64,000 bases of DNA from Halobacteriovorax sp. Lineage in GTDB: Bacteria > Bdellovibrionota > Bacteriovoracia > Bacteriovoracales > Bacteriovoracaceae. The stretch is taken from the NCBI GenBank assembly GCA_002720865.1, contig PBIO01000031.1:62001-126000 (forward strand). Direction: 5' to 3'. A model generated the notes under the pieces. That model did not search any database, was not told the origin of the DNA, and worked only from the letters and a program-made list of their open reading frames with translations. Below, in pieces: positions 1 through 64,000 of the stretch (the stretch's first letter is position 1; each line of letters begins with the position of its first letter). Made by a program: the position numbers and the translations under genes.

Positions 1-63
1 CGGTATCTAACTGGTGAAGAAGAAATACCAAGAAGTATTATGGGGGTACGATGTCAGAAATAA
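1..63 (+). CDS. Possible 3' end of an upstream gene (partial)
   Basis: Only one of the three forward frames is open from the first base; it reads RYLTGEEEIPRS and stops with TAA at 61-63, overlapping the start of the next gene by 13 bases. The stretch is too short to recognise. It could be the tail of a gene translationally coupled to the regulator at 51, or a chance open frame. Confidence 0.3.
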   Translation, partial: RYLTGEEEIPRSIMGVRCQK

Positions 64-878
64 CAACAGAACAGATTCAGCCAGCTGCTAAGCCAACTGT
101 CATTTCAGAACTTCAAAAAGTTATTCGAGGTTATCTTGATAAACATACTCGAATCTCTCTTAACGGTCTTTCTAAAAGATGTACGGTTAGTGAACCGACA
201 TTAAGAAGAATTATGAATGGTCAGGTAAAGACCACACCTACTTTAACTACTGTTGTTGATATTCTTTCAACAATTAATAAAGAAGGAAATATAAGGACTC
301 TTGCGGATATGTACCCGGGACCTCTTGCTGAAGTTCTAAGCGAAGGATTTTCGATCTTTGAAGCTGAAGAACTTGATTATGTTTATAATCAAAAACTAAA
401 TGAAGTTTTAAAAGATGAGACTTCATACCTTATTTATAAATTAGCAGCGAACCGATGTGGATTAGCTCAGTCAAAGATTAGAGAACTTTTTGGTCTAGTC
501 GGTGAAGAAAAGATCTATAACCTTAAAAAAGAAGACTTGATTGAAGAAAAACTAGAGCGCGGTCAGGTTCACTACCACGCTAAGATTGTAGGCTTTAGTC
601 TTGATCATAAACTCTTTGTTAAGAACTTTAAGTCGGTCGCTAACTTTATAAAAACAGGAACTCAAACTGGACCAAAGACAAACCTCTATTATAACTTCTC
701 AGAATCAGTAAATGAGCAGGGAAGAAGAGAGATTCTTCGCCTTCAAAAAGAGGCCCTTCGTAAGATTGCTAAGATTCTAGATGACGAGAGATTTGCAGGT
801 GATATCCCTCTATTTGTGCTTAGCGCAGTGGATGATATGGACTCTACAGGAACAATCCCTGGTTCAGTCCTACAGTAA
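51..878 (+). CDS. HTH regulator, TIGR02147/DUF4423-like
   Basis: A 275-residue predicted DNA-binding regulator. Residues about 35-65 form a helix-turn-helix (NGLSKRCTVSEPTLRRIMNG), followed by an all-helical C-terminal part with no enzymatic motif. The architecture and length match the TIGR02147 family, which is abundant in Bdellovibrio-like bacteria, and the protein resembles the regulator at 42179 in layout (N-terminal HTH with a short basic recognition helix, then an ESLIYKL-type helical region). ATG 51 follows a G-rich ribosome binding site (GGGGG). No neighbour indicates a target. The family call is by pattern only; the DNA-binding role is more certain than the family name. Confidence 0.65.
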   Translation: MSEITTEQIQPAAKPTVISELQKVIRGYLDKHTRISLNGLSKRCTVSEPTLRRIMNGQVKTTPTLTTVVDILSTINKEGNIRTLADMYPGPLAEVLSEGFSIFEAEELDYVYNQKLNEVLKDETSYLIYKLAANRCGLAQSKIRELFGLVGEEKIYNLKKEDLIEEKLERGQVHYHAKIVGFSLDHKLFVKNFKSVANFIKTGTQTGPKTNLYYNFSESVNEQGRREILRLQKEALRKIAKILDDERFAGDIPLFVLSAVDDMDSTGTIPGSVLQ

Positions 879-945
879 GTAGACACCTCTTTTTAATCTA
901 GTTTACTATTTTACCTTGTTATTTAATCAGCATAACGAGGTAGTC

Positions 946-1434
946 ATGCCATCATTTGACCTAGTTTCCAAGCTCGACGTCATGGAGCTTAAAAACGTCA
1001 TCCAATTAACAGAAAAAGAAGTTGGAAATCGCTACGATTTTAAAGGTGCTAAAATCACTTTTGACCTAAAAGATAGCTTTATCGAACTAACCGCTCCCGA
1101 CGATTATAAAATAGGCGCGGCCTTAGAAATCTTTAGAAAGAATATGGGAAAAAGGGGAATAGGGCAAAAGGCCATAGAGCCGCAAGATGTAAAGCCTTCT
1201 GGAAATCAGCAAGTCAAACAAACGATTCTTTTTAAAAGTGGAATTGATAAAGAGCTTGGTAAAAAAATTAATAAAATTGTTAAAAATTCTGGAATGAAAA
1301 TTACCTCGGCTTATCTTGATGAGAAGATTCGAATTACGGGTAAGAAAATTGATGACCTCCAGTCAGCCTTTCAAATGATTAAGAACCATGATGATGTAAA
1401 CTGTGAAGTTAAAATGGAAAATATGAAAAGCTAA
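946..1434 (+). CDS. yajQ: YajQ-family cyclic-di-GMP / nucleotide-binding protein
   Basis: A 162-residue member of the YajQ (UPF0234) family, soluble proteins of two alpha/beta domains. Members in Xanthomonas and Pseudomonas bind cyclic di-GMP and act on transcription factors. The N-terminal MPSFDLVSKLDVMELKNV and the block GNRYDFKG are the family signature, and the second half (QTILFKSGIDKELGKKINK) matches the second domain. I start at ATG 946, not the upstream in-frame TTG at 916, because 946 gives the canonical N-terminus and has an ACGAGG ribosome binding site. It is the first gene of a five-gene run; the next start overlaps its stop (TAATG). Confidence 0.93.
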   Translation: MPSFDLVSKLDVMELKNVIQLTEKEVGNRYDFKGAKITFDLKDSFIELTAPDDYKIGAALEIFRKNMGKRGIGQKAIEPQDVKPSGNQQVKQTILFKSGIDKELGKKINKIVKNSGMKITSAYLDEKIRITGKKIDDLQSAFQMIKNHDDVNCEVKMENMKS

Positions 1435-1976
1435 TGACACCTCTTTATTCCTCTCTTAAAGAGAGTGATATTGCCGAAGTTATTTCTTTCTTTGATCGAT
1501 GGAGCGGGAAGAATTTTTATACCCCAGAAGAGCTCCAATATGTTTTTGAACTTTCTAATGGGGCTAGCTTTATAGCTCGAGTGGAAAATAAAATAGCAGG
1601 GGTTCGCTTAACTCATGCCCCTGGGGAGTGGTCAAATGCCTATAAGCAAATCTCGCCCAATAAATGGAAGGTCCCAAGAGCTGAAGTGGCCTACTTTAAA
1701 AGCTTATTTGTGAGCTCTGACTTTCAAAAAATGGGTATCGGAAAGACTCTTTCAAGCATGAGTATTGAAGTCTTAAAGAAGCTTGGGGCCAAGGCTATAC
1801 TTTGTCACTCTTGGGCCGAGTCACCGGGGAATAGTTCAAGAATATATTTAGAAAGAATGGGTTTTGAAGCAGTAGAAGAGCATAAGAATTTTTGGTTAGA
1901 AGTTCCCTACGAATGTGTCCGATGTAAGCCTCGTGCTTGCACTTGCACAGGGGTAGAGATGATTAAATACATCTAG
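1434..1976 (+). CDS. GNAT-family N-acetyltransferase
   Basis: A 180-residue protein with the GNAT acetyl-CoA-binding motif A around residues 90-105 (SSDFQKMGIGKTLSS, of the Q/R-x-x-G-x-G/A type) and a conserved late aromatic segment (RIYLERMGFE). The acceptor substrate cannot be told from sequence. The C-terminal tail carries four cysteines in CVRCKPRACTCTG, which is unusual for the fold and could bind a metal. The start overlaps the yajQ stop and the stop lies 8 bases before the next gene, so it is translationally coupled in the yajQ operon. Confidence 0.85.
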   Translation: MTPLYSSLKESDIAEVISFFDRWSGKNFYTPEELQYVFELSNGASFIARVENKIAGVRLTHAPGEWSNAYKQISPNKWKVPRAEVAYFKSLFVSSDFQKMGIGKTLSSMSIEVLKKLGAKAILCHSWAESPGNSSRIYLERMGFEAVEEHKNFWLEVPYECVRCKPRACTCTGVEMIKYI

Positions 1977-1984
1977 GAGAAAGG

Positions 1985-3166
1985 ATGAGCGTTTCTTATT
2001 GGCAGGATTCAGGTTTTGGGAAAAAAGTAACTAAAGATGTGGTGATTATTGGGGGAGGCTTTGCCGGTCTCTCTACGGCCTATTGGATGCAAAAAGAAGA
2101 TCCCTCAATGAAGATTGCCCTAGTTGAAAAATATGAAATCGGTGATGGGGCTTCTGGAAGAAATGCCGGGTTTATAACTTGTGGTTCAGTGGAACATTTT
2201 AATAGGCTAGTAGAAAAACATGGAAGAGAAGAAGCCGCTTCTATTTGGGGATTTAGCGAAACCAATCTTAATCTTTTAAAAGAAAATATTATTTGCGACG
2301 ATGAAGAAGACTACCTCTTTGAGCATAATGGATCTTTCTCCTTAGCTTCTACAGAGACAGAATTTAAGGAGCTTCAGGCCTCTGCCGAATTGATGAACTC
2401 TTTTGATATTAATGTTGAAAGAGTCGTGGCGGAAGATATCAAAAAACGCCTAGGAGCAGAAGGTTTTGTGGGTGGAATCAAGTACGTAGACGATGCCACT
2501 GTTCATCCTTTAAAGATGCTCCAAGGAATTAGAAAAAAAATTGAGCAGACCGGAGACTCTGTTGAGTTCTTTGAACATCATGAAGTTGCCAAGATCGAAA
2601 CAGAAAATGGAAATAAGCTTGTTTACACTAAAAAGAATCGTATTGAAGCTCCGGTAGTTGTTTATGCAACTAACGGTTATTCTCCACTAGTGAATGACTT
2701 TTTTGCGGATAAAATCTTTCCGACTCGAGGGCAAATACTGATGACGGAATCTGTCCCTAAGTTTATGGAAGCTGCTTGCTACGCCAATTTTGTCTTAGAT
2801 TACTTTAGGCAACTTCCAACAGGTGAGATGCTCATCGGGGGCTTTAGGCAGCTTCAAAAAGACGTTGAAACTGGTTATAGCGATCAGACCACTGATACAA
2901 TTCAATCAGCACTGGAAGAATTTTTACAAACTCATATTCCTGCCGTTAGAAAAGCTAAAATCACTCATCGCTGGAGCGGAATTATGGGCTTTAGTGTTGA
3001 TGGGCAGCCCATGGTGGGAGCTCTTCCCACTGATCCTCAGCTTTATTTTGTGGGTGGCTTTACGGCCCATGGGGTAGGCCTAGCCTTTAACTCTGGAAAG
3101 ACTTTAGTTGATGCGATGTTTGGGCGAAAAGTTCCCGATTGGATTTCAGCTAAGCGGTTAGGCTAG
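1985..3166 (+). CDS. FAD-dependent amine/amino-acid oxidoreductase (DAO fold)
   Basis: A 393-residue flavoprotein of the D-amino-acid-oxidase (DAO) superfamily. The Rossmann FAD motif is near the N-terminus (VVIIGGGFAGLSTAYWM), followed by the family block GASGRNAGF, and the C-terminal FAD-contacting segment HRWSGIMGFSVDGQPMVG with FVGGFTAHG is present. Closest known types are PuuB-like gamma-glutamylputrescine oxidase and AmaA-like L-pipecolate oxidase. The substrate is unknown, but the next gene encodes a DUF1338 protein, whose characterised members decarboxylate 2-oxoadipate in lysine breakdown, so a lysine or pipecolate route is a reasonable inference. The ribosome binding site is AGGAGAAAGG. 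Confidence 0.88.
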   Translation: MSVSYWQDSGFGKKVTKDVVIIGGGFAGLSTAYWMQKEDPSMKIALVEKYEIGDGASGRNAGFITCGSVEHFNRLVEKHGREEAASIWGFSETNLNLLKENIICDDEEDYLFEHNGSFSLASTETEFKELQASAELMNSFDINVERVVAEDIKKRLGAEGFVGGIKYVDDATVHPLKMLQGIRKKIEQTGDSVEFFEHHEVAKIETENGNKLVYTKKNRIEAPVVVYATNGYSPLVNDFFADKIFPTRGQILMTESVPKFMEAACYANFVLDYFRQLPTGEMLIGGFRQLQKDVETGYSDQTTDTIQSALEEFLQTHIPAVRKAKITHRWSGIMGFSVDGQPMVGALPTDPQLYFVGGFTAHGVGLAFNSGKTLVDAMFGRKVPDWISAKRLG

Positions 3167-3168
3167 AG

Positions 3169-3960
3169 ATGAATGTAAACGAGTTCTTTACTTGGGCCGA
3201 AGAAAGATATTTTTCAAGTACTCCTAGTGCTAAAAAAATAAGAACCCTCTTAAAAGATGAAGGAGAGTTGATTGTGAACGATCATATTGCTCTTCGAACC
3301 TTTAATTTTAAAGGAATAAATGTTTCTGACTTTGGGGCTTTTTTTGAAAATCTAGGCTATGTAAAAAAAGATTCTTATGAATTTCCAGCTAAGAAGGTTC
3401 AGGCCACGCACTATGAAAAAATAGGATTTCCAAAAGTTTTTATCAGTGAGCTCCTGGTCGAAAAACTTAGCTTAAAGAGTCAGGATATTATTAAAAAAGT
3501 AATTTCCGAGATTCCTAAAGGAACGAAAGTTGAGGAGCTCTTTTTACAGAAAAGACTTTGGGGTATCACAACTGAAGACTATAAGTTATTGGCCAAGGAG
3601 AGTGAGTACGCCTCATGGGTCTATGCTTGGGGATTTGAGCCAAATCATTTCACAGTTCTTGTTAATAAGCTAAAGAAGTTTGATCAATTGGAGAAGTTGA
3701 ACAAATTCCTCAAAGAAAAAGGCTTTATCTTAAACTCTTCTGGAGGGGAAATAAAAGGATCTCCAGAAGTCTACCTAGAGCAATCTTCTACTATGGCCGA
3801 TAAGTCCGTGGTAGAATTTAATGATGGAAAATTAGAAGTTCCTTCTTGTTATTATGAATTTGCCTTTAGGCATAATAAAGAAGATGGAAAACGCTTTGAA
3901 GGCTTTGTGAGTTCTTCGGCGGATAAAATATTTGAGAGTACAAATGAATTGGGAAGATGA
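3169..3960 (+). CDS. DUF1338 protein, 2-oxoadipate dioxygenase/decarboxylase-like
   Basis: A 263-residue DUF1338 (YdcJ/HglS) protein. Characterised members are Fe(II) enzymes that convert 2-oxoadipate to 2-hydroxyglutarate with O2. The three metal-ligand positions of the family are visible: H39 in NDHIALRTF, H160 in FEPNHFTVL and E230 in SCYYEFAFR. It is much shorter than the roughly 460-residue P. putida HglS, so it is a compact variant. It begins 2 bases after the FAD oxidoreductase and overlaps the next gene, so the three enzymes are probably co-translated. The substrate is an inference from the family. Confidence 0.85.
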   Translation: MNVNEFFTWAEERYFSSTPSAKKIRTLLKDEGELIVNDHIALRTFNFKGINVSDFGAFFENLGYVKKDSYEFPAKKVQATHYEKIGFPKVFISELLVEKLSLKSQDIIKKVISEIPKGTKVEELFLQKRLWGITTEDYKLLAKESEYASWVYAWGFEPNHFTVLVNKLKKFDQLEKLNKFLKEKGFILNSSGGEIKGSPEVYLEQSSTMADKSVVEFNDGKLEVPSCYYEFAFRHNKEDGKRFEGFVSSSADKIFESTNELGR

Positions 3961-4687
3961 CTGGTATTTAAAACATCCGATTGCTCATAGGGGGCTTCAT
4001 CAAGGGGAAAATATTCCCGAGAACTCCTTATCTTCTTTTCGTGCCTGTATTGAAAAGAACTTACCTATAGAGCTGGATGTTCATATTATGCACGATGGAA
4101 CCGCTCTTGTTTTTCATGATGATACCTTTGAGCGAATGACAGGATACCATCGCGATATTTATTTATCAGAATATAAAGATGTCGTTGAATTAAAGCTTTT
4201 AAAGTCTGAAGAAAAGATTCCAACCTTGGAAGAGGTTTTAAAATTAGTTGATGGAGAGGTACCTCTCGTCATAGAGCTTAAGTGTCTAAAGCACGATGGA
4301 AGGTTAGAGCATTCCGTATATAACCTTTTAAGAGAGTATCACGGAATTTACTGTGTCCAATCTTTTAACCCTTTCACTTTACTTTGGTTTAAAAGATTTG
4401 CGCCGCAAGTTCCAAGAGGACTTTTAGCGGGCTCATATGACGATGCGGCCATAAGCTTTTGGCAAAAATTGATTTTAAAAAGTTTAGTTTTCGCTTTTAT
4501 TATAAGACCTCACTATATTGGTTTTGAGTGGAATAAACTTTGGTACCCTTCCGTTTTCTTTTTTAAAACTATAATGAGGATTCCTTTTATTGCTTGGGTG
4601 GTGACTAATAAGAGTCAGCAGCAATTTTTAAAGGGAAAAACGGCTAATATTATCTTTGAAAACTTCGATCCAATTGCCCCTAAATAG
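3944..4687 (+). CDS. Glycerophosphodiester phosphodiesterase
   Basis: A 247-residue GDPD-family enzyme that hydrolyses deacylated phospholipids to glycerol 3-phosphate and an alcohol. Motifs in order: AHRGLH (catalytic His), IPENSLSSF, ELDVH and DGTALVFHDDTFERMTG (second catalytic His and metal ligands), and later VIELK. No signal peptide is visible, so it is likely cytoplasmic. Two hydrophobic stretches near the C-terminus (SLVFAFIIRPHYIGF and PFIAWVV) are core strands of the barrel rather than clear membrane spans. I start at ATG 3944, inside the end of the DUF1338 gene, in preference to an in-frame TTG at 3932. It closes the yajQ operon; no terminator hairpin is seen after it. Confidence 0.9.
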   Translation: MNWEDDWYLKHPIAHRGLHQGENIPENSLSSFRACIEKNLPIELDVHIMHDGTALVFHDDTFERMTGYHRDIYLSEYKDVVELKLLKSEEKIPTLEEVLKLVDGEVPLVIELKCLKHDGRLEHSVYNLLREYHGIYCVQSFNPFTLLWFKRFAPQVPRGLLAGSYDDAAISFWQKLILKSLVFAFIIRPHYIGFEWNKLWYPSVFFFKTIMRIPFIAWVVTNKSQQQFLKGKTANIIFENFDPIAPK

Positions 4688-4846
4688 GTGCCATTTTGAA
4701 CCACAATGAAAAAAAATAATGTCATCAAAGTTGGCTAAAAATATGCGCGACGCGTAAAGTGTTCAAAAATAAAGCAGAATTTCAACTCTCTTTACTTAAG
4801 CAAAATTGTAAGATTTTTCACAAATGGCCGGTCACAGCATTTTTCT

Positions 4847-4867
4847 TTGCGCTTGGGCCCAGCGCAA
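4847..4867. promoter_or_regulatory. Palindrome upstream of the repeat-protein gene
   Basis: TTGCGCT and AGCGCAA form perfect 7-bp arms around a 7-base GC-rich centre (TGGGCCC). It lies in the 249-base gap between the glycerophosphodiesterase and the secreted repeat protein, 70 bases before that start. It is not followed by a T-run, so it is more likely a protein-binding site or an mRNA leader hairpin than a terminator. Apart from this I see no gene in the gap. Confidence 0.4.
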
Positions 4868-4936
4868 GATACTCATTATGGGTTATTTATTTAACGCGCC
4901 AAAAACAAAACGAATTTCTAAAGGGGAGAGAGAACC

Positions 4937-6178
4937 ATGAAATTGTTTACACTTATGCTTATGGCAGTGGCGACCCTATCAATGGGTAACATTGTTATTG
5001 AAAAAGCATCAGCTGAAGACTCAGTTGAAAAATGCCGACGGCCTAATTGTGATAGACCACGACCAAACCGTCCAAACAGACCAGGAAATGGGGGAGTTAA
5101 TCGTCCACGTCCAAACAGACCTGGAAATGGAGGAGTAGACCGTCCACGTCCAAACCGTCCAAGACCAGACGTTAATCGTCCTCGTCCAAACCGTCCAAGA
5201 CCAGACGTAAATCGTCCTCGTCCAGACCGTCCAAGACCAGACGTTAATCGTCCTCGTCCAAACAGACCAAGACCAGACGTAAACCGTCCTCGTCCAGACC
5301 GTCCAAGACCAGACGTAAACCGTCCTCGTCCAAACCGTCCAAGACCAGACGTTAATCGTCCTCGTCCAGACCGTCCAAGACCAGACGTAAACCGTCCACG
5401 TCCAAACAGACCAAGACCTGGAAACGTTAATCGTCCTAGACCTCACCGTCCAGACTGGACTCGTCCAAGACCTCCGCAGCGTCCTCGTTATAGAAGACCG
5501 CATAGAAGAGTGACTTGGGATGTTTCTTGGGGATGGAGAAGACATAGAAGACATGCTCATAGACCTCTATGGTGGATGCCTTCATACACTTATACTTACT
5601 ACACTCATGTGCCTTACAGATACACAACTTCTCATCACAACAGATGGTCACGTGCAATGTATTACCACTATACGCTTCCATACAGATATGTTTATTGGAA
5701 TCGTTGGGTTCGTGTAAGACACCAAAGAACAAATGGTTACTATTGGCATGATGGTTATCCGTATTTTATCTACAATGGTTACCGTCATCGTTACTCTACT
5801 TCTGATAATTGTGACTACGAGCTAGTAGACGGTCGTAACAATAGAACAGAGAGAACTTTTCACTCTTACTCTTGTTCAGTTGGTTACGATATGTGTGCTG
5901 ACGTAAGAGATAGAATGAACAGATACGAAAATAACTATCGTTATTTCTGTTCTGAGAAATTCAACAGAGATTCAAATTATAATTATAATTGGAACTACTC
6001 AGATGATTTCTGGTCAGATGCCAACGAGTCTGAAGATTATGGTTCAAACGATTATGATGATTACGACTTCGGAAATCACAATGATTACGATGATTACGTA
6101 ACTGATTATGACTCAGACGACTATTACGACGGTGGTTACGAAGACGACTACGGTTGGGAAGACGACTGGGACTACTAG
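4937..6178 (+). CDS. Secreted Pro/Arg/Asn repeat protein with Asp/Tyr-rich tail
   Basis: A 413-residue exported protein of unknown function. Residues 1-27 are a signal peptide (ending KASAED). Residues 67-162 are eight perfect-length 12-residue units of the type VNRPRPNRPRPD, in which position 7 alternates N and D. Residues 170-280 are rich in Arg, His, Tyr and Trp, then comes a short cysteine-containing segment (SCSVGYDMCADVRDRM), and the last 60 residues are dominated by Asp, Tyr and Asn. The strongly basic front and acidic tail suggest a cell-envelope or matrix protein that can self-associate or bind polyanions; that is inference. The ribosome binding site is AAGGGGAGAGAG. Confidence 0.8.
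   Translation: MKLFTLMLMAVATLSMGNIVIEKASAEDSVEKCRRPNCDRPRPNRPNRPGNGGVNRPRPNRPGNGGVDRPRPNRPRPDVNRPRPNRPRPDVNRPRPDRPRPDVNRPRPNRPRPDVNRPRPDRPRPDVNRPRPNRPRPDVNRPRPDRPRPDVNRPRPNRPRPGNVNRPRPHRPDWTRPRPPQRPRYRRPHRRVTWDVSWGWRRHRRHAHRPLWWMPSYTYTYYTHVPYRYTTSHHNRWSRAMYYHYTLPYRYVYWNRWVRVRHQRTNGYYWHDGYPYFIYNGYRHRYSTSDNCDYELVDGRNNRTERTFHSYSCSVGYDMCADVRDRMNRYENNYRYFCSEKFNRDSNYNYNWNYSDDFWSDANESEDYGSNDYDDYDFGNHNDYDDYVTDYDSDDYYDGGYEDDYGWEDDWDY
5135..5422 (+). repeat. Coding tandem repeat, 8 x 36 bp
   Basis: Eight consecutive 36-bp units encode the 12-residue repeat of the secreted protein at 4937. Adjacent units are nearly identical at the DNA level apart from synonymous changes and an AAC/GAC swap at codon 7. 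Two shorter related pieces (RPNRPGNGG type) lie just before. Such an array is expected to change length between strains by recombination or slippage. It keeps the reading frame throughout and is not a CRISPR array, since there are no unique spacers. Confidence 0.9.
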
Positions 6179-6212
6179 TCTTTAATCGACAAACTGCATA
6201 AATATAAGAATT

Positions 6213-6240
6213 GGCCTCGTCTATACGGGGCCTTTTTGTT
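6213..6240 (+). terminator. Rho-independent terminator
   Basis: GGCCTCG (6213-6219) pairs with CGGGGCC (6226-6232) with one G-U pair, and the hairpin is followed by TTTTTGTT. It ends the repeat-protein transcript 35 bases after its stop. Confidence 0.8.
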
Positions 6241-6256
6241 TGTGTAGAATCCCCCC

Positions 6257-6919
6257 ATGAAGTGGGGAATCCTAGCAGCGGCCTTAGTTATTGGGCTCAT
6301 CATATTTTTCTTAAGTGGTAATGAAGGAGTAGAAAATACTTCTGAGGCCAATCCTAAAGGCTTTGCGCCTACGAGGTCTTTTCCCATCAATGATGAGGAA
6401 GAGGCTAACGATCCCTTTACAAAACCTTCTGAAAACTCTGCTGAAAGTACTAAGTCTAAAATAGATAAAAAGGATAAGCTCGCGCAAATTGACGAAGAAG
6501 AAGTTAATAATGTTCCACTTACTGAAGAAGAGATGGAAGAGCTTGAAGAATACTTTGAAAAAATCGAGGATGAATGGGGCCAAACTTTAGAACAATTATT
6601 TAAGCAAGAGCTGCAATTATCTAAAGAAGTCATAGGTCAGTACGAAGATTTAAGAGAAGGCTTTGAAGAAGAAAAGCTTGCGGCCTTTCAAGAGTATCAC
6701 GAGCAAATGGTGGCCAAGCATGGAGATAACTACGCTTACCGCCCCAGTGAAGATGAGAAGATTTTTGAGAAGAAAGTTTTAGATGAATATTACGACCGCC
6801 TAAGAAAGATTCTCGGAGATGAGGCTTACTCACGTTATACGGAAGTTAGAGAAAGGTTTAACGAGAGGATTAAAGCGGAACAAGACCCAGCAAAAGGGAT
6901 TCTTATCATCGACTTCTAG
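6257..6919 (+). CDS. Membrane-anchored acidic coiled-coil protein
   Basis: A 220-residue protein of unknown function. Residues 4-20 are one strong hydrophobic segment (GILAAALVIGLIIFFLS) that acts as an N-terminal anchor, so the rest should face the periplasm. Residues 25-95 are a low-complexity linker rich in Glu, Asp, Ser and Lys; residues 95-220 are predicted helical, with heptad-like patterning (EYFEKIEDEWGQTLEQLFKQ). No cysteine or catalytic motif is present. It follows a terminator, so it probably has its own promoter. I do not recognise a family. Confidence 0.7.
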   Translation: MKWGILAAALVIGLIIFFLSGNEGVENTSEANPKGFAPTRSFPINDEEEANDPFTKPSENSAESTKSKIDKKDKLAQIDEEEVNNVPLTEEEMEELEEYFEKIEDEWGQTLEQLFKQELQLSKEVIGQYEDLREGFEEEKLAAFQEYHEQMVAKHGDNYAYRPSEDEKIFEKKVLDEYYDRLRKILGDEAYSRYTEVRERFNERIKAEQDPAKGILIIDF

Positions 6920-6997
6920 TTCGTCACGATTAAAATAATGCCCATGATGTTGGGAAATAAATTCTCTAGTTTCTGAAAAAAACCAATAAATTTCTCA

Positions 6998-7022
6998 TTT
7001 TGATAAGGTTTTTCTATCAAAA
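6998..7022 (+). promoter_or_regulatory. Hairpin directly before the lipase ribosome binding site
   Basis: TTTTGATA (6998-7005) and TATCAAAA (7015-7022) are perfect 8-bp arms around a 9-base loop. The Shine-Dalgarno GGGG begins at the next base (7023), and the TTG start is at 7033. Stacking of the stem on the binding site could modulate translation; it could equally be an operator. Confidence 0.45.
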
Positions 7023-7032
7023 GGGGACAGAC

Positions 7033-7794
7033 TTGAGAAAACTATTATCACTACTAGGCGTATGCCTTTTATCACTACCTATTTATTCTACTGAAAGACC
7101 ACTTCCAGGGGACGGCCAAAAAGAAGTCTTAGATAAGTGCCAAAATTGGGCGAATGAGGCGAAAGATCGTGGAACTCATCAGCTTGTTGTGGCCTTTGAA
7201 GGTTTAGCTGCCTTTAAGAAAAAAGCCGCTAAAAAGCTTTACTCGTACCATGATGCTTTATTGGCCGGAAAGAATCCAAAAACTCCAAGCGGCACCTCTA
7301 TGGCCTATGTGACGGATAATCTTCTGATCAAAAACCTAAGAAAGCATTATGAAAAAACAAATATTTTGGTTCTTCCTCACACAAAAGAAGGAAAGCCAGG
7401 TTCTATTTCTTTTTCATGTGTTTCTGAATGGAAAAAGGTTTTTGGGCAAGAGCTTGATCTTATCTTAGTAGGTCATAGCTTTGGAGGACCAGCAGCAAAA
7501 AGACTTATGAACTCTCTTAATAAGCAATTTCCCAAGTTAAAGATCTCGGGAATGCTTAGTATGGACCCGAGGCTTAAAAATAAATTTGTGACGGCACCTA
7601 ATGTTGGAAAGCATTTTGTGTACTACCAAAAAGGTTTTTTAAGAGGTTACCCTTATAGTGATCCTAGGGGAGAAGGCTTTACTTTTAATTTTCATATAAA
7701 GGGAAAGGATATCAGCGGCTCTGAAGGAAATAACCACGCCAATTTAACTTTTTATAAGGGAGTTCAAGATACTTATCTTAATCTTATTCATTAA
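7033..7794 (+). CDS. Secreted lipase-like alpha/beta hydrolase
   Basis: A 253-residue exported serine hydrolase. Residues 1-20 are a signal peptide (MRKLLSLLGVCLLSLPIYS). The nucleophile elbow is GHSFGG with S149; D178 in MLSMDPR and H235 in GNNHANL are well placed to complete the triad. The layout resembles class 3 or PGAP1-like lipases, but the substrate is not determined. I start at TTG 7033 because it follows AAAAGGGG and gives a clean signal peptide; an in-frame TTG at 7000 would put an unsuitable charged stretch first. Its 3' end overlaps the convergent phoR by 11 bases. Confidence 0.8.
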   Translation: MRKLLSLLGVCLLSLPIYSTERPLPGDGQKEVLDKCQNWANEAKDRGTHQLVVAFEGLAAFKKKAAKKLYSYHDALLAGKNPKTPSGTSMAYVTDNLLIKNLRKHYEKTNILVLPHTKEGKPGSISFSCVSEWKKVFGQELDLILVGHSFGGPAAKRLMNSLNKQFPKLKISGMLSMDPRLKNKFVTAPNVGKHFVYYQKGFLRGYPYSDPRGEGFTFNFHIKGKDISGSEGNNHANLTFYKGVQDTYLNLIH

Positions 7795-9559
7795 TTGGAA
7801 GCTCAAAAATAAACGAGGACCCTTCGCCGACAGTACTTTGGACTCGAACATTACCGCCGTGAGATAGGGCAATATGCTTAACGATGGCAAGGCCTAGACC
7901 GCTTCCCCCAAGCTCTCGACTTCTGGCCTTATCCACTGAATAGAAGCGCTCAAAAAGCCTTTCGTGATGTTTTTCAGGGATGCCTTGGCCCTTGTCCACA
8001 ACAACGATCTCAAGAATTTTTTCATTTATTTTGGTTTCAATATTTACCTCTGAATTTTCCGGTCCATACTTTATGGCATTATCCAGAAGGTTAATAATGG
8101 CCTGTTCAATTAGGGGCTGATTAATAAGAACAACTTGATCAGGCCCGGTTTTATTTATTTTAATATTTTTTGATTCAGCTTTTTCTTTACAAAAGATTAA
8201 GGCATTATCTAAAGCCTTCCAGATTGATATATTCTCCAGCTTTAATTCACCAATTTCAGATTCTCGTTCAATAGAACTTAAGGCCAATAAATCTTCAATA
8301 ATTGTTTTGAGTCGATTTGAATGCTTATTGATGATTCCTAGAAACTTATTAAGAACCTCTTTATCATCTATTTCTTCTTCCTGAAGAGTTTCAAGATAAC
8401 CTTGAATTGCAGTGAGGGGAGTTTTTAACTCATGGGAGACATTGGCCACAAATTGCTTCCTATGATTTTCAAGCTCTCTCATTTTGGTGATATCATTAAA
8501 AACCAAAACGGCCCCTAGCATACCCGTGCTTTCAGATTCAAGAATGGTCCCGTGAACATTAAGGATTAACCCTGAGTCGTATTCGTACTCATTGTCGACG
8601 GTTTGATGATCTTCTAGAAGCTTTTTGGTCATATTATAAATTCTTTCGGATTTAACGACTTCCATTAAGGGAATACCTTTTATGGGACCTTCTTGTTTAT
8701 ACTGAAAGAGATTTAGGGCGGCCTTATTAATATGGTAAATATTCATATCGGGGTAAATTGTAATAACCCCTTCTAGCATACTTGCAAAAACGGCTAGCTG
8801 TTCATTTTTTTGCTTATTGATTTTTTGAATTTGAGTTTGAATTCTCTCACTCATTAACTCAATAGCGGAATAAAGCGAGGCCACTTCCTTTGAGCTTGTC
8901 TCTTGAAGTTCGATCTTATTCTCAAAGTCGCCATTGGTGAATTTATCAACAAGAGCGGTGATATCCTCAATAGGAGCGCTAATTCTTTTAGATTGAACAA
9001 TAATAATATAAGTTAATACTACGAGAAGAATTAGGCTCCAAAGAATAACTTTTCTTGTGAGCAGAAAAAGGGAAGTTTTTAGTTTCTTTACGGAAACTGA
9101 AACTCTTAGCACCCCTATAATCTTATCCTTATCAATAAGGGGAGAGGCTAAATAGAGATGCTCTTCGTCTAGAGTCTTACTATGCCTAATGGATTCGCTA
9201 ATACTGCCCTTGAGAGCCCCTGAGATTTCTTCTCTGGATTTATGATTCTCCATTTTTGAAGGTTCAAAGTGAGAGTCTGAGATAACTTTTCCGTCGGGAA
9301 GTACCACAGTTAATCGACTTTCAGACTTTTTAGCAATGATTTGAACTCTTTTTTGAAGAGCTTCTAAGTTTTGATTCTTGATGAGGGGAATAAACTCATC
9401 CTTAATAATTTGGGATTTTTGATTTAGATTATTGCTAACTTCATTAAAATAAAAGTTTTTAAAAGCAAACCTAGTAATTAATAAGAGGATGACTAATCCA
9501 AGTAGTGAGATAAAAAGATAAGAGGGAAAAAGTTTGGTGAAGAGCTTTTTAGGTTTCAT
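7784..9559 (-). CDS. phoR: PhoR-like sensor histidine kinase
   Basis: A 591-residue membrane histidine kinase. Order: membrane helix about 13-33, periplasmic sensor 34-165, second helix about 168-190, HAMP 190-240, PAS 250-360, HisKA with phospho-acceptor H376 in VANVSHELKTPLTAIQG, then the ATPase domain with N box (LLDNAIKYGP), DKGQGIP and GGSGLGLAIVKH. It overlaps the stop of the upstream phoB by 11 bases. The presence of a divergent Na+/phosphate symporter operon supports a phosphate-sensing role; unlike E. coli PhoR it has a large periplasmic domain. It contains no obvious phosphate-binding motif, so the name rests on architecture and context. Confidence 0.85.
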   Translation of the reverse strand: MKPKKLFTKLFPSYLFISLLGLVILLLITRFAFKNFYFNEVSNNLNQKSQIIKDEFIPLIKNQNLEALQKRVQIIAKKSESRLTVVLPDGKVISDSHFEPSKMENHKSREEISGALKGSISESIRHSKTLDEEHLYLASPLIDKDKIIGVLRVSVSVKKLKTSLFLLTRKVILWSLILLVVLTYIIIVQSKRISAPIEDITALVDKFTNGDFENKIELQETSSKEVASLYSAIELMSERIQTQIQKINKQKNEQLAVFASMLEGVITIYPDMNIYHINKAALNLFQYKQEGPIKGIPLMEVVKSERIYNMTKKLLEDHQTVDNEYEYDSGLILNVHGTILESESTGMLGAVLVFNDITKMRELENHRKQFVANVSHELKTPLTAIQGYLETLQEEEIDDKEVLNKFLGIINKHSNRLKTIIEDLLALSSIERESEIGELKLENISIWKALDNALIFCKEKAESKNIKINKTGPDQVVLINQPLIEQAIINLLDNAIKYGPENSEVNIETKINEKILEIVVVDKGQGIPEKHHERLFERFYSVDKARSRELGGSGLGLAIVKHIALSHGGNVRVQSTVGEGSSFIFELPINE

Positions 9560-10238
9560 CTTCTCTAAACTTGTAGCCTACGCCCCAAACAGTTTCAATA
9601 AGCTGACCTTTCTCTCCAAGTTTCTTTCTAAGTGAAACTAATTGAGTATCAACAGACCTATCTGTCACAGCGTGATTATGACCTCTAATTTTATTCACGA
9701 TCTGTGTTCTCGTATATACATGACCTGGAGTTGCAATCAAATAACTGAGCACTTGAAACTCAGTCAGTGTTAAATTGATTTCAGATTCATCTATAGAAAC
9801 TTTTCGCTTATTTAAATCTACTTTTATGCCAGCATATTCAATGGTCTTTGATTCTTCGGGACTTGCATCTCTTCTTAATACTGCGTTTACTCTCGCAATT
9901 AGAATCTTGGGACTAAAGGGTTTTGAGATATAATCATCAGCACCTAACTCCAAGCCTTTGACGATATCTTCTTCTTCACCTTTCGCGGAGATAAAGATTA
10001 TCTTTATATCTTTGGTCTCACTATTGGCCTTTAATTGACGGCAAACTTCAATTCCATCAATTCCAGGGATCATAATATCTAATAGAATAAGGTCAGGTTT
10101 CTTTGAAATCGCTTCCTCAACGGCCTTTGGGCCATTATCCGCTTCATAAACCTGGTGTTTACTTTTAAAAAGATGAAAATGAATCAGGTCCCTGATATCT
10201 TCTTCATCCTCAACGATAAGGATTTTTGCTTTAGTCAT
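9549..10238 (-). CDS. phoB: PhoB-like response regulator (OmpR family)
   Basis: A 229-residue response regulator. The receiver has acidic residues E10-D11-E12, the phospho-acceptor D54 in ILLDIMIPG and the conserved lysine in DDYISKPFSP; the C-terminal winged helix contains LTLTEFQVLSYL and the TDRSVDTQLVSLRKKLG recognition helix, ending VWGVGYKF. Expected to be phosphorylated by the overlapping phoR and to bind direct repeats at 11-bp spacing. Tandem 22-bp repeats directly upstream of its start (10239-10304) suggest autoregulation. The ribosome binding site is weak. Confidence 0.9.
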   Translation of the reverse strand: MTKAKILIVEDEEDIRDLIHFHLFKSKHQVYEADNGPKAVEEAISKKPDLILLDIMIPGIDGIEVCRQLKANSETKDIKIIFISAKGEEEDIVKGLELGADDYISKPFSPKILIARVNAVLRRDASPEESKTIEYAGIKVDLNKRKVSIDESEINLTLTEFQVLSYLIATPGHVYTRTQIVNKIRGHNHAVTDRSVDTQLVSLRKKLGEKGQLIETVWGVGYKFREDET

Positions 10239-10304
10239 GTAATTCTTATCGGCTATTTTCCCCTTAAATTCCAGCTATTTTTCCCTTAAATATCAGCTAT
10301 TTAA
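10239..10304. promoter_or_regulatory. 22-bp tandem repeats in the phoB promoter
   Basis: CCCTTAAATTCCAGCTATTT at 10261 recurs 22 bp further on at 10283 with three or four changes in 22 bases, and a degenerate third copy (GGCTATTTTC) sits at 10251-10260. The 22-bp period equals two 11-bp PhoB half-site steps. The array runs up to the phoB start, so it probably overlaps its promoter. Confidence 0.65.
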
Positions 10305-10332
10305 CACGTTCTAACAAATTCCTAACAAATAG
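10300..10332 (+). promoter_or_regulatory. PhoB-box-like 11-bp direct repeats
   Basis: CTAACAAATTC (10311-10321) and CTAACAAATAG (10322-10332) are adjacent direct repeats with an exact 11-bp step; a looser TTAACA copy precedes them at about 10301. The TAACA-N6-TAACA pattern resembles the TGTCA-N6-TGTCA arrangement of known Pho boxes. They lie 35 bp before the symporter -10. Confidence 0.65.
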
Positions 10333-10364
10333 ACTCACCTTCTCATCAGAATCCAATATATGGT

Positions 10365-10373
10365 TGCTATAAA
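10365..10373 (+). promoter_or_regulatory. Extended -10 promoter of the Na/Pi symporter gene
   Basis: TGCTATAAA is an extended -10 element (TG-n-TATAAA) located 32 bases before the symporter start at 10406. No good -35 is present at 17 bp, which is typical of an activator-dependent promoter and fits the PhoB-like repeats upstream. Confidence 0.5.
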
Positions 10374-10405
10374 TTTGGAAACACATACTTATCGGAGCAA
10401 TAGAA

Positions 10406-11542
10406 ATGAAGCTAATGTACATGAAATTAAAGGACAGTGAGATCCCAGACGTTATCCGCAGAATCATAACTGTAGCGATTCTACTTTTCGTCTTTCTTGT
10501 TGGAGTTAAATGTTTATCAACTGGTCTAAAAATGATGGGCGGAGACTTTGCTAAGACTCTCTTTGATATGACTGACCAACCTTTTATCGCCTTAATGGCA
10601 GGTATGCTAGCAACGGTTTTATTTCAAAGTTCATCTGTTACAACGGCCATTATCGTAGGTCTTGTTTCTGCCGGTACTCTTTCTATTGGTGGAGCTGTTC
10701 CAATGATTATGGGTGCAAACCTAGGAACGTCTGTAACTAATACTTTAGTTTCACTTGGGTACATTAAAGATAAGGCTAACTTTAAAAGAGCTTTTGCTGC
10801 TGCAACGGTTCACGATTTCTTTAATATCTTAACGGTTATCATCGTTCTTCCAATTGAATTAGCCACTGGATTTATTGAGAAGTCAGCTGGTTATATGGCC
10901 AGTCTTATGTACGGATCTGTTGGAGGTTTCAAGTTTAGCTCTCCAATTAAAGCGGCTATCAAGCCACCTGTAAAGGCCCTTAAGTCTTTTTCAGTAGATA
11001 CTTTTGGTTCTGAAGTGGCAGGACCGGTTCTTATGATTCTTGCCGGTGTGATCATCATCTTAGCTTTAAGTATGATTGTTAAAACAATGAAAGTTCTTGT
11101 GGAGAACCATAAGGGTGATCTTATTAATAAGATCTTTTCTAATAATGCCGTTGGTTCAATAATCTTTGGTATTGTTCTTACAATCTCAGTTCAATCAAGT
11201 TCGATTACGACTTCATTATTGATCCCACTTGCAGGTACAGGTCTTCTTTCACTAAGAGCTGTTTACCCAATAACTATTGGAGCCAATATTGGAACCACGG
11301 CCACAGCACTTCTTGCGGCCTTAACTGGAAATATGGCGGGACTAACTATTGCTCTAGTTCACCTACTCTTTAACCTTGTTGGGACTTTGATTTTCTTCCC
11401 AATCAGACCACTTAGAGAGATTCCAATTAAATGTGCTGAAGCTCTAGCTGAATCAATCGAGAAAACGAAGATGATTGGCTTTGGATATGTTGGCGGAGTG
11501 TTCTTTGCCCTTCCAATTTCACTAATTTTTATCACTCAATAA
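10406..11542 (+). CDS. Na+/phosphate symporter, NptA/PNaS family
   Basis: A 378-residue inner-membrane protein of the Na/Pi cotransporter II family. Each half contains the family's QSSS signature: FQSSSVTTAIIVGLVSAG in the first and VQSSSITTSLLIPLAG in the second, each followed by a GANLGTS / GANIGTT motif, with about eight hydrophobic segments overall. It lacks the PhoU-like tail present in the next gene. It is divergent from phoB and has PhoB-box-like repeats and an extended -10 upstream, so phosphate starvation control is likely. The ribosome binding site is CGGAG before ATG 10406. Confidence 0.9.
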   Translation: MKLMYMKLKDSEIPDVIRRIITVAILLFVFLVGVKCLSTGLKMMGGDFAKTLFDMTDQPFIALMAGMLATVLFQSSSVTTAIIVGLVSAGTLSIGGAVPMIMGANLGTSVTNTLVSLGYIKDKANFKRAFAAATVHDFFNILTVIIVLPIELATGFIEKSAGYMASLMYGSVGGFKFSSPIKAAIKPPVKALKSFSVDTFGSEVAGPVLMILAGVIIILALSMIVKTMKVLVENHKGDLINKIFSNNAVGSIIFGIVLTISVQSSSITTSLLIPLAGTGLLSLRAVYPITIGANIGTTATALLAALTGNMAGLTIALVHLLFNLVGTLIFFPIRPLREIPIKCAEALAESIEKTKMIGFGYVGGVFFALPISLIFITQ

Positions 11543-11551
11543 GCTCAAATA

Positions 11552-11586
11552 GCTGCGTTAGAGGTCAAATTCTAACGCAGCCTTTC
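11552..11586 (+). terminator. Rho-independent terminator
   Basis: GCTGCGTTAGA (11552-11562) and TCTAACGCAGC (11571-11581) pair perfectly over 11 bp around an 8-base loop, followed by a short imperfect T-run (CTTTC). It separates the two symporter genes, so the second probably has its own promoter. Confidence 0.7.
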
Positions 11587-11676
11587 AATTTTACATTATT
11601 CATCTTTACTCTATCTCTTGAGACAAATTCGGGTATATTCCTAAGTACTAGAAATTAAGTACAAGCGAGCTAACCC

Positions 11677-13335
11677 ATGGATTTGTTTAAAATGGCCTAT
11701 ACCGTTCTGGGTGGTCTAGGAATCTTCTTCTTTGGAATGAAGTCAATGAGTGAGGCCCTGCAGTCAGCGGCCGGTGACGTCATTAAAAAGGCCATTGATA
11801 CCATCACAAAACATAGAATTTATTCAGTGATGGTTGGGGTCGTGGTCACCATGATCGTTCAATCCTCATCCGTTACTACTGTAATGGTTGTTGGATTCGT
11901 GAATGCTGGACTGATGAATCTAACCCAGGCCATCGGTGTGATCTTTGGGGCCAATATTGGAACCACCATTACCGGTTGGATTATTTCTGTAAAGGTTGGC
12001 AAGTACGGACTACTTTTTATTGCTCTTGGAATCTTTCCACTTCTTTTTGGTAAGTCCCATAGAACTAGGCAAATAGGTAAAATCTTTTTTGGTATAGGGA
12101 TGATCTTTTATGGTCTAACCATAATGTCAGATGCCTTTAAGCCCCTAAGAACCATGCCTGAATTTTTAGAGATGGTTTCATATTTTTCTGAACCACATTA
12201 TGGATCATATGCCGCTTGTATTCTTGTTGGTTGTGTTTTGACCATGATTATTCAATCATCCTCGGCCATGCTCGGGATCACTATCGCCATGGCGGCCTCA
12301 GGAGTAATTGGCTTTCAAACAGCAGCGGCCCTAGTTCTTGGTGAAAATATTGGTACGACAATCACGGCTCTTCTTGCATCAGTTGGAGCAAATATTACGG
12401 CCAAAAGAGCGGCTCGTGCCCATGCCATTTTTAACTCCCTAGGTGTTCTGGTCATCTTTATTATTTTTCCCTATTACCTAGAGATGGTTGACTGGTTAGT
12501 TCCAGGGGATCCAAACTTTATCAATGAAGCTGGAGATAAACCAAATATTGCCGTTCATATAGCCACTGGGCATAGTATTTTTAATGTGACGGCCACATTA
12601 CTTTTTCTTCCCTTTCTTAATCACCTAGCACGATTAGTAACTAGACTTACGCCCGATAAAGGTAAAAAAGAACAGCATCATCTCGAAGTTCTTGGGGATC
12701 CAAGAGACTTAATTCCAGCAACTGCCTTGGCCCAAGCTGAAGCGGAAGTAGCTAAGATGAAAGATATCGTCAATCGACAGTACGATCTTACGGGAACTTT
12801 ACTTAGGCAAAAAACTAAACAATCACCAGAAGAGACCTTAATAAAGATTCGCGACTATGAGCAAATCACGGATAATATTCAAAAAGAAATCACAGTTTTC
12901 CTAGTGAAGTTTTTAGAAAACAGCCTAACTTCTGAAGAGTCAAACTTAGCCCAGTCTCTTATGCGTGAAGCTGATGAGCTAGAATCAGTTTCAGATTATT
13001 TAGAGCGAATTGCAAAGTACACCACTCGAACTCCTATACATGAGATCTTAACTGAAGAGACCAAAAAAGAGTTCTTTAGCTTTTATGATGAAGTGGAAAG
13101 CTTTTATCATGGCATTGCAAAGCGAATTAAATCCACAGAAAATATGGACTTAACCATTGTGCATCGAAAGTCTGAAGAACTAAGACAAAGAGCTCAAATT
13201 ATTCGAAAGAATCAGCTACAACGAGTGACCAAAGGGAAGATGGACCCATTAACATCATTAACCTATTCTGACTTGGTGGTTGCAGTAAGAAAGATTCGCT
13301 CTCATGCTCAAAATATCGCCGAGGCCCATGTCTGA
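11677..13335 (+). CDS. Na+/phosphate symporter with C-terminal PhoU-like domain
   Basis: A 552-residue protein: residues 1-320 are the Na/Pi cotransporter membrane domain with two QSSS repeats (VQSSSVTTVMVVGFVNAG and IQSSSAMLGITIAM) and GANIGTT / GENIGTT motifs; residues about 350-552 are a cytoplasmic helical PhoU-like domain (ADELESVSDYLERIAKYT is the typical metal-binding-type helix). Such fusions are thought to couple transport to phosphate signalling. It follows a terminator. There is no strong ribosome binding site directly before ATG 11677 (GCGAGC). Together with the gene at 10406 it provides two phosphate importers. Confidence 0.9.
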   Translation: MDLFKMAYTVLGGLGIFFFGMKSMSEALQSAAGDVIKKAIDTITKHRIYSVMVGVVVTMIVQSSSVTTVMVVGFVNAGLMNLTQAIGVIFGANIGTTITGWIISVKVGKYGLLFIALGIFPLLFGKSHRTRQIGKIFFGIGMIFYGLTIMSDAFKPLRTMPEFLEMVSYFSEPHYGSYAACILVGCVLTMIIQSSSAMLGITIAMAASGVIGFQTAAALVLGENIGTTITALLASVGANITAKRAARAHAIFNSLGVLVIFIIFPYYLEMVDWLVPGDPNFINEAGDKPNIAVHIATGHSIFNVTATLLFLPFLNHLARLVTRLTPDKGKKEQHHLEVLGDPRDLIPATALAQAEAEVAKMKDIVNRQYDLTGTLLRQKTKQSPEETLIKIRDYEQITDNIQKEITVFLVKFLENSLTSEESNLAQSLMREADELESVSDYLERIAKYTTRTPIHEILTEETKKEFFSFYDEVESFYHGIAKRIKSTENMDLTIVHRKSEELRQRAQIIRKNQLQRVTKGKMDPLTSLTYSDLVVAVRKIRSHAQNIAEAHV

Positions 13336-13406
13336 TTGATTTTTAACAATTAGCTCTTAGTTTTTAAATATTTCTTTGTCATGATTCTCTTTATAAGGAG
13401 GGAATC

Positions 13407-13568
13407 ATGAGAACTTTTTTAAAATTCCTTGAATTTCTAGGTAATCTTTTTTACCTCATTTATATGACGGTCTTTGAGAAATCAGAATTTGATTTTGAGA
13501 TGATCCCGTTTGGGCAAAAGAGAGATTATGAAGTTAATCCGGAAGAGAGCTTAATCTATTTTCCATAA
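13407..13568 (+). CDS. Small hydrophobic protein, 53 residues
   Basis: ATG 13407 follows an excellent ribosome binding site (TAAGGAGGG, 4-base spacer) and opens a 53-codon frame: N-terminal hydrophobic helix about residues 4-22 (LKFLEFLGNLFYLIYMTVF) and a charged tail (EKSEFDFEMIPFGQKRDYEV). It lies between the symporter gene and the convergent porin, so it may belong to the phosphate block. A terminator hairpin follows 4 bases after the stop. The strong translation signals make it likely real; no family is recognised. Confidence 0.7.
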   Translation: MRTFLKFLEFLGNLFYLIYMTVFEKSEFDFEMIPFGQKRDYEVNPEESLIYFP

Positions 13569-13572
13569 AAGA

Positions 13573-13601
13573 GGAGTGATAGCCTTATAGCTATGCACTC
13601 C
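13573..13601. terminator. Bidirectional terminator hairpin
   Basis: GGAGTG-ATAGC (13573-13583) pairs with GCTAT-CACTCC (13590-13601), with one bulged G. It lies between the convergent small gene and porin gene and can serve both. Confidence 0.6.
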
Positions 13602-13612
13602 ACTTTGTAATA

Positions 13613-14641
13613 TTAGAACTTCAAGGAAAAGTCTAACATGCTTCTAGTATAGTTTTCGTTAGTTAGGCTGGCTGTTTTATTTAAGAAGTGACTAAAGGCA
13701 AGCTTAGTTCTCTTATTAAAGCTATAACCAAGACCTAGCTCATGTCCTTTGGCATCGGTTCCGCCACCGGCGAAATCTGAATCAGTAAATGCACCAATAA
13801 CCGCGTCCTTTTCAACTTTTCTATAGTTATAAGAAAATTTAATTTTCTTTCCTATATTAAATCCGGCCAGGTAACCGCCATCATTTTTCTTTGGGTCTAT
13901 ATTAGTTACGAAGTCAGCAAATAATGTGAAAGGAATTTTAGTTTTAAATTTTAACTCGATAAAGGAGTTTATAAGATTGTAGTCATTGGCGTACTTGCTA
14001 GCGGCGTCTGTTGAGTTTCCAAAAGAGTCAGCTGTATCAACAAAAGTTGATTCACCCTGAGTACTTAGGTAGTCAAAATATGCGGCGGCGAAAGTGAATT
14101 GAATAAGATCTCCTCCATGCTGAAGCCCAAGCTGAAGTCCTTGAAGAACAGCATCTGGTCCTGTGCTTCTTTCATCAACCCAAAGATAACCTAGGTTAAC
14201 AAAAAGCATCTTTATAGGAAGATGATAAGCAAGTCCTTCTGGTGAAAGATCTCCATCCCAAACTAATTCTGTTTTAGCTGGCTTTGCCCAAGGGTTTTTC
14301 ATTTTACCCGCAACTAGTTGACCAAAGTCTGTAGCGTACTTTAAATAGGCCAGGTCGAGGTTAATCCCTTTTGAACTAAATCCTCCATCAAGTGTTTGAT
14401 TGGTTGAAAGGGGATCGGAAGAACCACTGGCGATTCTAAAAGCATAAGATAAGTCTTCTTGAACCTTTCCCGCGGCCTTAAGTCTGGCCCTAATTCTGTT
14501 TCTAAAACGGGCATCCTTATTGTCTTGGTCGATTCTTTCGTTTCTATAACGAAGGTCACCACTCCAAGAAGGGGCGTCCATGGCCTTAGCGTTTGATAAG
14601 GCAATAACGGCGATAAAAATAAGCGCGATTTGCTTTTGCAT
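13613..14641 (-). CDS. Outer-membrane porin (putative phosphate-related)
   Basis: A 342-residue outer-membrane beta-barrel protein. Residues 1-20 are a signal peptide (ends NAKA), then WSGDLRYRNERIDQDNKDAR and alternating amphipathic strands, ending with Phe (LDFSLKF), the outer-membrane insertion signature. It looks like the bacterial putative-porin family (Porin_5 type). It lies next to the phosphate transporters, and the region upstream carries 11-bp repeats resembling those before the symporter, so it may be a phosphate-starvation pore. The substrate is inferred, not shown. The ribosome binding site is AGGAGA. Confidence 0.75.
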   Translation of the reverse strand: MQKQIALIFIAVIALSNAKAMDAPSWSGDLRYRNERIDQDNKDARFRNRIRARLKAAGKVQEDLSYAFRIASGSSDPLSTNQTLDGGFSSKGINLDLAYLKYATDFGQLVAGKMKNPWAKPAKTELVWDGDLSPEGLAYHLPIKMLFVNLGYLWVDERSTGPDAVLQGLQLGLQHGGDLIQFTFAAAYFDYLSTQGESTFVDTADSFGNSTDAASKYANDYNLINSFIELKFKTKIPFTLFADFVTNIDPKKNDGGYLAGFNIGKKIKFSYNYRKVEKDAVIGAFTDSDFAGGGTDAKGHELGLGYSFNKRTKLAFSHFLNKTASLTNENYTRSMLDFSLKF

Positions 14642-14678
14642 AGATTCTCCTGTGTTTATTTCAGGAAAACCTTAGACA

Positions 14679-14711
14679 ATAAGTTTTAGGAAAGCACTAG
14701 TTAATTGTTAG
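14679..14711 (-). promoter_or_regulatory. PhoB-box-like 11-bp repeats before the porin gene
   Basis: Read on the minus strand: CTAACAATTAA, CTAGTGCTTTC, CTAAAACTTAT, three successive 11-base units each starting CTA. The first matches the CTAACAAAT repeats before the symporter gene. They lie 38-70 bases upstream of the porin start, overlapping the bfr stop codon. Confidence 0.45.
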
Positions 14712-15184
14712 GAATCCATTACTATTTGAGATTGCATATAGCGCTCCACGCCAACTTTCTCAATTAGACCTTGCTGAGTCTCAAGCCAGTCCACATGCTC
14801 TTCTTCACTTTCAAGGATATCGCTAAAAAGATCTCTTGAGACGAAGTCACGAGCCTTTTCAGCGACTTCAATACATTCCTTTAGGTAGGGAACAGCTGCA
14901 TTTTCAACGGCCAGGTCAGCGGCTATGATTTCTTCGATATTTGAACCGATTACAACCTTATCTAGCTTTTGAACATTAGGGATTCCCTCTAGAAAAAGGA
15001 TTCTCTTTATTAGCTCATCCGCATGCTTCATCTCATCGATAGAAGCTTTATACTCTAGGGCGCCAAGTTTTTCTAGGCCCCAGTCTTGAAGCATACGAGC
15101 ATGAAGGAAGTATTGGTTTATGGCGGTTAATTCTTTAGTAAGAACGCCGTTTAGCTTTTCAATGACTTTTGCATCACCTTTCAT
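14708..15184 (-). CDS. bfr: Bacterioferritin
   Basis: A 158-residue bacterioferritin, the haem-containing 24-mer that oxidises Fe(II) and stores it as ferric mineral. All ferroxidase ligands fall at the standard numbers: E18, E51, H54, E94, E127 and H130; the haem-ligand M52 is present in IDEMKHAD. Length matches the family. It is the second gene after bfd on the same strand, with 58 bases between them, so storage and release proteins are co-transcribed. Confidence 0.97.
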   Translation of the reverse strand: MKGDAKVIEKLNGVLTKELTAINQYFLHARMLQDWGLEKLGALEYKASIDEMKHADELIKRILFLEGIPNVQKLDKVVIGSNIEEIIAADLAVENAAVPYLKECIEVAEKARDFVSRDLFSDILESEEEHVDWLETQQGLIEKVGVERYMQSQIVMDS

Positions 15185-15242
15185 ATGGTCTCCAGTAGTT
15201 GAATTTCATTGGGATTTTATTCTTTTGATAGATATTGGTCAA

Positions 15243-15419
15243 TTATGAACGTTCTTTAGACCTGGCCTTGGCCTGAACTTTTTCAATGGCATCAACAACG
15301 CAAATTCCACAGTCAGAACCAACACCGAGCTTCTTGAGAACCTCTTTAGTAGGTAGACCTTTTTCAACCAGGTCTTCTATCTTCTTGTCTGTGATTCCTT
15401 TGCAAAGGCAAATAACCAT
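15243..15419 (-). CDS. bfd: Bacterioferritin-associated ferredoxin
   Basis: A 58-residue [2Fe-2S] protein: MVICLCKGITDKKIEDLVEK at the N-terminus gives the first Cys pair (C4, C6), and GSDCGICVVDAIE gives the second (C37, C40), the C-x-C / C-x-x-C spacing of the Bfd family. Bfd docks on bacterioferritin and reduces its haem to release stored iron. The gene has a good ribosome binding site (GGAG) and leads directly into bfr. The opposite strand also has an open frame here, which is a shadow. Confidence 0.93.
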   Translation of the reverse strand: MVICLCKGITDKKIEDLVEKGLPTKEVLKKLGVGSDCGICVVDAIEKVQAKARSKERS

Positions 15420-15477
15420 TTCTTCTCCAATTTTTGCAACATCTTACTCATTCTGTTCGGTTAATCAAACTAAAATA

Positions 15478-15521
15478 TTGACACTAAAATTATTCTAATT
15501 TAAAAGTTTGATAAGTCAAAC
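15478..15521 (+). promoter_or_regulatory. Promoter with overlapping inverted repeat, porin/FMN operon
   Basis: TTGACA (15478-15483), a 17-bp spacer, then TAAAAG (15501-15506) form a plausible promoter. The perfect inverted repeat GTTTGA-TAAG-TCAAAC (15506-15521) overlaps the start region, where a repressor would block transcription. Related half-sites (AATCAAAC and GTTGATTG) lie on either side. The spacing (N4) does not fit an FNR or CRP site. Confidence 0.5.
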
Positions 15522-15567
15522 ACAAGTTGATTGTATCATACTTTTTTATTTATATTGGAGAAAATTA

Positions 15568-16722
15568 ATGTCTAAGTTATTAATATTATGTTTATTTTTA
15601 AGTTTTTTTACAGTAAATGCTGCAACGCTAGAAGAATTGAATGAAAAATTTGAGGCCTTATCTGAGGAAATGCTAGAGCTAAAAGGCCAAGGTCCAAGGT
15701 CAAAAACCCATTTTGGGGGCTACGGTGAGTTTGTTTATATTAACAAAAGATCGAAGACTGAAAAAAATGTAGTTTCTGCAAACACAAATAACCCAAAGCT
15801 AGATGCCCAAAGATTTATCCTATATATCGGCCATGATTTTAGCGAGAGATGGAAGTTAACCGGTGAGATCGAGGTTGAGCATGCTGATGAAATCTTTTTG
15901 GAGCAAGGAACCTTAGATTATCATTATTCAAATGCCTTAAATTTTCAGGCCGGAGTCATGCTTATCCCAGTGGGAATTATAAATCTCTATCATGAACCTA
16001 CAACCTTCCATAGCGTTAATAGACCCGATATTGACAGTAAGATTATTCCGACAACCTGGAGAGAGTTAGGAGTTTCTTTTTTTGGAGAAGCTAAAGGCCT
16101 TACTTATAGACTGTCTCTTGTGGACGGACTTAAGGCCAGTGGATTTTCATCTGATGGGGTTAGATCTGGTCGCCAAAAGGCAAGTCAAGCTGAGGCCAGA
16201 GATTTAGCCTGGGTCGCAAGACTAGATTACGATTTAGGTGGTCTAGCGACTCTAGGTGCTTCAGCTTACTTTGGGAAGGCCGGGGGAGTCGCCACGGATG
16301 TAAAGCATGATGTTTATGATCTGCACTTTGATTCTAAGTTTAAAGGCTTTTCTCTTAGAGGAATGTATACAGTATTAAAGCTTGGCAACACAGACAAACT
16401 TAATCTTGAGAAATCCCTTACAGGAACAAACTCAATAGCTTCACAAATGAGCGGATACTATGCCTCATTGGGCTATAATGTTCTTCACTATATAAGTGAT
16501 ATTAAGCTGACTCCTTTTATTAGGTACGAAAATTATAATACCCAAGACAAAGTAGGAGCTGGTTTTACTAAGGACTTATCAAAAGAGAGAACTAATATAA
16601 CATACGGTCTTAACCTAAAACCGGTTGATAATATTGTTTTTAAGCTTGATTATATAAGCGCAAAAAATAAAGCCAAAACCGGTGTTGATTCTTGGAATTT
16701 GGGAATGGGATGGAACTTTTAA
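15568..16722 (+). CDS. Outer-membrane porin-like beta-barrel protein
   Basis: A 384-residue exported protein: signal peptide to about residue 18 (FFTVNA), a short coiled-coil (LEELNEKFEALSEEMLELKG), then a beta-barrel beginning HFGGYGEFVY with many aromatic-alternating strands, ending WNLGMGWNF with a terminal Phe. Similar to phosphate-selective-porin-like proteins found next to iron and redox genes. I start at ATG 15568, which follows TTGGAG, rather than an upstream in-frame ATG at 15508 that would spoil the signal peptide. First gene of an operon with the FMN-binding and membrane proteins. Confidence 0.75.
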   Translation: MSKLLILCLFLSFFTVNAATLEELNEKFEALSEEMLELKGQGPRSKTHFGGYGEFVYINKRSKTEKNVVSANTNNPKLDAQRFILYIGHDFSERWKLTGEIEVEHADEIFLEQGTLDYHYSNALNFQAGVMLIPVGIINLYHEPTTFHSVNRPDIDSKIIPTTWRELGVSFFGEAKGLTYRLSLVDGLKASGFSSDGVRSGRQKASQAEARDLAWVARLDYDLGGLATLGASAYFGKAGGVATDVKHDVYDLHFDSKFKGFSLRGMYTVLKLGNTDKLNLEKSLTGTNSIASQMSGYYASLGYNVLHYISDIKLTPFIRYENYNTQDKVGAGFTKDLSKERTNITYGLNLKPVDNIVFKLDYISAKNKAKTGVDSWNLGMGWNF

Positions 16723-17171
16723 AAATCTTTTTCTTTCTTTTATTATCTTTATCTACCGCGGGGGCCATGGAGATTCATGGCCTTCGCTTTTTAGATGAAA
16801 ACCCAAAATGTGAACTTAAAAAGAATACTCTGTTTTTAAAAAGAAAGATTGAGGGTCTTGGGCGAATTCATAGACGGTATGATCTTCGTTGCCCCTGGGG
16901 AAAGGGAAGGGCCTATATAATTAATGATAAAATTAGAACCCATTTTCAAAAAGTGTTTATCGCCTTCAATGGGGACACCATTGTGGCTTTAGAGCCTTTT
17001 AAGTTCGAAGAACCCGTTAAGTATATGGCGCCAAAAAAGTGGTTAGATTTTTTTTTCTTAAACAAAAAAGCTAACATCAAGGGCATCGATACCATTTCAG
17101 GGGCAACCCTAACTACGGAATCAATAAAAAGAGCCGTATTAAAGGCTTGGAAGTTGGAAGCTAATGAATAA
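16710..17171 (+). CDS. Exported FMN-binding domain protein
   Basis: A 153-residue protein with a signal peptide (MELLKIFFFLLLSLSTAGA) and a C-terminal FMN-binding domain. The segment IDTISGATLTTESIKRAV is the covalent flavinylation motif (SGAT-x-T), in which ApbE attaches FMN to a threonine. Related small exported flavoproteins pass electrons to periplasmic acceptors. It overlaps the end of the porin gene by 13 bases and the start of the next gene by 8, so the three are one operon. Start chosen at ATG 16710 because GGGAATGGG precedes it. Confidence 0.85.
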   Translation: MELLKIFFFLLLSLSTAGAMEIHGLRFLDENPKCELKKNTLFLKRKIEGLGRIHRRYDLRCPWGKGRAYIINDKIRTHFQKVFIAFNGDTIVALEPFKFEEPVKYMAPKKWLDFFFLNKKANIKGIDTISGATLTTESIKRAVLKAWKLEANE

Positions 17172-17589
17172 AGGAGAGAAGAAATTTATTTTTCTTTCGT
17201 TTCTTTTGGCCGGGATCACCGGTGGAAGCATTTTTATTCTCGATAACTTTTTTAAAATTGATTCACACTGGGGTATAAGCAGTCATCCTTTTTTAACTAC
17301 GGTTAAATCGTTTCACTATTTAGTAACGCCTCTACTTATCTTCTCTATAGGTTTAATTTTTAAAGATCATATTTCTACAAAGCTAAAGAGAATCCATCTG
17401 TATAAAAGAAAAAAAACAGGACTTATCCTATGTGGGGCTTTAGTTCTTCTGACCTTTTCTGGACAAAGTTTGCTTATTGTTACAGGGGAATGGATGAGAA
17501 AGTACCTAGGCTATCTTCATTTAGGGCTAGGAGTAATATCAATAGTTTTAGTTTTTATTCATTCAAAAACGGAAAAGAAAAATATCTGA
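17164..17589 (+). CDS. Four-helix membrane protein, possible electron-transfer partner
   Basis: A 141-residue inner-membrane protein with about four hydrophobic helices (FLSFLLAGITGGSIFIL; HYLVTPLLIFSIGLIF; LILCGALVLLTFSG; YLHLGLGVISIVLVF). Histidines sit within or next to the helices (SFHYLVTP and YLHLGLG), as in small cytochrome b or DUF4405-type proteins that could bind haem and move electrons across the membrane. It follows the FMN-binding protein with an 8-base overlap. A haem role is inferred; the family is not certain. It ends exactly where the convergent carbonic anhydrase gene ends. Confidence 0.65.
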   Translation: MNKGEKKFIFLSFLLAGITGGSIFILDNFFKIDSHWGISSHPFLTTVKSFHYLVTPLLIFSIGLIFKDHISTKLKRIHLYKRKKTGLILCGALVLLTFSGQSLLIVTGEWMRKYLGYLHLGLGVISIVLVFIHSKTEKKNI

Positions 17590-18120
17590 CTAAGATTCGC
17601 TTAAATCGACGATCTTTCCTGAGGCCAAATCAAAGACCCAGGGGTGAACCTTGACGTCATTCTCTTTGACAAGATCTAGCTCTTCAAGCTCTTCACACTG
17701 CTGAACCACATTAAGCTCCACCATAGTTTTAAAATCAGCGTCACTATTATTTTTATGAAGGTCCTTAATTTTTTGAAGCCATGGAAAATCGGCTCCGTCC
17801 ATGGCCAGCTGAACACCGCCGCAGCCATAGTGACCGCAGACCACCAGGTCTTTTATATTTAGGGCCGTGATGGCGTACTGAAGAACAGTCATGACTGACG
17901 GATCTGATTCGTGAAAGAGGTTTGCAATATTTCGATGAACGAAAACTTCACCGGGTTCTTGACCCATAAAAAGTTCAGGGGAAACTCGGCTATCACTACA
18001 TCCTAGATAAACAAAGCTTGGAGATTGTCCCTCAGAAAGTTTATCAAAATAAGAACCGTCTCTGTTTAATTTGGTTTCTATCCACTTTTGATTTCTTCTA
18101 AGAATCTCTTCTTTGTTCAT
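17590..18120 (-). CDS. Beta-class carbonic anhydrase
   Basis: A 176-residue zinc enzyme that interconverts CO2 and bicarbonate. Zinc ligands C41 (LGCSDSR, with the D43-R45 dyad), H97 and C100 (VCGHYGCGG) and the FVHRNIAN block are intact. It is somewhat shorter than the usual 200-220 residues, with a reduced loop after the last zinc ligand. It is co-transcribed with and overlaps (ATGA) the upstream NYN-domain gene. It ends directly against the convergent gene at 17589. Confidence 0.93.
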   Translation of the reverse strand: MNKEEILRRNQKWIETKLNRDGSYFDKLSEGQSPSFVYLGCSDSRVSPELFMGQEPGEVFVHRNIANLFHESDPSVMTVLQYAITALNIKDLVVCGHYGCGGVQLAMDGADFPWLQKIKDLHKNNSDADFKTMVELNVVQQCEELEELDLVKENDVKVHPWVFDLASGKIVDLSES

Positions 18121-18665
18121 TTTTTCTTACTCCGGGATGTATTAGTTTTTTTTGTCGTAGGTTTTTTCCTAGTTGTAGTAGTTCTTCTTTGCCCCTGCTT
18201 TTGACCAGGTAACTTAAAGAAATCATCTTTTGTTAAAGCATAGAAATGATCAGCTTCCTCTAAGAGCATGGCAGAAGTCGTTTGCTTAACGGAAGCAATT
18301 TCAACTCTAACTCCCATGGCCTTTAAGTGGCGAACCAGCTCAATATAATCTGAATCACCGCTCATAATCACGATGGTATCAACTTTAGAAGCAAGCTGAG
18401 TTGCTTTAATACTAAGGGGGATATCGGCGCTTTTATGACAAGGTCTAACGCTTCCATGATAATGCTGCTGAAGTCTTTCAGTTAGCTTATCAGAAATTTG
18501 TTTTCCCTCGCGAAAGTAAACGAGACGATTAAGCTGACGATCAACGACGAGCTTTGGAATAATCACTTCAAAATTTAACATGGTAGCATCACTGACTTCG
18601 TGAATACTTCTCTCAATATTATTACCGTCTATGAGAATAGCGACGGATTGGCTTATATCTATCAT
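18117..18665 (-). CDS. NYN-domain protein (LabA/DUF88 family)
   Basis: A 182-residue protein with a PIN-like NYN fold: VAILIDGNNIERS at the N-terminus and DTIVIMSGDSDYIELV in the middle supply the conserved acidic residues expected for a metal-dependent ribonuclease. The tail (residues 155-182) is very Lys/Arg/Thr rich (RTTTTRKKPTTKKTNTSRSK) and is likely to bind nucleic acid. The stop overlaps the carbonic anhydrase start by 4 bases; I know no link between them. Nuclease activity is predicted from the fold only. Confidence 0.87.
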   Translation of the reverse strand: MIDISQSVAILIDGNNIERSIHEVSDATMLNFEVIIPKLVVDRQLNRLVYFREGKQISDKLTERLQQHYHGSVRPCHKSADIPLSIKATQLASKVDTIVIMSGDSDYIELVRHLKAMGVRVEIASVKQTTSAMLLEEADHFYALTKDDFFKLPGQKQGQRRTTTTRKKPTTKKTNTSRSKKK

Positions 18666-18800
18666 GGAAGGATTCTAACTCCGTGGAAGGCTACCGACAA
18701 CGGTTTAAAACTCTTTATTTTCAGCTACTTAAGTACTGTCTAAGATTCTAACAGGGGCTGAAAGGATTACTCTCAAAGTCATTTTGATGAAATTATGACC

Positions 18801-18812
18801 TAAAATAAGAAC
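18801..18812 (+). promoter_or_regulatory. -10 element placed for a leaderless transcript
   Basis: TAAAAT (18801-18806, 5 of 6 consensus bases) is followed by 6 bases and then ATG 18813. Transcription would begin on the A of the start codon. No Shine-Dalgarno is present. The -35 region is poor. Confidence 0.4.
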
Positions 18813-19433
18813 ATGAAAACTCTGACTTCAATTCTTGTTGTACTTTTTGCTCTGAACTCATACTCAATGGGTTTTGATGCTCAAAAAAATAAAGAGTTAT
18901 TCTACCTGCTCTTCGCAGAGCCGACTAACACAATCGCTGACTTTAGCACCGATGGGTGTTCCTCATTTCCAAATGGAAGACATTTTGGGACAAAGAAAGA
19001 ATGGATTCACTGCTGCTATATCCACGATGTGGATTATTGGTATGGTGGACCTGAAGACCTTAAGAAAAAAGCAGATGAAGAGCTTAATAAATGTGTTTCA
19101 AAGGCTCAAAGTGAAAGCTTAGGTTTTATTATGGATGTCGGTGTAACGATTGGCGGAAAGCCAGGGTTAACATCATGGCGCTGGGCATATGGTTGGAATT
19201 ATCTGATCAAATATGAAAGCTTAAATGAAGAGCAAGAAAAGTCATTGAGCTCGAAGATTATAACGGTCGCTGAAACTTTTTTAAAACTAAAAGATGGTTT
19301 AACTTATCCTCAACGAATGGCGATTTATCAAAGGTTATATTTATTAGGTCTTGAAAACAGTCATAACTTAAAACAAGAAGAGTTAGACCAATACAACGAA
19401 AGAATTTCTAAGTTAACTTTGTTTGAACTCTAG
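18813..19433 (+). CDS. Secreted phospholipase A2-like protein
   Basis: A 206-residue exported protein. After the signal peptide (ends NSYSMG) come DGCSSFPNG and then WIHCCYIHDVDYWYGG, with the adjacent cysteines and the H71-D72 pair of the phospholipase A2 fold (bacterial type with the D-G-C-S-x-F-P motif). That is the catalytic histidine and calcium/helper Asp. The second half is helical without known motif. It would hydrolyse phospholipids outside the cytoplasm, suiting a bacterium that attacks other cells. Activity is inferred from the motif. It overlaps the end of the convergent protease gene by 4 bases. Confidence 0.7.
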   Translation: MKTLTSILVVLFALNSYSMGFDAQKNKELFYLLFAEPTNTIADFSTDGCSSFPNGRHFGTKKEWIHCCYIHDVDYWYGGPEDLKKKADEELNKCVSKAQSESLGFIMDVGVTIGGKPGLTSWRWAYGWNYLIKYESLNEEQEKSLSSKIITVAETFLKLKDGLTYPQRMAIYQRLYLLGLENSHNLKQEELDQYNERISKLTLFEL

Positions 19434-20785
19434 TTTTGATTATAATGAGTCTTAAAAGTCCACCAGGCTTTAGCGTCGGGAATAAAGAGTTCGATAACTA
19501 AACCTTTATTCTGAGTCATCTTTGCTGCGAAGGCCTCTCTTCCTAAATTAAAAGTTCCAGTTAGAGGAAGCATAGAAGGCTTTTTCTCAAGGGTAAGTTT
19601 GTTAAAAGTGCTGCGGGTATTTCCGAGAGGCTTTTTAATATTAAGCTTAGTTACTACTCCTGGACCCTCAAACTTCGGGCGGCTTCCTTCTGTCATTCTA
19701 AAATAACCTTTAAAGATGGCCTTTCTCTTAGAATAAAGCTCTTCAATTTCTAAGGTAAAGGTCTTGATGGCCCTTCTTCTTTCTCCCACGTCTCCTAAAT
19801 AGGTTAGGCTTAACTTATGGCAGTCTTTTCTATTTAAATTAAGGCCTTTTAAAACTTTCCTTGGGATCTTTCTATTTGCTGTATAGGTGGGATTATCGCC
19901 GCAGAGTTTTTCTGTTTGTCCATTTTCAATTCTTCTTCGTCTTGGGCGCATTCCTTTAGTGGAAGTCATTACAATTGGGTGATCCTTCTTAAGACCGTAG
20001 GTCCAAGAGTCTGCTTCAATCTTTCCAAGGAATCCAGAGATAAACTCAGGTTTTTTTCCAAGTAAGCTGGTTAGGTTCTCATCCATAACGGGAACACTAT
20101 CGTGTTTCATTCCAAAGATATGGCCTAGTTCATGAAGGACAATATGCTCGATTTCTTTTTTGTCACTGCTAAATTGATCAATCCAAATAATACCCTTGTG
20201 AGCAAAGTTCTTATGATCATACTTTTGCCTTACGGCTAAACCATAGGGATGATCTGACGCGAATTTTTTATAATTAGTGATTACTTTATTTTCTAGACCA
20301 AAGAGAAACTGCAATCTGGCTTCGTCGCAGTCATTGGTGTAGCTAAAATTAGAGCTCATTTTTCTATTTAGGCCGTCTGGAAACTGAAGCATATTCATTC
20401 TAGGATGCTCAAAACCGCCCGCAAGATTATTATTTAATAGCTCATAGGACTTAAAAAAACTCATCCACTTGGTGATACTTGTATCGATAATTTCTTTGAG
20501 GGCAGCACCTTTAAGGGGAAAATTAGGTGATTTGGCTAAACAGTATTTAATAGGGGAATTTCCAATAAACCAAATATTATCGGATTCATCGCGGGAACCG
20601 CCACCGTTACCAGACCAGCCACCTTCATCATCAGACATAAGTTCGCTAGAAAATCTATTGGCCCGCTCTAAACTTTCAAGGGCCGCTTCTGAAATAAGAT
20701 CAATGGTTGGGGTGTTAGAGAGAAGGTCATTTGCAAGTAGACTACTTGAACCTAGAATAGCAAAAATTAAGATTAGCTTCTTCAT
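19430..20785 (-). CDS. Secreted matrixin-like zinc metalloprotease
   Basis: A 451-residue exported metzincin-type protease. Signal peptide to about residue 18 (SSSLLAND), a Gly-rich segment (EGGWSGNGGGSRDE), then the extended zinc motif HELGHIFGMKH (H218, E219, H222, H228) followed by the Met-turn-like VMDENL (M234). The last 200 residues are beta-rich with no recognised domain and could bind substrate. The leader (GGGAGAGAAGT before ATG) is nearly the same as that of the small secreted protein at 20906. The zinc site supports the class; the target is unknown. Confidence 0.85.
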   Translation of the reverse strand: MKKLILIFAILGSSSLLANDLLSNTPTIDLISEAALESLERANRFSSELMSDDEGGWSGNGGGSRDESDNIWFIGNSPIKYCLAKSPNFPLKGAALKEIIDTSITKWMSFFKSYELLNNNLAGGFEHPRMNMLQFPDGLNRKMSSNFSYTNDCDEARLQFLFGLENKVITNYKKFASDHPYGLAVRQKYDHKNFAHKGIIWIDQFSSDKKEIEHIVLHELGHIFGMKHDSVPVMDENLTSLLGKKPEFISGFLGKIEADSWTYGLKKDHPIVMTSTKGMRPRRRRIENGQTEKLCGDNPTYTANRKIPRKVLKGLNLNRKDCHKLSLTYLGDVGERRRAIKTFTLEIEELYSKRKAIFKGYFRMTEGSRPKFEGPGVVTKLNIKKPLGNTRSTFNKLTLEKKPSMLPLTGTFNLGREAFAAKMTQNKGLVIELFIPDAKAWWTFKTHYNQN

Positions 20786-20840
20786 ACTTCTCTCCCAGTC
20801 TTCTTTTAGAACAATTCTGGATTTAAATCCAGTGCTTTGC

Positions 20841-20877
20841 TAAAAATACAAGGGCAGTATCAGCCAGATACCGCCCT
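20841..20877 (-). terminator. Rho-independent terminator
   Basis: On the minus strand GGGCGGTATC pairs with GATACTGCCC (one G-U pair) over a 5-base loop, followed by TTGTATTTTTA. It ends the small basic protein gene at 20906. Confidence 0.75.
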
Positions 20878-20905
20878 GTATTCAATAGCTTAGTTAAACA
20901 AAAGC

Positions 20906-21235
20906 TTAGTTATTAAGACCACGTCTTCCGTGTCTTCTACCAGGCTTAAGTTTCTTACCTCTAAGGGCACAACGGTACTTAACAACCGCTGTATCAGCTT
21001 TCTTAGTAAGCTTTGCACATCTTAGTCCTGCAACTTTTTTGATGTCTGCAGAAAACTTAGGACGATCTTTAGTGATTACGTCAGCGTCTAAAGCGTTATA
21101 GATTGTCATAGCTCTTTTTCCTTTAACTACAGCAACTACGCCTTTTTTCTTTCCTGGACGAGGATGTTTACCTTCGTGAGCAAAAGAAGTTGAAGTTAGA
21201 GTAAGAACCGCAAGAATTGTTAAAAGCTTTTTCAT
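20906..21235 (-). CDS. Small secreted basic protein
   Basis: A 109-residue protein: signal peptide to about residue 19 (TSTSFAHEG), then a mature part rich in Lys, Arg and Gly (GKHPRPGKKKG at the start and KPGRRHGRRG near the end) with two cysteines (GLRCAKL and YRCALRG) that may form a disulfide. I recognise no family. It has a good ribosome binding site (GGGAGAGAAAT) and its own terminator. It is divergent from a TIGR02147-like regulator that may control it. Confidence 0.65.
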   Translation of the reverse strand: MKKLLTILAVLTLTSTSFAHEGKHPRPGKKKGVVAVVKGKRAMTIYNALDADVITKDRPKFSADIKKVAGLRCAKLTKKADTAVVKYRCALRGKKLKPGRRHGRRGLNN

Positions 21236-21305
21236 ATTTCTCTCCCATTTGGCCTTAGGGCCGTTTGTTGTTAAGGCTAATATGAGGCGTAAAACCGGAA
21301 AAAAC

Positions 21306-21349
21306 GACTAAAAATAAATTAATTTATTGATAAAAATTAACTTTTAGTC
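21306..21349. promoter_or_regulatory. Nested palindromes in a divergent promoter region
   Basis: GACTAAAA (21306-21313) and TTTTAGTC (21342-21349) are perfect 8-bp arms; between them lies the perfect 16-bp palindrome AATAAATTAATTTATT (21313-21328). They overlap the promoter of the regulator at 21362 and could be its own operator, also affecting the divergent small secreted protein. Confidence 0.5.
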
Positions 21350-21355
21350 TATTCT
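21327..21355 (+). promoter_or_regulatory. Sigma-70 promoter for a leaderless mRNA
   Basis: TTGATA (21327-21332), 17-bp spacer, TATTCT (21350-21355), then exactly 6 bases to ATG 21362. The predicted +1 is the A of the start codon. There is no Shine-Dalgarno; the 10 bases before ATG are pyrimidine-rich. Confidence 0.65.
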
Positions 21356-21361
21356 TTCCTT

Positions 21362-22168
21362 ATGGAAGCTAATATTTTCGAGTACTTAGACTATCGTCCA
21401 TTGATTCAAAATCTCTCTAAATCCCTAGGTATTTCTTTCAAATCTCTGTCTTCCGCGGCCAGAATGCATGGGTCCTACTTCTCAAGGGTCATGAAAGAGG
21501 CGGCGGTCTTCTCCCCAGAACAGCTTTATGCCATCGGAAGAAATCTCAAATTAAATCAAGAGGAGATCGATTATTTACTCCTCTTAGGTGAGTTTAATAA
21601 CTCTGGAGATAGTGAGCATAAGTCTTTTTTAAAAACAAAAGTGACAAAGATACAAAAAGATAAATCAAAGCTCGTGAATAAATTTAAAGATCAGACGACA
21701 GAATTAACCCAGTCGGAAGTGGATCTCTATTACCGTGAGGCCATTACCGCAAAAATTCATATGCTTCTTACCCTTTCAAAATACAGAGAGAATCCTGCCC
21801 TCATCTGTAAAAAAGTTTTTGTTAATGAAGTAAAACTGGAATCAGAATTAAAAAAGTTAACAGAGATGAAAATTATTGATCGATCCAAAGACCAAATCAA
21901 AGTGCTTAGAAATAATGTACACCTTGAAGAGGCTCACCCAGCGTCCATGCAAAATCATATCAATTGGCGGCTTCAAACCATCAATCATATGAGTATGCGG
22001 GGAAATGATCCCAGTGATTATCATCTTTCCGCTTCGTTTTCCTGTGACGAGGAAACCAAGAATCGTATCAAAGAAATCTTTAAAGATTTTGTGGCCTCAG
22101 CTCAAAATGAAGTTCGCACCTGTAAAGGAGCGACGGATGTTTATTTTATTGGAATGGATTTATTCTAG
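21362..22168 (+). CDS. TIGR02147/DUF4423-family regulator
   Basis: A 268-residue protein with the pattern of the TIGR02147 family: N-terminal EYLDYRPLIQNL, HTH residues 20-60 (SFKSLSSAARMHGSYFSRVM), a helical middle with LTQSEVDLYYREAITAKIHML, and a C-terminal VYFIGMDLF like the family's final strand. Predicted transcription regulator. Its promoter overlaps palindromes and gives a leaderless mRNA. The 3' end overlaps the convergent PDZ lipoprotein gene by 23 bases. Confidence 0.8.
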   Translation: MEANIFEYLDYRPLIQNLSKSLGISFKSLSSAARMHGSYFSRVMKEAAVFSPEQLYAIGRNLKLNQEEIDYLLLLGEFNNSGDSEHKSFLKTKVTKIQKDKSKLVNKFKDQTTELTQSEVDLYYREAITAKIHMLLTLSKYRENPALICKKVFVNEVKLESELKKLTEMKIIDRSKDQIKVLRNNVHLEEAHPASMQNHINWRLQTINHMSMRGNDPSDYHLSASFSCDEETKNRIKEIFKDFVASAQNEVRTCKGATDVYFIGMDLF

Positions 22169-24431
22169 AGTTTTTAAAGTCCTCCCAGAAACCAATATTT
22201 CCTAAAGTACCTCGGGAGTTATTCCGGGCCTTTTGATACTTATCCTTACCAGCAAGATCAAAAAAGAAGCCTAGGCTGATTCCGTCTCTGGCCTCATTTG
22301 TGGGTATTGTAGCGGGAGGGGTATTTACCCTATAGGTATCATTTCCATTTTTATCGAGGAAAAAAGCATAAGAATTTTGGGCCGCTGAACCAAGGGTCAT
22401 TCCAAAGCTATCGTAAAAATCGCTGCCAGCTTGATCCTCAAAATAGGTTACCCCTAAGTCCCAGGCCATGCTGGCGGTGGCCTCATGACGACCACGGTAA
22501 ATATCATTCCCACCTTCTTCAAGAAAGCTGGCCACAGCGTAATGGGCGGTTGCTCCTTGTGAATACCGTGAGCCTAAGTAAGAATCTTGATCTGTTGATC
22601 CATTATGAAATATGCCAAATCCAAAATAATAGCCGGCTGCCTGAGAGAAGTTTCCCCCCTTAAAATCATCTTTTCCTTTTAAGTCACTTAAAATACCTAT
22701 CCCCCCAGACATAAATCCGCGAAAGCCAAAACCCATACCTTGAGAAAAACTTTTAAAAATGCCATGGGTCCCATAGCTTGATAAAAATAGGCCCCTTGCT
22801 TCATATTCATCATGACCAGAATGATCTTTTAAAAGAGAAACCCCGCCTGCCACGGCCGAGCCTTGGGAGAAAAGCTTGGCCCTATAGAGATCGTTCCCAA
22901 GATGATCTTCTAGAGCAGAGATCCCGTAAAAGGAATAGGCCTGGGACTGTGAAACCGATTCATATTTATCAAAGCCGCTGCGGTCAATAAGAAGCCCATG
23001 GCCGCCAAAGCTGGCCCCTTGGCTAAACTTTGTCCCCGTATAGGTATCATTGCCGGCCCGATCAATTAGAATTCCAAGACCAAGGATTCCACAGCCAAAA
23101 GAACAGGCCCTAGCTGCTTCATAAATATCATTACCCGCAAGATCAATAACCATACTAAAGGGGTTTCCAAAACCTGTACCAGCAAAGCTTCCAGAATAAA
23201 GATCATCACCTCCAAGATCAATAATTAAAGCAGTAGAGTGGGGGCTTATACCGCGGTACCAGTTATTTCCCTTGCCGCCGATTATAATATTTCCAAAGCG
23301 AGTGTTCACTTGATGTTGAGGAGTATTATTTTTAATTAAAAATTTATCTAAGGCCCTAAAGAGGCTTTTATCATCTAAGCTCATGGCAAAAATTCTTGCC
23401 TTAATAAGATGGGGAAAGTTTATTTTTTGAAGAATTTTATCAAGTCGCCCGAACTTCTCCATATCCTTTAAGTCAGTTAACATAATTTTTTGGTCGATAT
23501 AATCGATAATGCTTTGATACTCAGAAAGAAGGTATTTCTTATCTTTAGTTTCAATCTCCTTAAAGGCGAAATGAAGTTCCGTATATACTTGATTCAAAGT
23601 TGTTTTGATAAATTGAATGGGATCATTTTGAGCAGAGTAGGTACTGGCCGTGGGGACTTTAAACTTTAGGTCCATTAGCTCTGCCAAATTTTCTATACTC
23701 AAGTTCTTCTTTAACTTATGAGTTAATAGACCTAGCTCAAGTGGGTTTTTTTGCACATATGTGACTAGGTTACGTCTATAAAAATCAGCTCGATCGGTTA
23801 AAAGAGCAAACGTGTCCTTGAGCTCTTCGTATTCTTTTTCTTTTTTATTTTTAATAATCTCTTTATCTACAAACTTCCTAAATTTAGAATCCTTATGTTT
23901 TATAAAAGAGGGGAGAAGCTCCTTATTATTTTTAGGAAGAACTTTTGGTCCATTTCCGTAAACTCTTCTATCTAAATAACCTACTAGCTCTAGCTTCAGC
24001 TCTTTTTTTTCTACCGTTATATTCGCCTTTTCTTTCAATTCACTTAGAAATGAATCAAGGTTCGCAACCTCTTTTCCTTCAACAGTATTAATTTGTTTAA
24101 AACGAAGAAGTTTAAAGCTTATCTTTTTATTTCGAGGATAGTTTTTAATATAATCTGTAAAGGCCTTTCTGCGAGGGCTCTTAAATTCAGAGATAGGCTT
24201 GCCATTTACCTTGGTTATAAAATCACCAGACTTCATTCCCATACGTTCGCCGCTAGCTCCTGGAATAAGAAACCCAAGTTTGATGGCCACGCCATGCTCT
24301 TTTACTTCTTGAACAACAGCGCCAAGATAGCTTTTTCCATCTCCACTAGGAAGCTCTTCTTTAATTGAGGGAGAAGAACATGCCAGTAATGAGAATAATA
24401 GAAGATAAATAAAAGGAATGAGATTTTTCAT
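22146..24431 (-). CDS. Lipoprotein with PDZ domain and G-N-D-x-Y repeats
   Basis: A 761-residue exported lipoprotein: lipobox LLAC with C18, a PDZ domain at about residues 35-110 (GFLIPGASGERMGMKSGDFI, then KVNGKPI), a helical middle (about 130-390) with no known motif, and a C-terminal half of about ten repeats of roughly 30 residues, each ending in a motif like AGNDIY, AGNDTY or LGNDLY and carrying FSQG or SQGA blocks. The repeats look like a beta-solenoid. The domain order suggests a surface or periplasmic scaffold. Function unknown; the repeat unit has no named family I can confirm. Confidence 0.75.
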   Translation of the reverse strand: MKNLIPFIYLLLFSLLACSSPSIKEELPSGDGKSYLGAVVQEVKEHGVAIKLGFLIPGASGERMGMKSGDFITKVNGKPISEFKSPRRKAFTDYIKNYPRNKKISFKLLRFKQINTVEGKEVANLDSFLSELKEKANITVEKKELKLELVGYLDRRVYGNGPKVLPKNNKELLPSFIKHKDSKFRKFVDKEIIKNKKEKEYEELKDTFALLTDRADFYRRNLVTYVQKNPLELGLLTHKLKKNLSIENLAELMDLKFKVPTASTYSAQNDPIQFIKTTLNQVYTELHFAFKEIETKDKKYLLSEYQSIIDYIDQKIMLTDLKDMEKFGRLDKILQKINFPHLIKARIFAMSLDDKSLFRALDKFLIKNNTPQHQVNTRFGNIIIGGKGNNWYRGISPHSTALIIDLGGDDLYSGSFAGTGFGNPFSMVIDLAGNDIYEAARACSFGCGILGLGILIDRAGNDTYTGTKFSQGASFGGHGLLIDRSGFDKYESVSQSQAYSFYGISALEDHLGNDLYRAKLFSQGSAVAGGVSLLKDHSGHDEYEARGLFLSSYGTHGIFKSFSQGMGFGFRGFMSGGIGILSDLKGKDDFKGGNFSQAAGYYFGFGIFHNGSTDQDSYLGSRYSQGATAHYAVASFLEEGGNDIYRGRHEATASMAWDLGVTYFEDQAGSDFYDSFGMTLGSAAQNSYAFFLDKNGNDTYRVNTPPATIPTNEARDGISLGFFFDLAGKDKYQKARNNSRGTLGNIGFWEDFKNSRINPFQ

Positions 24432-24446
24432 AAGGGAATACTAACA
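24432..24446 (-). promoter_or_regulatory. Extended -10 for a leaderless transcript
   Basis: On the minus strand TGT-TAGTAT is followed by TCCCTT (6 bases) and then ATG 24431. Extended -10 (TG-n) with 4 of 6 hexamer matches; no Shine-Dalgarno is present. Confidence 0.4.
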
Positions 24447-24450
24447 TAAA

Positions 24451-24471
24451 GCGACATCGCTGCGATGTCGC
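24451..24471. repeat. Perfect 10-bp inverted repeat
   Basis: GCGACATCGC-T-GCGATGTCGC, a 21-bp near-perfect palindrome in the gap between the PDZ lipoprotein and the sulfite-oxidase-like gene. Much more GC-rich than its surroundings. It resembles a REP-type element. Confidence 0.6.
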
Positions 24472-24481
24472 ACCCCGTCCC

Positions 24482-24502
24482 AAAAGGTGCCTGGCACCTT
24501 TT
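24482..24502. repeat. Dispersed palindromic repeat / terminator, copy 1
   Basis: AAAAGGTGCC-T-GGCACCTTTT, perfect 10-bp arms with A- and T-runs on both sides, overlapping the stop of the gene at 24501. A diverged copy (18 of 21 identical) lies at 44772-44792. On the minus strand it would work as a terminator. Confidence 0.7.
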
Positions 24503-25883
24503 AGACCTTAATCATTCGTTGGTAATACTTACGACGAAGTCTTCTTGCTACAATATTGTCATCAACGGGCTCGAGATGAACATAGTAGCGGCCTTTCTTT
24601 GGGGGAACCCACCAATGGGTCCAATGTGAAAATGAAAGGGTGTTGACCCTTTCGGCCGCGTCGATGATCTTTTCTTCAACAACCACTTGAACTCTTTTTC
24701 GTGTGGCCCCTTGCCCTTTATGTTTTGATCTTCTTCGTATCCACTTTCTTTTTGTGATGATGATTTTTAATTTAGGGTTAACTTCGTCAATCCCACCCCA
24801 GGTTAAACCTATAAGGCGAATGATATTTTGTTTTGTTGTATTGTCGTACCATTTCTCCACTTTCACAGGCACTGATGCTAGATCGACTACCGGAGAGCGA
24901 TGATCCTTATAAAGCATCGGCACTCCCTCTTGATTGGTTCGATCTGAGAATTCACGCATTTGTTGTTCAGTTGGAGTCTTATCTGTTGGTGTAAAAAAGG
25001 TCACTTTATTTAACCACTTTATTGAAGCGCAGCCATAAAAATTAGGAACCACTAAACGAAGAGGGTAGCCATGATCCGCCGTTAAATCCTCCCCATTCAT
25101 ACTGGTCGCAAAAAAGGCCTTATGTTTTTTAAGCTCCTCTAGGGTGAAAATCCAACTAGCGCCGGGAGTTGATTCAACTAATCCAGGAAAGCGATTCCAG
25201 TTTGTATTAGTCGATTCATCAAAGCCCTCCACCAATACATGAGTATGGGCCTCACGAGCCCCTTGGAATTTTTCCTCAGCAATAAATTCACTAACAGGAA
25301 TTCCTGACCACTTAGAAGCGGACATTAAACCAAACTTTGAATAGCGATCATTGCCAGCGCATTCAAGCATATAGATCCCTAGATCTCGCGCCTTTTCTTT
25401 AACCTCACTAACTTTTACGTCGACAGATTTTCCTTCGGCATTACAAACTTCAAATTTTTTAATCTCAAAAGTTAGCTGGTTTGGTTTTTCTGTTCGGATA
25501 TAAAAATTCTTGGTGTTTCTTTCACGCTCCTCAATAGACGCCTCTAATAACTTATCTAAACGCCAGGCCGAAAGATCAATATCCCCAGAAGGAGCGTACT
25601 CCGTTAAGTCCGCAAACTGACGAGTGTTATGACCCTTTGAGGTTTTCACCTTAAACTTAATTTTAGCAATGGCCAAAAGAAACCTTGTAGACGTTTTTGA
25701 TTCGAGGGGAGAGTAGCTTTTAACAAAGCTTAAACTTTTAAAATCAATTTCAGAAAGTGCCGCCACCCTGCGGGCCACCTTCTCTCCTGAAGATAAAAAG
25801 AATTTTCCAAGTAGAGCGGGAACTCCCACAATTGCAGAAAAGGCTAAGATCTTTCTTCTATTATATTTTGGTTTTTCTTCCAT
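24501..25883 (-). CDS. Sulfite-oxidase-family molybdoenzyme with Tat-type signal
   Basis: A 460-residue molybdopterin-dependent oxidoreductase. N-terminal KYNRRKILAFSAIVG has the twin-arginine followed by a hydrophobic stretch, so a Tat signal is likely. The catalytic domain has YMLECAGNDRY (the Mo-ligand cysteine region), SASKWSGIPVSEF, ADHGYPLRLVVPNFYGCASI and KWLNKVTFF, all typical of the sulfite oxidase family. The C-terminal part is a dimerisation-like domain with HWTHWWVP. Substrate could be sulfite or a protein methionine sulfoxide, as in MsrP-type enzymes; the sequence does not decide it. The ribosome binding site is AAGGGAA. Confidence 0.85.
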   Translation of the reverse strand: MEEKPKYNRRKILAFSAIVGVPALLGKFFLSSGEKVARRVAALSEIDFKSLSFVKSYSPLESKTSTRFLLAIAKIKFKVKTSKGHNTRQFADLTEYAPSGDIDLSAWRLDKLLEASIEERERNTKNFYIRTEKPNQLTFEIKKFEVCNAEGKSVDVKVSEVKEKARDLGIYMLECAGNDRYSKFGLMSASKWSGIPVSEFIAEEKFQGAREAHTHVLVEGFDESTNTNWNRFPGLVESTPGASWIFTLEELKKHKAFFATSMNGEDLTADHGYPLRLVVPNFYGCASIKWLNKVTFFTPTDKTPTEQQMREFSDRTNQEGVPMLYKDHRSPVVDLASVPVKVEKWYDNTTKQNIIRLIGLTWGGIDEVNPKLKIIITKRKWIRRRSKHKGQGATRKRVQVVVEEKIIDAAERVNTLSFSHWTHWWVPPKKGRYYVHLEPVDDNIVARRLRRKYYQRMIKV

Positions 25884-26004
25884 GAATTCCCTTCTCGTTT
25901 TCTCGCTATTAAGGATATCACTTATATAAATAATTTTTTATAGGGAATGTTTGCTTATTAACAAAGATAGCTAGGAATAATAAAGACTTATATTCCTGAG
26001 TGAA

Positions 26005-26820
26005 TTACTTTTGGCATTTGGGGCAATAGAAGGTTCCCCGCTGAGCTAGGGTTATTTTCTTAACCTCGCCTCCGCACATCTGACATTCCTTTTGCCAAAA
26101 AACCACCAGATGCTTAACACCATCTCCTTTTTCTCCAGAGGTATCCGAATACCCCCCAGAAAAAGTTAGACCATTACTTTCCATAATGGGATTTAAAACC
26201 TCACCGGTGGCGCGAACAATATCGGCGCACTCCTTCTTCGTCACTTTCCCGCACCTACGAGTTGGGCGAATTCCCGCACGGGCGCAAATCTCCGAGGCAA
26301 TATAATTTCCGCATCCTGCAAAAAAACTCTGATCCAAAAGATGAACCTTCAACTGACGATTGGGGTACTTTTTAAGAATCATATGCACATACTCAGCATC
26401 AAACTCATCGGAAGCAATATCAACCCCTAGCTTATCCAAGTGAACCTGCGCCGACTTATCCTTTAAAAAATACATATACCCAAATCGCCTCGGGTCCACA
26501 TAAGCAAGAAAAAGCGGCTTGCCCTTTTTATCGCTGCCACAAAACTGCACATGAGTATGCTTTTCTAGTACCTTCGTCTTCGAAATTCTCCAGCCCCCAC
26601 TCATCCCCAAATGAGAAAGTATGTGAAGGTCATCATCCACATGCAAATCAAGCAGCTTTCCCTTTCGCTTCACATGAGAAATCGTCTTCCCCTCCGGATT
26701 AAACTCTCGATCCTTCAAAATAGACTTCACAACCTTAGACAACTCCATCTTCTTAACCGTAAACGGAGTCTTCTTCTCAAGTTGCTGGCGAATGGTTTCT
26801 ACTTCGGGTAGTTCTGGCAT
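26005..26820 (-). CDS. mutM: Formamidopyrimidine-DNA glycosylase
   Basis: A 271-residue base-excision repair enzyme that removes oxidised purines and nicks the abasic site. Begins with the invariant MPELPEVE (catalytic P2 and E3), has the beta-clamp Lys in RKGKLLDL and the H2TH region (CGNYIASEICARAGIRP), and ends with the C4 zinc finger CQMCGG ... FYCPKCQK. Length is standard. No Shine-Dalgarno is present; the promoter is placed for a leaderless mRNA. Confidence 0.96.
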   Translation of the reverse strand: MPELPEVETIRQQLEKKTPFTVKKMELSKVVKSILKDREFNPEGKTISHVKRKGKLLDLHVDDDLHILSHLGMSGGWRISKTKVLEKHTHVQFCGSDKKGKPLFLAYVDPRRFGYMYFLKDKSAQVHLDKLGVDIASDEFDAEYVHMILKKYPNRQLKVHLLDQSFFAGCGNYIASEICARAGIRPTRRCGKVTKKECADIVRATGEVLNPIMESNGLTFSGGYSDTSGEKGDGVKHLVVFWQKECQMCGGEVKKITLAQRGTFYCPKCQK

Positions 26821-26854
26821 AAAGCAAATCTATCATGGTAAAATATTTTTGTAA
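26821..26854 (-). promoter_or_regulatory. mutM promoter placed for a leaderless mRNA
   Basis: On the minus strand TTACAA (26854-26849), 16-bp spacer, TGA-TAGATT (26835-26827, extended -10), then TGCTTT (6 bases) and ATG 26820. The +1 would be the A of the start codon. Confidence 0.5.
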
Positions 26855-26888
26855 CCACCTGATTCCGCGAAAAGTAACCACGTACCGA

Positions 26889-27782
26889 CTATTTGTCTTT
26901 TCTAAGAGAAGTGGGGGTTTTCTTTGAAGGAGTAGTGTCGATATTTTTGTTCACTACACCACGGACTGAATCACCAACGGCTTTTCCAGCGGTGGCGGAT
27001 TCTCCAAAGGCCGTTTTTTTGACTTTTTGTAGGTACTCTTCTTCGACTTTTCTAAATTCTTTTTTGAAATTACGGTCATAAAATTCACATCGAGGTGATC
27101 TAGATTGGGGTTCCATAAGATAGGGCTTATCATCGATCCAAACTGAAATCATGGCATGCCCTGCACCTTTCATATGCTCTTTCTTTTCTTCGTCGCGATA
27201 GTATTGATCACCCCAATCGGTTTGAACTGTGAGGCCAAAATATTCCATAATATCGTTCGCAAGATTGGCAAAAGACTTACAGTCTCCACCGCCAGATTCA
27301 AGTGCACCACGGCAAGTTTGATAATTTCCCGCAACAGTTCTTCTATAACTAATCAACCTTGAACTGATACAAGTGGCAAGGCAAGCTTGTTGGCAGGTGC
27401 TTAAACTCTCATTAGTAATTTTTGCTTTCGAAAACTTTAAAATTCGATCGTAGTCTTGATTGATTTTGGCATTTTGAAAGTCTTTTTCACTACCGCCCCC
27501 ATAGAAAGCGGCAATATTATTAAATCCAGTCTTTATAACTCTACCCGTACTATTTACTCCATGGTTTACACCTTCCACGAGTTCACTGGTGCTAGAAACA
27601 TCAAGGGGAGTATTGTTTTTATAATACTTACAGCGCTTCTTATTAAATTTTTTGAGAATGCAGTTATTCACAATATCCGCGTACTTCTTAGTCCATTTTT
27701 TTTCTACTATCTTTGGATCTACTTCTTCGGCTAAGAGTGCATTAAGACTAAAAATCAATTTGATGATTAAAACTAATTTCAT
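26889..27782 (-). CDS. Secreted transglutaminase-like cysteine protein
   Basis: A 297-residue exported protein of the transglutaminase/papain-like fold. Signal peptide to about residue 19 (LNALLAEE). The triad candidates are C168 in GGGDCKSFANLANDIM, H209 in GAGHAMISVW and E224 in PYLMEPQ (Asp in most relatives). Several extra cysteines (CQQACLATC) suggest disulfides. The last 40 residues are basic and low-complexity. It may be a protease, a transglutaminase or an amidase. It is head to head with a protein-glutaminase-like gene of the same general fold. Confidence 0.65.
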   Translation of the reverse strand: MKLVLIIKLIFSLNALLAEEVDPKIVEKKWTKKYADIVNNCILKKFNKKRCKYYKNNTPLDVSSTSELVEGVNHGVNSTGRVIKTGFNNIAAFYGGGSEKDFQNAKINQDYDRILKFSKAKITNESLSTCQQACLATCISSRLISYRRTVAGNYQTCRGALESGGGDCKSFANLANDIMEYFGLTVQTDWGDQYYRDEEKKEHMKGAGHAMISVWIDDKPYLMEPQSRSPRCEFYDRNFKKEFRKVEEEYLQKVKKTAFGESATAGKAVGDSVRGVVNKNIDTTPSKKTPTSLRKDK

Positions 27783-27791
27783 ATCTAAAAA

Positions 27792-27800
27792 ATTATAACA
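27792..27800 (-). promoter_or_regulatory. Extended -10 just upstream of the transglutaminase-like gene
   Basis: On the minus strand TGT-TATAAT is a consensus extended -10. It ends 9 bases before ATG 27782, so transcription would start about 3-4 bases upstream of the start codon. There is no Shine-Dalgarno. Confidence 0.55.
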
Positions 27801-27825
27801 TGAGATTTATTTATGGCAGAAACCT

Positions 27826-27938
27826 CTTATCGGCAATATTAAACTCTTGCGAAATTTCAGGTACTCACGAATATCATATCCTTTGATATCGGTCACTTAG
27901 CTCCTTTAATATAGGGGGAAAAAGCCGATAAGGAGCTA
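27826..27938 (+). promoter_or_regulatory. Alternative hairpins covering the ribosome binding site of 27938
   Basis: TAGCTCCTT (27898-27906) is perfectly complementary to AAGGAGCTA (27930-27938), which contains the Shine-Dalgarno and the first base of the start codon. A second segment CTTATCGGC (27826-27834) is complementary to GCCGATAAG (27924-27932), partly overlapping the same site. The two pairings exclude each other. This resembles a riboswitch or attenuator layout; no known class is recognised. The second pairing exists only if the transcript starts upstream of 27826. Confidence 0.55.
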
Positions 27939-28765
27939 TGAAAGTCTTTGTTTTCCTTATAGGGATCACTCTATTTTCAAATGCCTATGCAAGCGCTGAA
28001 CTTGAAGAGGCGATTAAGGGATTTAATAAGGTTGCCTCGAGTGCGACAGAGCCGAAGTTTCCCTGTCAGGAAAGAAGAGTGCCGCCGAAGCAGGCCCGCT
28101 ATGAGGAAGGGGTCGATGCTTCAAAACTTCATGAGAAAGTTGATCTTGGTTTTAAAAAAGAATTTGAAACTTCGGAGTATCGTGGGGACTCGCTTTCGGT
28201 GCTAAGTCCTGAAGAGGCAGAAAAACTTTTTAAGGCCTTTTATGAAGTTGATTATATGCAGTTTGATTATTTACATGCAGGCTGCGAAATTCGTGCCCAT
28301 GAGTACGCCTTGATTGCGAAGGCCAATGGAATAAAAATGGGAAAGGCCATGACCATGTACGGGACCGAAATAGATAGAGGCGGACTATACCCAAAGGAAT
28401 GGAAGGAAAAAGATAAAGCTGGTGAGAAAATTCCTGTTCCAGACGGTTTTATAGGATGGCGCTACCATGTGGCTCCCTATGTATTGGTCAAAGATGGAGA
28501 TAAGATCAAACCTTATGTCTTTGATATGGGAATAGCTAAAAAACCAAAGACACTTAAGCAGTGGAATAGTAGTTTAAAAAATATGGATGAAAAAGAAACA
28601 CGAACCTTTACTAAAGGGAGCGATTTTTTACACCCCTATGATGAATCCCCTCGGGAGCCTGGGAAAAGTTTTATTGGTACCGAACTTAATAAACAAAAGC
28701 TTATTAGAGAGATGGGGATTTATGAATTTGAATACTGGGATAGTAAGGGACTTCTTAGCTATTAA
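27938..28765 (+). CDS. Secreted protein-glutaminase-like deamidase
   Basis: A 275-residue exported protein: signal peptide to about residue 18 (FSNAYASA), pro-region, then the protein-glutaminase pattern, with C116 in HAGCEIRAHEY, H177 in GWRYHVAPYV and D196 in YVFDMGIAK, followed by KTLKQWNSSLK. The W-x-Y-H-V-A-P and V-x-D blocks match protein-glutaminases that deamidate Gln side chains. It may modify proteins outside the cell. Strongest alternative is another cysteine protease-fold enzyme. Ribosome binding site AAGGAG is present but predicted to be folded. Confidence 0.65.
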   Translation: MKVFVFLIGITLFSNAYASAELEEAIKGFNKVASSATEPKFPCQERRVPPKQARYEEGVDASKLHEKVDLGFKKEFETSEYRGDSLSVLSPEEAEKLFKAFYEVDYMQFDYLHAGCEIRAHEYALIAKANGIKMGKAMTMYGTEIDRGGLYPKEWKEKDKAGEKIPVPDGFIGWRYHVAPYVLVKDGDKIKPYVFDMGIAKKPKTLKQWNSSLKNMDEKETRTFTKGSDFLHPYDESPREPGKSFIGTELNKQKLIREMGIYEFEYWDSKGLLSY

Positions 28766-28780
28766 AAGAAAGAATAAAAA

Positions 28781-29701
28781 ATGATGAAAAAGATAGTAAC
28801 TAGTATTTTCTGGATTGTTAGTGTCGCCCTAGCCTTCTATATAGGGAAGAATTCTGTTGTTCCCTCTCAAGTCGTCGAAACCAAGGAAGTCATTAGGATT
28901 AAAGAGAAGCTGGTTAAAAGCACAGCGAGTGAAGGATCGTCTAATGTTGATGCTCCTAAGACAAGTGAGAAGGATAAAAAAGAGAATAAGAATGAAGACT
29001 CACAGGATTCTTATTATAAAAAAAGATATGATTTTTTAACAAAAGATGATGGCAGGAATGAAGCCATTATTGATTGCCGTGATGGGAAAGAGTATGCCTG
29101 TTGGAAACTTGAAGAGTACTATCGCTATACCGGGCAAAAGAATAAACTTCTTGATCAGATGAAGAGCAAATGTACTGGGGAAAAAGTTGAATCCTGTGTT
29201 TCACTTTTTTATATGATCGAAGGTAAGAAGGCCAAGAATCAGATCACATCGAAATTGAAAAAAAGCTGTAAGGCCAATAATGCAAAGGCCTGCGTGAGTT
29301 TAGGGAATATTGTTGAGTATGGAGATACTAAGATTGATAAAATGGCCTTTAAACTTAGGGAGAAGGGCTGTGAGCTTGATGTTAAAACTTGCTCAAGCCT
29401 AGCCTCAAGTCTTCATAGGGTTAATGACCCAAGAGCAGGGGAGTTTTATTTAAAGGCCTGTGAGGCCGGAGGTGAACGTTCCTGTATGATTGCTTCGAGG
29501 TATTTTTTTGAAACAGGTCAAAAGGAAGAAGGCGGCCAGGTTCTTCGCATGGGCTGCGATCAAAATCAAAATTACGAGTGTAGGCAGTACTATGAGTTTC
29601 TCTTGGCCAATAAAAGGCTTGATGAAGCGCAGGCCTTGAATAAAAGAGCCTGCGATAATGAAAAGACCAAGAGCTTCTTTTATTGCAAGCAGCCTAATTA
29701 A
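28781..29701 (+). CDS. Membrane-anchored cysteine-rich Sel1-like repeat protein
   Basis: A 306-residue protein with an N-terminal membrane segment (residues 5-22, VTSIFWIVSVALAFYIG), an acidic/lysine linker to about 85, then helical repeats of about 30 residues, each with a conserved Cys in a pattern like ACWKLEEYY, ACVSLGNIVEYG or SCMIASRYF. The pattern resembles Sel1/Hcp cysteine-rich repeats that form disulfide-stabilised helical scaffolds. It lies 15 bases after the protein-glutaminase-like gene, so is probably in its operon. It may hold or present a partner. Its end overlaps the convergent fusion gene by 8 bases. Confidence 0.65.
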   Translation: MMKKIVTSIFWIVSVALAFYIGKNSVVPSQVVETKEVIRIKEKLVKSTASEGSSNVDAPKTSEKDKKENKNEDSQDSYYKKRYDFLTKDDGRNEAIIDCRDGKEYACWKLEEYYRYTGQKNKLLDQMKSKCTGEKVESCVSLFYMIEGKKAKNQITSKLKKSCKANNAKACVSLGNIVEYGDTKIDKMAFKLREKGCELDVKTCSSLASSLHRVNDPRAGEFYLKACEAGGERSCMIASRYFFETGQKEEGGQVLRMGCDQNQNYECRQYYEFLLANKRLDEAQALNKRACDNEKTKSFFYCKQPN

Positions 29702-31925
29702 GAGCGTCTTTCATGGCCTTCATGGCAATATCTTCAAGCTTACCAAAATCCATTTTTGAGTGGGCTTCACAGATAAACCAAGGCTCTCTTGAGTCTGGTT
29801 CAAGCATGATTCCGCCTTTGATTAAGTTCCAAGCAAAACGCTCGTAGAGAGCGCTATCGGTGATTCGCCAGTCTCTATAGTTTGTAGGGACCGTGCTAGT
29901 AAAATGAATGCCAAACATGGAAGGGGGACCGGCAAAGCGATGCTCGATTCCATGACTTGTAAAAACTCTTCCGAGAATTTCTTTTATCTTTTCTCCCGTT
30001 TGATTAACGGTTTCAAGGGCCTTAGTTTGGGACAGGATCTCAAGGGTTTTATGAGCGGCAGAAAGTCCAATTAGGTTTGCTGTATATGTTCCCCCATGGA
30101 CTACGCCTCCTTGATTTGAGCCGACCACATCCATGACTTCTTTTTTTCCACCAAAAGCGGCGACCGGGTAGCCATTACCCATGGCCTTAGCATAGGTGGT
30201 AAGATCTGCTTTTATATTATAAAGCTCTCCAGCTCCACCTTTGGCCACGCGAAAGCCAGTCTTAACTTCATCCATGATTAGCATTGTGCCATTTTCTGTA
30301 CAAAGTTTTCTAAGTTCGTTAAGCCATTCCTTAGTTGAAGAAATACTTCCGCAGTTTCCAATAATGGGCTCAAGTATGATGCAGGCAAGTTGGTCTGATC
30401 TTTTCTTAAAAAGCTCTCTTAAACCTTCATGATCATTTAGTTGAATCAAGTCGACTAAGTTTCTCGTGGAGTCAGGGATTCCTCCTCCAAAAGGAATAAC
30501 CTTAGGTGGATTTGATCCTTTTGGATCCCAGTCCTCTACACTTGCTTTCCACATCACTTCATCAAAGAGGCCATGAAAGCCGCCTTCAACAATGGCGATA
30601 CGGTCTCGATTGGTATAACCACGGGCCGTTCTAATAGCGCCGATTACGGCCTCGGTACCAGAGTTGGCAAAACGCATCTTTTCTATATTTGGGCAGAGCT
30701 CTTTAATTTGTTTTACAACTTTTGTATCAAGGGCGGTAGAAAAACCCGTAAGAGTTCCCCCACTTGAAATTTGATTGATGACGGCCTGATCAACTCTTTC
30801 GTCTGCATAACCTAGGATAATAGGTCCATAGCCAAGCCTAAAGTCTATAAACTCTTTGTTATTTTCATCGGTGATGGTAAAGCCTTTTGATTTTTTTACG
30901 AAGACCGTATTTTCATCTCCCCAGTAGCGATAATTTTCACCGACTCCCTGAGGCATATGCTCATGGGCTTCTTTCATAAGCTCAGCCCGGGAAGGGGAGG
31001 ATATAATTTTATTTTCCGTTTTTGTTGGTCTTAATAAAATGTCCATTTCCTCTTCAAGAAGTTTTACTACTGATAGCTCTGGAGCATGGTCTCCATATTT
31101 CTTCTTGGCCTCTTCAAATAGTTCATAGGCCTTTTTTCCCATCTTTAAATCAAATCCTTGGCTTTTTGAAATCTCAGAAACAAGTCTTAAGTCTTTGCAG
31201 CAAAGCTCCAGTGAAAAACTTGGGTCGTAGTGTCCTGCAAAGATGGAAGGAATATCGTGCTCAGCTACCCAGCTATTTCCCGCACTCTTTTTTAGGGCCT
31301 CGGTCACAGTTTCAAGTGGAATACCAGCTTTTGCCCCAAGCATAAGCCCTTCACCAATGGCGGCAGCGTTCACAAACCATAAAAGATTTGTAATGAGTTT
31401 TGTAGTGGCCCCATTACCTGGTTTTCCCACATAGAAAAGATCACTACCTAAAATATTAAAAATATCTTTAGAGCTTTCAAAAACATCTTCCTCTCCGCCA
31501 ATAAAAAAGGCTAGGGTTCCAAGTTTTGCTCCGTCTACCGCGTTAGTGATGGGAGCCTCTAAATAATGAATCGATTTCTCTTTTGCTTCTTTTTCTATTT
31601 CTTGGGCCAGCTCAACTGAGCTGGTGGAGGTGTCAATAAGAGTTGAATATTTTTGAGCAAAATTTAAAACACCATTTTCTCCTAGGATCACTTCTCGTAC
31701 TTGTGCCGGACCAGGGAGTGAAGTCATGATTAAGTCAGCATCTTTAACAGATTCTTCTAAATCACTAGCGAATTTTGCTCCACTATCAATTAAGTTTTGC
31801 GCCTTAGCCTTATCAAGATCGTAAACCGTTACCGAGTAACCAGAGTTGATTAAATTATAGGCCATGGGATTACCCATATTGCCAACGCCAATAAAAGTGA
31901 TTTTTGTATTTTGATTATTTTTCAT
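29694..31925 (-). CDS. Beta-hydroxyacid dehydrogenase fused to class III aminotransferase
   Basis: A 743-residue fusion. Residues 1-300 are an NAD(P)-dependent beta-hydroxyacid (3-hydroxyisobutyrate-type) dehydrogenase: FIGVGNMGNPMAYNL binds the cofactor and K176 in GNGATTKLITN is the catalytic lysine. Residues 305-743 are a PLP class III aminotransferase close to glutamate-1-semialdehyde aminomutases: D552 in MDEVKTGFR and K580 in TYAKAMGNGYP. The two domains could convert an omega-amino acid to a semialdehyde and then to a hydroxyacid. Substrate unknown. A methyltransferase gene lies 2 bases upstream. Confidence 0.87.
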   Translation of the reverse strand: MKNNQNTKITFIGVGNMGNPMAYNLINSGYSVTVYDLDKAKAQNLIDSGAKFASDLEESVKDADLIMTSLPGPAQVREVILGENGVLNFAQKYSTLIDTSTSSVELAQEIEKEAKEKSIHYLEAPITNAVDGAKLGTLAFFIGGEEDVFESSKDIFNILGSDLFYVGKPGNGATTKLITNLLWFVNAAAIGEGLMLGAKAGIPLETVTEALKKSAGNSWVAEHDIPSIFAGHYDPSFSLELCCKDLRLVSEISKSQGFDLKMGKKAYELFEEAKKKYGDHAPELSVVKLLEEEMDILLRPTKTENKIISSPSRAELMKEAHEHMPQGVGENYRYWGDENTVFVKKSKGFTITDENNKEFIDFRLGYGPIILGYADERVDQAVINQISSGGTLTGFSTALDTKVVKQIKELCPNIEKMRFANSGTEAVIGAIRTARGYTNRDRIAIVEGGFHGLFDEVMWKASVEDWDPKGSNPPKVIPFGGGIPDSTRNLVDLIQLNDHEGLRELFKKRSDQLACIILEPIIGNCGSISSTKEWLNELRKLCTENGTMLIMDEVKTGFRVAKGGAGELYNIKADLTTYAKAMGNGYPVAAFGGKKEVMDVVGSNQGGVVHGGTYTANLIGLSAAHKTLEILSQTKALETVNQTGEKIKEILGRVFTSHGIEHRFAGPPSMFGIHFTSTVPTNYRDWRITDSALYERFAWNLIKGGIMLEPDSREPWFICEAHSKMDFGKLEDIAMKAMKDALN

Positions 31926-31927
31926 AA

Positions 31928-32674
31928 TTAATTTTTTTGGTAAACGAAAAAGTTTCTAGAAGGGCATAGACCAAGAGGTTTGCAGTCAAGTTCTTTGAAG
32001 AAATCATGAACCTCAGATTCAGGGAGAACAAGATAGCGATAAAACTGTTCAGCAATTACACCTTGAGTGCTGGTAAAAGAGTAATGCTTAGTAAATCCGT
32101 TATCTTCTTTAAAGATCTCCTGCGAGTAAGTTAACTCATTAGAAAGCTCTTTAGAGTAATTGGTGTGGGGTGCCTGAAGGGCCAGGGCCAGAACACCACC
32201 TTTTTCTAAATGCTCGGCCACATTTTTTAAGCCTTGCTTGGATGTTTCAAGATCATCAATATGACTACAGAACTCTAGCTCTTTGTCAGGACCATTATCG
32301 ATAAAGTACCAACAGCCACCAACTGAAAAGGCCGCTTCAAACCTAGTATCAATAGAGAGTTTAGTTATATCTTGAAGTTCATAAGCAATGCGATCCCCAA
32401 GTTTTTCTTTGGCCTGTGAAATCATGGCCGGAGTATTATCAACCCCTGTAATTTTAAAATCTGGATTGGCCTTTAATAGATTATCGGCCACAAGTCCTGT
32501 ACCAACCCCTAGCTCCATTAACTTTCGTCTTTCCCCAATAATGGCACAAAGATTTTTTGAAATTTCATCATAATCATAATAACCGTCAGTCATGAGAGTA
32601 TCGTAATGTTCAGCGATTCCTTCATAGGTATTAAGGTCTTGTTCTTCGATTTTCTTCTTATCTGATTCAGTCAA
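31928..32674 (-). CDS. Class I SAM-dependent methyltransferase
   Basis: A 248-residue methyltransferase with the Rossmann SAM motif I (KLMELGVGTGLVADNL), acidic end of strand 2 (ITGVDNTPAMISQAKEKL) and motif IV-like segment (EAAFSVGGCWYF). No substrate domain identified. It lies 2 bases ahead of the dehydrogenase-aminotransferase fusion, so the pair form an operon; its product could be N- or O-methylated metabolite of the same pathway. Confidence 0.87.
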   Translation of the reverse strand: MTESDKKKIEEQDLNTYEGIAEHYDTLMTDGYYDYDEISKNLCAIIGERRKLMELGVGTGLVADNLLKANPDFKITGVDNTPAMISQAKEKLGDRIAYELQDITKLSIDTRFEAAFSVGGCWYFIDNGPDKELEFCSHIDDLETSKQGLKNVAEHLEKGGVLALALQAPHTNYSKELSNELTYSQEIFKEDNGFTKHYSFTSTQGVIAEQFYRYLVLPESEVHDFFKELDCKPLGLCPSRNFFVYQKN

Positions 32675-32839
32675 ATCGTCCTCCTGACGAATGGGGGTTA
32701 GGGGATGAATTATAGGAGAACTTTATTCATAGATAAAGAAGCCCTGTGCCCCTTTTTTCATCTACTTAGCATGGTATTTTCCTAGGATATTTAGCCACTT
32801 AGAACTAAAGTTGAGGGTTTTAGTCGCCGATAAGATGGG

Positions 32840-35809
32840 GTGAGAATCCTTCTAGTTTTAGCTTTATTATTAAGCTCCTGTTCATCGGTGAATAGGTCCT
32901 TTGATCGTATGCCAGCTTCAGTTATTAGCTGTCATGATTTGGCCTTGAACCTTCTTGAGAATCCTAGGGCCGCAGGAGATCTTGATGAGCTGACGGACGC
33001 GGTCTTTCGCTTAAAAATAGATGCCCCAGAATTAGAGGGTCTTGAAGAGCTTTTACGTGGCTCACCGCTATTTAATAAACTTTCCCTTGGTGATCAGGCC
33101 TTTAATAAAGCTATTCGTTTGCTTAAAAGTGAGGCCCCTGAAGCGAGTGTCAATAAAGACCTTAAAAAGTTAATTGCAAATGAGGCAAAGAGCTATTTAA
33201 GCAAAGAGAACTCAAGCTTTAAGGAGTTAAGGCTAGTCCTTACGATTCTTCCTTCACTTAAATTAGAATCATCCGCCTATAAACGTCTTTTAAAAAACTC
33301 AAATGAACTTAAGATTCTAGGGCTAACAGATGATGAAAGTATAAAAGGATTGGTGGACTTAATTTCATCTAATAATACCAGGGATGAAATCTATAAAAGA
33401 TTTCTCTTTTCAAGAATCTCAAATATGGGAAGCTCCGCGGATGATGATTTTTATACTTTTCCAGTCCTGGTGCAAAACATAAAAAGAGTGACCATGACGG
33501 CCGAGGAGATGGACTTTTACTTTAAAGACGCAGATCTAGGACGAGTTTTAGGAATCAGAAAGTCAGCATTAAAAAGGGTGGTAAAAGATTTTCGGGAAGG
33601 AACTGATCTTGACGCTTTAATAAAAAAACATGTACCGGATCACTCTACAATTGGAATTGAATTTGAAGGCTCTATTCCCGATGATGTTAGCTATTTTGAA
33701 GTGGCCAAGTCTATGAGAGGGATTATCTCGGAGCTTTATCCGGGTAAAGAAATTAGCATCACTGGCAAGTCAGGAAGTAGCAAAATTAGCTTTGAAAAAG
33801 ATGGACTTGAATATATCTATGTTGTGAAAAGTGACGCCTCTTTAAAGTTTGAAGCCGGTAAAAATGGAGTGGAGATCGTCTCCCCTATAATTCGTGACGG
33901 TAAAGATCTGGCCAATCATATTGAGCTCTTATCAAGGCTAAAAAAGCTTGGGGTCGATCAAAGACCTGACCAGGCCGGAATTCATATTCACTATGGAATT
34001 GATACAAGAAGCGTAACTCATGAGCAGCTTCTTGAGTTATTCCAGGCCTTTCATAAAATGGAGGCCAACCTTAGAAAAGTCTTCCATGTAAATGAGGGAA
34101 GGGGATATTTAGGAAGACAAAACCTAGAACGGGCCATGACCAGTTTAAGTACTATTGCTCTTTCTAACCCCAATAGACCACTTTCTTCTAGAACGGGACG
34201 GAATGCCTTTAGCTCAAGTCGAGCTATTATAAGATTTATCAATAGCTACGGAACGTTAGAGTCTAGATACTTTAACTCCACCCTTGAACCAGAAATCTTA
34301 GAGCTTTATACGGACTTTACCATTCGCTTCCTAGAGGCCTGGAAAAGAGGTGATGCAAATGTTCTAGGGTATATTAAAAACACTTCAGAAGATGAGATTT
34401 CAATTCTTAAAATTGCAGAACTTTTAGATGCTAGGCTGGCCAAGGAGTCCGATAAGTTTGACTCTCTTTTAAATGATAATATGACCTTTGATGAACTAAA
34501 GCTTGCCCTTGAGGCCCCTCGAGAGAGACAAGTTCTAGAGTTAAGTGAATTAGATCAGGTTAAGAATAGCTATGAGCTCTCAGATCTTGCTTACCAACTC
34601 GAAAATATTTCTGAAGCTGAGTTTAAAGAAAGCTTTAAGAAAATAATTGATCATAAACTCTCTAGTGAATTCTCACTAACGGCCCTTGGGCGCTCTCTTT
34701 CTAATCCAAACTTAGATGAAGAGCTTGTTACTTTCTATTCAAGAGAGCTTTTAAAGAAATCACGAGGTGATGCTCTTGAAACGCTAATTCCTAGTCTTTA
34801 TAAAAAACTTGGTGGAGAAAAAACTCATAAGCTCCTTGAGGCTGAAATATTACCGGAAGCCACGGACTATCAGATAAGATCGCTCTTGTTAGGTATCTCA
34901 AAAAGAGAAGAGGATATCCCGGAACTTACAGAATTTATCACCAAACATTTTATCGATAAAGAGATTCCTGATGTGGCCATGGAGATCATTCCTAATATCT
35001 TATGGTCTCAAAAAGATATTTCTTCGGGAATGGATCTTTTTAAAAAAATAATAGCCCGAGATTTTGACTTTACTCTTAAAAAGAAAAAACTTCTTATGAA
35101 TTTTCTTTTTGAAAGAGGGGAGGACGAACTAATTGAAACAACATTAAAGAACTCCGCCTACAAAGAGGTCTATGGGAAGTTCTTAATGGAAAAGCTAAGT
35201 GAATCAACACTGCCTTATGATCCAAAGTACTTTAAATGGATAACCATATCCCAGTCTGTGGTCAAAAAAGAAGAGCAGATGCTTGCGGTAATGAAGGCCA
35301 TGCGCCGCTTTGATGAAGACCTACCAAAAGTAGAAGCGAGTAAGCTTTTAGGAAAAATGTTAGCAACCTATAAAAGCTATAATATAGCTAATAAAAAATA
35401 TGTCTTAGACTTTGCCACTTATCTTCGAGATACAAGTCTAAGTCCTTCCAATATTGATGAAATTTTTGACTATTTTATTTTTGTCAGTCGAAAGTCCTTT
35501 GAAGCGGAGTATATTGTCACCCTCATAGATCTTATGGGTAGAAATGGCGGGAGTGTACTTGATGATAAGGCCTTTGAACTTCTTTCAAGTTTTGATGATG
35601 TAAGTGTTTCAATTTTAGGCAAGAATGAAAACTTCCTTATGCTTTCAAACGGCCTAGAGACCTTAAAAAGTCGTTATTCAGATGCACTAGACCCTTCAGT
35701 CAAACAAAAGCTAGATGAAGTAATTCAAAGGGTAGAGGACGCTGCTGAGCAAGTCAGACTTAATCCAGAGCGCTTTCGTCAAAGCGATAATTCAGGAGAA
35801 GCCAGCTAA
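32840..35809 (+). CDS. Large lipoprotein with amidoligase-like domain
   Basis: A 989-residue protein that starts with a lipoprotein signal (lipobox LSSC, C14). Residues about 270-490 resemble the amidoligase family (Amidoligase_2, carboxylate-amine ligases): GIEFEG at about 272, KSDASLKF, GVEIVSPI, AGIHIHYG at about 380 and GTLESRYFNSTLEP at about 472. The rest is alpha-helical with no clear domain. Amidoligases need ATP, so an exported one is odd; either the domain has lost its activity, or the sequence is misread as a lipoprotein. The start is GTG 32840 with only a weak ribosome binding site; a stop codon lies three codons upstream. Confidence 0.6.
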   Translation: MRILLVLALLLSSCSSVNRSFDRMPASVISCHDLALNLLENPRAAGDLDELTDAVFRLKIDAPELEGLEELLRGSPLFNKLSLGDQAFNKAIRLLKSEAPEASVNKDLKKLIANEAKSYLSKENSSFKELRLVLTILPSLKLESSAYKRLLKNSNELKILGLTDDESIKGLVDLISSNNTRDEIYKRFLFSRISNMGSSADDDFYTFPVLVQNIKRVTMTAEEMDFYFKDADLGRVLGIRKSALKRVVKDFREGTDLDALIKKHVPDHSTIGIEFEGSIPDDVSYFEVAKSMRGIISELYPGKEISITGKSGSSKISFEKDGLEYIYVVKSDASLKFEAGKNGVEIVSPIIRDGKDLANHIELLSRLKKLGVDQRPDQAGIHIHYGIDTRSVTHEQLLELFQAFHKMEANLRKVFHVNEGRGYLGRQNLERAMTSLSTIALSNPNRPLSSRTGRNAFSSSRAIIRFINSYGTLESRYFNSTLEPEILELYTDFTIRFLEAWKRGDANVLGYIKNTSEDEISILKIAELLDARLAKESDKFDSLLNDNMTFDELKLALEAPRERQVLELSELDQVKNSYELSDLAYQLENISEAEFKESFKKIIDHKLSSEFSLTALGRSLSNPNLDEELVTFYSRELLKKSRGDALETLIPSLYKKLGGEKTHKLLEAEILPEATDYQIRSLLLGISKREEDIPELTEFITKHFIDKEIPDVAMEIIPNILWSQKDISSGMDLFKKIIARDFDFTLKKKKLLMNFLFERGEDELIETTLKNSAYKEVYGKFLMEKLSESTLPYDPKYFKWITISQSVVKKEEQMLAVMKAMRRFDEDLPKVEASKLLGKMLATYKSYNIANKKYVLDFATYLRDTSLSPSNIDEIFDYFIFVSRKSFEAEYIVTLIDLMGRNGGSVLDDKAFELLSSFDDVSVSILGKNENFLMLSNGLETLKSRYSDALDPSVKQKLDEVIQRVEDAAEQVRLNPERFRQSDNSGEAS

Positions 35810-35950
35810 GATACACTAAGAAGAATGCGCGAGTATTATCAGAATCTTGAAAATGCTAACTAAAGTAAAAAAAAATTAGGCCTATATTAATCAATATTGA
35901 ACTTTCAATTGCTTTAATAAGTCTCTAGGCACTTAAAATGTGAGGCTAAA

Positions 35951-36370
35951 ATGTATTTTACTGAAAATAGAGTAAATATCGGCGTAATAGAAGATGATTA
36001 TGATGTAATTCACTATATTATCAATGAGCTAGATAAGAACTATAACCCATTCATTTTTAGTTGGTCTGAGTACGACGATGATGACTACGGAAGCTTTCGA
36101 AAATACATAGAAAGCTCTAAAATTGATCTCTTTTTAATTGATGTTAATTTGCCCGGTGTCTCTGGGTTTGAAGTGGCCAATAACTTATATAAGGCCAGAG
36201 GTGAAAAAGTCCCTATTATCTACATGTCGGTCGATCATACTTATAAGGACGTAATGACTAAGAATTATCCCAATTTATTTCTTAATAAACCTTTAAATTC
36301 TGAGGACTTAAACGTCGCGGTGGACTTTATGATAGAATTTGCTCAAGGAAAAGATAGAGTAGCGATTTAG
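35951..36370 (+). CDS. Stand-alone receiver domain protein
   Basis: A 139-residue single receiver: IGVIEDDYDVIH acidic pair, phospho-acceptor in DLFLIDVNLPGVSG, and FLNKPLNSED with the conserved Lys. An unusually acidic insertion (SEYDDDDYGS) follows strand 2. No output domain, so it would act by protein binding or phosphotransfer. It lies 26 bases before the hybrid kinase and has a GAGG ribosome binding site. Confidence 0.85.
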   Translation: MYFTENRVNIGVIEDDYDVIHYIINELDKNYNPFIFSWSEYDDDDYGSFRKYIESSKIDLFLIDVNLPGVSGFEVANNLYKARGEKVPIIYMSVDHTYKDVMTKNYPNLFLNKPLNSEDLNVAVDFMIEFAQGKDRVAI

Positions 36371-36396
36371 GTAACTTCTAAATAAGTAGGAAACCT

Positions 36397-38631
36397 ATGT
36401 TTAATTTAACCTTAAAGATCCTCATTGTTGAAGGTAACGACTTAGACTTTAATGGTTTAACGAGCATTATTAGTAAGTCCTTCAAAAAAGAAATAAAGTT
36501 TTTACGCCAAGTTGATTACCAAAGCATTACTTCAGCAAATCTTCGAGAAATCGATGCCCTTATCGGAGATTTAAATGTTTCCGGAATTCAAGATATTGAG
36601 TCAATAAAAGAGCTTGTTAAAACAATTCCAGAGAAACCGATAATCGTTTTAACTGAAAATGAAAAAGATGATTTGTTTTTAAATTTAATTTCGGAAGGTG
36701 TCTCTGATATCCTATTAAAGAGCGAGGCACTTCAAAACGGCTCATCTTTAATCGCCCGCTCTATAGTCAATAGTATCGAAAGAAAAAAGCTTCAAAATGC
36801 TCTTAATGAGAAGTCTCAATTTAAATCAAGATTTTTAGCTAATATGAGTCATGAGATTAGAACCCCTTTAGGTGTTATCTCTGGACTTGTTGAGGTGATT
36901 AAAGAGAGAACCAAAGAGGCAAACTTAATTCATCACGTTGATATGCTTTCTACTTCTATAGATACCGTATTGAACCTGGTCAATAATATTGTGGATCTAT
37001 CCAAAATTGAAGCGGATGAGATTCATCTAAGCCCCATTAAGTTTAAGCCTGTAAGGCTCCTAGAAGATGTAAATGACCTTTTATGTAGTACTGCTTTTAA
37101 GAAAGGGCTTGATTTCTATTTTATTGTAGAGAGTGATCTTCCTGAAACGGTTTACCTCGACTATCATAGACTTAGACAAGTTCTAATTAATTTAGTGAGT
37201 AATGCCTTTAAATTTACTTCTGATGGGTATGTTTCACTTTCCGTATCCTTTGACTTCGAAAAAAATAATTTGGTTTATAAAGTGCAAGATTCAGGCCTTG
37301 GAATTCCTAACAAAAAGATTACTCGTATATTTAAAGAGTTTAAACAATTAGATAACTCTACGACTCGAAAGTTTGGAGGTGCCGGACTAGGTTTGGCCAT
37401 TTCTAAAAGACTGCTAGACATGATGGATGCAACAATAACCGCCGAAAGTGTCCCAGGTCACGGAACTGAGTTTACAGTGACAGTTCCGATCTCTGAAGAG
37501 GACCCTAAAATAGAAGATTATTATGATTTAGGTTTTTCCTTAAGCCATTTTAAAATTCTTGTGGTTGACGATAATCTAGAAGAACTCCTCATCTTAAAAA
37601 GATATTTTGAAAAAGCTGGTGCACAAATTGAACTTTGTCCCAGTGGAGGTAAGGCCATAGAGAGATTTGATAAAGATAAACTTGATGAGTTTTCTTACGT
37701 CTTTATCGACGTGAAAATGAAGAACCTTGGTGGGATTGAAACTTTTGAGAAATTAAGGGAGAAAGATCCAAATTTAAATAAGAAGACTATCTTCTTCTTA
37801 CCATCAATTGCAAGAAAGAAAGATGTTGAATTAATGGAAACGATTAACCCAAAAGCTTTCTATTATAAACCTATTAAGAAAAAAGAATTGATTGAACTAT
37901 TTGAAGGTAAAGAAAGCAAAAAACCTACGAAAGGGCTCTTTGAGAGTAAACAGCTAAAAGGAAAAATTTTAATGGCGGAAGATTTTGAAGATAATGTAAT
38001 TGTAATTAAAGAATTTTTAAGGGATCAAAATATCGACCTCACGGTAGTTGAAAATGGAAAATTGGCTATTGAAAAAGCCAAGACTGAAGATTTTGATGTG
38101 ATCTTGATGGATATACAAATGGCCGTTATGGATGGCATGCAAGCCACAAAAAGAATTCGCCGAATGGAAAAGGTAGCAAAGGAAGCACCTCGAAATATTA
38201 TAGCCTTAACAGCAAATGCAATGAAAGAAGAAGTCGAGCATTATTTAAAAATTGGTTGTAATGAATGTTTAGTTAAGCCAGTTAAAAAGAGCAAGCTTTT
38301 AAAGACATTAAGTAACTATTTAGAAATCGAGGATTCGACTATGAATGAGGTCAAAAACTACAAAGAAGAAGTTATTCCCGAAAGTTTTATTAGTTATATC
38401 CCTAAATATATTGAAAGAAGAGAGGTGGACTTAAATCACCTAGACAAGGCATTAGAAGAAAAAGACTTTGAAGTCATAAGAAAAATCTGTCACAGAATTC
38501 TTGGATCAGCTGAGACTTATGGGCTTGTAGTGCTAGATCAATTAATGAAAGAAATTCATAGAGAAGCAAAAGAAAATAGTACCGAACAAATGGGTGAAAA
38601 GCTCGTAAAATTAAGAAGATACCTAAGTTAA
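36397..38631 (+). CDS. Hybrid histidine kinase (pseudo-REC, HisKA-ATPase, two REC, Hpt)
   Basis: A 744-residue cytoplasmic multi-domain kinase. Residues 1-130 are a degenerate receiver (ILIVEGNDLD); HisKA with FLANMSHEIRTPLGVISG (His about 151); ATPase domain with NAFKFTSDG and GGAGLGLAISKR; receiver 2 about 380-500 (ILVVDDNLEE, FIDVKMKNLGG); receiver 3 about 525-645 (ILMAEDFEDN, VILMDIQMAVMDG, CLVKPVKKS); and a C-terminal Hpt-like domain (KICHRILGSAETYGL). There is no membrane segment. A complete internal phosphorelay, with neighbouring receivers as likely outputs. Confidence 0.9.
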   Translation: MFNLTLKILIVEGNDLDFNGLTSIISKSFKKEIKFLRQVDYQSITSANLREIDALIGDLNVSGIQDIESIKELVKTIPEKPIIVLTENEKDDLFLNLISEGVSDILLKSEALQNGSSLIARSIVNSIERKKLQNALNEKSQFKSRFLANMSHEIRTPLGVISGLVEVIKERTKEANLIHHVDMLSTSIDTVLNLVNNIVDLSKIEADEIHLSPIKFKPVRLLEDVNDLLCSTAFKKGLDFYFIVESDLPETVYLDYHRLRQVLINLVSNAFKFTSDGYVSLSVSFDFEKNNLVYKVQDSGLGIPNKKITRIFKEFKQLDNSTTRKFGGAGLGLAISKRLLDMMDATITAESVPGHGTEFTVTVPISEEDPKIEDYYDLGFSLSHFKILVVDDNLEELLILKRYFEKAGAQIELCPSGGKAIERFDKDKLDEFSYVFIDVKMKNLGGIETFEKLREKDPNLNKKTIFFLPSIARKKDVELMETINPKAFYYKPIKKKELIELFEGKESKKPTKGLFESKQLKGKILMAEDFEDNVIVIKEFLRDQNIDLTVVENGKLAIEKAKTEDFDVILMDIQMAVMDGMQATKRIRRMEKVAKEAPRNIIALTANAMKEEVEHYLKIGCNECLVKPVKKSKLLKTLSNYLEIEDSTMNEVKNYKEEVIPESFISYIPKYIERREVDLNHLDKALEEKDFEVIRKICHRILGSAETYGLVVLDQLMKEIHREAKENSTEQMGEKLVKLRRYLS

Positions 38632-38706
38632 ATATTTTTTACTTAGATTTACCTATTAGATAACGCTTTCCTTTTAAAATTAAGAAAAGAATTTAAAGGA
38701 AAGCTT

Positions 38707-39189
38707 ATGAACTGCCCTGTATTTAGATCATCAAAAATCGCTCCGACTCATTCTTTGACCAATGTTCTTTCAATACATGAAAGCAGGCATCGTAAACAGT
38801 CTGTTAAAAGAGTTATGGTGATTGATGACAGTTTGGATTGCCTTGAGGCCATTAGAGTCCTTTTAGCCGAGTATAAGTTTTTAGAATTAGAGACATTTGA
38901 AAGTGAAGCAAATGCTTTTAGAGAGTTCTCTCACTATGAACCGGACTTGATAATTTTAGACTTAAATTTGAATAAAATTAGCGGAATTGAAGTAGCCAAA
39001 ATATTTAAAAAAATATCTCCTTTTAATATTCCAATCGTTTTTATTTCTAATGACAGCGATGCTAAATCTGAGATTGAGATAAAGCTTGGTAGAGAAATCA
39101 CTTTTGTAAAGAAACCCCTTAACGAAAATTTTTTAATAAATGCGATTAATGATCTCTTGAATTTTCCAAATGTAGCGGAGGTGGCATAA
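38707..39189 (+). CDS. Stand-alone receiver domain protein
   Basis: A 160-residue receiver: RVMVIDDSLDCLEAI acidic pocket, phospho-acceptor Asp in LIILDLNLNKISG, and the conserved Lys in FVKKPLNENF. An extra 30-residue N-terminus precedes it. It resembles the receiver at 41650 (shared IP-x-x-FIS motif), so the two are probably paralogues. Ribosome binding site AAAGGAAAG; it overlaps the next gene (TAATG). Confidence 0.87.
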   Translation: MNCPVFRSSKIAPTHSLTNVLSIHESRHRKQSVKRVMVIDDSLDCLEAIRVLLAEYKFLELETFESEANAFREFSHYEPDLIILDLNLNKISGIEVAKIFKKISPFNIPIVFISNDSDAKSEIEIKLGREITFVKKPLNENFLINAINDLLNFPNVAEVA

Positions 39190-39914
39190 TGTTTACCGGT
39201 CGAAAGGTGTACGTTTATTCAAAGGACCTGGATAGTATTGAACTTAAGAATTACGTTCGAACTTTTGAGAATCTAGGAATGGACTATTTAATTTATTGCA
39301 AAGTTGAGGACCTTCTCAATTCCTGTAAGAATGCAATTCCGGATTTAGTACTCTTTGAAATTGATCCTATGGTTGGGCCAATGCTTGAGAGTGAACTTTG
39401 CGAATTGCTTGAGTTAGATAAACTATTTAAAAAAGTAAATCTACCTTTTTTGATCTCACTCGGGTTCGAAAACTATTATTTTGAGCAGTTTTTAGAAAGG
39501 GAGAATATTTCCTATTTTTTAGTTTCCGAAATGTATAGCGAAGGTTTTATTCAATCTAACTTTATGTATCAGATAAGATCCTGTTTACGAAAATCTGTTA
39601 GATCTGGAGTTAAGGTCAGAATTCGTCCAGAAAACCAAAAACTACGTGTAAGCGTAGACGGAAGTATCTTAAAACTTGGGGAGATGGGATGCACTATTGT
39701 TTCTCCTTTTAAATTTGATGAATCAACTCAAATTTTTTTAGATTCTAATAAATTAAAGAAGCTAAAGATCTCCCTTACTGATTTGAAATCCTGCAGTAAT
39801 AGTCACTTTTTAAGTAAAGGGTCTTATTCTACAGATTTTTACTTTCGAGGATTAACTGAGCATTCAGCTAGCAAAATTAGAGGTGCAAGAAATAGATGGG
39901 GAGGTATGGTATGA
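39189..39914 (+). CDS. Degenerate receiver plus possible PilZ-like domain
   Basis: A 241-residue protein. The N-terminal 120 residues have a receiver-like fold pattern but lack the catalytic Asp context (YVYSKDLDSIEL; LVLFEIDPMVG), so they are probably not phosphorylated. The C-terminal part (VKVRIRPENQKLRVSVDGSI, then EMGCTIVSPFKF) is reminiscent of a PilZ-type beta-barrel, but the R-x-x-x-R motif is not clear, so c-di-GMP binding is only a possibility. Ribosome binding site GGAGGTGG; start overlaps the upstream stop. Its 3' end overlaps the next gene (ATGA). Confidence 0.5.
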   Translation: MFTGRKVYVYSKDLDSIELKNYVRTFENLGMDYLIYCKVEDLLNSCKNAIPDLVLFEIDPMVGPMLESELCELLELDKLFKKVNLPFLISLGFENYYFEQFLERENISYFLVSEMYSEGFIQSNFMYQIRSCLRKSVRSGVKVRIRPENQKLRVSVDGSILKLGEMGCTIVSPFKFDESTQIFLDSNKLKKLKISLTDLKSCSNSHFLSKGSYSTDFYFRGLTEHSASKIRGARNRWGGMV

Positions 39915-40597
39915 GAATACTAGGCGTTGACGATGATGAGGATTTTAACTTTGCTTTAAAGACGATTTTCCAAAAAGAAGAAAAGGAAATTGTGACCACC
40001 AATAAACAAAGTCGTTTTTTTGAAGTATTTGACAAAATGAACCCTGATATTTGTCTTGTAGATATTAATTTAGACACTGAAGGTGAAGGAAAAGAAATTG
40101 TCGAAAAGATACGTAGGAATAAAGAATTCCAACCGAAAATATTAGCCTTATCAAGGATAGATGAACAAGAGCTGGTTAATGAAATTATAATGTCCGGAGC
40201 AGATGATTTTGTTTCTAAGCCATTAGACGAGTTTTTATTAAATGAAAAAATTAGCCTTCATTATGGAGGCGAAGATAAAAACTTAAGAAATCTTTCTTTT
40301 TTGCCAAAAAATCAAAAGGACTGTGTCGTGCAAACAGATTTAAATTTACTTGAAGTTAATGAGAAGGGAGTTATCTTTATTTCAAAAAGCTATGTCTCTG
40401 TTAATTCTAAACTTCAGATCGCAGGAGAGTATCTTAAAAAATATGGAATTGAACAATGTGATGTTGTTATCTCCTGGATTAGAAAAGAAGGAGAGGAATT
40501 TTTAATCGGTGCTGAGTTTAGTTTTAATCATAAATATTTAAGCTCTAAGATCAAAGAGTCTCTTTTAAATGAACATCTTGAAAAATATAGGGCATAA
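39911..40597 (+). CDS. Response regulator with unrecognised C-terminal domain
   Basis: A 228-residue protein: receiver residues 1-118 (MRILGVDDDEDFN; CLVDINLDTEGEG; DDFVSKPLDE) and a C-terminal beta-rich domain of about 95 residues (VVQTDLNLLEVNEKGVIFIS) similar in outline to the PilZ-like region of the upstream protein. I start at ATG 39911 because GGGGAGGT lies just before it; an in-frame ATG at 39896 adds five residues. Likely output arm of the kinase cluster. Confidence 0.75.
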   Translation: MRILGVDDDEDFNFALKTIFQKEEKEIVTTNKQSRFFEVFDKMNPDICLVDINLDTEGEGKEIVEKIRRNKEFQPKILALSRIDEQELVNEIIMSGADDFVSKPLDEFLLNEKISLHYGGEDKNLRNLSFLPKNQKDCVVQTDLNLLEVNEKGVIFISKSYVSVNSKLQIAGEYLKKYGIEQCDVVISWIRKEGEEFLIGAEFSFNHKYLSSKIKESLLNEHLEKYRA

Positions 40598-40611
40598 CCA
40601 AAGGAGGAAGA

Positions 40612-40833
40612 ATGCTTGCTTACGATGAGTATATTTTTGAATCGAGGGAAGAAATTTTCGATTTTTATCAAAAACATGAAGATTTTTTGCGTTTGATTCC
40701 TAATCTCAAAAATCTAGAGAAGTCTCTCGAAAGTCAGGGGAAATCGCAAAATGAAATTGAAGAAACCTTGCTTCAAAAAGCTGATGAGGACTTTAGTAAA
40801 GTTTTTTATCTAGAGATTGGAACAGGGGATTAG
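40612..40833 (+). CDS. Small acidic protein, 73 residues
   Basis: A helical acidic protein with a strong ribosome binding site (AAAGGAGGAAG). Sequence is dominated by Glu, Asp and Lys (SREEIFDFYQKHEDFLRLIP). No motif recognised. It ends immediately before the convergent OmpR-family regulator, without a gap. It closes the signalling operon and could be an adaptor for the receivers; that is inference. Confidence 0.7.
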   Translation: MLAYDEYIFESREEIFDFYQKHEDFLRLIPNLKNLEKSLESQGKSQNEIEETLLQKADEDFSKVFYLEIGTGD

Positions 40834-41514
40834 CTATAGCTCAAAAAAATAGCCCACACCCCTTTTATTTTTTATGGCATCCGCGTGGGGACCAAGTTTT
40901 TTTCGGATTGAACCGATATGAATATCAATTGTTTTTAAAAGGCTGTCGCTTTCTGACTCCCAAATCCTTTCATAGATTTCACTCTGAGAAAAAATCTTGT
41001 TTGGATTATTAAAGAGTAAATTAAAGATTTTAAACTCCTTTAGGGTTAAGTTTATTTTTTGGTCTTCAGTGAAAATCTCAAATTTTTGTAGGTCTATTCT
41101 AAATGGCCCTTTTATTATACTCGAACCACTATCTTGGTTTAAAAGACTTAGATGCTTTTCAATTATTGACTTTAGGAGCTTCTTATTAAAGGGCTTTTTA
41201 ATATAATCCCTAATTCCTAGCTCATGAGTCCTAATTTCATCGTCAATTGTCCCTTCAGCAGTTATTAAGATGACGTTCTCTGGAAGCTTATGTTTTTCAT
41301 GCCTAATTTCTTCTAAGATATCGAGCCCTGATATTTCACCTAGGTCTAGATCTATAAGAATTAGCTCATGTGAGCTTTGAGAGATGGTCTTTTTCAGGGA
41401 ATCCATTTGAATTTCACAGACAAAATCAATTTGAATAAAAGGACCCAGATAAGTCTCCAAAATCGGGAGTAGGCTGGGGTCATCATCAATAACAAGTACT
41501 TTTGGTCCGTTCAA
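40834..41514 (-). CDS. OmpR-family response regulator
   Basis: A 226-residue regulator: receiver (VLVIDDDPSLLPILE; LILIDLDLGEISG; DYIKKPFNKKL) and winged-helix DNA-binding domain (LTLKEFKIFNLLFNN; IDIHIGSIRKKLG; KRGVGYFFEL). Start is TTG 41514 with an excellent ribosome binding site (GAGGTG). It should bind 11-bp direct repeats, and such a repeat lies in the divergent promoter (41587-41605). The cognate kinase is not adjacent. Confidence 0.9.
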   Translation of the reverse strand: MNGPKVLVIDDDPSLLPILETYLGPFIQIDFVCEIQMDSLKKTISQSSHELILIDLDLGEISGLDILEEIRHEKHKLPENVILITAEGTIDDEIRTHELGIRDYIKKPFNKKLLKSIIEKHLSLLNQDSGSSIIKGPFRIDLQKFEIFTEDQKINLTLKEFKIFNLLFNNPNKIFSQSEIYERIWESESDSLLKTIDIHIGSIRKKLGPHADAIKNKRGVGYFFEL

Positions 41515-41586
41515 TTTTCACCTCTACTACCTAATTATAATCGATTAAGTGAGAGTTCAAAGTAAATATATTTTTACTTAAATTTA

Positions 41587-41616
41587 GGAATACATAGGGA
41601 ATACAGCCAATATAAT
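41587..41616 (+). promoter_or_regulatory. Promoter with 11-bp direct repeat, OmpR-type site
   Basis: GGAATACA at 41587-41594 and again at 41598-41605 have an 11-bp step, and TATAAT (41611-41616) is a consensus -10 placed 6 bases later. The repeat occupies the -35 position, as in activator-dependent OmpR/PhoB promoters. The gene at 41650 would be controlled, probably by the divergent regulator at 40834. Confidence 0.55.
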
Positions 41617-41649
41617 GGATTTAGGACCTCTTAGAGATAGGTGATAGAA

Positions 41650-42057
41650 ATGCTAGACTTACAAGAAATCTCAAATTTAGACTTTAACTATAGAAAAGAG
41701 ATTCTAGTTCTTGATGATTGTATCGACACACTTGGAATTATAAAAAACTTTCTAACTGGTGCTCATAACCTAAAAGTCAGTTACTTTCTTGACGAAAAGG
41801 ACGCCATCTCCTCCTGTTCTTTTATCAAGCCAGACCTTGCGATCATTGATATGAATCTAAATAGAATGGACGGGATTAGGTTTTCTCTTTTGCTACAGCA
41901 AATCAACTCACAAAGTATTCCAATGATTTTCATTTCTCAAGATTTTGATAAAAAAATTGAGGTTGAAAACTTCTATGGTCATAACTCCACTTTCCTATGC
42001 AAACCACTTGATCAAGAGTTACTAAAGAGAACAATTGTCGATAAACTCCTCATCTGA
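41650..42057 (+). CDS. Stand-alone receiver domain protein
   Basis: A 135-residue receiver: ILVLDDCIDTLGIIK, phospho-acceptor Asp in LAIIDMNLNRMDG, and the Lys in FLCKPLDQE. Paralogue of the protein at 38707. I prefer ATG 41650 over GTG 41641 because AGGTG lies at the right distance before it. No output domain, so it probably acts in phosphotransfer or protein binding. Confidence 0.85.
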   Translation: MLDLQEISNLDFNYRKEILVLDDCIDTLGIIKNFLTGAHNLKVSYFLDEKDAISSCSFIKPDLAIIDMNLNRMDGIRFSLLLQQINSQSIPMIFISQDFDKKIEVENFYGHNSTFLCKPLDQELLKRTIVDKLLI

Positions 42058-42178
42058 TTAGTCATGACGAAGATATGCTCTTTTGGGGCATGTAATTGTT
42101 TCGAATTTAAGGTTAATTGAGGGGATAATTGCTAATTTTCTTAGGAATTAGCTATTTTTACTTCCTCAAGGAAAATCG

Positions 42179-43036
42179 ATGCAATCAGATTTAGGATCTG
42201 AAAATTCGAATACTTCGCTTAGAAATGAGTTTTATCCCCTTTATGTGGAGTTAAAAACTTACGTTGAAAGCTATAGTGGAGGACTGGCTTCCTTAGCTAA
42301 TAAAGTAAGTATTTCAAAGCCCACACTATGGCGCTGGGTGAATTTTAAAAATACCAAGGCCCCAAATCCTTACCATGTCCTCTCACTTATGAGGTATGTG
42401 ACTAAGAAAGAAAATATTGTTGATATCGCTAGCTCTTCAGATCAAGAAGTGGCCCGTTACCTAAAAGATTCATTTCCAGGAGATTTTCAGCGGGAAAACC
42501 CAGCCGAAATAAGAAGTGATGTAAATGAGCTGATGGAAGACTTTTATTGCTACCTAATTTATCTGGTCACAAACACGAAGAAGCTGATGAGCCGGGCCGA
42601 AGTTAAGAAGATCGTTGGAATCTACTCCTTAGAGCAGTTAGAGCTAAGTATAGAAGATGATGATTTAACGGATGACCTTCTTATACGCCTCGGGCATGTG
42701 GCCGATGTGAAGATAGATCGATTAATCACTGCAAGCATTTTAAAAGAGGAAGACGGTCATCTTAAGTCACTTTGCACAAATCCAAAGATAAAAATCTCTA
42801 CCACTAAAAAGCATCTTCCTAAGCTCTATAAGTTTTTTAAAGAAAAAAACATGCATACGGGAAGTAACCTTATGTATGCCTATCAAGAAAGTATTCCACG
42901 CGAAACGATAAAAAAGATCGTTAATATACAATATGAAGCCTTCATGGAATGTTACAAATTAATGGAAAGTGAGAAATGTGAGGGTGGTGAAATCTATCTC
43001 TTAACATCTTACTTTGATAGCTTGGAATACAATTAG
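42179..43036 (+). CDS. HTH regulator, TIGR02147/DUF4423-like
   Basis: A 285-residue protein with an N-terminal HTH (residues 35-65, LANKVSISKPTLWRWVNF) and a helical C-terminal region; overall layout as in the regulator at 51. It forms an operon with the secreted cysteine-rich protein (7 bases between stop and next ATG) and lies upstream of the palindrome array at 43658. It could therefore control one or both copies of that protein. Ribosome binding site AAGGA. Confidence 0.7.
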   Translation: MQSDLGSENSNTSLRNEFYPLYVELKTYVESYSGGLASLANKVSISKPTLWRWVNFKNTKAPNPYHVLSLMRYVTKKENIVDIASSSDQEVARYLKDSFPGDFQRENPAEIRSDVNELMEDFYCYLIYLVTNTKKLMSRAEVKKIVGIYSLEQLELSIEDDDLTDDLLIRLGHVADVKIDRLITASILKEEDGHLKSLCTNPKIKISTTKKHLPKLYKFFKEKNMHTGSNLMYAYQESIPRETIKKIVNIQYEAFMECYKLMESEKCEGGEIYLLTSYFDSLEYN

Positions 43037-43043
43037 GAACCTT

Positions 43044-43649
43044 ATGAAAACAGTTATAATCTCGCTCACTACTTTTTTCTTCGCATTACCTATGGCCTTT
43101 AGTGGTACTTTTCAAGGTGGGGGCGGAGGCATGGCCGTGGACACAAGTATGAATAGGCTTGGGGCAAATGAGCGCTTTGATTTTAGAACTGGTTTCTCTC
43201 CAGAGGGAACGGGGCTAGATAAGGTTTGCTATATAAATGATGAGACTCTTAAAGCAAAAATTAAAAAAGAAAAATGCGAAAGAATCTGGACCGTTGACTC
43301 TGATGATCGCGGAAATGTTTTTCCACAGGATTATGTCTTAACTGATAAAGAATGGCGGGCACAGGGCTCCTCTGGGCGATTTGGTTCTAAGTACACGCCT
43401 TCTTGTAAAAGCCTAAAGACGACAGAAATCATAAAGTCGATCCCAATGAAAAGAAAGGCCTGCCTAAAATGGGAGAGCTACTTTAATGAAGACGGTGATC
43501 GAAGGTCTAGATGCGCTAAAAGAGGTTATAAGAAGCTTCCACGCTCTCAAAGACTTGATACCTATTTAGACTTTGGCTCTTTTAGTGAAAGGCAAAACTC
43601 CGGCTCTGCTATGTTCACTATCCCAAGATGCCGCGAAGAATTTCACTAA
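43044..43649 (+). CDS. Secreted cysteine-rich protein, paralogue A
   Basis: A 201-residue exported protein of unknown family. Signal peptide to about residue 20 (ALPMAFSG), a Gly-rich segment, then a conserved block shared with the gene at 43873: CERIWTVDSDDRG, FPQDYVLTD, EWRAQGSSGRFGSKYTPSC, ACLKWESY, SQRLDTYLDFGS, RQNSGSAMFTIPRC. Six cysteines match the paralogue's, probably three disulfides. The high identity indicates a duplication. I use ATG 43044, which gives a clean signal peptide (AGGAACC before it); an upstream in-frame start at 43014 would add ten residues from the upstream gene's region. Confidence 0.75.
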   Translation: MKTVIISLTTFFFALPMAFSGTFQGGGGGMAVDTSMNRLGANERFDFRTGFSPEGTGLDKVCYINDETLKAKIKKEKCERIWTVDSDDRGNVFPQDYVLTDKEWRAQGSSGRFGSKYTPSCKSLKTTEIIKSIPMKRKACLKWESYFNEDGDRRSRCAKRGYKKLPRSQRLDTYLDFGSFSERQNSGSAMFTIPRCREEFH

Positions 43650-43657
43650 GCCAACTC

Positions 43658-43766
43658 CATTTCATGTGAAACTTTTTGCTCCTTAAAAAGTTTCACATGA
43701 AACAAAAAGAGTTATCAGCATATTTCACATGAAATTCAAAAAAACAAATTTGTTTCCTATGAAACA
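43658..43766. promoter_or_regulatory. Four parS-like palindromes with ~31-bp spacing
   Basis: TTTCATGTGAAA (43660-43671), TTTCACATGAAA (43691-43702), TTTCACATGAAA (43723-43734) and TTTCCTATGAAA (43753-43764). Extended to 16 bases, the second and fourth read AGTTTCACATGAAACA and TGTTTCCTATGAAACA. Centres are 31, 32 and 30 bp apart, about three helical turns. The sequence is close to the parS consensus TGTTTCACGTGAAACA. Confidence 0.8.
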
Positions 43767-43793
43767 GAAACTTAAGACTACTGGCTTTCTTGA

Positions 43794-43822
43794 TTGAGGT
43801 TTTGATTTTCCCTACCTATATG
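43794..43822 (+). promoter_or_regulatory. Sigma-70 promoter of paralogue B
   Basis: TTGAGG (43794-43799), 17-bp spacer, TATATG (43817-43822). It lies downstream of the palindrome array and 50 bases before ATG 43873. Confidence 0.55.
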
Positions 43823-43872
43823 AAGGGCATAAGAAAAACAAAACAACGAACAACACAAAAGGAGAGTTTGTT

Positions 43873-44421
43873 ATGAAAAAGTTAATTGTCTTAGTCGGAC
43901 TTATTTTAGCAGGAAATGTTTTCGCTCTTGGAGCAAATGAGAAGTATGACTTTAACACAGGTTTTCACCCAGTAGGAGCGAGACTCCAGAATGTTTGTTA
44001 CTTAGGTGAAGGTCAACTACGTGCCAAGGTTACAGTTGAAAACTGTGAGAGAATTTGGACTGTCGATTCTGATGACCGCGGAAGTGTTTTTCCAAGAGAC
44101 TACGTTCTAACTGACGAAGAGTGGAGAGCTCAAGGATCTCACGGTCGTTTTGGTGCCCATTATACTCCTTCTTGTAGAACTCTTACTTCAAGAGTTGTTA
44201 CAAAAGTTATCCCGATGGTAAGAAGCGCTTGTCTTAAGTGGGAATCTTACTGGCATAATGACGGAGACGGTGACGGCGATACTCGTAGATCAAGATGTGT
44301 AAAAAGAGGAACAAAGCCTCTTCCAAGAAGCCAACGTCTAGATACTTACCTTGATTTTGGTTCTTACTCAGAGAGACAAAACTCTGGTTCAGCTATGTAC
44401 ACAATTCCACGTTGTAAGTAG
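43873..44421 (+). CDS. Secreted cysteine-rich protein, paralogue B
   Basis: A 182-residue exported protein: signal peptide to about residue 18 (GNVFALGANE), then the same conserved blocks as the gene at 43044 (CERIWTVDSDDRG, FPRDYVLTD, EWRAQGSHGRFGAHYTPSC, SACLKWESY, LPRSQRLDTYLDFGS, RQNSGSAMYTIPRC). It lacks the Gly-rich N-terminal segment and has an Asp/Gly insertion (NDGDGDGDT). It has its own promoter, array and terminator; the ribosome binding site is AAAGGAGAG. No family recognised. Confidence 0.75.
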   Translation: MKKLIVLVGLILAGNVFALGANEKYDFNTGFHPVGARLQNVCYLGEGQLRAKVTVENCERIWTVDSDDRGSVFPRDYVLTDEEWRAQGSHGRFGAHYTPSCRTLTSRVVTKVIPMVRSACLKWESYWHNDGDGDGDTRRSRCVKRGTKPLPRSQRLDTYLDFGSYSERQNSGSAMYTIPRCK

Positions 44422-44430
44422 TTTTCACAT

Positions 44431-44460
44431 AAGGCCAGGCACTCGCTTGGCCTTTCTTTG
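44431..44460 (+). terminator. Rho-independent terminator
   Basis: AAGGCCAGGC (44431-44440) and GCTTGGCCTT (44445-44454) form a 10-bp stem with one G-U pair and a 4-base loop, followed by TCTTTG. It ends paralogue B. Confidence 0.8.
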
Positions 44461-44500
44461 ATCTTCTAAAAAATTTCTGAAAGAATCACTAATTTTAACC

Positions 44501-44506
44501 TATAAT
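44501..44506 (+). promoter_or_regulatory. Consensus -10 element upstream of the DUF3185 gene
   Basis: TATAAT lies 42 bases before ATG 44548. No good -35 is present at the usual distance, so the promoter is probable but not strong. Confidence 0.4.
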
Positions 44507-44547
44507 ATAAAAAACAATAACTTTTTAAAGAAGCTCTAAGGTAAGTT

Positions 44548-44745
44548 ATGGGAAAGAAACTTGTATTCGCATTAATGCTGGCAGCGGGACTCGGAGCCAT
44601 TTTTTATGGTTATAATGAATCCACTAGCATCACTTCAAGAGTCACCAAGGCAGTTGTGGGCTCCCACTCAAATGAAATCATGTTCTATTATATTGGCGGT
44701 GGAATCTTTGCTTTCTTAGGTCTTTTTGGCCTTGTTAGAAAGTAG
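44548..44745 (+). CDS. DUF3185 small membrane protein
   Basis: A 65-residue protein with two hydrophobic helices (LVFALMLAAGLGAIFYGYNE and MFYYIGGGIFAFLGLFGLV) separated by a short polar loop containing SITSRVTKAVVGSHSNE. This matches the DUF3185 pattern (helix, GYN, short loop ending in a small-residue helix, terminal G-L-x-R). Function unknown. Ribosome binding site AAGG. Confidence 0.8.
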   Translation: MGKKLVFALMLAAGLGAIFYGYNESTSITSRVTKAVVGSHSNEIMFYYIGGGIFAFLGLFGLVRK

Positions 44746-44746
44746 C

Positions 44747-45883
44747 TTATTCTAATAACGCAGAACACCCCAAAAGGTACGTGGAACCTTTTGAAGATTT
44801 GAAGCCGTATTCGTTGGTTCTGGTAGTGTCGGCAAAGCCCCAGAAATCCTTTCCTTTAATGATGGAGTTTGATTGGTTAAAGGCGTGCAAATAAAAAGAA
44901 TCATTTTTATTATCGCTAATTCTTAGCTCTTCATTTGGCTCAAGAGTTTTTGAAAGAGTTATCCAGTCATTTTCTTTTTTGTTTCTGTATTTAACGATAA
45001 GCGTGGTCTTTTGATCACAAAGATTTTTGAAAAGGGCCTCTTTATTTTTGTTATTGAATTGGTAATTATTTTGTAAGTATTCAATTCTTTTTAAGCGGTT
45101 TACCAAAACCATATTTTCTTTGTAAGACTTTGCTAACTGACAGCCATCAAGTGGGTTTTGTCCCATGCCTCGTCTGGCATTTGTAAGAATGCCTTCAACT
45201 TTTCCGGTTCTGATATTAAAGAGGGCGGAACCAGAATTATTTTTGAAAGCATCAGAGTCAACTCGAAGAAAGTTTTTATCTTTTGAAAGGATTCTTCCCC
45301 CCGGGGTGTAGGTAAAGCTTCTTCCGAGCGGGTAACCTAATATGGCCACGGGATCGCCTTTTTGACCTTGGTTTTTTATATCCATTTCTAGTGGGGTAAT
45401 ATTCGGAACTTTTCGATCAAGCTCCATAATGACATAGTCACCTTCACCGTCATGCTTAAAGTCTAGAATCTTTTTGCAATAAAAAACGTCTTTAGTTTTA
45501 AAAATATGTTTTCCAGCTTTGGCCGGAGCGAAATGATTAAAAAGCCAGGCATCGTCTTCGCAGCCACCGGCGCGGTAGTCTTTGCAGTGTCCGGCTGCTA
45601 CTAAAATATTTTCGGCGATTAAAAAACCTGAGCAGCCACCAAGAGTGGGCTCGTTAGCGAACTTTTCTCCAGGGCATTGATTTTGTAATTTGCCGCTTGG
45701 ATAACTGGCCAATTCGCTATCAAGTTTTAAATAACGTCTGCTTAGCTGAGTGGCCGTGGCCTTAGCTAAGGTGCTGGGATTTCTTTTTTCTAGCTCAGCA
45801 AAACTTAAGCGGTCATCCTCACCGGTAACAGCAGCTAGGCCTAGATGGGCAAAAGTAAAAAATAGAATTAGACTTTGAATCAC
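44747..45883 (-). CDS. Secreted trypsin/V8-like serine protease
   Basis: A 378-residue exported serine protease. Signal peptide to about residue 18 (AHLGLAAVTG). Triad: H in VAAGHCKD, D in GDYVIMELDRK and S in NNSGSALFNI (V8/glutamyl-endopeptidase style). A C-terminal domain of about 110 residues has no known motif. Start is GTG 45883 with no Shine-Dalgarno; an extended -10 lies at the position for a leaderless mRNA. The last 15 codons include a copy of a palindromic repeat (44772-44792), so the repeat has contributed C-terminal residues (KGSTYLL). Confidence 0.85.
   Translation of the reverse strand: MIQSLILFFTFAHLGLAAVTGEDDRLSFAELEKRNPSTLAKATATQLSRRYLKLDSELASYPSGKLQNQCPGEKFANEPTLGGCSGFLIAENILVAAGHCKDYRAGGCEDDAWLFNHFAPAKAGKHIFKTKDVFYCKKILDFKHDGEGDYVIMELDRKVPNITPLEMDIKNQGQKGDPVAILGYPLGRSFTYTPGGRILSKDKNFLRVDSDAFKNNSGSALFNIRTGKVEGILTNARRGMGQNPLDGCQLAKSYKENMVLVNRLKRIEYLQNNYQFNNKNKEALFKNLCDQKTTLIVKYRNKKENDWITLSKTLEPNEELRISDNKNDSFYLHAFNQSNSIIKGKDFWGFADTTRTNEYGFKSSKGSTYLLGCSALLE
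44772..44792. repeat. Dispersed palindromic repeat, copy 2
   Basis: AAAAGGTACGTGGAACCTTTT differs in 3 of 21 bases from the copy at 24482 (which has perfect 10-bp arms). The arms AAAAGGT/ACCTTTT are intact and the centre has diverged. Located inside the 3' end of the serine-protease gene. Flanking CACCCC-type bases are also shared. Confidence 0.6.
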
Positions 45884-45898
45884 AAAGGCAATTTACCA
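45884..45898 (-). promoter_or_regulatory. Extended -10 for a leaderless GTG start
   Basis: On the minus strand TGG-TAAATT, then GCCTTT (6 bases), then GTG 45883. The extended -10 is present, 4 of 6 hexamer bases match, and no Shine-Dalgarno exists. Confidence 0.4.
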
Positions 45899-45981
45899 TC
45901 TGACAAGAATTGAAGGGAAAATGAGGAGTTATTTCATCCTCATCTTCGTCATAGGAGTGTTTTAGGAAACCGTGACGGGCC

Positions 45982-46626
45982 TTAAAGGCAAGCCGCTTCA
46001 GAGCCTAGAAATAGCTTTTTACGCATGAATTCGTAGCTTTGAGGGCATTTTCTCTTTAGCTTCTTTGGATAGATAAGGTAGGCCGCAAAGACTTCAGCAA
46101 ACTCTTCATTGATTGATTTATGCTTTCTACCGGAGCTTGTTTGATACATATACTTACTAATTTTACAGCGCTTTTTTACTTGGGCCCGATACTTAGGATA
46201 AAGACCTAACTTATTGGCCACAAAATGCCCTAGTTCATGAACAAAGATCCCTTCTACGTTTGGAATTTTATAACCATTAGGACAAGTTCTCCCCATATGA
46301 ATTTGCCTTGGAATAAGCTGATGAGCTGGAAGACATCCTCCTGAGGAGTTATTACCTAAGGTCTTTTTAAAGAAAACTTTTAGACCGCTCATAATTCTTT
46401 TGGCCTGGGCATCGTTGGTCATTTTAGCAATGGTTTCTGCCGTATTGGCCACGACCTTAAGCTCAGATCTTTTAGTTCCACTTGTGGTTATTCCCATTTC
46501 TTTAATAAGAGATTTCGGACTTTTGGCCCGATCTAGGCATGATAACTTGCCCACTTCAGCGATCATATGTGGCTTTGTATAGGCAAGGGTAGGGATTAAT
46601 AAGATAAAACTTAAGATCTTCAGCAT
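45982..46626 (-). CDS. Secreted HExxH zinc peptidase-like protein
   Basis: A 214-residue exported protein with signal peptide (MLKILSFILLIPTLAYT) and gluzincin-like zinc site HELGH (H130, E131, H134) plus downstream NEEFAEVFAAYL (E174-E178), the third ligand of many such families. Six or more cysteines are present. I start at ATG 46626 because GAGG lies before it; the upstream in-frame start at 46650 would add a poor N-terminus. Family not identified; role as a protease is a prediction. Confidence 0.75.
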   Translation of the reverse strand: MLKILSFILLIPTLAYTKPHMIAEVGKLSCLDRAKSPKSLIKEMGITTSGTKRSELKVVANTAETIAKMTNDAQAKRIMSGLKVFFKKTLGNNSSGGCLPAHQLIPRQIHMGRTCPNGYKIPNVEGIFVHELGHFVANKLGLYPKYRAQVKKRCKISKYMYQTSSGRKHKSINEEFAEVFAAYLIYPKKLKRKCPQSYEFMRKKLFLGSEAACL

Positions 46627-46784
46627 GGGGAACCTCGATAAAACGTACAACTTGATAAACTCACCTAACCAGAAAAATGGATTTGGATCAAGAGGGTCTA
46701 TAAATATTCCTTATGTCAAAGATAGGTATAAGTGATTTTTGTTATTTCTGGTTTCCTGCTAAGTTAAGGCAACTGGAGATAAAT

Positions 46785-47450
46785 ATGAAAGATGAAAAAC
46801 TTAATAGAAGAAAGCTACTTGGATCAACCTTTGCTCTTGGAGCAGGCATTGCCATGGCCGGAGTTGCTAGGGCCGATGAAACTTTAAAGGCCTGCGGTTT
46901 AACCCCCGCTCAAACAGAAGGTCCTTTTTATCCAATTCAAGATCAGCTAGATAAAAATACGGATTTAACTTTCGTTGATGGTAGAGGCAAAAAGGCCGTA
47001 GGGGAAGTTGTCTTTCTTAAAGGTGTTGTTCAAGATGAGTTTTGTCGTCCAGTAAAAGGGGCCCTAGTTGAAATTTGGCAGGCCTGCCATACTGGTAAGT
47101 ATAATCATCCAAGTGATCCAAATCCGGCCAAACTTGATCCTAACTTTCAGTACTGGGGACAGGCCATCACTAATGAAAAAGGTGAGTATCATTTTAAAAC
47201 GATTATTCCCGGGGCCTATCCGGCCACAAGCACTTGGATGAGACCGCCCCATATTCATTTTAAGGTTAATCTTAGAGGATTTAATGAGCTTACGAGTCAG
47301 CTCTACTTTAAAGGAAACAAATTTAATAATGGAGATAGAATTCTTAGAAGCTTAAGCCGTGAGGAGCGAGAGCGAGTCATTGTGGATTTTGTTACTAAGG
47401 CGGATGGTAGAAAAGAGGGAATCTTTAATATTTCTATTAAGTCTATTTAA
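46785..47450 (+). CDS. Tat-exported intradiol ring-cleavage dioxygenase-like protein
   Basis: A 221-residue protein: twin-arginine signal (KLNRRKLLGSTFALGAG), then an intradiol dioxygenase domain like the beta subunit of protocatechuate 3,4-dioxygenase. The Fe(III) ligands are Y106 (GKYNHP), Y145 (GAYPATS), H156 and H158 (RPPHIHF), with spacings exactly like PcaH Y408/Y447/H460/H462. It should cleave catechol-type rings, or act on another aromatic compound in the periplasm; no partner subunit gene is next to it. Start chosen at ATG 46785 to include the twin-arginine motif; CTGGAG precedes it. Confidence 0.9.
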   Translation: MKDEKLNRRKLLGSTFALGAGIAMAGVARADETLKACGLTPAQTEGPFYPIQDQLDKNTDLTFVDGRGKKAVGEVVFLKGVVQDEFCRPVKGALVEIWQACHTGKYNHPSDPNPAKLDPNFQYWGQAITNEKGEYHFKTIIPGAYPATSTWMRPPHIHFKVNLRGFNELTSQLYFKGNKFNNGDRILRSLSREERERVIVDFVTKADGRKEGIFNISIKSI

Positions 47451-47892
47451 GTTTTTGAACGAGAATCTTCTCAAGGGCATTGGTGAATTTTTCTTTGTCC
47501 TTGGGACCAAGTGGGGGAGGCCCGCTTGTTTCCATTCCAGAGTCCCTAAGCTCTTGCATAAAGTCCCTCATTGATAATCTCTCGCTAATATTTTCTTCTG
47601 TATAAATTTCACCGCGAGGGTTTATGGCAATGGCCTCTTTCTTTACAATTAAATCGGCCAAGGGAATATCGGCCGTAATCACGATATCTTCTTTCTCAAC
47701 ATTTTCAGCGATATAAAAATCCGCCACATCGGCCCCTTGGTCAACTTGAATAAAGCTAATTAAGGGAGAGCTTGGAATCGAAAGATAGCTATTGGCAACC
47801 AAACAGACTTTAAAGCCAAGTCTTCCTGAAGCTTTATAAACAACTTCTTTAACTATCTTTGGACAGGCATCCGCATCAATCCAAAGTTTCAT
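47443..47892 (-). CDS. YaiI/YqxD (DUF188) family protein
   Basis: A 149-residue conserved protein: MKLWIDADACPKIVKEVVYK is the family signature, with ADIPLADLIVKK in the middle. The fold is PIN-like and a nuclease role is suspected, but no function is established. Its stop overlaps the intradiol gene by 8 bases and its start overlaps the upstream gene (ATGA). Confidence 0.93.
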   Translation of the reverse strand: MKLWIDADACPKIVKEVVYKASGRLGFKVCLVANSYLSIPSSPLISFIQVDQGADVADFYIAENVEKEDIVITADIPLADLIVKKEAIAINPRGEIYTEENISERLSMRDFMQELRDSGMETSGPPPLGPKDKEKFTNALEKILVQKLK

Positions 47893-48200
47893 TTAAAAGA
47901 CTTCTTCTCTTTATCTGAGTTGTTGGCGGCATAACCAGGCTTTGAAAGAATTTCTAAGTAAAAGCTCTCTTTTTCCGCTTCTACAAATTTATCGATGCTG
48001 GCATTTAGATTATCTAAGGAAAAGCTACTTGCACTTTGAGGGTCATCACCAATTTTACAGTCAAAATCCCAAAAGTCGACGGTCTCAGGGAGAGCTTTCT
48101 TTCGCTCCCTTTTGATATACTTTCTAATTTCATGGATGACGCTATCAAGCTGTCTTTCAGGGTCTTTATTAGGGGATGTTAAATTAAAGGTCTTTTTCAT
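47889..48200 (-). CDS. DUF6172-like small protein
   Basis: A 103-residue protein with conserved core VIHEIRKYIKRERKKALPET, then VDFWDFDCKIG, and an aromatic/Leu-containing C-terminus (FYLEILSKPG), the pattern I associate with DUF6172. Function unknown. It lies between a receiver gene and yaiI, coupled to the latter. Confidence 0.7.
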   Translation of the reverse strand: MKKTFNLTSPNKDPERQLDSVIHEIRKYIKRERKKALPETVDFWDFDCKIGDDPQSASSFSLDNLNASIDKFVEAEKESFYLEILSKPGYAANNSDKEKKSFK

Positions 48201-48208
48201 AGGTACTT

Positions 48209-48565
48209 CTATGAGAGTGCCTTGATGAAGTCAATAAAAGAATCAAAGTCGATCGGCTTTTGAAAGAACTTAAGGACGCCGGCCTCTTTTAGCTCATCGT
48301 CGGTGTACTTACCTTCATAACCTGAAACCATATAGACTTTTTTATCAGGCCATCTTTTCATCACTTCTCTAGTCAGTTCAATCCCATCAATACCTGGCAT
48401 CTTGGCATCGGTGAATACATGGGTGATGGCATGCTCTTCGCAAATTTTAAGAGCCTCTTCACCAGAAATAGCATAATGGCATTCAGTCTCTTTTAACTCG
48501 TATTCCATTTCTGCTTTATAAATTTCAAGGATGTCTTTATGGTCATCAACAAATAAAAGAATCAT
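48209..48565 (-). CDS. Stand-alone receiver domain protein
   Basis: A 118-residue receiver: ILLFVDDHKDILEIYK, phospho-acceptor Asp in HVFTDAKMPGIDG and Lys in FFQKPIDFDS. It overlaps the stop of the ethylene-receptor-like kinase by 4 bases, so is its likely phosphorylation partner. No output domain. Confidence 0.92.
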   Translation of the reverse strand: MILLFVDDHKDILEIYKAEMEYELKETECHYAISGEEALKICEEHAITHVFTDAKMPGIDGIELTREVMKRWPDKKVYMVSGYEGKYTDDELKEAGVLKFFQKPIDFDSFIDFIKALS

Positions 48566-50088
48566 GAGTTTACCTTCTTAAGACTTAGGACAAAGGTTGT
48601 CCTAGGAGCATTAATATATTTTAAATCACCCCCCATACTGATTGCAAGGCGTTTTGAAATGGATAAACCGAGACCAGTTCCTTTGCCGACTTCTTTAGTC
48701 GAAAAAAGAGGGTCAAAGATCTTATCAATATTTTCTTCTTTAATCCCAGGACCTGAGTCAGAAAACTCTAATTCAATATAAGCTTCATTCTCACTTATCT
48801 TGACCCAAATATTTCTTTGCTCAGAATTATGTTCATTTATACTATCGAGGGCGTTGGAAATAAGATTATTTAAAATCTGACTAAAAGAGATCTCAACAAA
48901 TTCTGCTTTAAAGTCAGAACTTGATCCTTCTACTTTGTATTCGAAGTTCTTATCGTCAAGTCTAATTCTAAGAAAGGATTCAGTAATTTCTTTTAACTTA
49001 TCATTTCCAATGACTGAAAGCTCAGCACTGTCTCCATGGGATAGTCTTTTTAAGTTAATAACGGTATCTCTAACCCGATTTTTAGTAGTGTCTATCTTTT
49101 CTATTATCTCTAAGGCCTCTGCATTTTCGGAAACCTTTCTTTTTAACTGCCTTAAAAGACCGGCATTAATTTGAAGAGGGGTGTTGATTTCATGGGCAAT
49201 ACCGCCGGCGAGCTCCCCAATGGCCGCTAGCTTAGAAGTAGACATAAAATCTAATTTTATATCCTCTCTTTCTGTTACGTCTGCAAAGAACACAAAGAGA
49301 AGGTCTGAAGTTTCCGACCTTGAGATGGTTATACGGTAAAACTTTTTAATATCCGGAGCAAAGATAGGATCGGTTGTTTTTTCAAACCCAGAAATAAGAA
49401 CATTTACGCAATCATCAAAATGAGAGGTTTTATTTAAAAAACTAAGGTCATCTTTTAGTGAAAGTCTTTGATTGGTTTTGCTAGGGTCAAGCTTTAAAAG
49501 AGAAGCGGCTCTTTTATTAGAAACTTCAACTCCAAAGTCTATGACTTCACCGGCATCATTCTTAATGGGATAGTAGAGAACAATTCCGTCTGAGACACCT
49601 TTAAGAACTAAATTAGCCTTTTCATTTTCATAATTAAGCTGCTTGGTTCTATCATTTACTTTTTTCTCTAACTCACTATTTAGGTCCTTTAATTCTTTAA
49701 GGACCTTGTTATAGCTATCAAGGGAGGGGATAAGGAGGATGTTTTTTAAATTCTTATAAAAAATAATTAAAGTGGCAAAACTAATAAGCCCTGTAATAAG
49801 CTTAATAAAAGTTTCTAGAACGTAATTACTATTCCAGTAGTTCCAGGTTGAAACTAAGTGAGTTAGGCCGCAAAAGAAAATAAAGGCGATAAAAAGATAA
49901 AGAATTCCTTTAACCTGCTTATTAAGGTCAAGGCGTAGTTGCATGAACCTAAAAATACCTACTGGAATTAAAAAATAGGAAATAACAGTTAGAACTTCAG
50001 CAATAACCATGGGGATTAAAAGCTGAGGTGACCACAGAATACAATGCCCATGGGGCATAAAAGAAGAGGTATCGACTCCGAAAAACAT
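48562..50088 (-). CDS. Histidine kinase with ethylene-receptor-like membrane domain
   Basis: A 508-residue membrane kinase. Residues 20-120 resemble the ETR1 ethylene-binding domain: IPMVIAEVLTVISYFLIP, then FIAFIFFCGLTHLVSTWN, then FIKLITGLISFATLII, giving three helices. C73 and H77 match the Cu(I) ligands of ETR1 and Y38 is conserved; the helix-1 Asp is replaced by Glu (E31). A coiled-coil, a PAS-like domain, HisKA with GELAGGIAHEINTPLQI and an ATPase domain with KGTGLGLSISKR follow. It is coupled to the receiver at 48209. Confidence 0.85.
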   Translation of the reverse strand: MFFGVDTSSFMPHGHCILWSPQLLIPMVIAEVLTVISYFLIPVGIFRFMQLRLDLNKQVKGILYLFIAFIFFCGLTHLVSTWNYWNSNYVLETFIKLITGLISFATLIIFYKNLKNILLIPSLDSYNKVLKELKDLNSELEKKVNDRTKQLNYENEKANLVLKGVSDGIVLYYPIKNDAGEVIDFGVEVSNKRAASLLKLDPSKTNQRLSLKDDLSFLNKTSHFDDCVNVLISGFEKTTDPIFAPDIKKFYRITISRSETSDLLFVFFADVTEREDIKLDFMSTSKLAAIGELAGGIAHEINTPLQINAGLLRQLKRKVSENAEALEIIEKIDTTKNRVRDTVINLKRLSHGDSAELSVIGNDKLKEITESFLRIRLDDKNFEYKVEGSSSDFKAEFVEISFSQILNNLISNALDSINEHNSEQRNIWVKISENEAYIELEFSDSGPGIKEENIDKIFDPLFSTKEVGKGTGLGLSISKRLAISMGGDLKYINAPRTTFVLSLKKVNS

Positions 50089-50156
50089 TTAAATTCTCGT
50101 TTATTAATTTTTTAGTTTAGAAAATTTACCATGAGAAATGAGAATAATTAAATAAA

Positions 50157-50693
50157 TTATGGCGAATCATTTAAGTTAAGTACTTTTAGCTCTATCCTTT
50201 CCTGATCGTTGCCTAGGTGCATTATATTATCTTCAATTGTACAGCTTAACTTCATATTGCGCTCTACAATCTTATCAATGGGACCATTTGAGACAACCTC
50301 AATAAAGTAAATACTAAGCTTAGGAGAGCTGATTTTAAGTTTATTAAACCATTCTCGGTAGGTATTAGGGGCCGTCGTAAAGACAGATACTTTTCTTGAT
50401 TTTCCAAGGGCCTGCTTAATTCTTTTTTCGTCGGGAAGACCAAGTTCTATCCAGTGAAGAATTTCTCCTGTTAAATCTTTTTGCCAAAGCTCTGGTTCCT
50501 CTTGAGTGGAGAGCCCTTTAGTAAAGCTTAAATCTTCATGGGCACAGTAACAAAATGCGGCCAAGCGATTCATCATTCGTGCCTCATTTTCACTGGGGTG
50601 CTTGGCCATGGTTAAGTTAAAATCGTGGTAAAAATGAGAATTAAAATTGGAAAGATTTAAATCAGCTTTATAAATAGAAGCGCCAATGGCCAT
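50157..50693 (-). CDS. yaeQ: YaeQ family protein
   Basis: A 178-residue protein of the YaeQ family (nuclease-like PD-(D/E)XK fold; E. coli YaeQ can suppress loss of RfaH). Characteristic blocks: ASIYKADLNLSN, HPSENEARMMNRL, TKGLSTQEEPELWQKDLTGE and ELGLPDEKRIKQA. It starts directly after the stop of the 33-residue peptide gene, with AAGGGA as ribosome binding site. Confidence 0.93.
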   Translation of the reverse strand: MAIGASIYKADLNLSNFNSHFYHDFNLTMAKHPSENEARMMNRLAAFCYCAHEDLSFTKGLSTQEEPELWQKDLTGEILHWIELGLPDEKRIKQALGKSRKVSVFTTAPNTYREWFNKLKISSPKLSIYFIEVVSNGPIDKIVERNMKLSCTIEDNIMHLGNDQERIELKVLNLNDSP

Positions 50694-50795
50694 TTAGGAT
50701 CCCTTTGTCATACCAACATAAACAGCATACCAAACATAAAGGCAGATAATTAAGGCGATAGATTTAAGAGCTACTCTTGTTTTATTAATCTTCAT
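50694..50795 (-). CDS. 33-residue single-helix membrane peptide
   Basis: A short frame between the phosphatase-superfamily lipoprotein and yaeQ: positively charged N-terminus (MKINKTRVALK), one hydrophobic helix (SIALIICLYVWYAVYVGM) and a short tail. Its start overlaps the upstream stop by 11 bases; its stop TAA is directly followed by the yaeQ ATG. An AGGA ribosome binding site is present. The tight packing supports a real gene; function unknown. Confidence 0.6.
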   Translation of the reverse strand: MKINKTRVALKSIALIICLYVWYAVYVGMTKGS

Positions 50796-51711
50796 AAATT
50801 CCTAAGAAGCCTTCAATAAAAGGCTTAATATGTAAGTGTGTGATCTTCTTCTTATGAGAGATGGAGCCTTTCCTAGGAATTCCAGGACCTTTTAAGTACA
50901 TCCAGATTGGTCTGGCCTGTCTCATAAGGGTATGACCCCACCATCTTTTTTTTCCGCGGCCATGATCTGTAGTAATAATGACCATGGTCTCTTTTTTATA
51001 TTCGGGCATAGTCTCTAATAATAAAAATAGTTCATGAATTTTTTGATCATAGCTTTTTAATGAGCCGATATAATTATCCCATTGTCTATCGTGACCATAT
51101 TCATCGCTATCATCCATGGAAAGAGTCACGAGTCTTGGTTTATGGTTTTTTATATAACGAAAGCCGTGCTCCCAAGTATATTTATCTAGCCTCGCGTTTT
51201 CCCAGACTGGGGGATTCTTTTTACTTTCAAGATTAATATCTTCGTGGCCAATTAAAGGAACATCAGTTTGACCGCAGCTATTTAAAACCAGTGAGTTTTC
51301 TCTTAGGGCCCCTCGGCAGATAGCGTCCCAAGAACCAAGAACAGCTACCTTTTCATAGGGAAGAGCAAGTTTTCTTCTTACCTTTTCTGAGAGAGATTCT
51401 CTTTTTATATGACCGCAGTTATTGGTCTTACAAAGGGTGCGTCTTCCCGTATGCATGGTGATATAGGCCGGAAGGCTTAGGCTCATGATATTTGCCACAC
51501 GAACTTTGGAATTTTTTTCTGGATCACCTAAGACAATTCCTTCCCTAGCATGATGTTCCCAAAACTTAGAGAAGATCCTTTGATTAAAGAACTCTTGGTA
51601 CCTAACCCCATCTAAAGTGATGAAGATGACATTTTCACCCTTTGGAAAATTATAGGACTCTCGACAAGAGCTTATAAAAAGCAAAAATAGGGTGAAAAAA
51701 GCGATCTTCAT
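50785..51711 (-). CDS. Lipoprotein of the alkaline phosphatase/sulfatase superfamily
   Basis: A 308-residue exported lipoprotein (lipobox ISSC, C16). It has the metal-binding blocks of the alkaline phosphatase superfamily: VIFITLDGVRY with the Asp, a nucleophile region at SLSLPAYITMHTG (Ser/Thr), SMDDSDEYGHDRQWD and IITTDHGRGKKRWWGHT with the late Asp/His ligands. It may remove phosphate or sulfate groups from cell-envelope components. Its promoter gives a leaderless mRNA (51712-51746). A 33-residue peptide and yaeQ follow as an operon. Confidence 0.85.
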   Translation of the reverse strand: MKIAFFTLFLLFISSCRESYNFPKGENVIFITLDGVRYQEFFNQRIFSKFWEHHAREGIVLGDPEKNSKVRVANIMSLSLPAYITMHTGRRTLCKTNNCGHIKRESLSEKVRRKLALPYEKVAVLGSWDAICRGALRENSLVLNSCGQTDVPLIGHEDINLESKKNPPVWENARLDKYTWEHGFRYIKNHKPRLVTLSMDDSDEYGHDRQWDNYIGSLKSYDQKIHELFLLLETMPEYKKETMVIITTDHGRGKKRWWGHTLMRQARPIWMYLKGPGIPRKGSISHKKKITHLHIKPFIEGFLGIYED

Positions 51712-51746
51712 ACTTGAACTATAGCTTATGCTCCGCGTAGTTTCAA
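51712..51746 (-). promoter_or_regulatory. Sigma-70 promoter for a leaderless mRNA
   Basis: On the minus strand TTGAAA (51746-51741), 17-bp spacer, TATAGT (51723-51718), then TCAAGT and ATG 51711. Good -35 (5 of 6) and -10 (5 of 6) with the predicted start on the A of the start codon; no Shine-Dalgarno. Confidence 0.65.
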
Positions 51747-51790
51747 TAATGCTTTGGACAGTTTTAGGGAGGGCGAGTAGGCTTAAGCAT

Positions 51791-52270
51791 ATGAAAACAA
51801 AGCTAATTGGAATTCTTATAATTATAGGCCTTATTTTGGCCGGAGCCTCCTACGTTATTCTTAATTATAGTTACTCGGCCGGAAATCGTGTGGGTAAGCT
51901 TGTTAAGCTTTCAAAAAAGGGCTTTCTCCCTAAAACTTGGGAAGGAACCCTCGATTTAGGAAGCGGTGATAGACTGACCTGGGATTTCTCTGTCCATGAT
52001 GACGAGCTTGGTGAGAAGCTTCAAAAGCATTCAGGAAAAATGGTAAATCTTGAGTACCGAGAGCTTCTTTGGCGTCTTTTTTACGATACTAAGTACGATG
52101 TCACTTCTTGGGAGCTAACGGACGCGAAAGAAAATGATATGGCCATGCTTTGCCGCTTCGTAGACGTCCTAAGAAAAGACAAAAAGATTGTGGAGATTAT
52201 CAGACCCATGATTCAACAATACGATTCCTCATTACTGGAAAAAATTCGCGAGTGTCAAAATGAAAGATAG
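51791..52270 (+). CDS. Membrane-anchored protein of unknown function
   Basis: A 159-residue protein with an N-terminal hydrophobic anchor (LIGILIIIGLILAGASYVI) and a conserved-looking mature part (SAGNRVGKLVKLSKKGFLPK, TWEGTLDLGSG), resembling a small uncharacterised family common in Bacteroidetes. Start chosen at ATG 51791 for the clean anchor; the 5' extension to 51728 overlaps the divergent promoter and lacks a ribosome binding site. Its end overlaps yqeY by 11 bases. Confidence 0.65.
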   Translation: MKTKLIGILIIIGLILAGASYVILNYSYSAGNRVGKLVKLSKKGFLPKTWEGTLDLGSGDRLTWDFSVHDDELGEKLQKHSGKMVNLEYRELLWRLFYDTKYDVTSWELTDAKENDMAMLCRFVDVLRKDKKIVEIIRPMIQQYDSSLLEKIRECQNER

Positions 52271-52673
52271 AGTTTCTAAAGAAATTATTACGGCCATGAA
52301 AGCAAAGGATAAGGTTCGCCTAAATGTCCTTCGCTACTTAAAAAAACTTTTTATAGAAAATGACACCTCAAAAAAACCAATTGATGAAATGGAAATTGTT
52401 ATTAGCTATGCTAAAAAAGTAAAAGACTCCTTAGCGATGTATCCTGAAGGAAGTGACCAGCGCGCTGAAATTGAAGCCGAGGTGGTAATTCTTTCAGAAT
52501 TCTTGCCTGAGCAATTAAGTGAAGAAGATGTTAAGGCCATGATTGCCGATATTATTGGTGGTCTTGAAGCTCCAAATATGGGGGCCGTGATGAAAGAGCT
52601 TTCACCAAAAATCAAAGGGCAGTTCGATGGAAAGCAGGCCTCTGGACTAGTTGTTTCCGCTCTAAAGGGATAA
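52260..52673 (+). CDS. GatB/YqeY domain protein
   Basis: A 137-residue YqeY-family protein, homologous to the tail of the GatB/GatE amidotransferase. KDKVRLNVLRYLKKLF, ILSEFLPEQLSEEDVKAMI and NMGAVMKELSPKIKGQFDG are family blocks. Members are thought to act in tRNA-dependent amide or tRNA-related steps, without firm function. Overlaps the upstream gene; a secreted small protein follows 2 bases later. Confidence 0.92.
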   Translation: MKDRVSKEIITAMKAKDKVRLNVLRYLKKLFIENDTSKKPIDEMEIVISYAKKVKDSLAMYPEGSDQRAEIEAEVVILSEFLPEQLSEEDVKAMIADIIGGLEAPNMGAVMKELSPKIKGQFDGKQASGLVVSALKG

Positions 52674-52675
52674 TT

Positions 52676-52984
52676 ATGAAATACTTAATTTTAGGTTTAC
52701 TATTTTCAAGTTCAGTAATAGCTAAAGACGTTTCTTGCTTAGCAAAGAAAAACCTAAGTGAAGTATGGCATAAAAAAACAGAAGTTATGCTAGGAGCAAA
52801 GGTTCTTTTTGGATCGATTGATCAGTTTAAATTTTATGTAAAAAATATTGATGATTCTCGCTTTGAGCTTGAAGTCCTCGATGAGAATACTCCCTCACGT
52901 CAGTATGCAAGCGGTGATGGAAAAGAAATTAATTGGACCTTATGGAGTCGTAAGGCCTTAATTGATTTTAACTGCGAGCACTAA
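52676..52984 (+). CDS. Small secreted protein of unknown function
   Basis: A 102-residue exported protein: signal peptide to about residue 17 (SSSVIAKD) and a mature part with two cysteines (SCLAKK and NCEH), likely one disulfide, and mostly beta-strand character (FELEVLDENTPSRQY). No family recognised. AAGGGA before ATG; 5 bases to the SRAP gene. Confidence 0.65.
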   Translation: MKYLILGLLFSSSVIAKDVSCLAKKNLSEVWHKKTEVMLGAKVLFGSIDQFKFYVKNIDDSRFELEVLDENTPSRQYASGDGKEINWTLWSRKALIDFNCEH

Positions 52985-52989
52985 CTCTT

Positions 52990-53673
52990 ATGTGTTTTTC
53001 AGCAATGATTGCAAAAATCTCCGGCGAAGAGCTTGTTAAGACAGACTATCTTGATGTTAAAGAAATTAAAATGATTGAGTATCCTTCTAACGCTAAAGCG
53101 ATAGAAGAAGATAGGCGTTTCTTTCCTAAAACCTGGGCCCCTGTTTTGGTTAAGGGTAGGGAGGATTTTCAGCTAAGACCTATGCGCTATCAGCTTCTTC
53201 CGCATTTTTGTAAGGAAGATAAGTACACCAGAAAAAATCCTAAGACCGGAAGAATGGTTGAGATTAAAAATACTTTTAACGCTAGAGTTGATTCCCTTGA
53301 GGAGCGCCGGGCCTGGCAGCCCCTTTTTGGGGCCAGACATGCAGCGGTCCCATTAGAGTCTTTTTATGAATGGGTTGATCGTAATGGAAGTAAAACTCTT
53401 ATTGAGTTTAGGCCTAAAGATGAAAAGCTTTTTTGGGTGGCCTGCCTTTGGGATCGCTGGGAAAAAGAAGGGGAGTATATAGACTCCTTTGCCATGATTA
53501 CGGATGAACCAAATCCAGAGGTATTAGAAAAAGGACATGACCGAACCCCTATTGTTCTAAAAGAAGAGCATCTTCTTGATTGGCTGCAGCCGCAAAATGA
53601 AACAAAAGGGGAGTTATACGAAATGCTAGAAGACAAAAAGCCCCTTTATTTTGAAGGGGCTTATTTAGGTTAA
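52990..53673 (+). CDS. SRAP-domain protein (HMCES/YedK family)
   Basis: A 227-residue SOS-response-associated peptidase-like protein. These proteins shield abasic sites in single-stranded DNA through a covalent thiazolidine link to the Cys exposed after removal of Met1. MCFSAM gives C2, NARVDSLEERRAW and ESFYEW follow (catalytic Glu), and KGHDRTPIVL contains the conserved His. The family's length is matched. A terminator hairpin for the convergent hpd gene is built into its last codons. Confidence 0.92.
   Translation: MCFSAMIAKISGEELVKTDYLDVKEIKMIEYPSNAKAIEEDRRFFPKTWAPVLVKGREDFQLRPMRYQLLPHFCKEDKYTRKNPKTGRMVEIKNTFNARVDSLEERRAWQPLFGARHAAVPLESFYEWVDRNGSKTLIEFRPKDEKLFWVACLWDRWEKEGEYIDSFAMITDEPNPEVLEKGHDRTPIVLKEEHLLDWLQPQNETKGELYEMLEDKKPLYFEGAYLG
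53638..53662 (-). terminator. Terminator of hpd, embedded in the SRAP gene
   Basis: AAGCCCCTT and AAGGGGCTT form a perfect 9-bp stem around 7 bases. On the minus strand it is followed by TTTTTG, so it terminates the hpd transcript. On the plus strand the stem lies inside the last codons of the SRAP gene and is followed by ATTTAG. Confidence 0.75.
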
Positions 53674-54699
53674 CTATTTAAGGTAGCCACGTCTCATCTG
53701 ATCGCGCTCGATAGATCTAAATAGGGCCCCGAAGTTTCCTTCTCCAAATGAATGATGACCTTTTCTTTGAATGATCTCAATAAAGATTGGACCGATAATA
53801 TTTCTTGTGAAAATTTGAAGTAAGTAACCCTCATCATCTCCGTCCACAAGAATTTGAAGCTCCTGTAGCTCTTTATGATCTTCAGTAACATTAGGAACGC
53901 GGTCAAATACTTCAGCATAATACTCATCATCAATATCAAGAGTTTCAATACTGGTGTCTTTCATGGCCTTTAAGCTTTCAACTATATCTTCAGATAGAAA
54001 GGCAATATGCTGTATACCTGGTCCATTATATTCCTCTAGGTACTCATTAATTTGCGAATGCTTTTCAGTTCCTTCATTGATGGGAATACAAAAAGTCTGG
54101 CAAGGGGACTGAAGAGCGTAGGAAACAAGTCCCGTCTTGGCTCCCTTAATATCGAAGTATCTAACTTCGGTGAAACCAAAGGTATCCTTATAAAAATTAC
54201 TCCATTTTTCCATCTCACCTTTTCGAACATTATTAGTAAGGTGATCAATTCTAAAAAAGCCTTTATGTTTTACTAGCTCCTGCTTACTTTCATCCGTAAG
54301 ACCAAGAGACTTATAAAAGTTTTCGTCTTCGTAGCGATCAACAAAATAGATAAGGGAGTCACCAATGCCATAAATGGCCGGAAGGTCATATTCACCCTTT
54401 GCTTCTTTGGCGCCATTAGCGATAGCAACTTCTTGAGCCTTTTTAGCATCTTCAACTCTAAGACCCATGGAGCCAACAGAAGGTCCGTGCTCGGTCGCGA
54501 AAGTAAAGGAATGCCCGTTCTTTTTATTATTGATTAAAAAATTAATATCGTTTTGCTTATAAAAAACCAGCTCGTCATTTTCAGAATTAGCGATTCTAGA
54601 AAAACCAAATTCCTTAAAAAGTTTATACAGCATATCCGGGTCTTTTGAGCAGTACTCAATAAACTCAATTCCTTTTAATCCTGTAGGGTTATCTGACAT
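53674..54699 (-). CDS. hpd: 4-hydroxyphenylpyruvate dioxygenase
   Basis: A 341-residue Fe(II) enzyme converting 4-hydroxyphenylpyruvate to homogentisate in tyrosine breakdown. The metal ligands are in RIDHLTNNV (His), GIQHIAFLS (His) and IFIEIIQRKGH (Glu). The C-terminal block GNFGALFRSIERDQMRRG closes the active site. I start at ATG 54699 because a strong AAGGAGAACC precedes it. No homogentisate pathway gene lies nearby; a VOC-family gene is divergent. Confidence 0.96.
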   Translation of the reverse strand: MSDNPTGLKGIEFIEYCSKDPDMLYKLFKEFGFSRIANSENDELVFYKQNDINFLINNKKNGHSFTFATEHGPSVGSMGLRVEDAKKAQEVAIANGAKEAKGEYDLPAIYGIGDSLIYFVDRYEDENFYKSLGLTDESKQELVKHKGFFRIDHLTNNVRKGEMEKWSNFYKDTFGFTEVRYFDIKGAKTGLVSYALQSPCQTFCIPINEGTEKHSQINEYLEEYNGPGIQHIAFLSEDIVESLKAMKDTSIETLDIDDEYYAEVFDRVPNVTEDHKELQELQILVDGDDEGYLLQIFTRNIIGPIFIEIIQRKGHHSFGEGNFGALFRSIERDQMRRGYLK

Positions 54700-54807
54700 A
54701 TGGTTCTCCTTTTTATTGCAATTTAAAGGCATCCTACCGCGCTAGGACTTAGAGTCAATATGAGTCAAATCATTTTACAATTTATGGGAAAAGGTTAGGA
54801 TGTGCCT

Positions 54808-55347
54808 ATGATAGATATTAAACAAATCCACCATGTGGCCTACCGCTGCAAAGATGCAAAAGAGACGGCCGAATTCTACCAAAAATACCTCAATATGGAG
54901 CTAACAGTCTGTATTGCTGAAGATAAGGTTCCTTCCACTAAAGAGCCTGACCCATATATGCATATCTTTTTGGACGCAGGGCAGGGAAATATCTTGGCCT
55001 TTTTTGAGATCACCGGGCAAAAAGAAATGAGTCGAGATCTTAATACTCCTATCTGGGTTCAACATATTGCCTTTCAGGTGGAGAGTTTAGACGCCTTAAA
55101 AGAAGCAAAGGCCGAACTTGAGTCTAAAGGAATAGAAGTTCTTGGCATAACCGACCACGGAATAATCAAGTCTATCTATTTCTTCGATCCAAATGGACAC
55201 CGAGTGGAGCTTACCTGTGTAACGGGAAGTGATGAGCAGCTTAAAAAACTAAAAGAGATGGCCCCGGCCATGCTTGAAGAGTGGAGTAAAACTAAAACTC
55301 CTCCAAAAGCCGCCGCTTGGCTTCACGAAGACGAATTCAAGTCCTAA
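54808..55347 (+). CDS. VOC-family (glyoxalase-fold) protein
   Basis: A 179-residue protein with two betaalphabetabetabeta motifs. IHHVAYRCKDAKETAEFYQK and VQHIAFQVESLDALKEAKAE supply His ligands, and DPNGHRVELTC gives the final Glu-containing strand. It may be a glyoxalase or dioxygenase-type enzyme; the adjacent hpd is another VOC-fold member. Start at ATG 54808 with AGGATG upstream, preferred to GTG 54802. It overlaps the convergent protease gene by 4 bases. Confidence 0.87.
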   Translation: MIDIKQIHHVAYRCKDAKETAEFYQKYLNMELTVCIAEDKVPSTKEPDPYMHIFLDAGQGNILAFFEITGQKEMSRDLNTPIWVQHIAFQVESLDALKEAKAELESKGIEVLGITDHGIIKSIYFFDPNGHRVELTCVTGSDEQLKKLKEMAPAMLEEWSKTKTPPKAAAWLHEDEFKS

Positions 55348-57146
55348 CGAGAGCAAAACCTTGTTAGAACTTCTGGGCCAACTTTAGGACAATTTTCCGG
55401 AGTCTTTGGAACCTGGTTTCTGGCCATAGGGGTTCCAAATAATCTTAGCACTTCTAAATTATTTAAATACTGAAGACCATTTAAGCTTGTGATGGGATTG
55501 CCAGTTAGGTTTAGGCTCTTAAGCTTAGGTAGCTTTGCGGTCATAAAAACGCTTAGATCATCAACTCCAAGACTTGGTAAGCTAAGCTCTTGCAGGACCG
55601 GTGTATTGTATAAAAAGCTAAGGTCTTTAAAGATAATACTTCTTAAATGAAGGCTTTCAAGTTTCTTAAAATGATTTAAGTTAACTTCAGTAAGTCTTTT
55701 ATCCCCTAAGAATAGTTTCTTTAGCTCTAAATTTTCGATGGGGCGAGTAGAGGGTAGGGAGGTGTTTGATAGATCAAGCTCCTCTAAGCTGGTTAAGCTT
55801 TTTAGAATATTAAAATCTTGAACTGGGGTGGCCGCTAGATTTAATCCCTTTAGGTTTTTTAGCTTTATTAGCTCGTCTAAACTATGAATTGGATTTGAAG
55901 AAATATCTAATCTTTGAATCTCTAGGTTTGTGTTGGTGATCTTTTGAAGGTCTGTGAGCTGGACTCTATTTAAAACCAGCTCATCTAATTTAATAGGCTC
56001 CAGAGAAGAAAAATCAAATTGCTCTAGAGCAATATCAATTATTTTTAATCTCTTTAAATTTAAAAGATGAAGGGGTTCTAGGGCGTAAGAGGCATCGAGG
56101 GTTTTCTCTCCAGAGATAAAAACTTTCTCCAAACTTCCTAAATATTCTTCTACTTTTTCACAGCTATTATAAAAGGCCTCAGCTTTTGCTTGGTCCATGG
56201 AATCAACTTTTTGATCAAGGAGTAGCTTTAAAAGATTCCACCTCGGTGAACCAAAGTCTCGCCGTTCGCACCATGATTTAATGGTGTTATTTGATTGGCT
56301 TTCATCCTTGTCTTTTAAACTAAATGCAGAAGTTTTTAAAACGAGATTTCCAGAAGTCTCTTCGATCCATTTACCGTGGGCACCGGCAAAGGAGTAGAGG
56401 TTTTGATTTACTTGGCAGTCGATTTGGTAAGGAAAATCTTCATCAGAAGTTCTTCGCATGGCCCTAGGGGTAAGGACGATATCATAGCCATTAGTGACAC
56501 CAATTATGGCCCATCCGGACTTGGTTTTTATATAGGCCGGACCGCCGCTATCTCCATGACAAGCCCCTTGTCCGCTTTTTCCTTCAAAAAGAAGAATATG
56601 AAAGAAACGAGAGTTGTCATAATATTTTTTTAGTCTTGTGGTGGTAACAAACTTTGTTCCGGCCGCGATTTTTCCATCAACAAGTGATGAATTTCCAAAG
56701 CCTGCCAAATGAACCTGATCTGAATTTGGAAGCTCTTCTTTTTCACTTAAGATTGGAAGGGCCCTATGGGAAGAGGGAGCTTCTTCTTCTAGTTCAACCC
56801 AGGCCACATCAAAGCTTGGGAAGGTCATCTCCCAGTCTTTTGGATAGCGCACCTTCAGGCGTTTAACCTTTTGAACGATTCCTTCTTCTAATTTATTGGT
56901 ATCGGCGCCAAAAAAGACAAGAACATCCTCTGGCTTTTTATCAACTAGGCAATGCTTTGCCGTAAGGATCATGGTTCTTGAGATTAGTGACCCCGTACAA
57001 AAAACTTTATTATTCTTTGCTTTAATAAAAGCTACCGTATTATAAGTGGCCGGATGTTCTTTTGAAGGTAAACTTCCACCAACAATTTTATCTTCAGCAA
57101 AGAGTAGGGATGAAAAAAGCGAGATAATTATTAAGATTTTTGGCAT
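55344..57146 (-). CDS. Secreted trypsin-family protease with leucine-rich repeats
   Basis: A 600-residue exported protein: signal peptide (residues 1-17, SLLFAEDK), then a chymotrypsin-fold protease with IVGG at residues 21-24, H65 (LTAKHCL), D113 (SFDVAWVEL) and S200 (GDSGGPAY). Residues about 380-600 are leucine-rich repeats (LKGLNLAATPVQDFNILKSL is typical), a likely target-binding module. Start ATG 57146 gives the signal peptide and has a plausible promoter (TTGTTT-17 bp-TAAATT) a few bases upstream. IVGG lies three residues after the likely signal cleavage site, so activation needs almost no propeptide. Confidence 0.87.
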   Translation of the reverse strand: MPKILIIISLFSSLLFAEDKIVGGSLPSKEHPATYNTVAFIKAKNNKVFCTGSLISRTMILTAKHCLVDKKPEDVLVFFGADTNKLEEGIVQKVKRLKVRYPKDWEMTFPSFDVAWVELEEEAPSSHRALPILSEKEELPNSDQVHLAGFGNSSLVDGKIAAGTKFVTTTRLKKYYDNSRFFHILLFEGKSGQGACHGDSGGPAYIKTKSGWAIIGVTNGYDIVLTPRAMRRTSDEDFPYQIDCQVNQNLYSFAGAHGKWIEETSGNLVLKTSAFSLKDKDESQSNNTIKSWCERRDFGSPRWNLLKLLLDQKVDSMDQAKAEAFYNSCEKVEEYLGSLEKVFISGEKTLDASYALEPLHLLNLKRLKIIDIALEQFDFSSLEPIKLDELVLNRVQLTDLQKITNTNLEIQRLDISSNPIHSLDELIKLKNLKGLNLAATPVQDFNILKSLTSLEELDLSNTSLPSTRPIENLELKKLFLGDKRLTEVNLNHFKKLESLHLRSIIFKDLSFLYNTPVLQELSLPSLGVDDLSVFMTAKLPKLKSLNLTGNPITSLNGLQYLNNLEVLRLFGTPMARNQVPKTPENCPKVGPEVLTRFCSR

Positions 57147-57396
57147 GGGCCAATTTATCTTTACTCCAGATTTTAAACAATCTTCTTGTAATCTCTTTTC
57201 GTCATAGGTACACGGACCCATAACCTGATTTCAAGTGATTAGATCCTTGATAACGAACTAGTTATAGTTATTAAAAAATTAACTTTAGGCGAAGGTGAAT
57301 AAGACGAAATCCCCAATATTACAGTATGTTAGTTTTTTAACATCCTTATAAATCTTACTTAGAATCGTAAACTATTCACCTGAGAATCTGAGTTTT

Positions 57397-57405
57397 TGCT
57401 AATTT
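57397..57405 (+). promoter_or_regulatory. Extended -10 for a leaderless transcript
   Basis: TGC-TAATTT (57397-57405), followed by 6 bases and ATG 57412. No Shine-Dalgarno. The rest of the 265-base gap before this gene holds no gene that I see. Confidence 0.4.
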
Positions 57406-57411
57406 AAAGAT

Positions 57412-58776
57412 ATGAGATTACTTCAATTCCTATTGCTCATATGCAGTCTTGCCCTGCCTCCCATTGCATCCTATGGCTGTGATGAGCATTCTAAATTTAT
57501 GGAAAAAAGCCATGTTAATAAAGGTGATCTTAGTGGAATTACAGAAGTAGAATTTTATGAGGCCATAGATAAAGTTATTAAAGTATATCGTCCGGTGGTT
57601 GAAGGGATGGGGAACACTCTTATCGTAAGAAAAGACTGGAGTAACCTTAAAGAGAGCTCATTCACAAAACGGGAAGGTGAAGACGAAAAAGAATGGATAA
57701 TTTCAATACATGGCTATGACGCTCGCTTTAAAAATAGCTCTCAAGATGCTGTTTCATTTGTGGTTTGCCATGAGCTGGGACACCATTTTGGAGGGCTGCC
57801 ACTTAAGAATTCTTTCAATAATAATTGGGCCGTTTCAGAAGGACAGTCTGACTACTGGGCCTTTAATAAATGCCTAAGAAAAGTTTTTAAAAAAGATAAA
57901 AATACCGAACTTGTTAAAAAATTAAATGTTACGAGTGATATGCGAAAAAAATGTAAAGCGTTTACAGTTACTGAAGACCGAGCTATTTGCCAAAGAATGA
58001 TGGTGGCCATTGAACATACCTATTTTGTTCAAAACTTTGATGCTGAACTATTTGAAAGTGACACGAGTGAGGTTGAGCAGACCTATACTGAGCATCCGAA
58101 GGCCCAATGCCGAGTGGATACCCTGGTAGCTGGCGCTCTTTGTGGAATAGATGCTTATTATAAGAATGATAATATTAGTGAACTCAATGGTAACTGCAAT
58201 CCCTTTAATGGACCCACTGTAGGAAAAAGGCCGAGATGTTGGTTTAAGCCTGCTCCTTATCGTCCAACTGAAGATAGTCTTACTGACTCAGGGATGCGCG
58301 ATCATATCAAGAATGATCACTACGATCTTCTAAGCTATATCCTCAGAATGAACAAACTCGATATTAACCGCTTATATGAGAATGAGAGGAATGCCTTGAT
58401 GATTGCCATGAGCACTTCTTCCAATAGGGCCATACAGCTTTTCTTAGAGCAAAAAGACCTTGATATTAATCATGCCGATGCTGTAGGAAATACGGCCCTT
58501 CACTACGCCAGCTATTTTCGTGAGGCAGAAGTATTATTCAAGTTACTTGAATTTCCAGAAATAGATATCAATCGGCAAAGTAACAATGGAGCTACGCCAT
58601 TGATGATATCTTCCTATAGGGGATACCCCTCAATGGTAAAGGCTTTCGTCGATCGGGCTGAGATAAATCTTACCTTAAGAAACCAAGACGAGTTGACAGC
58701 TCTGGACTTTGCTAAGAAAACGGATATCCGTTCCAAGGAAAAGATCGAGATTATCCAAAGTAAACTTTCTCAGTAG
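57412..58776 (+). CDS. Secreted metallopeptidase with ankyrin repeats
   Basis: A 454-residue exported protein: signal peptide to about residue 20 (PPIASYG), a zinc peptidase domain with CHELGHHFGG (H120, E121, H124) and third ligand region VSEGQSDYWA (E143), then C-terminal ankyrin repeats (residues about 310-440; DAVGNTALHYASYFR and NGATPLMISSYRGY). The combination points to a secreted protease with a protein-binding tail. Target unknown. A bidirectional terminator follows. Confidence 0.85.
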   Translation: MRLLQFLLLICSLALPPIASYGCDEHSKFMEKSHVNKGDLSGITEVEFYEAIDKVIKVYRPVVEGMGNTLIVRKDWSNLKESSFTKREGEDEKEWIISIHGYDARFKNSSQDAVSFVVCHELGHHFGGLPLKNSFNNNWAVSEGQSDYWAFNKCLRKVFKKDKNTELVKKLNVTSDMRKKCKAFTVTEDRAICQRMMVAIEHTYFVQNFDAELFESDTSEVEQTYTEHPKAQCRVDTLVAGALCGIDAYYKNDNISELNGNCNPFNGPTVGKRPRCWFKPAPYRPTEDSLTDSGMRDHIKNDHYDLLSYILRMNKLDINRLYENERNALMIAMSTSSNRAIQLFLEQKDLDINHADAVGNTALHYASYFREAEVLFKLLEFPEIDINRQSNNGATPLMISSYRGYPSMVKAFVDRAEINLTLRNQDELTALDFAKKTDIRSKEKIEIIQSKLSQ

Positions 58777-58796
58777 TTCTAGAACCATAGGTTTAA

Positions 58797-58818
58797 TGAG
58801 GGAGCTTAGGCTCCCTCA
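58797..58818. terminator. Bidirectional terminator hairpin
   Basis: TGAGGGAGC and GCTCCCTCA form a perfect 9-bp stem with loop TTAG. It lies between the convergent metallopeptidase and 61-residue genes, overlapping the last codons of the latter. T-runs are short. Confidence 0.55.
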
Positions 58819-58991
58819 CCACCTATGTCGGTCCAGTAGGCTTCTAACGTATCCTTGATTATAAGATCGTTCCAATCGATTTTCTCGCTAGAGTCGTAGT
58901 CGCGCTCTAACTTATTGGCGAATCGATTTAGGCGATCGTCTTCCCGGTAAATTGTTAAGACGTCATCATACTTCAAAGGTTGTTTTTGCAT
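58806..58991 (-). CDS. Small acidic protein, 61 residues
   Basis: A soluble charged peptide (LKYDDVLTIYREDDRLNRFA) with an excellent ribosome binding site (AAGGAGGGG). It overlaps the end of the upstream membrane protein gene by 26 bases. No family recognised. Part of an operon with the two upstream genes. Confidence 0.7.
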   Translation of the reverse strand: MQKQPLKYDDVLTIYREDDRLNRFANKLERDYDSSEKIDWNDLIIKDTLEAYWTDIGGEGA

Positions 58992-59448
58992 TTTTACCCC
59001 TCCTTATTTGATTCCATTTTTCTTCCTGATCATTTTTTTCATTAAAGGACATAAAGTCGTCGTAGTGTTCATGACTTCCTTTGGGTTTTTTAAGATGTCT
59101 GATGGGGCACCAGTGGCGTTCGGTTCTTGCGGCCACCTCTCTGGCGTAGGCAATAAGGCCGTTAAAATATCCGCAGTAAACGCAGTTGAGCTTATCAATT
59201 CCGTTTAAGAAACTTACTTTGTGCCTATCAATTACGATGTATTCATTTCGCTTTACTTTCTCAATTCCATAAACGGGAAAACAGACCCGTTGATAGATGG
59301 CCAAGAAAAGATCCAGGATCACTGCGGGAATGATCATGGCATAGATAAAAGGCGCTGTTAGTAAGAGCATTAAATTATTATTTGATAAGAGCTCAGCTTT
59401 CTTATCTGACTTAAACGACTCCCAATCAAATTGCTTAAAAATTTCCAT
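58966..59448 (-). CDS. Conserved membrane protein with cysteine/histidine motif
   Basis: A 160-residue protein with a hydrophobic hairpin (LLLTAPFIYAMIIPAVILDL, then FLAIYQRVCFPVYGI), followed by a soluble part NEYIVIDRHKVSFLNGIDKL, NCVYCGYFNGLIAYAREVAA, HWCPIRHLKK. This arrangement (C-x-x-C, AREVAARTE, WCPI) is common in bacterial genomes but has no assigned function; a metal-binding site is plausible. Upstream ribosome binding site GAGG. Confidence 0.75.
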   Translation of the reverse strand: MEIFKQFDWESFKSDKKAELLSNNNLMLLLTAPFIYAMIIPAVILDLFLAIYQRVCFPVYGIEKVKRNEYIVIDRHKVSFLNGIDKLNCVYCGYFNGLIAYAREVAARTERHWCPIRHLKKPKGSHEHYDDFMSFNEKNDQEEKWNQIRRGKNAKTTFEV

Positions 59449-59463
59449 CAGAACCTCACTTTG

Positions 59464-59781
59464 TTAAATTGAACTTTTTGCTTCAGCAGAAGTGAAATTT
59501 TCCTGGTTAACCTCCTTGATAGAATTTAAAAGTAAATCGTCATTGAAAGAAGTATCAAAATAGCCGCAATAATTTGCTCCTTCTTTTTGAAGGACACCAT
59601 CACCAGTCTGCTTTAGATCAATCGGGCAGAGAAGATCATCCAAGTAGCTGTATCGGTCATAATATTTACTATAAAGATCTTCTGCTTGGGCAGAGTTAAG
59701 ACCGGCCCCCTGAAGGGTGGGAATGGCGATTAAAAAACTCAAAAAAACTAAAACCATTAACTCAAGAATACTTCTTTGCAT
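59464..59781 (-). CDS. Small secreted protein of unknown function
   Basis: A 105-residue protein with an N-terminal hydrophobic segment (LELMVLVFLSFLIAIPTLQG) and a soluble part with two cysteines (LLCPIDL and NYCGYFD). Ribosome binding site AAGGAGGT, very strong. First gene of a three-gene operon with the membrane protein and the 61-residue protein. Confidence 0.7.
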   Translation of the reverse strand: MQRSILELMVLVFLSFLIAIPTLQGAGLNSAQAEDLYSKYYDRYSYLDDLLCPIDLKQTGDGVLQKEGANYCGYFDTSFNDDLLLNSIKEVNQENFTSAEAKSSI

Positions 59782-59914
59782 AAATACCTCCTTGCTAAGT
59801 TATTAATTTTTCTAAACTTTTATACGTTTTCCTCCATCAAGGATGTCTCTTATAAAAATTCTGATATCGTTTTTTTTATCGTCAAGGGTGAAAACTTAAT
59901 TTTTTTTAAAAAAA

Positions 59915-60391
59915 TTAAAAAGTATTCCAATGACAAGAATGACCTTCTAGGGTTGTTTCATGAATTGTCATTAAGGAGAACTTGCAAATCATTAATTTTT
60001 CATTCTTTTGGTTCATTACTCTTCCCGAGTAGGTGTAGAGACTTCCTACTTTTGCGGTTTGTTTTACACATGCAGTAATATCCTGATTCGGTCTTGCAAA
60101 GTTTTGAAACTTAGCTTGAATACAACGTCTAAAAACACCCACCGCGAGCTTTTCATCTCTATGATTAGGGTAGTGCATTTCGCACATATGCACTCCAGCA
60201 GATTGGACAAGCATTTCCATCATTTGTGTTCCCGGGAAAACCGGCATTCCTGGAAAATGGCCTTGAATTAAGGGGTGATCCTCACCTAGATAAAAGCTAG
60301 TTTTTATCCCTGTCTCATCTATTTCAACAACATGTTCTAAGAGTAAGTTTGGTTTTTTGTGATGAAGGTGTTTTTCTATCAAATGGTCCAT
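59915..60391 (-). CDS. FabZ-like hot-dog-fold dehydratase
   Basis: A 158-residue hot-dog protein similar to 3-hydroxyacyl-ACP dehydratases. The active-site region IQGHFPGMPVFPGTQMMEML contains the catalytic His (GHFP) and the Glu (MMEMLVQ). It diverges from classical FabZ in its ends (a C-terminal Cys/His tail), so the acyl substrate may be special. No other fatty-acid genes are adjacent. A palindrome lies in the upstream region. Confidence 0.8.
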   Translation of the reverse strand: MDHLIEKHLHHKKPNLLLEHVVEIDETGIKTSFYLGEDHPLIQGHFPGMPVFPGTQMMEMLVQSAGVHMCEMHYPNHRDEKLAVGVFRRCIQAKFQNFARPNQDITACVKQTAKVGSLYTYSGRVMNQKNEKLMICKFSLMTIHETTLEGHSCHWNTF

Positions 60392-60413
60392 ACTTAAAAG
60401 TAGGATAACTCTA

Positions 60414-60428
60414 TATTGGAGTCCAATA
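60414..60428. promoter_or_regulatory. Palindrome upstream of the FabZ-like gene
   Basis: TATTGGA-G-TCCAATA, perfect 7-bp arms around a single base, 23 bases upstream of the start at 60391. Size and symmetry are typical of a repressor operator. Confidence 0.45.
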
Positions 60429-60462
60429 GTTATAGCTTAGTATATCACTTGTCTAAGTTAAA

Positions 60463-61476
60463 TTAGTCCAGAGAATAGGCTTTTCCAAATTCTGGAACGA
60501 GAAAACTAATTTCTTTACCTTCTAAAGAATTCATTAATGCCTTAATTGGCTCGTCGCGCCCTTCATCAGTTAGCTGAAAAGTACCAAAATGAATGCCGAC
60601 ACTGTGCTTGGAACCAAGTTCTAGATGACCCTTAACTGCCTCTTCTGGATTAATATGAGCCGGTTTCATAAACCATCTTGGCTCATAGGCTCCGATAGGA
60701 AGAAAGCTTAAGATAATATTATCAAATTTCTTTTTTATCTCTTTAAAGAACTTTCCGTAACCCGTGTCCCCGGCAAAATAAATCTGACCTCTTTGAGACT
60801 CGACAATATAGCCACCCCATAGTGTTTCAAATTTATCAAACAGTCCTCTAGCGGACCAATGTTGATTAGGCATAAAGGTAATCGACAAGCTAGCATGTTC
60901 ATATTTTTGAAACCAATCCATCTCTATAGAGTTTTTAATACCTTCCTTCTTCAATAGTTCTCCATTTTTAAGACCAACTAAAATAACGGGAGAGTGCTTA
61001 TCACTTAATTTTTTTAAAGTCGGAATATCGAGGTGGTCATAGTGATTATGGGAAATCATGACAAGGTCTATCGGTGGTAGGTCTTCAAATTTAATAGTCG
61101 GAGCATGGACTCGCTTAGGACCGGCGAAACTAACTGGTGACGTTCTTTCAGACCAAATAGGATCAGTTAAAATATTGATGCCGTCTACCTGAATCAAAAC
61201 GGTAGCATGATTTACAACGGTGTAGATAACTTCACCCTTTTTTGTTCGCTCAACTGGTTTTTTTCCCATAGGAAGCTCTAACCACTCAGGCCACTCCTTT
61301 CGATCATTCTTAAATAACTTCCACTTCATCAGAGTAAAAAAGGACTTTGGAGGAAAGGGCTCTAAGTTTTGAAATTTCTCTCCATCAAATGGAGCATTAT
61401 AGGGATTTTTAAATTCTTTAGATGAACAACTCATGGCCACGGATAAAAAAGTTAATAAGATTAAGAATTTTTTCAT
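60463..61476 (-). CDS. Lipoprotein metallo-hydrolase, NAPE-PLD-like
   Basis: A 337-residue lipoprotein (lipobox MSC, C17) of the metallo-beta-lactamase fold, related to N-acyl-phosphatidylethanolamine phospholipase D. The metal motif is VMISHNHYDHLDIPTL (H-x-H-x-D-H), with DPIWSERTSPVSFAGPKRVH upstream, HWSARGLFD and WGGYIVE, and final HFGTFQLTDE. Probably hydrolyses phospholipids or related esters in the periplasm. Substrate inferred from family only. Confidence 0.87.
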   Translation of the reverse strand: MKKFLILLTFLSVAMSCSSKEFKNPYNAPFDGEKFQNLEPFPPKSFFTLMKWKLFKNDRKEWPEWLELPMGKKPVERTKKGEVIYTVVNHATVLIQVDGINILTDPIWSERTSPVSFAGPKRVHAPTIKFEDLPPIDLVMISHNHYDHLDIPTLKKLSDKHSPVILVGLKNGELLKKEGIKNSIEMDWFQKYEHASLSITFMPNQHWSARGLFDKFETLWGGYIVESQRGQIYFAGDTGYGKFFKEIKKKFDNIILSFLPIGAYEPRWFMKPAHINPEEAVKGHLELGSKHSVGIHFGTFQLTDEGRDEPIKALMNSLEGKEISFLVPEFGKAYSLD

Positions 61477-61489
61477 AGCGTTACTATCT

Positions 61490-62836
61490 CTATTTTTTAG
61501 TTAAATACTCCCCAAAAGATTTCATCACTGCTGCGTGAATAGGGGCTTGGGTAAATTTATAAATATACCAAGGAAGGGATGGAACAAAATCATTAATAGA
61601 GGCCAGTGTGTACTTGCCATCGGCAACGATTCTAAATTCTAACCAACCGGTATTGGAGGTTTGAGAGAGAAGCCCACCAACAATATGAAATTTATCGCGA
61701 ATTGAGCTAGATTCATCTTCGATATGTCTTAGTACCAATAGAGGCTTTGAGAGACCATAGGCATAGAAGCCAATCTTGTCTCCATCTTGCTTAGCAATCA
61801 GTAATGATTTTAAATGAGCGGGAAGCCAGTCAATATAGTGATCGCTTAATTCTTTTCCTGATAGATTAGATGGGTTTTCTAGCCTTTGAATAGATCGTAC
61901 CGTTTTTTCTGTTACTCTTACTTTGGTCTTACTTTGTACCAGTTTTTCAGGGGAAATTCTTTTGAGCATGTCATCATAAGTTTTATATTTTATAAAAGGC
62001 TCGATAAGAGGATCGACATCAGGAGTGGGTAGGTCGCAAGTGAGGCTATCTATTAAAGGGGAGACAAGTTCATAATCGGTCTCACCAAAAATCTTCACCC
62101 AAAGCTTTGAAAATGAAGTTGAGTTTATGGGAAGGGAGAACAGGATTTTCTTTTTGTTAAAATACTTTGAAGTTTTAAGGATAAGATCTTTATAGGTAAT
62201 AGACTCCCCATTAACAACGTCGATAGTTTTATCGAAGAAGCTAGAGTTGTTGATTGAAACCTTTACGATTTTGGTTAGGTCATCAATAAAGATCGCCTGA
62301 GTTTTACTCTCTGTCCACTTCGGAAGAACCATCCCTGGTAAGTTAAAAACCAAATTTTTCAAAATTTCAAAAGATGAACCACCATCTCCGGCAATCATGC
62401 CCGCTCTTAGAACTGTTACCGGAATTCCCGTGGCCTTAAAAACATCTTCAACTTCTCGGCGGCTTTCTAAATGTTTACTTACATCAGATTTAGGAAGCAA
62501 TCCTCCAAGGTAGATAATTTGCTTTACCCCTGCACTCTTACAGGCCCGAGCAAAATTATCGGCGATTAATAGATCCGCATCTTGAAAATCACCTTGAAAA
62601 AGTCTTGTTGAAGGCATCATGGAATGAACCAGGTAAATTGCAATATCTGTATCTTGTAACGCTTCTTTAGAGCTTTGATAGGAAAAGAGATCCGCAGAAA
62701 CCCAAGAGAGCTTTGGGTTCCCAGATTCTCGATTACTTCGGCTAAGTCCTTTTATCACTAACTCACTATCTTCGAGCTGCTTTAATAGATTCTTTCCTAC
62801 GTAGCCAGAAGCTCCAGCGATGGTGACTCTTGTCAT
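61490..62836 (-). CDS. SDR-type NAD(P)-binding protein with DUF2867 domain
   Basis: A 448-residue fusion: residues 1-280 are an NmrA/epimerase-like Rossmann protein (TIAGASGYVGKNLL; IYLGGLLPKSDVS), residues about 300-448 a DUF2867 domain (GLLSQTSNTGWLEFRIVADG, LPWYIYKFTQAPIH). Commonly found as one gene; the function is unknown. It lies 13 bases upstream of the NAPE-PLD-like lipoprotein in one operon, and divergent from a membrane protein across a long inverted repeat. Confidence 0.87.
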   Translation of the reverse strand: MTRVTIAGASGYVGKNLLKQLEDSELVIKGLSRSNRESGNPKLSWVSADLFSYQSSKEALQDTDIAIYLVHSMMPSTRLFQGDFQDADLLIADNFARACKSAGVKQIIYLGGLLPKSDVSKHLESRREVEDVFKATGIPVTVLRAGMIAGDGGSSFEILKNLVFNLPGMVLPKWTESKTQAIFIDDLTKIVKVSINNSSFFDKTIDVVNGESITYKDLILKTSKYFNKKKILFSLPINSTSFSKLWVKIFGETDYELVSPLIDSLTCDLPTPDVDPLIEPFIKYKTYDDMLKRISPEKLVQSKTKVRVTEKTVRSIQRLENPSNLSGKELSDHYIDWLPAHLKSLLIAKQDGDKIGFYAYGLSKPLLVLRHIEDESSSIRDKFHIVGGLLSQTSNTGWLEFRIVADGKYTLASINDFVPSLPWYIYKFTQAPIHAAVMKSFGEYLTKK

Positions 62837-62865
62837 TTGTCTATCTCCATGTCTAAGACACTGCC

Positions 62866-62901
62866 TAATCTTATGTTAACCCTAAGTGCTCGATAAGATT
62901 A
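62866..62901. promoter_or_regulatory. Divergent operator-like inverted repeat
   Basis: TAATCTTAT (62866-62874) and ATAAGATTA (62893-62901) are perfect 9-bp arms, 18 bases apart, between the divergent SDR and membrane protein genes. The arrangement suggests a regulator that controls both. Confidence 0.45.
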
Positions 62902-62977
62902 ATACTTTATGCTCTGTCTAGGCCATGTTGATTGTTCGTACATTAGATTCTGCTAGTATCGACTAAAGGAAGAGGAC

Positions 62978-63403
62978 ATGGACACAACACTCTTTATCAT
63001 ACAGCTCTTTTGCTGCTTTAGCCTCTTTGGGCTTATCTGGACCATACAGCTCGTTCACTATCCCGCATTTTTAGAAATAGACCCTAAGTCATTTTCTGAT
63101 TTTTCGGAAACACATAGTAAGAGCATCAGTTTTTTCGTAGCTCCTCTAATGATCGTAGAACTGATTACTGGGGCACTACTTTTATTATCTTCGCCTAATG
63201 CTCAGTTCTTTACGAACTTTATTGGTATTCTTATTCTTTGGTCTAGCACTATCTTTTTAAGCGTTCCTTGCCATCAAAAACTTTCTAAAGGCAAAGATAT
63301 CGGCACAATCAAAAAACTTATTAGCACAAATTGGCTAAGGACCATTATTTGGAGCCTTAGAACATTTCTTTTACTAAGTATTTTACTGGAGAAGGTAAAT
63401 TGA
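62978..63403 (+). CDS. Conserved four-helix membrane protein
   Basis: A 141-residue inner-membrane protein with about four helices. HYPAFLEIDPKSFSDFSETH follows helix 1, FVAPLMIVELITGALLLL and FIGILILWSSTIFLSVPC follow, then CHQKLSKGK and NWLRTIIWSLR. The combination V-H-Y-P, F-x-x-P-x-M and N-W-x-R-T recurs in a small conserved family; function unknown. It ends overlapping the next gene's TTG start by 4 bases. Confidence 0.75.
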   Translation: MDTTLFIIQLFCCFSLFGLIWTIQLVHYPAFLEIDPKSFSDFSETHSKSISFFVAPLMIVELITGALLLLSSPNAQFFTNFIGILILWSSTIFLSVPCHQKLSKGKDIGTIKKLISTNWLRTIIWSLRTFLLLSILLEKVN

Positions 63404-64000
63404 AAAAGAACTGGATGGGTATCACGCTCTTGTGGGCAGGTATTTATAATATCGTTTGGGGAACCTGGGTTGTTCTCTTTCCTCTTCATGTCTTTGAACT
63501 GACTGGGGCTACTCCTCCTAAGTATCCTGAGCTTTGGCAATGTGTGGGAATGATCGTTGCCGTTTACGGATTAGGTTATTTAATTGCGGGAACAGCTCCC
63601 TTAAAGCATTGGCCAATTGTACTCGTTGGTTTTTTAGGTAAGATTTTCGGACCTATTGGTTTTGTTGTAGCGATTAATAATAATGTTTTTCCCCTTGAGT
63701 TTGGGTGGAATATTGTTTTTAACGACCTTATTTGGTGGATACCCTTCGGAATGATTCTCTATAGAGTGAGTAGGCGATACTCTAAGGCTCCCATGCGAAC
63801 TATTAAAGAAGAGGAGTTTAAAAATTTTGAAGATCGGGATCGTGCCCGTTTTATAAACTCACTTTCTGGATATAAGTCCGCTAACCTGATTGGAACGGCA
63901 GACAATAGTGGAAATACTAATCTTTGTATTGTTAGCTCTGCCTTTCATCTAGGGGCCAATCCCGCTCTTATGGGATTTATTATAAGGCCTGATTCAGTCC
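63400..64000 (+). CDS. Membrane domain fused to flavin-reductase-like domain (runs off end)
   Basis: An open frame with TTG start 63400 (GGAGAAGG upstream) that continues beyond the window. Residues 1-130 form about four hydrophobic helices (LLWAGIYNIVWGTWVVLF; IVAVYGLGYLIAG), and residues about 155-200 begin a flavin reductase-like split barrel (INSLSGYKSANLIGT, AFHLGANPALMGFIIRPDSV). Similar reductases usually start at a methionine near this position (PMRTIKEEEF), so this is either a fusion or two genes sharing one frame. Overlaps the upstream gene by 4 bases. Confidence 0.7.
   Translation, partial: MKKNWMGITLLWAGIYNIVWGTWVVLFPLHVFELTGATPPKYPELWQCVGMIVAVYGLGYLIAGTAPLKHWPIVLVGFLGKIFGPIGFVVAINNNVFPLEFGWNIVFNDLIWWIPFGMILYRVSRRYSKAPMRTIKEEEFKNFEDRDRARFINSLSGYKSANLIGTADNSGNTNLCIVSSAFHLGANPALMGFIIRPDSV

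Follow-up and report, generated by a model that had tools for sequence, protein, structure and literature searches.

The stretch of DNA analysed here, 64,000 nucleotides of a Halobacteriovorax sp. contig that we call the window, encodes a predicted lipoprotein of 989 residues carrying an amidoligase domain with an intact set of ligase-type motif residues, and sequence comparisons indicate that export of amidoligase domains is a pattern in the phylum and not a quirk of this one protein. From the intact site, its strong conservation and the repeated export, we propose, with about even confidence, that the protein is an envelope-anchored, nucleotide-dependent amide-bond enzyme working outside the cytoplasm. 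Because ATP is found in the cytoplasm, ligases that use it to make peptide bonds are assumed to work there too. Signal-bearing relatives with intact sites, found in more than one branch and partly with exported partners, would either break this rule or point to a nucleotide-sparing chemistry.

The gene is a single open frame of 989 codons on the forward strand (32840-35809) with a GTG start, which we read as the only sensible one because the in-frame codons upstream end in a stop at 32831; the opposite strand of the same interval holds no coherent frame, with stops throughout in that register. It stands alone between its neighbours, a class-I methyltransferase gene upstream (31928-32674, reverse strand) that points away from it and a response-regulator gene downstream that begins at 35951, 141 bases beyond its end, and no promoter or terminator signals above the shuffled background were found at it. 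A nearby partner gene is typical of the Amidoligase_2 family, though not strictly defining. No GATase, ATP-grasp or cyclotransferase partner was present among the 18 Pfam-scanned neighbours (22146-47450), where class-I GATase was sought, and genome-wide counts of R2K_3 and BPL_N were both zero in the window genome (4.9 Mb, 33 contigs); hence the window protein would work without R2K_3 or BPL_N partners. The features of the gene and its product are collected in Table 1.

Table 1. Features of the predicted exported-amidoligase gene and its product, in window coordinates.
Feature	Position	Strand	Basis
CDS, predicted exported amidoligase-domain lipoprotein, 989 aa	32840..35809	+	frame, Pfam
Signal peptide and lipobox, residues 1-14 (L-S-S-C, C14; serine at +2)	32840..32881	+	sequence; paralogue has the same plan
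N-terminal all-helical region, residues 48-264	32981..33631	+	model, low-to-middling confidence; no Pfam match
Amidoligase (GS/GCS-like) domain, residues 267-535 (about)	33638..34444	+	Pfam, alignments, model
G-I-E-F-E-G, residues 272-277 (E274, E276; putative metal-ligand position)	33653..33670	+	alignment; inferred by analogy with Dop Glu8/Glu10
D-A-S, residues 332-334 (D332)	33833..33841	+	alignment
E345 within G-V-E-I-V-S-P	33872..33874	+	alignment
H-I-H, residues 382-384	33983..33991	+	alignment
R421	34100..34102	+	alignment
T-L-E-S-R, residues 472-476 (E474, R476)	34253..34267	+	alignment
C-terminal helical solenoid, HEAT-like in the model, residues 568-983	34541..35788	+	model

Several other genes of the neighbourhood are of interest in their own right. 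A signal-bearing protein-glutaminase-like protein (27938-28765, forward strand; Pfam Gln_deamidase_2, E 2.8e-18) is encoded divergently from, and 155 bases apart from, a signal-bearing transglutaminase-like protein (26889-27782, reverse strand) that falls under the Pfam cut-off (E 3.8e-4), so that three signal-bearing amide-chemistry proteins, the amidoligase included, lie within 9 kb. One frame (29694-31925, reverse strand) joins a 3-hydroxyisobutyrate-dehydrogenase-like part to a class-III aminotransferase part, and the N-terminus of an intradiol-dioxygenase-like protein (46713-47450, forward strand) is, by our reading, twin-arginine-like.

The initial annotation had recognized an amidoligase-like domain from the motifs GIEFEG, AGIHIHYG and GTLESRYFNST, which are indeed present at residues 272-277, 379-386 and 471-481. 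Amidoligase_2 (PF12224) is the sole Pfam family matched in the protein (residues 328-496; 43.4 bits, where the curated cut-off is 22; E 4.9e-11). Profile-profile comparison gave the same answer: profile A1, built from 12 signal-bearing domains, matched alignment A3, which consists of the window domain and 40 phage proteins (thinned from 155 frames matching profile A1), with 99.9% probability (E 1.7e-34), the window domain being in both. With L107, a related exported domain, plain tblastn picks up phage records at values down to 1e-7, and several of the weaker ones (4e-4 and up) are annotated as 'amidoligase enzyme'. Other searches were empty or nearly so. The full protein had no match among PDB sequences, against which alignments A1 and A2 yielded chance-level rows only; tblastn of the window domain against plasmids and phages gave no match; the whole protein had no relatives among viral contigs; and a scan of genome contigs for relatives found none. 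Of two exported relatives searched against plasmids, one weakly matched an 'amidoligase family protein' of alphaproteobacterial origin and the other matched nothing.

An AlphaFold2 model of residues 240-540, computed from the alignment of the window domain with the 40 phage proteins (mean pLDDT 75.2, pTM 0.70), has a GS/GCS-like fold, which bears out the domain assignment. With Foldseek alone, none of the PDB entries reached E 0.001, and 16 viral rows of BFVD did, led by a phage amidoligase (E 6.6e-8). By VIA-align the model aligned best with Dop (Z 12.5, rmsd 3.8, 211 aligned residues; a second Dop row at Z 12.4), followed by plant glutamate-cysteine ligase (GCL, 11.9), PafA (11.7), YbdK (11.1) and many glutamine synthetases (about 9-10). 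The large-domain fold of Dop and PafA is thus present in the model, tied with GCL; as the three lie within one Z unit of each other, the fold gives no reaction direction.

Nine ligase-type motif residues are intact in the window domain (E274, E276, D332, E345, H382, H384, R421, E474 and R476). All but D332 are identical in each of the 11 other A1 domains, and position 332 is D in 9 of these, E in one and G in one. The phage proteins share the same set (G-x-E-x-E, D-x-S, E-x-x-x-P, H-x-H, R and T-x-E-x-R): the seven residues from D332 onward are identical in 40/40 phage rows, and E274 and E276 are kept in 39, the remaining row being gapped. The relatives compared are at 22-50% identity, and nearly all of the putative ATP-site residues, whose conservation had been in question, are kept in them. 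Dop coordinates its metals through Glu8, Glu10, Tyr92, Glu99, His155 and His241 (available text of PMC8599861). By analogy, from the common G-x-E-x-E strand, E274 and E276 would correspond to Glu8 and Glu10.

The protein begins V-R-I-L-L-V-L-A-L-L-L-S-S-C-S-S (translation of 32840-35809), a short signal with one arginine, nine hydrophobic residues and then S-S-C, with predicted cleavage before C14. By our home-made rule this is a bacterial-lipoprotein signal, that is, a hydrophobic segment ending in a lipobox cysteine. The lipobox noted at the outset is therefore present, and a paralogue of 1050 aa encoded elsewhere in the genome, with 40% identity over residues 2-804, has a lipobox of its own on the same plan. 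We read the N-termini of amidoligase frames at the window, the other 40 family loci and 41 further phylum loci, leaving out one G214 match and dropping G122, whose frame is open at its 5' end; export was called by the home-made rule. Among the non-canonical frames, the window protein included, 51/67 scored as exported and soluble, 2 had an extra hydrophobic stretch and 14 scored as lacking a signal, whereas none of the 11 canonical frames (310-365 aa) scored as exported (Fisher P 1.7e-6). Neighbouring non-overlapping ORFs of at least 200 aa scored as exported in 204/484 cases, which means that the rule is lax and that the lineage exports much; the amidoligases still stand out (76% vs 42%, P 1.2e-7). 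One of three helicase fusions scored as exported, by our reading an internal false call. Several of the 14 misses, G064b, G343, G214b and G161 among them, seem by eye to bear signals; G171 does not. Nine of the 12 A1 domains pass the rule; G253 has a signal and another hydrophobic stretch, and G064b and G334a fail, G334a having been accepted by the first version of the rule. The signals of the relatives differ in sequence and are of both lipobox and plain types. Homologues bearing signals are thus on record, where their absence would have spoken against the proposed export. A short sequence, R-x-P-[SA]-S, follows the signal of the window protein (32900-32920), and recurs in several lipoprotein relatives and some neighbours at L046. 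It occurs in 11/288 N-terminally hydrophobic ORFs against 0.75 expected (window and 40 family loci, picked for amidoligases), but it was discarded as a general export tag, because none of 144 other such ORFs has it in 400 kb of the window genome that had not been picked for amidoligases.

The large helical flanks had been described as having no known relatives, which holds for Pfam and for sequence; the C-terminal flank, however, is modelled as a HEAT-like helical solenoid. The full-length model (pLDDT 71.1, pTM 0.43) keeps the amidoligase core, with helices before it and the solenoid after it. The solenoid best matches the HEAT repeats of the PP2A scaffold (Z 11-13.7), but helical repeats can score this high by chance. 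In L129, a distant exported relative whose Amidoligase_2 score of 21.3 is slightly below the cut-off, Pfam HEAT_2 repeats stand behind the amidoligase-like domains. Flanking domains common to the window type and other exported types were considered and rejected (hhalign 0.9% and 0.6%).

A third, more distant member in the window genome (1006 aa; L039, 6680-9697) belongs to group B, 22 frames found by motif whose amidoligase-like domain departs from the usual motifs, with E-x-S in place of E-x-E and H-x-N in place of H-x-H; L039 itself reads G-I-E-Y-S and G-H-I-N. The C-terminal domain of group B is a real relative (hhalign 93.8% to A1, 97.0% to A3). L039 and the 21 similar frames are large exported proteins, some of about 2000 aa. 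To the eye, their N-terminus resembles a second amidoligase domain (G-A-E-K-E, E-F-R), but the hhalign probability was 0.1-6% and the idea was set aside. A shared gene pair was not claimed either, as the methyltransferase genes beside both window-genome copies have only a weak common stretch (E 0.017).

PF12224 is present in 31/129 family genomes, 68/368 phylum genomes and 0/14 control genomes. The window type is sparse: the query P0001 matched 3/39 genomes, its own included, and one other match was to the helical tail only. In an unrooted tree of 51 domains built by a quick method, with group B and tandem proteins left out and some row labels by our reading, the state has to switch at least twice between exported and cytosolic, and well-supported branches force two such switches. 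The exported branch with the window protein has 14 rows (support 97). The other exported branch, also of 14 rows, has support 94 and groups with the canonical GATase-linked branch as its sister (joint support 99); canonical cytosolic amidoligases in the phylum adjoin a class-I GATase (L040, L136). In this second exported branch the amidoligase protein continues into a region of the R2K ATP-grasp type, which scores above the curated cut-off in L044 and L111 and below it in L102, L106 and L109; the ATP-grasp signatures look kept in most, G-W-V-x-K-G being found in 8/8 and I-E-S-N-P in 6/8 (G343, one of the two without it, is cut by the contig end). An exported-looking gene for a BPL_N (GATase-like) protein follows the fusion in L102, L109 and L111, and a BPL_N match lies at the same place in G359. 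To judge by these sequences, other families of the phylum (L102, L109 and L111) apparently have an operon for an exported ligase. At L110 (6509-8937, reverse strand) an exported amidoligase gene overlaps another gene, whose exported product is weakly similar to ATP-grasp proteins (E 0.002-0.007). A helicase is fused to an amidoligase domain in L113, L120 and L045, apparently cytosolic proteins (helicase Pfam-checked in L120 only).

In the mechanism that we propose, the protein would be exported by Sec and lipidated at C14, the serine at +2 most likely directing it to the outer membrane. The GS/GCS-fold active site would be set between the N-terminal helices and the C-terminal HEAT-like solenoid, which probably binds a large substrate. 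Mg-nucleotide would be bound outside the cytoplasm and an amide (isopeptide) bond made or remodelled, the target being a carboxylate on a protein or an envelope polymer. The intact active site makes an enzyme most likely; against this, free ATP is scarce outside cells, and if the protein is a ligase its nucleotide must come from elsewhere. The unexpected energy source that the initial annotation had allowed for may be at work. The nucleotide could derive from lysed or invaded cells, if the lineage preys on bacteria, or the protein could bring it along in its active site, in the manner of Dop. An ATP transport system has reportedly been described in Bdellovibrio bacteriovorus 109J (the title of a 1986 paper by Ruby and McCabe), which suggests by analogy that outside ATP is real for such predators; that the window genome, in which no 16S sequence was found, is among them is our guess. 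Membership of a new cell-surface modification system, as originally envisaged, is possible, and no partner gene for one was found beside the window gene.

Of the readings that compete with an exported amide-bond enzyme of this kind, the reverse reaction, by a Dop-like deamidase or isopeptidase, is the most credible, though we think it distinctly less probable. The two top PDB rows of the model are Dop, and Dop splits ATP into ADP and a phosphate that it retains over many rounds (available text of PMC8599861), so that a similar retention would need no steady extracellular ATP supply; yet PafA and GCL score within one Z unit of it, and the closest sequence relatives with named records are phage amidoligase-like proteins, which could act in either direction. 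It is improbable that the domain has instead become a binder of a nucleotide, metabolite or peptide, without chemistry, in a protein serving as an envelope scaffold. Helical solenoids are typical scaffolds, and the motif decay of the L039 protein suggests that drift toward a binder does happen in the lineage; the window protein, on the other hand, keeps all nine residues, nearly all of which persist in its relatives. The earlier suggestion of a binder thus loses ground for the window protein while fitting the third copy in its genome.

The two remaining alternatives move the site of action. Delivery into the cells of prey or a host, for instance on outer-membrane vesicles, would place the enzyme where ATP is plentiful and account for intact ATP-type ligases in exported proteins, the ATP-grasp fusions included, and a role as effectors or conflict proteins has been proposed for the R2K families of ATP-grasp enzymes (available text of PMC4431377). 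We nevertheless hold it to be rather remote: the lipid anchor speaks against injection, no delivery signal was found, and the idea leans on the presumed lifestyle of the organism. That the signal is unused and the enzyme cytoplasmic, as was also raised initially, is very unlikely. The n-region consists of just one arginine and the start codon is GTG, but the paralogue and other relatives repeat the signal with different sequences and of both types, and signals recur in the separate exported branches and are missing from the canonical one linked to GATases.

Returning to the exported enzyme, a wider scenario can be sketched, tentatively, since we consider it more apt to be wrong than right: a probably predatory phylum would have moved amide-bond ligation outside, with at least two changes to exported forms, one branch adding an ATP-grasp ligase and a GATase-like partner, and would act on envelopes or prey with nucleotide that other cells release, the window protein being an outer-membrane member with a substrate-recognition solenoid. 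Distant relatives in the phylum repeat the pairing of an export signal with an amidoligase domain, so that the family may build or cut amide bonds outside the cytoplasm. If the lineage is predatory, these proteins could bear on how amide bonds are made extracytoplasmically in an invaded cell; the attachment of diaminopimelate to bdelloplast peptidoglycan, reportedly described in the literature of the 1980s, would be one such case. The wider exported set raises the interest beyond one odd protein, the kind of domain itself being already known (PF12224). Among titles and the openings of abstracts no published description of an exported amidoligase was found, and the main 2009 survey may mention such proteins.

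Among known systems, the window protein resembles Amidoligase_2, one of the COOH-NH2 ligase families reportedly treated by Iyer et al. in 2009, in profile score, in the motifs of the phage members and in its GS/GCS-like fold. It differs in its signal peptide and lipobox and in its length of 989 aa with helical regions on both sides; and whereas canonical members in the phylum stand beside a class-I GATase, and a gene for gamma-glutamyl cyclotransferase is found close to one phage relative, neither of these nor an ATP-grasp gene was found next to the window gene. Glutamate-cysteine ligase, YbdK and glutamine synthetase, which are cytoplasmic, have the same fold (Z 9-12) with no sequence match to the window domain. 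Dop and PafA, of the actinobacterial pathway that tags proteins for the proteasome (available text of PMC8599861), are the best fold matches and have G-x-E-x-E on the first strand, as Dop Glu8/Glu10 in the putative pairing, at 11-13% identity. The P. aeruginosa rlo operon is an envelope system in which secreted peptidases and a transglutaminase-like protein occur together with an ATP-grasp protein; the latter is predicted to be cytosolic, and the available text describes no Amidoligase_2 protein there (PMC12239564). In Mycobacterium tuberculosis the secreted glutamine synthetase GlnA1 is tied to cell-wall poly-glutamate/glutamine (available text of PMC10232911); unlike the window protein it is no dedicated lipoprotein but an ordinary cell enzyme also found outside, and it offers a loose precedent for a GS-fold enzyme beyond the cytoplasm.
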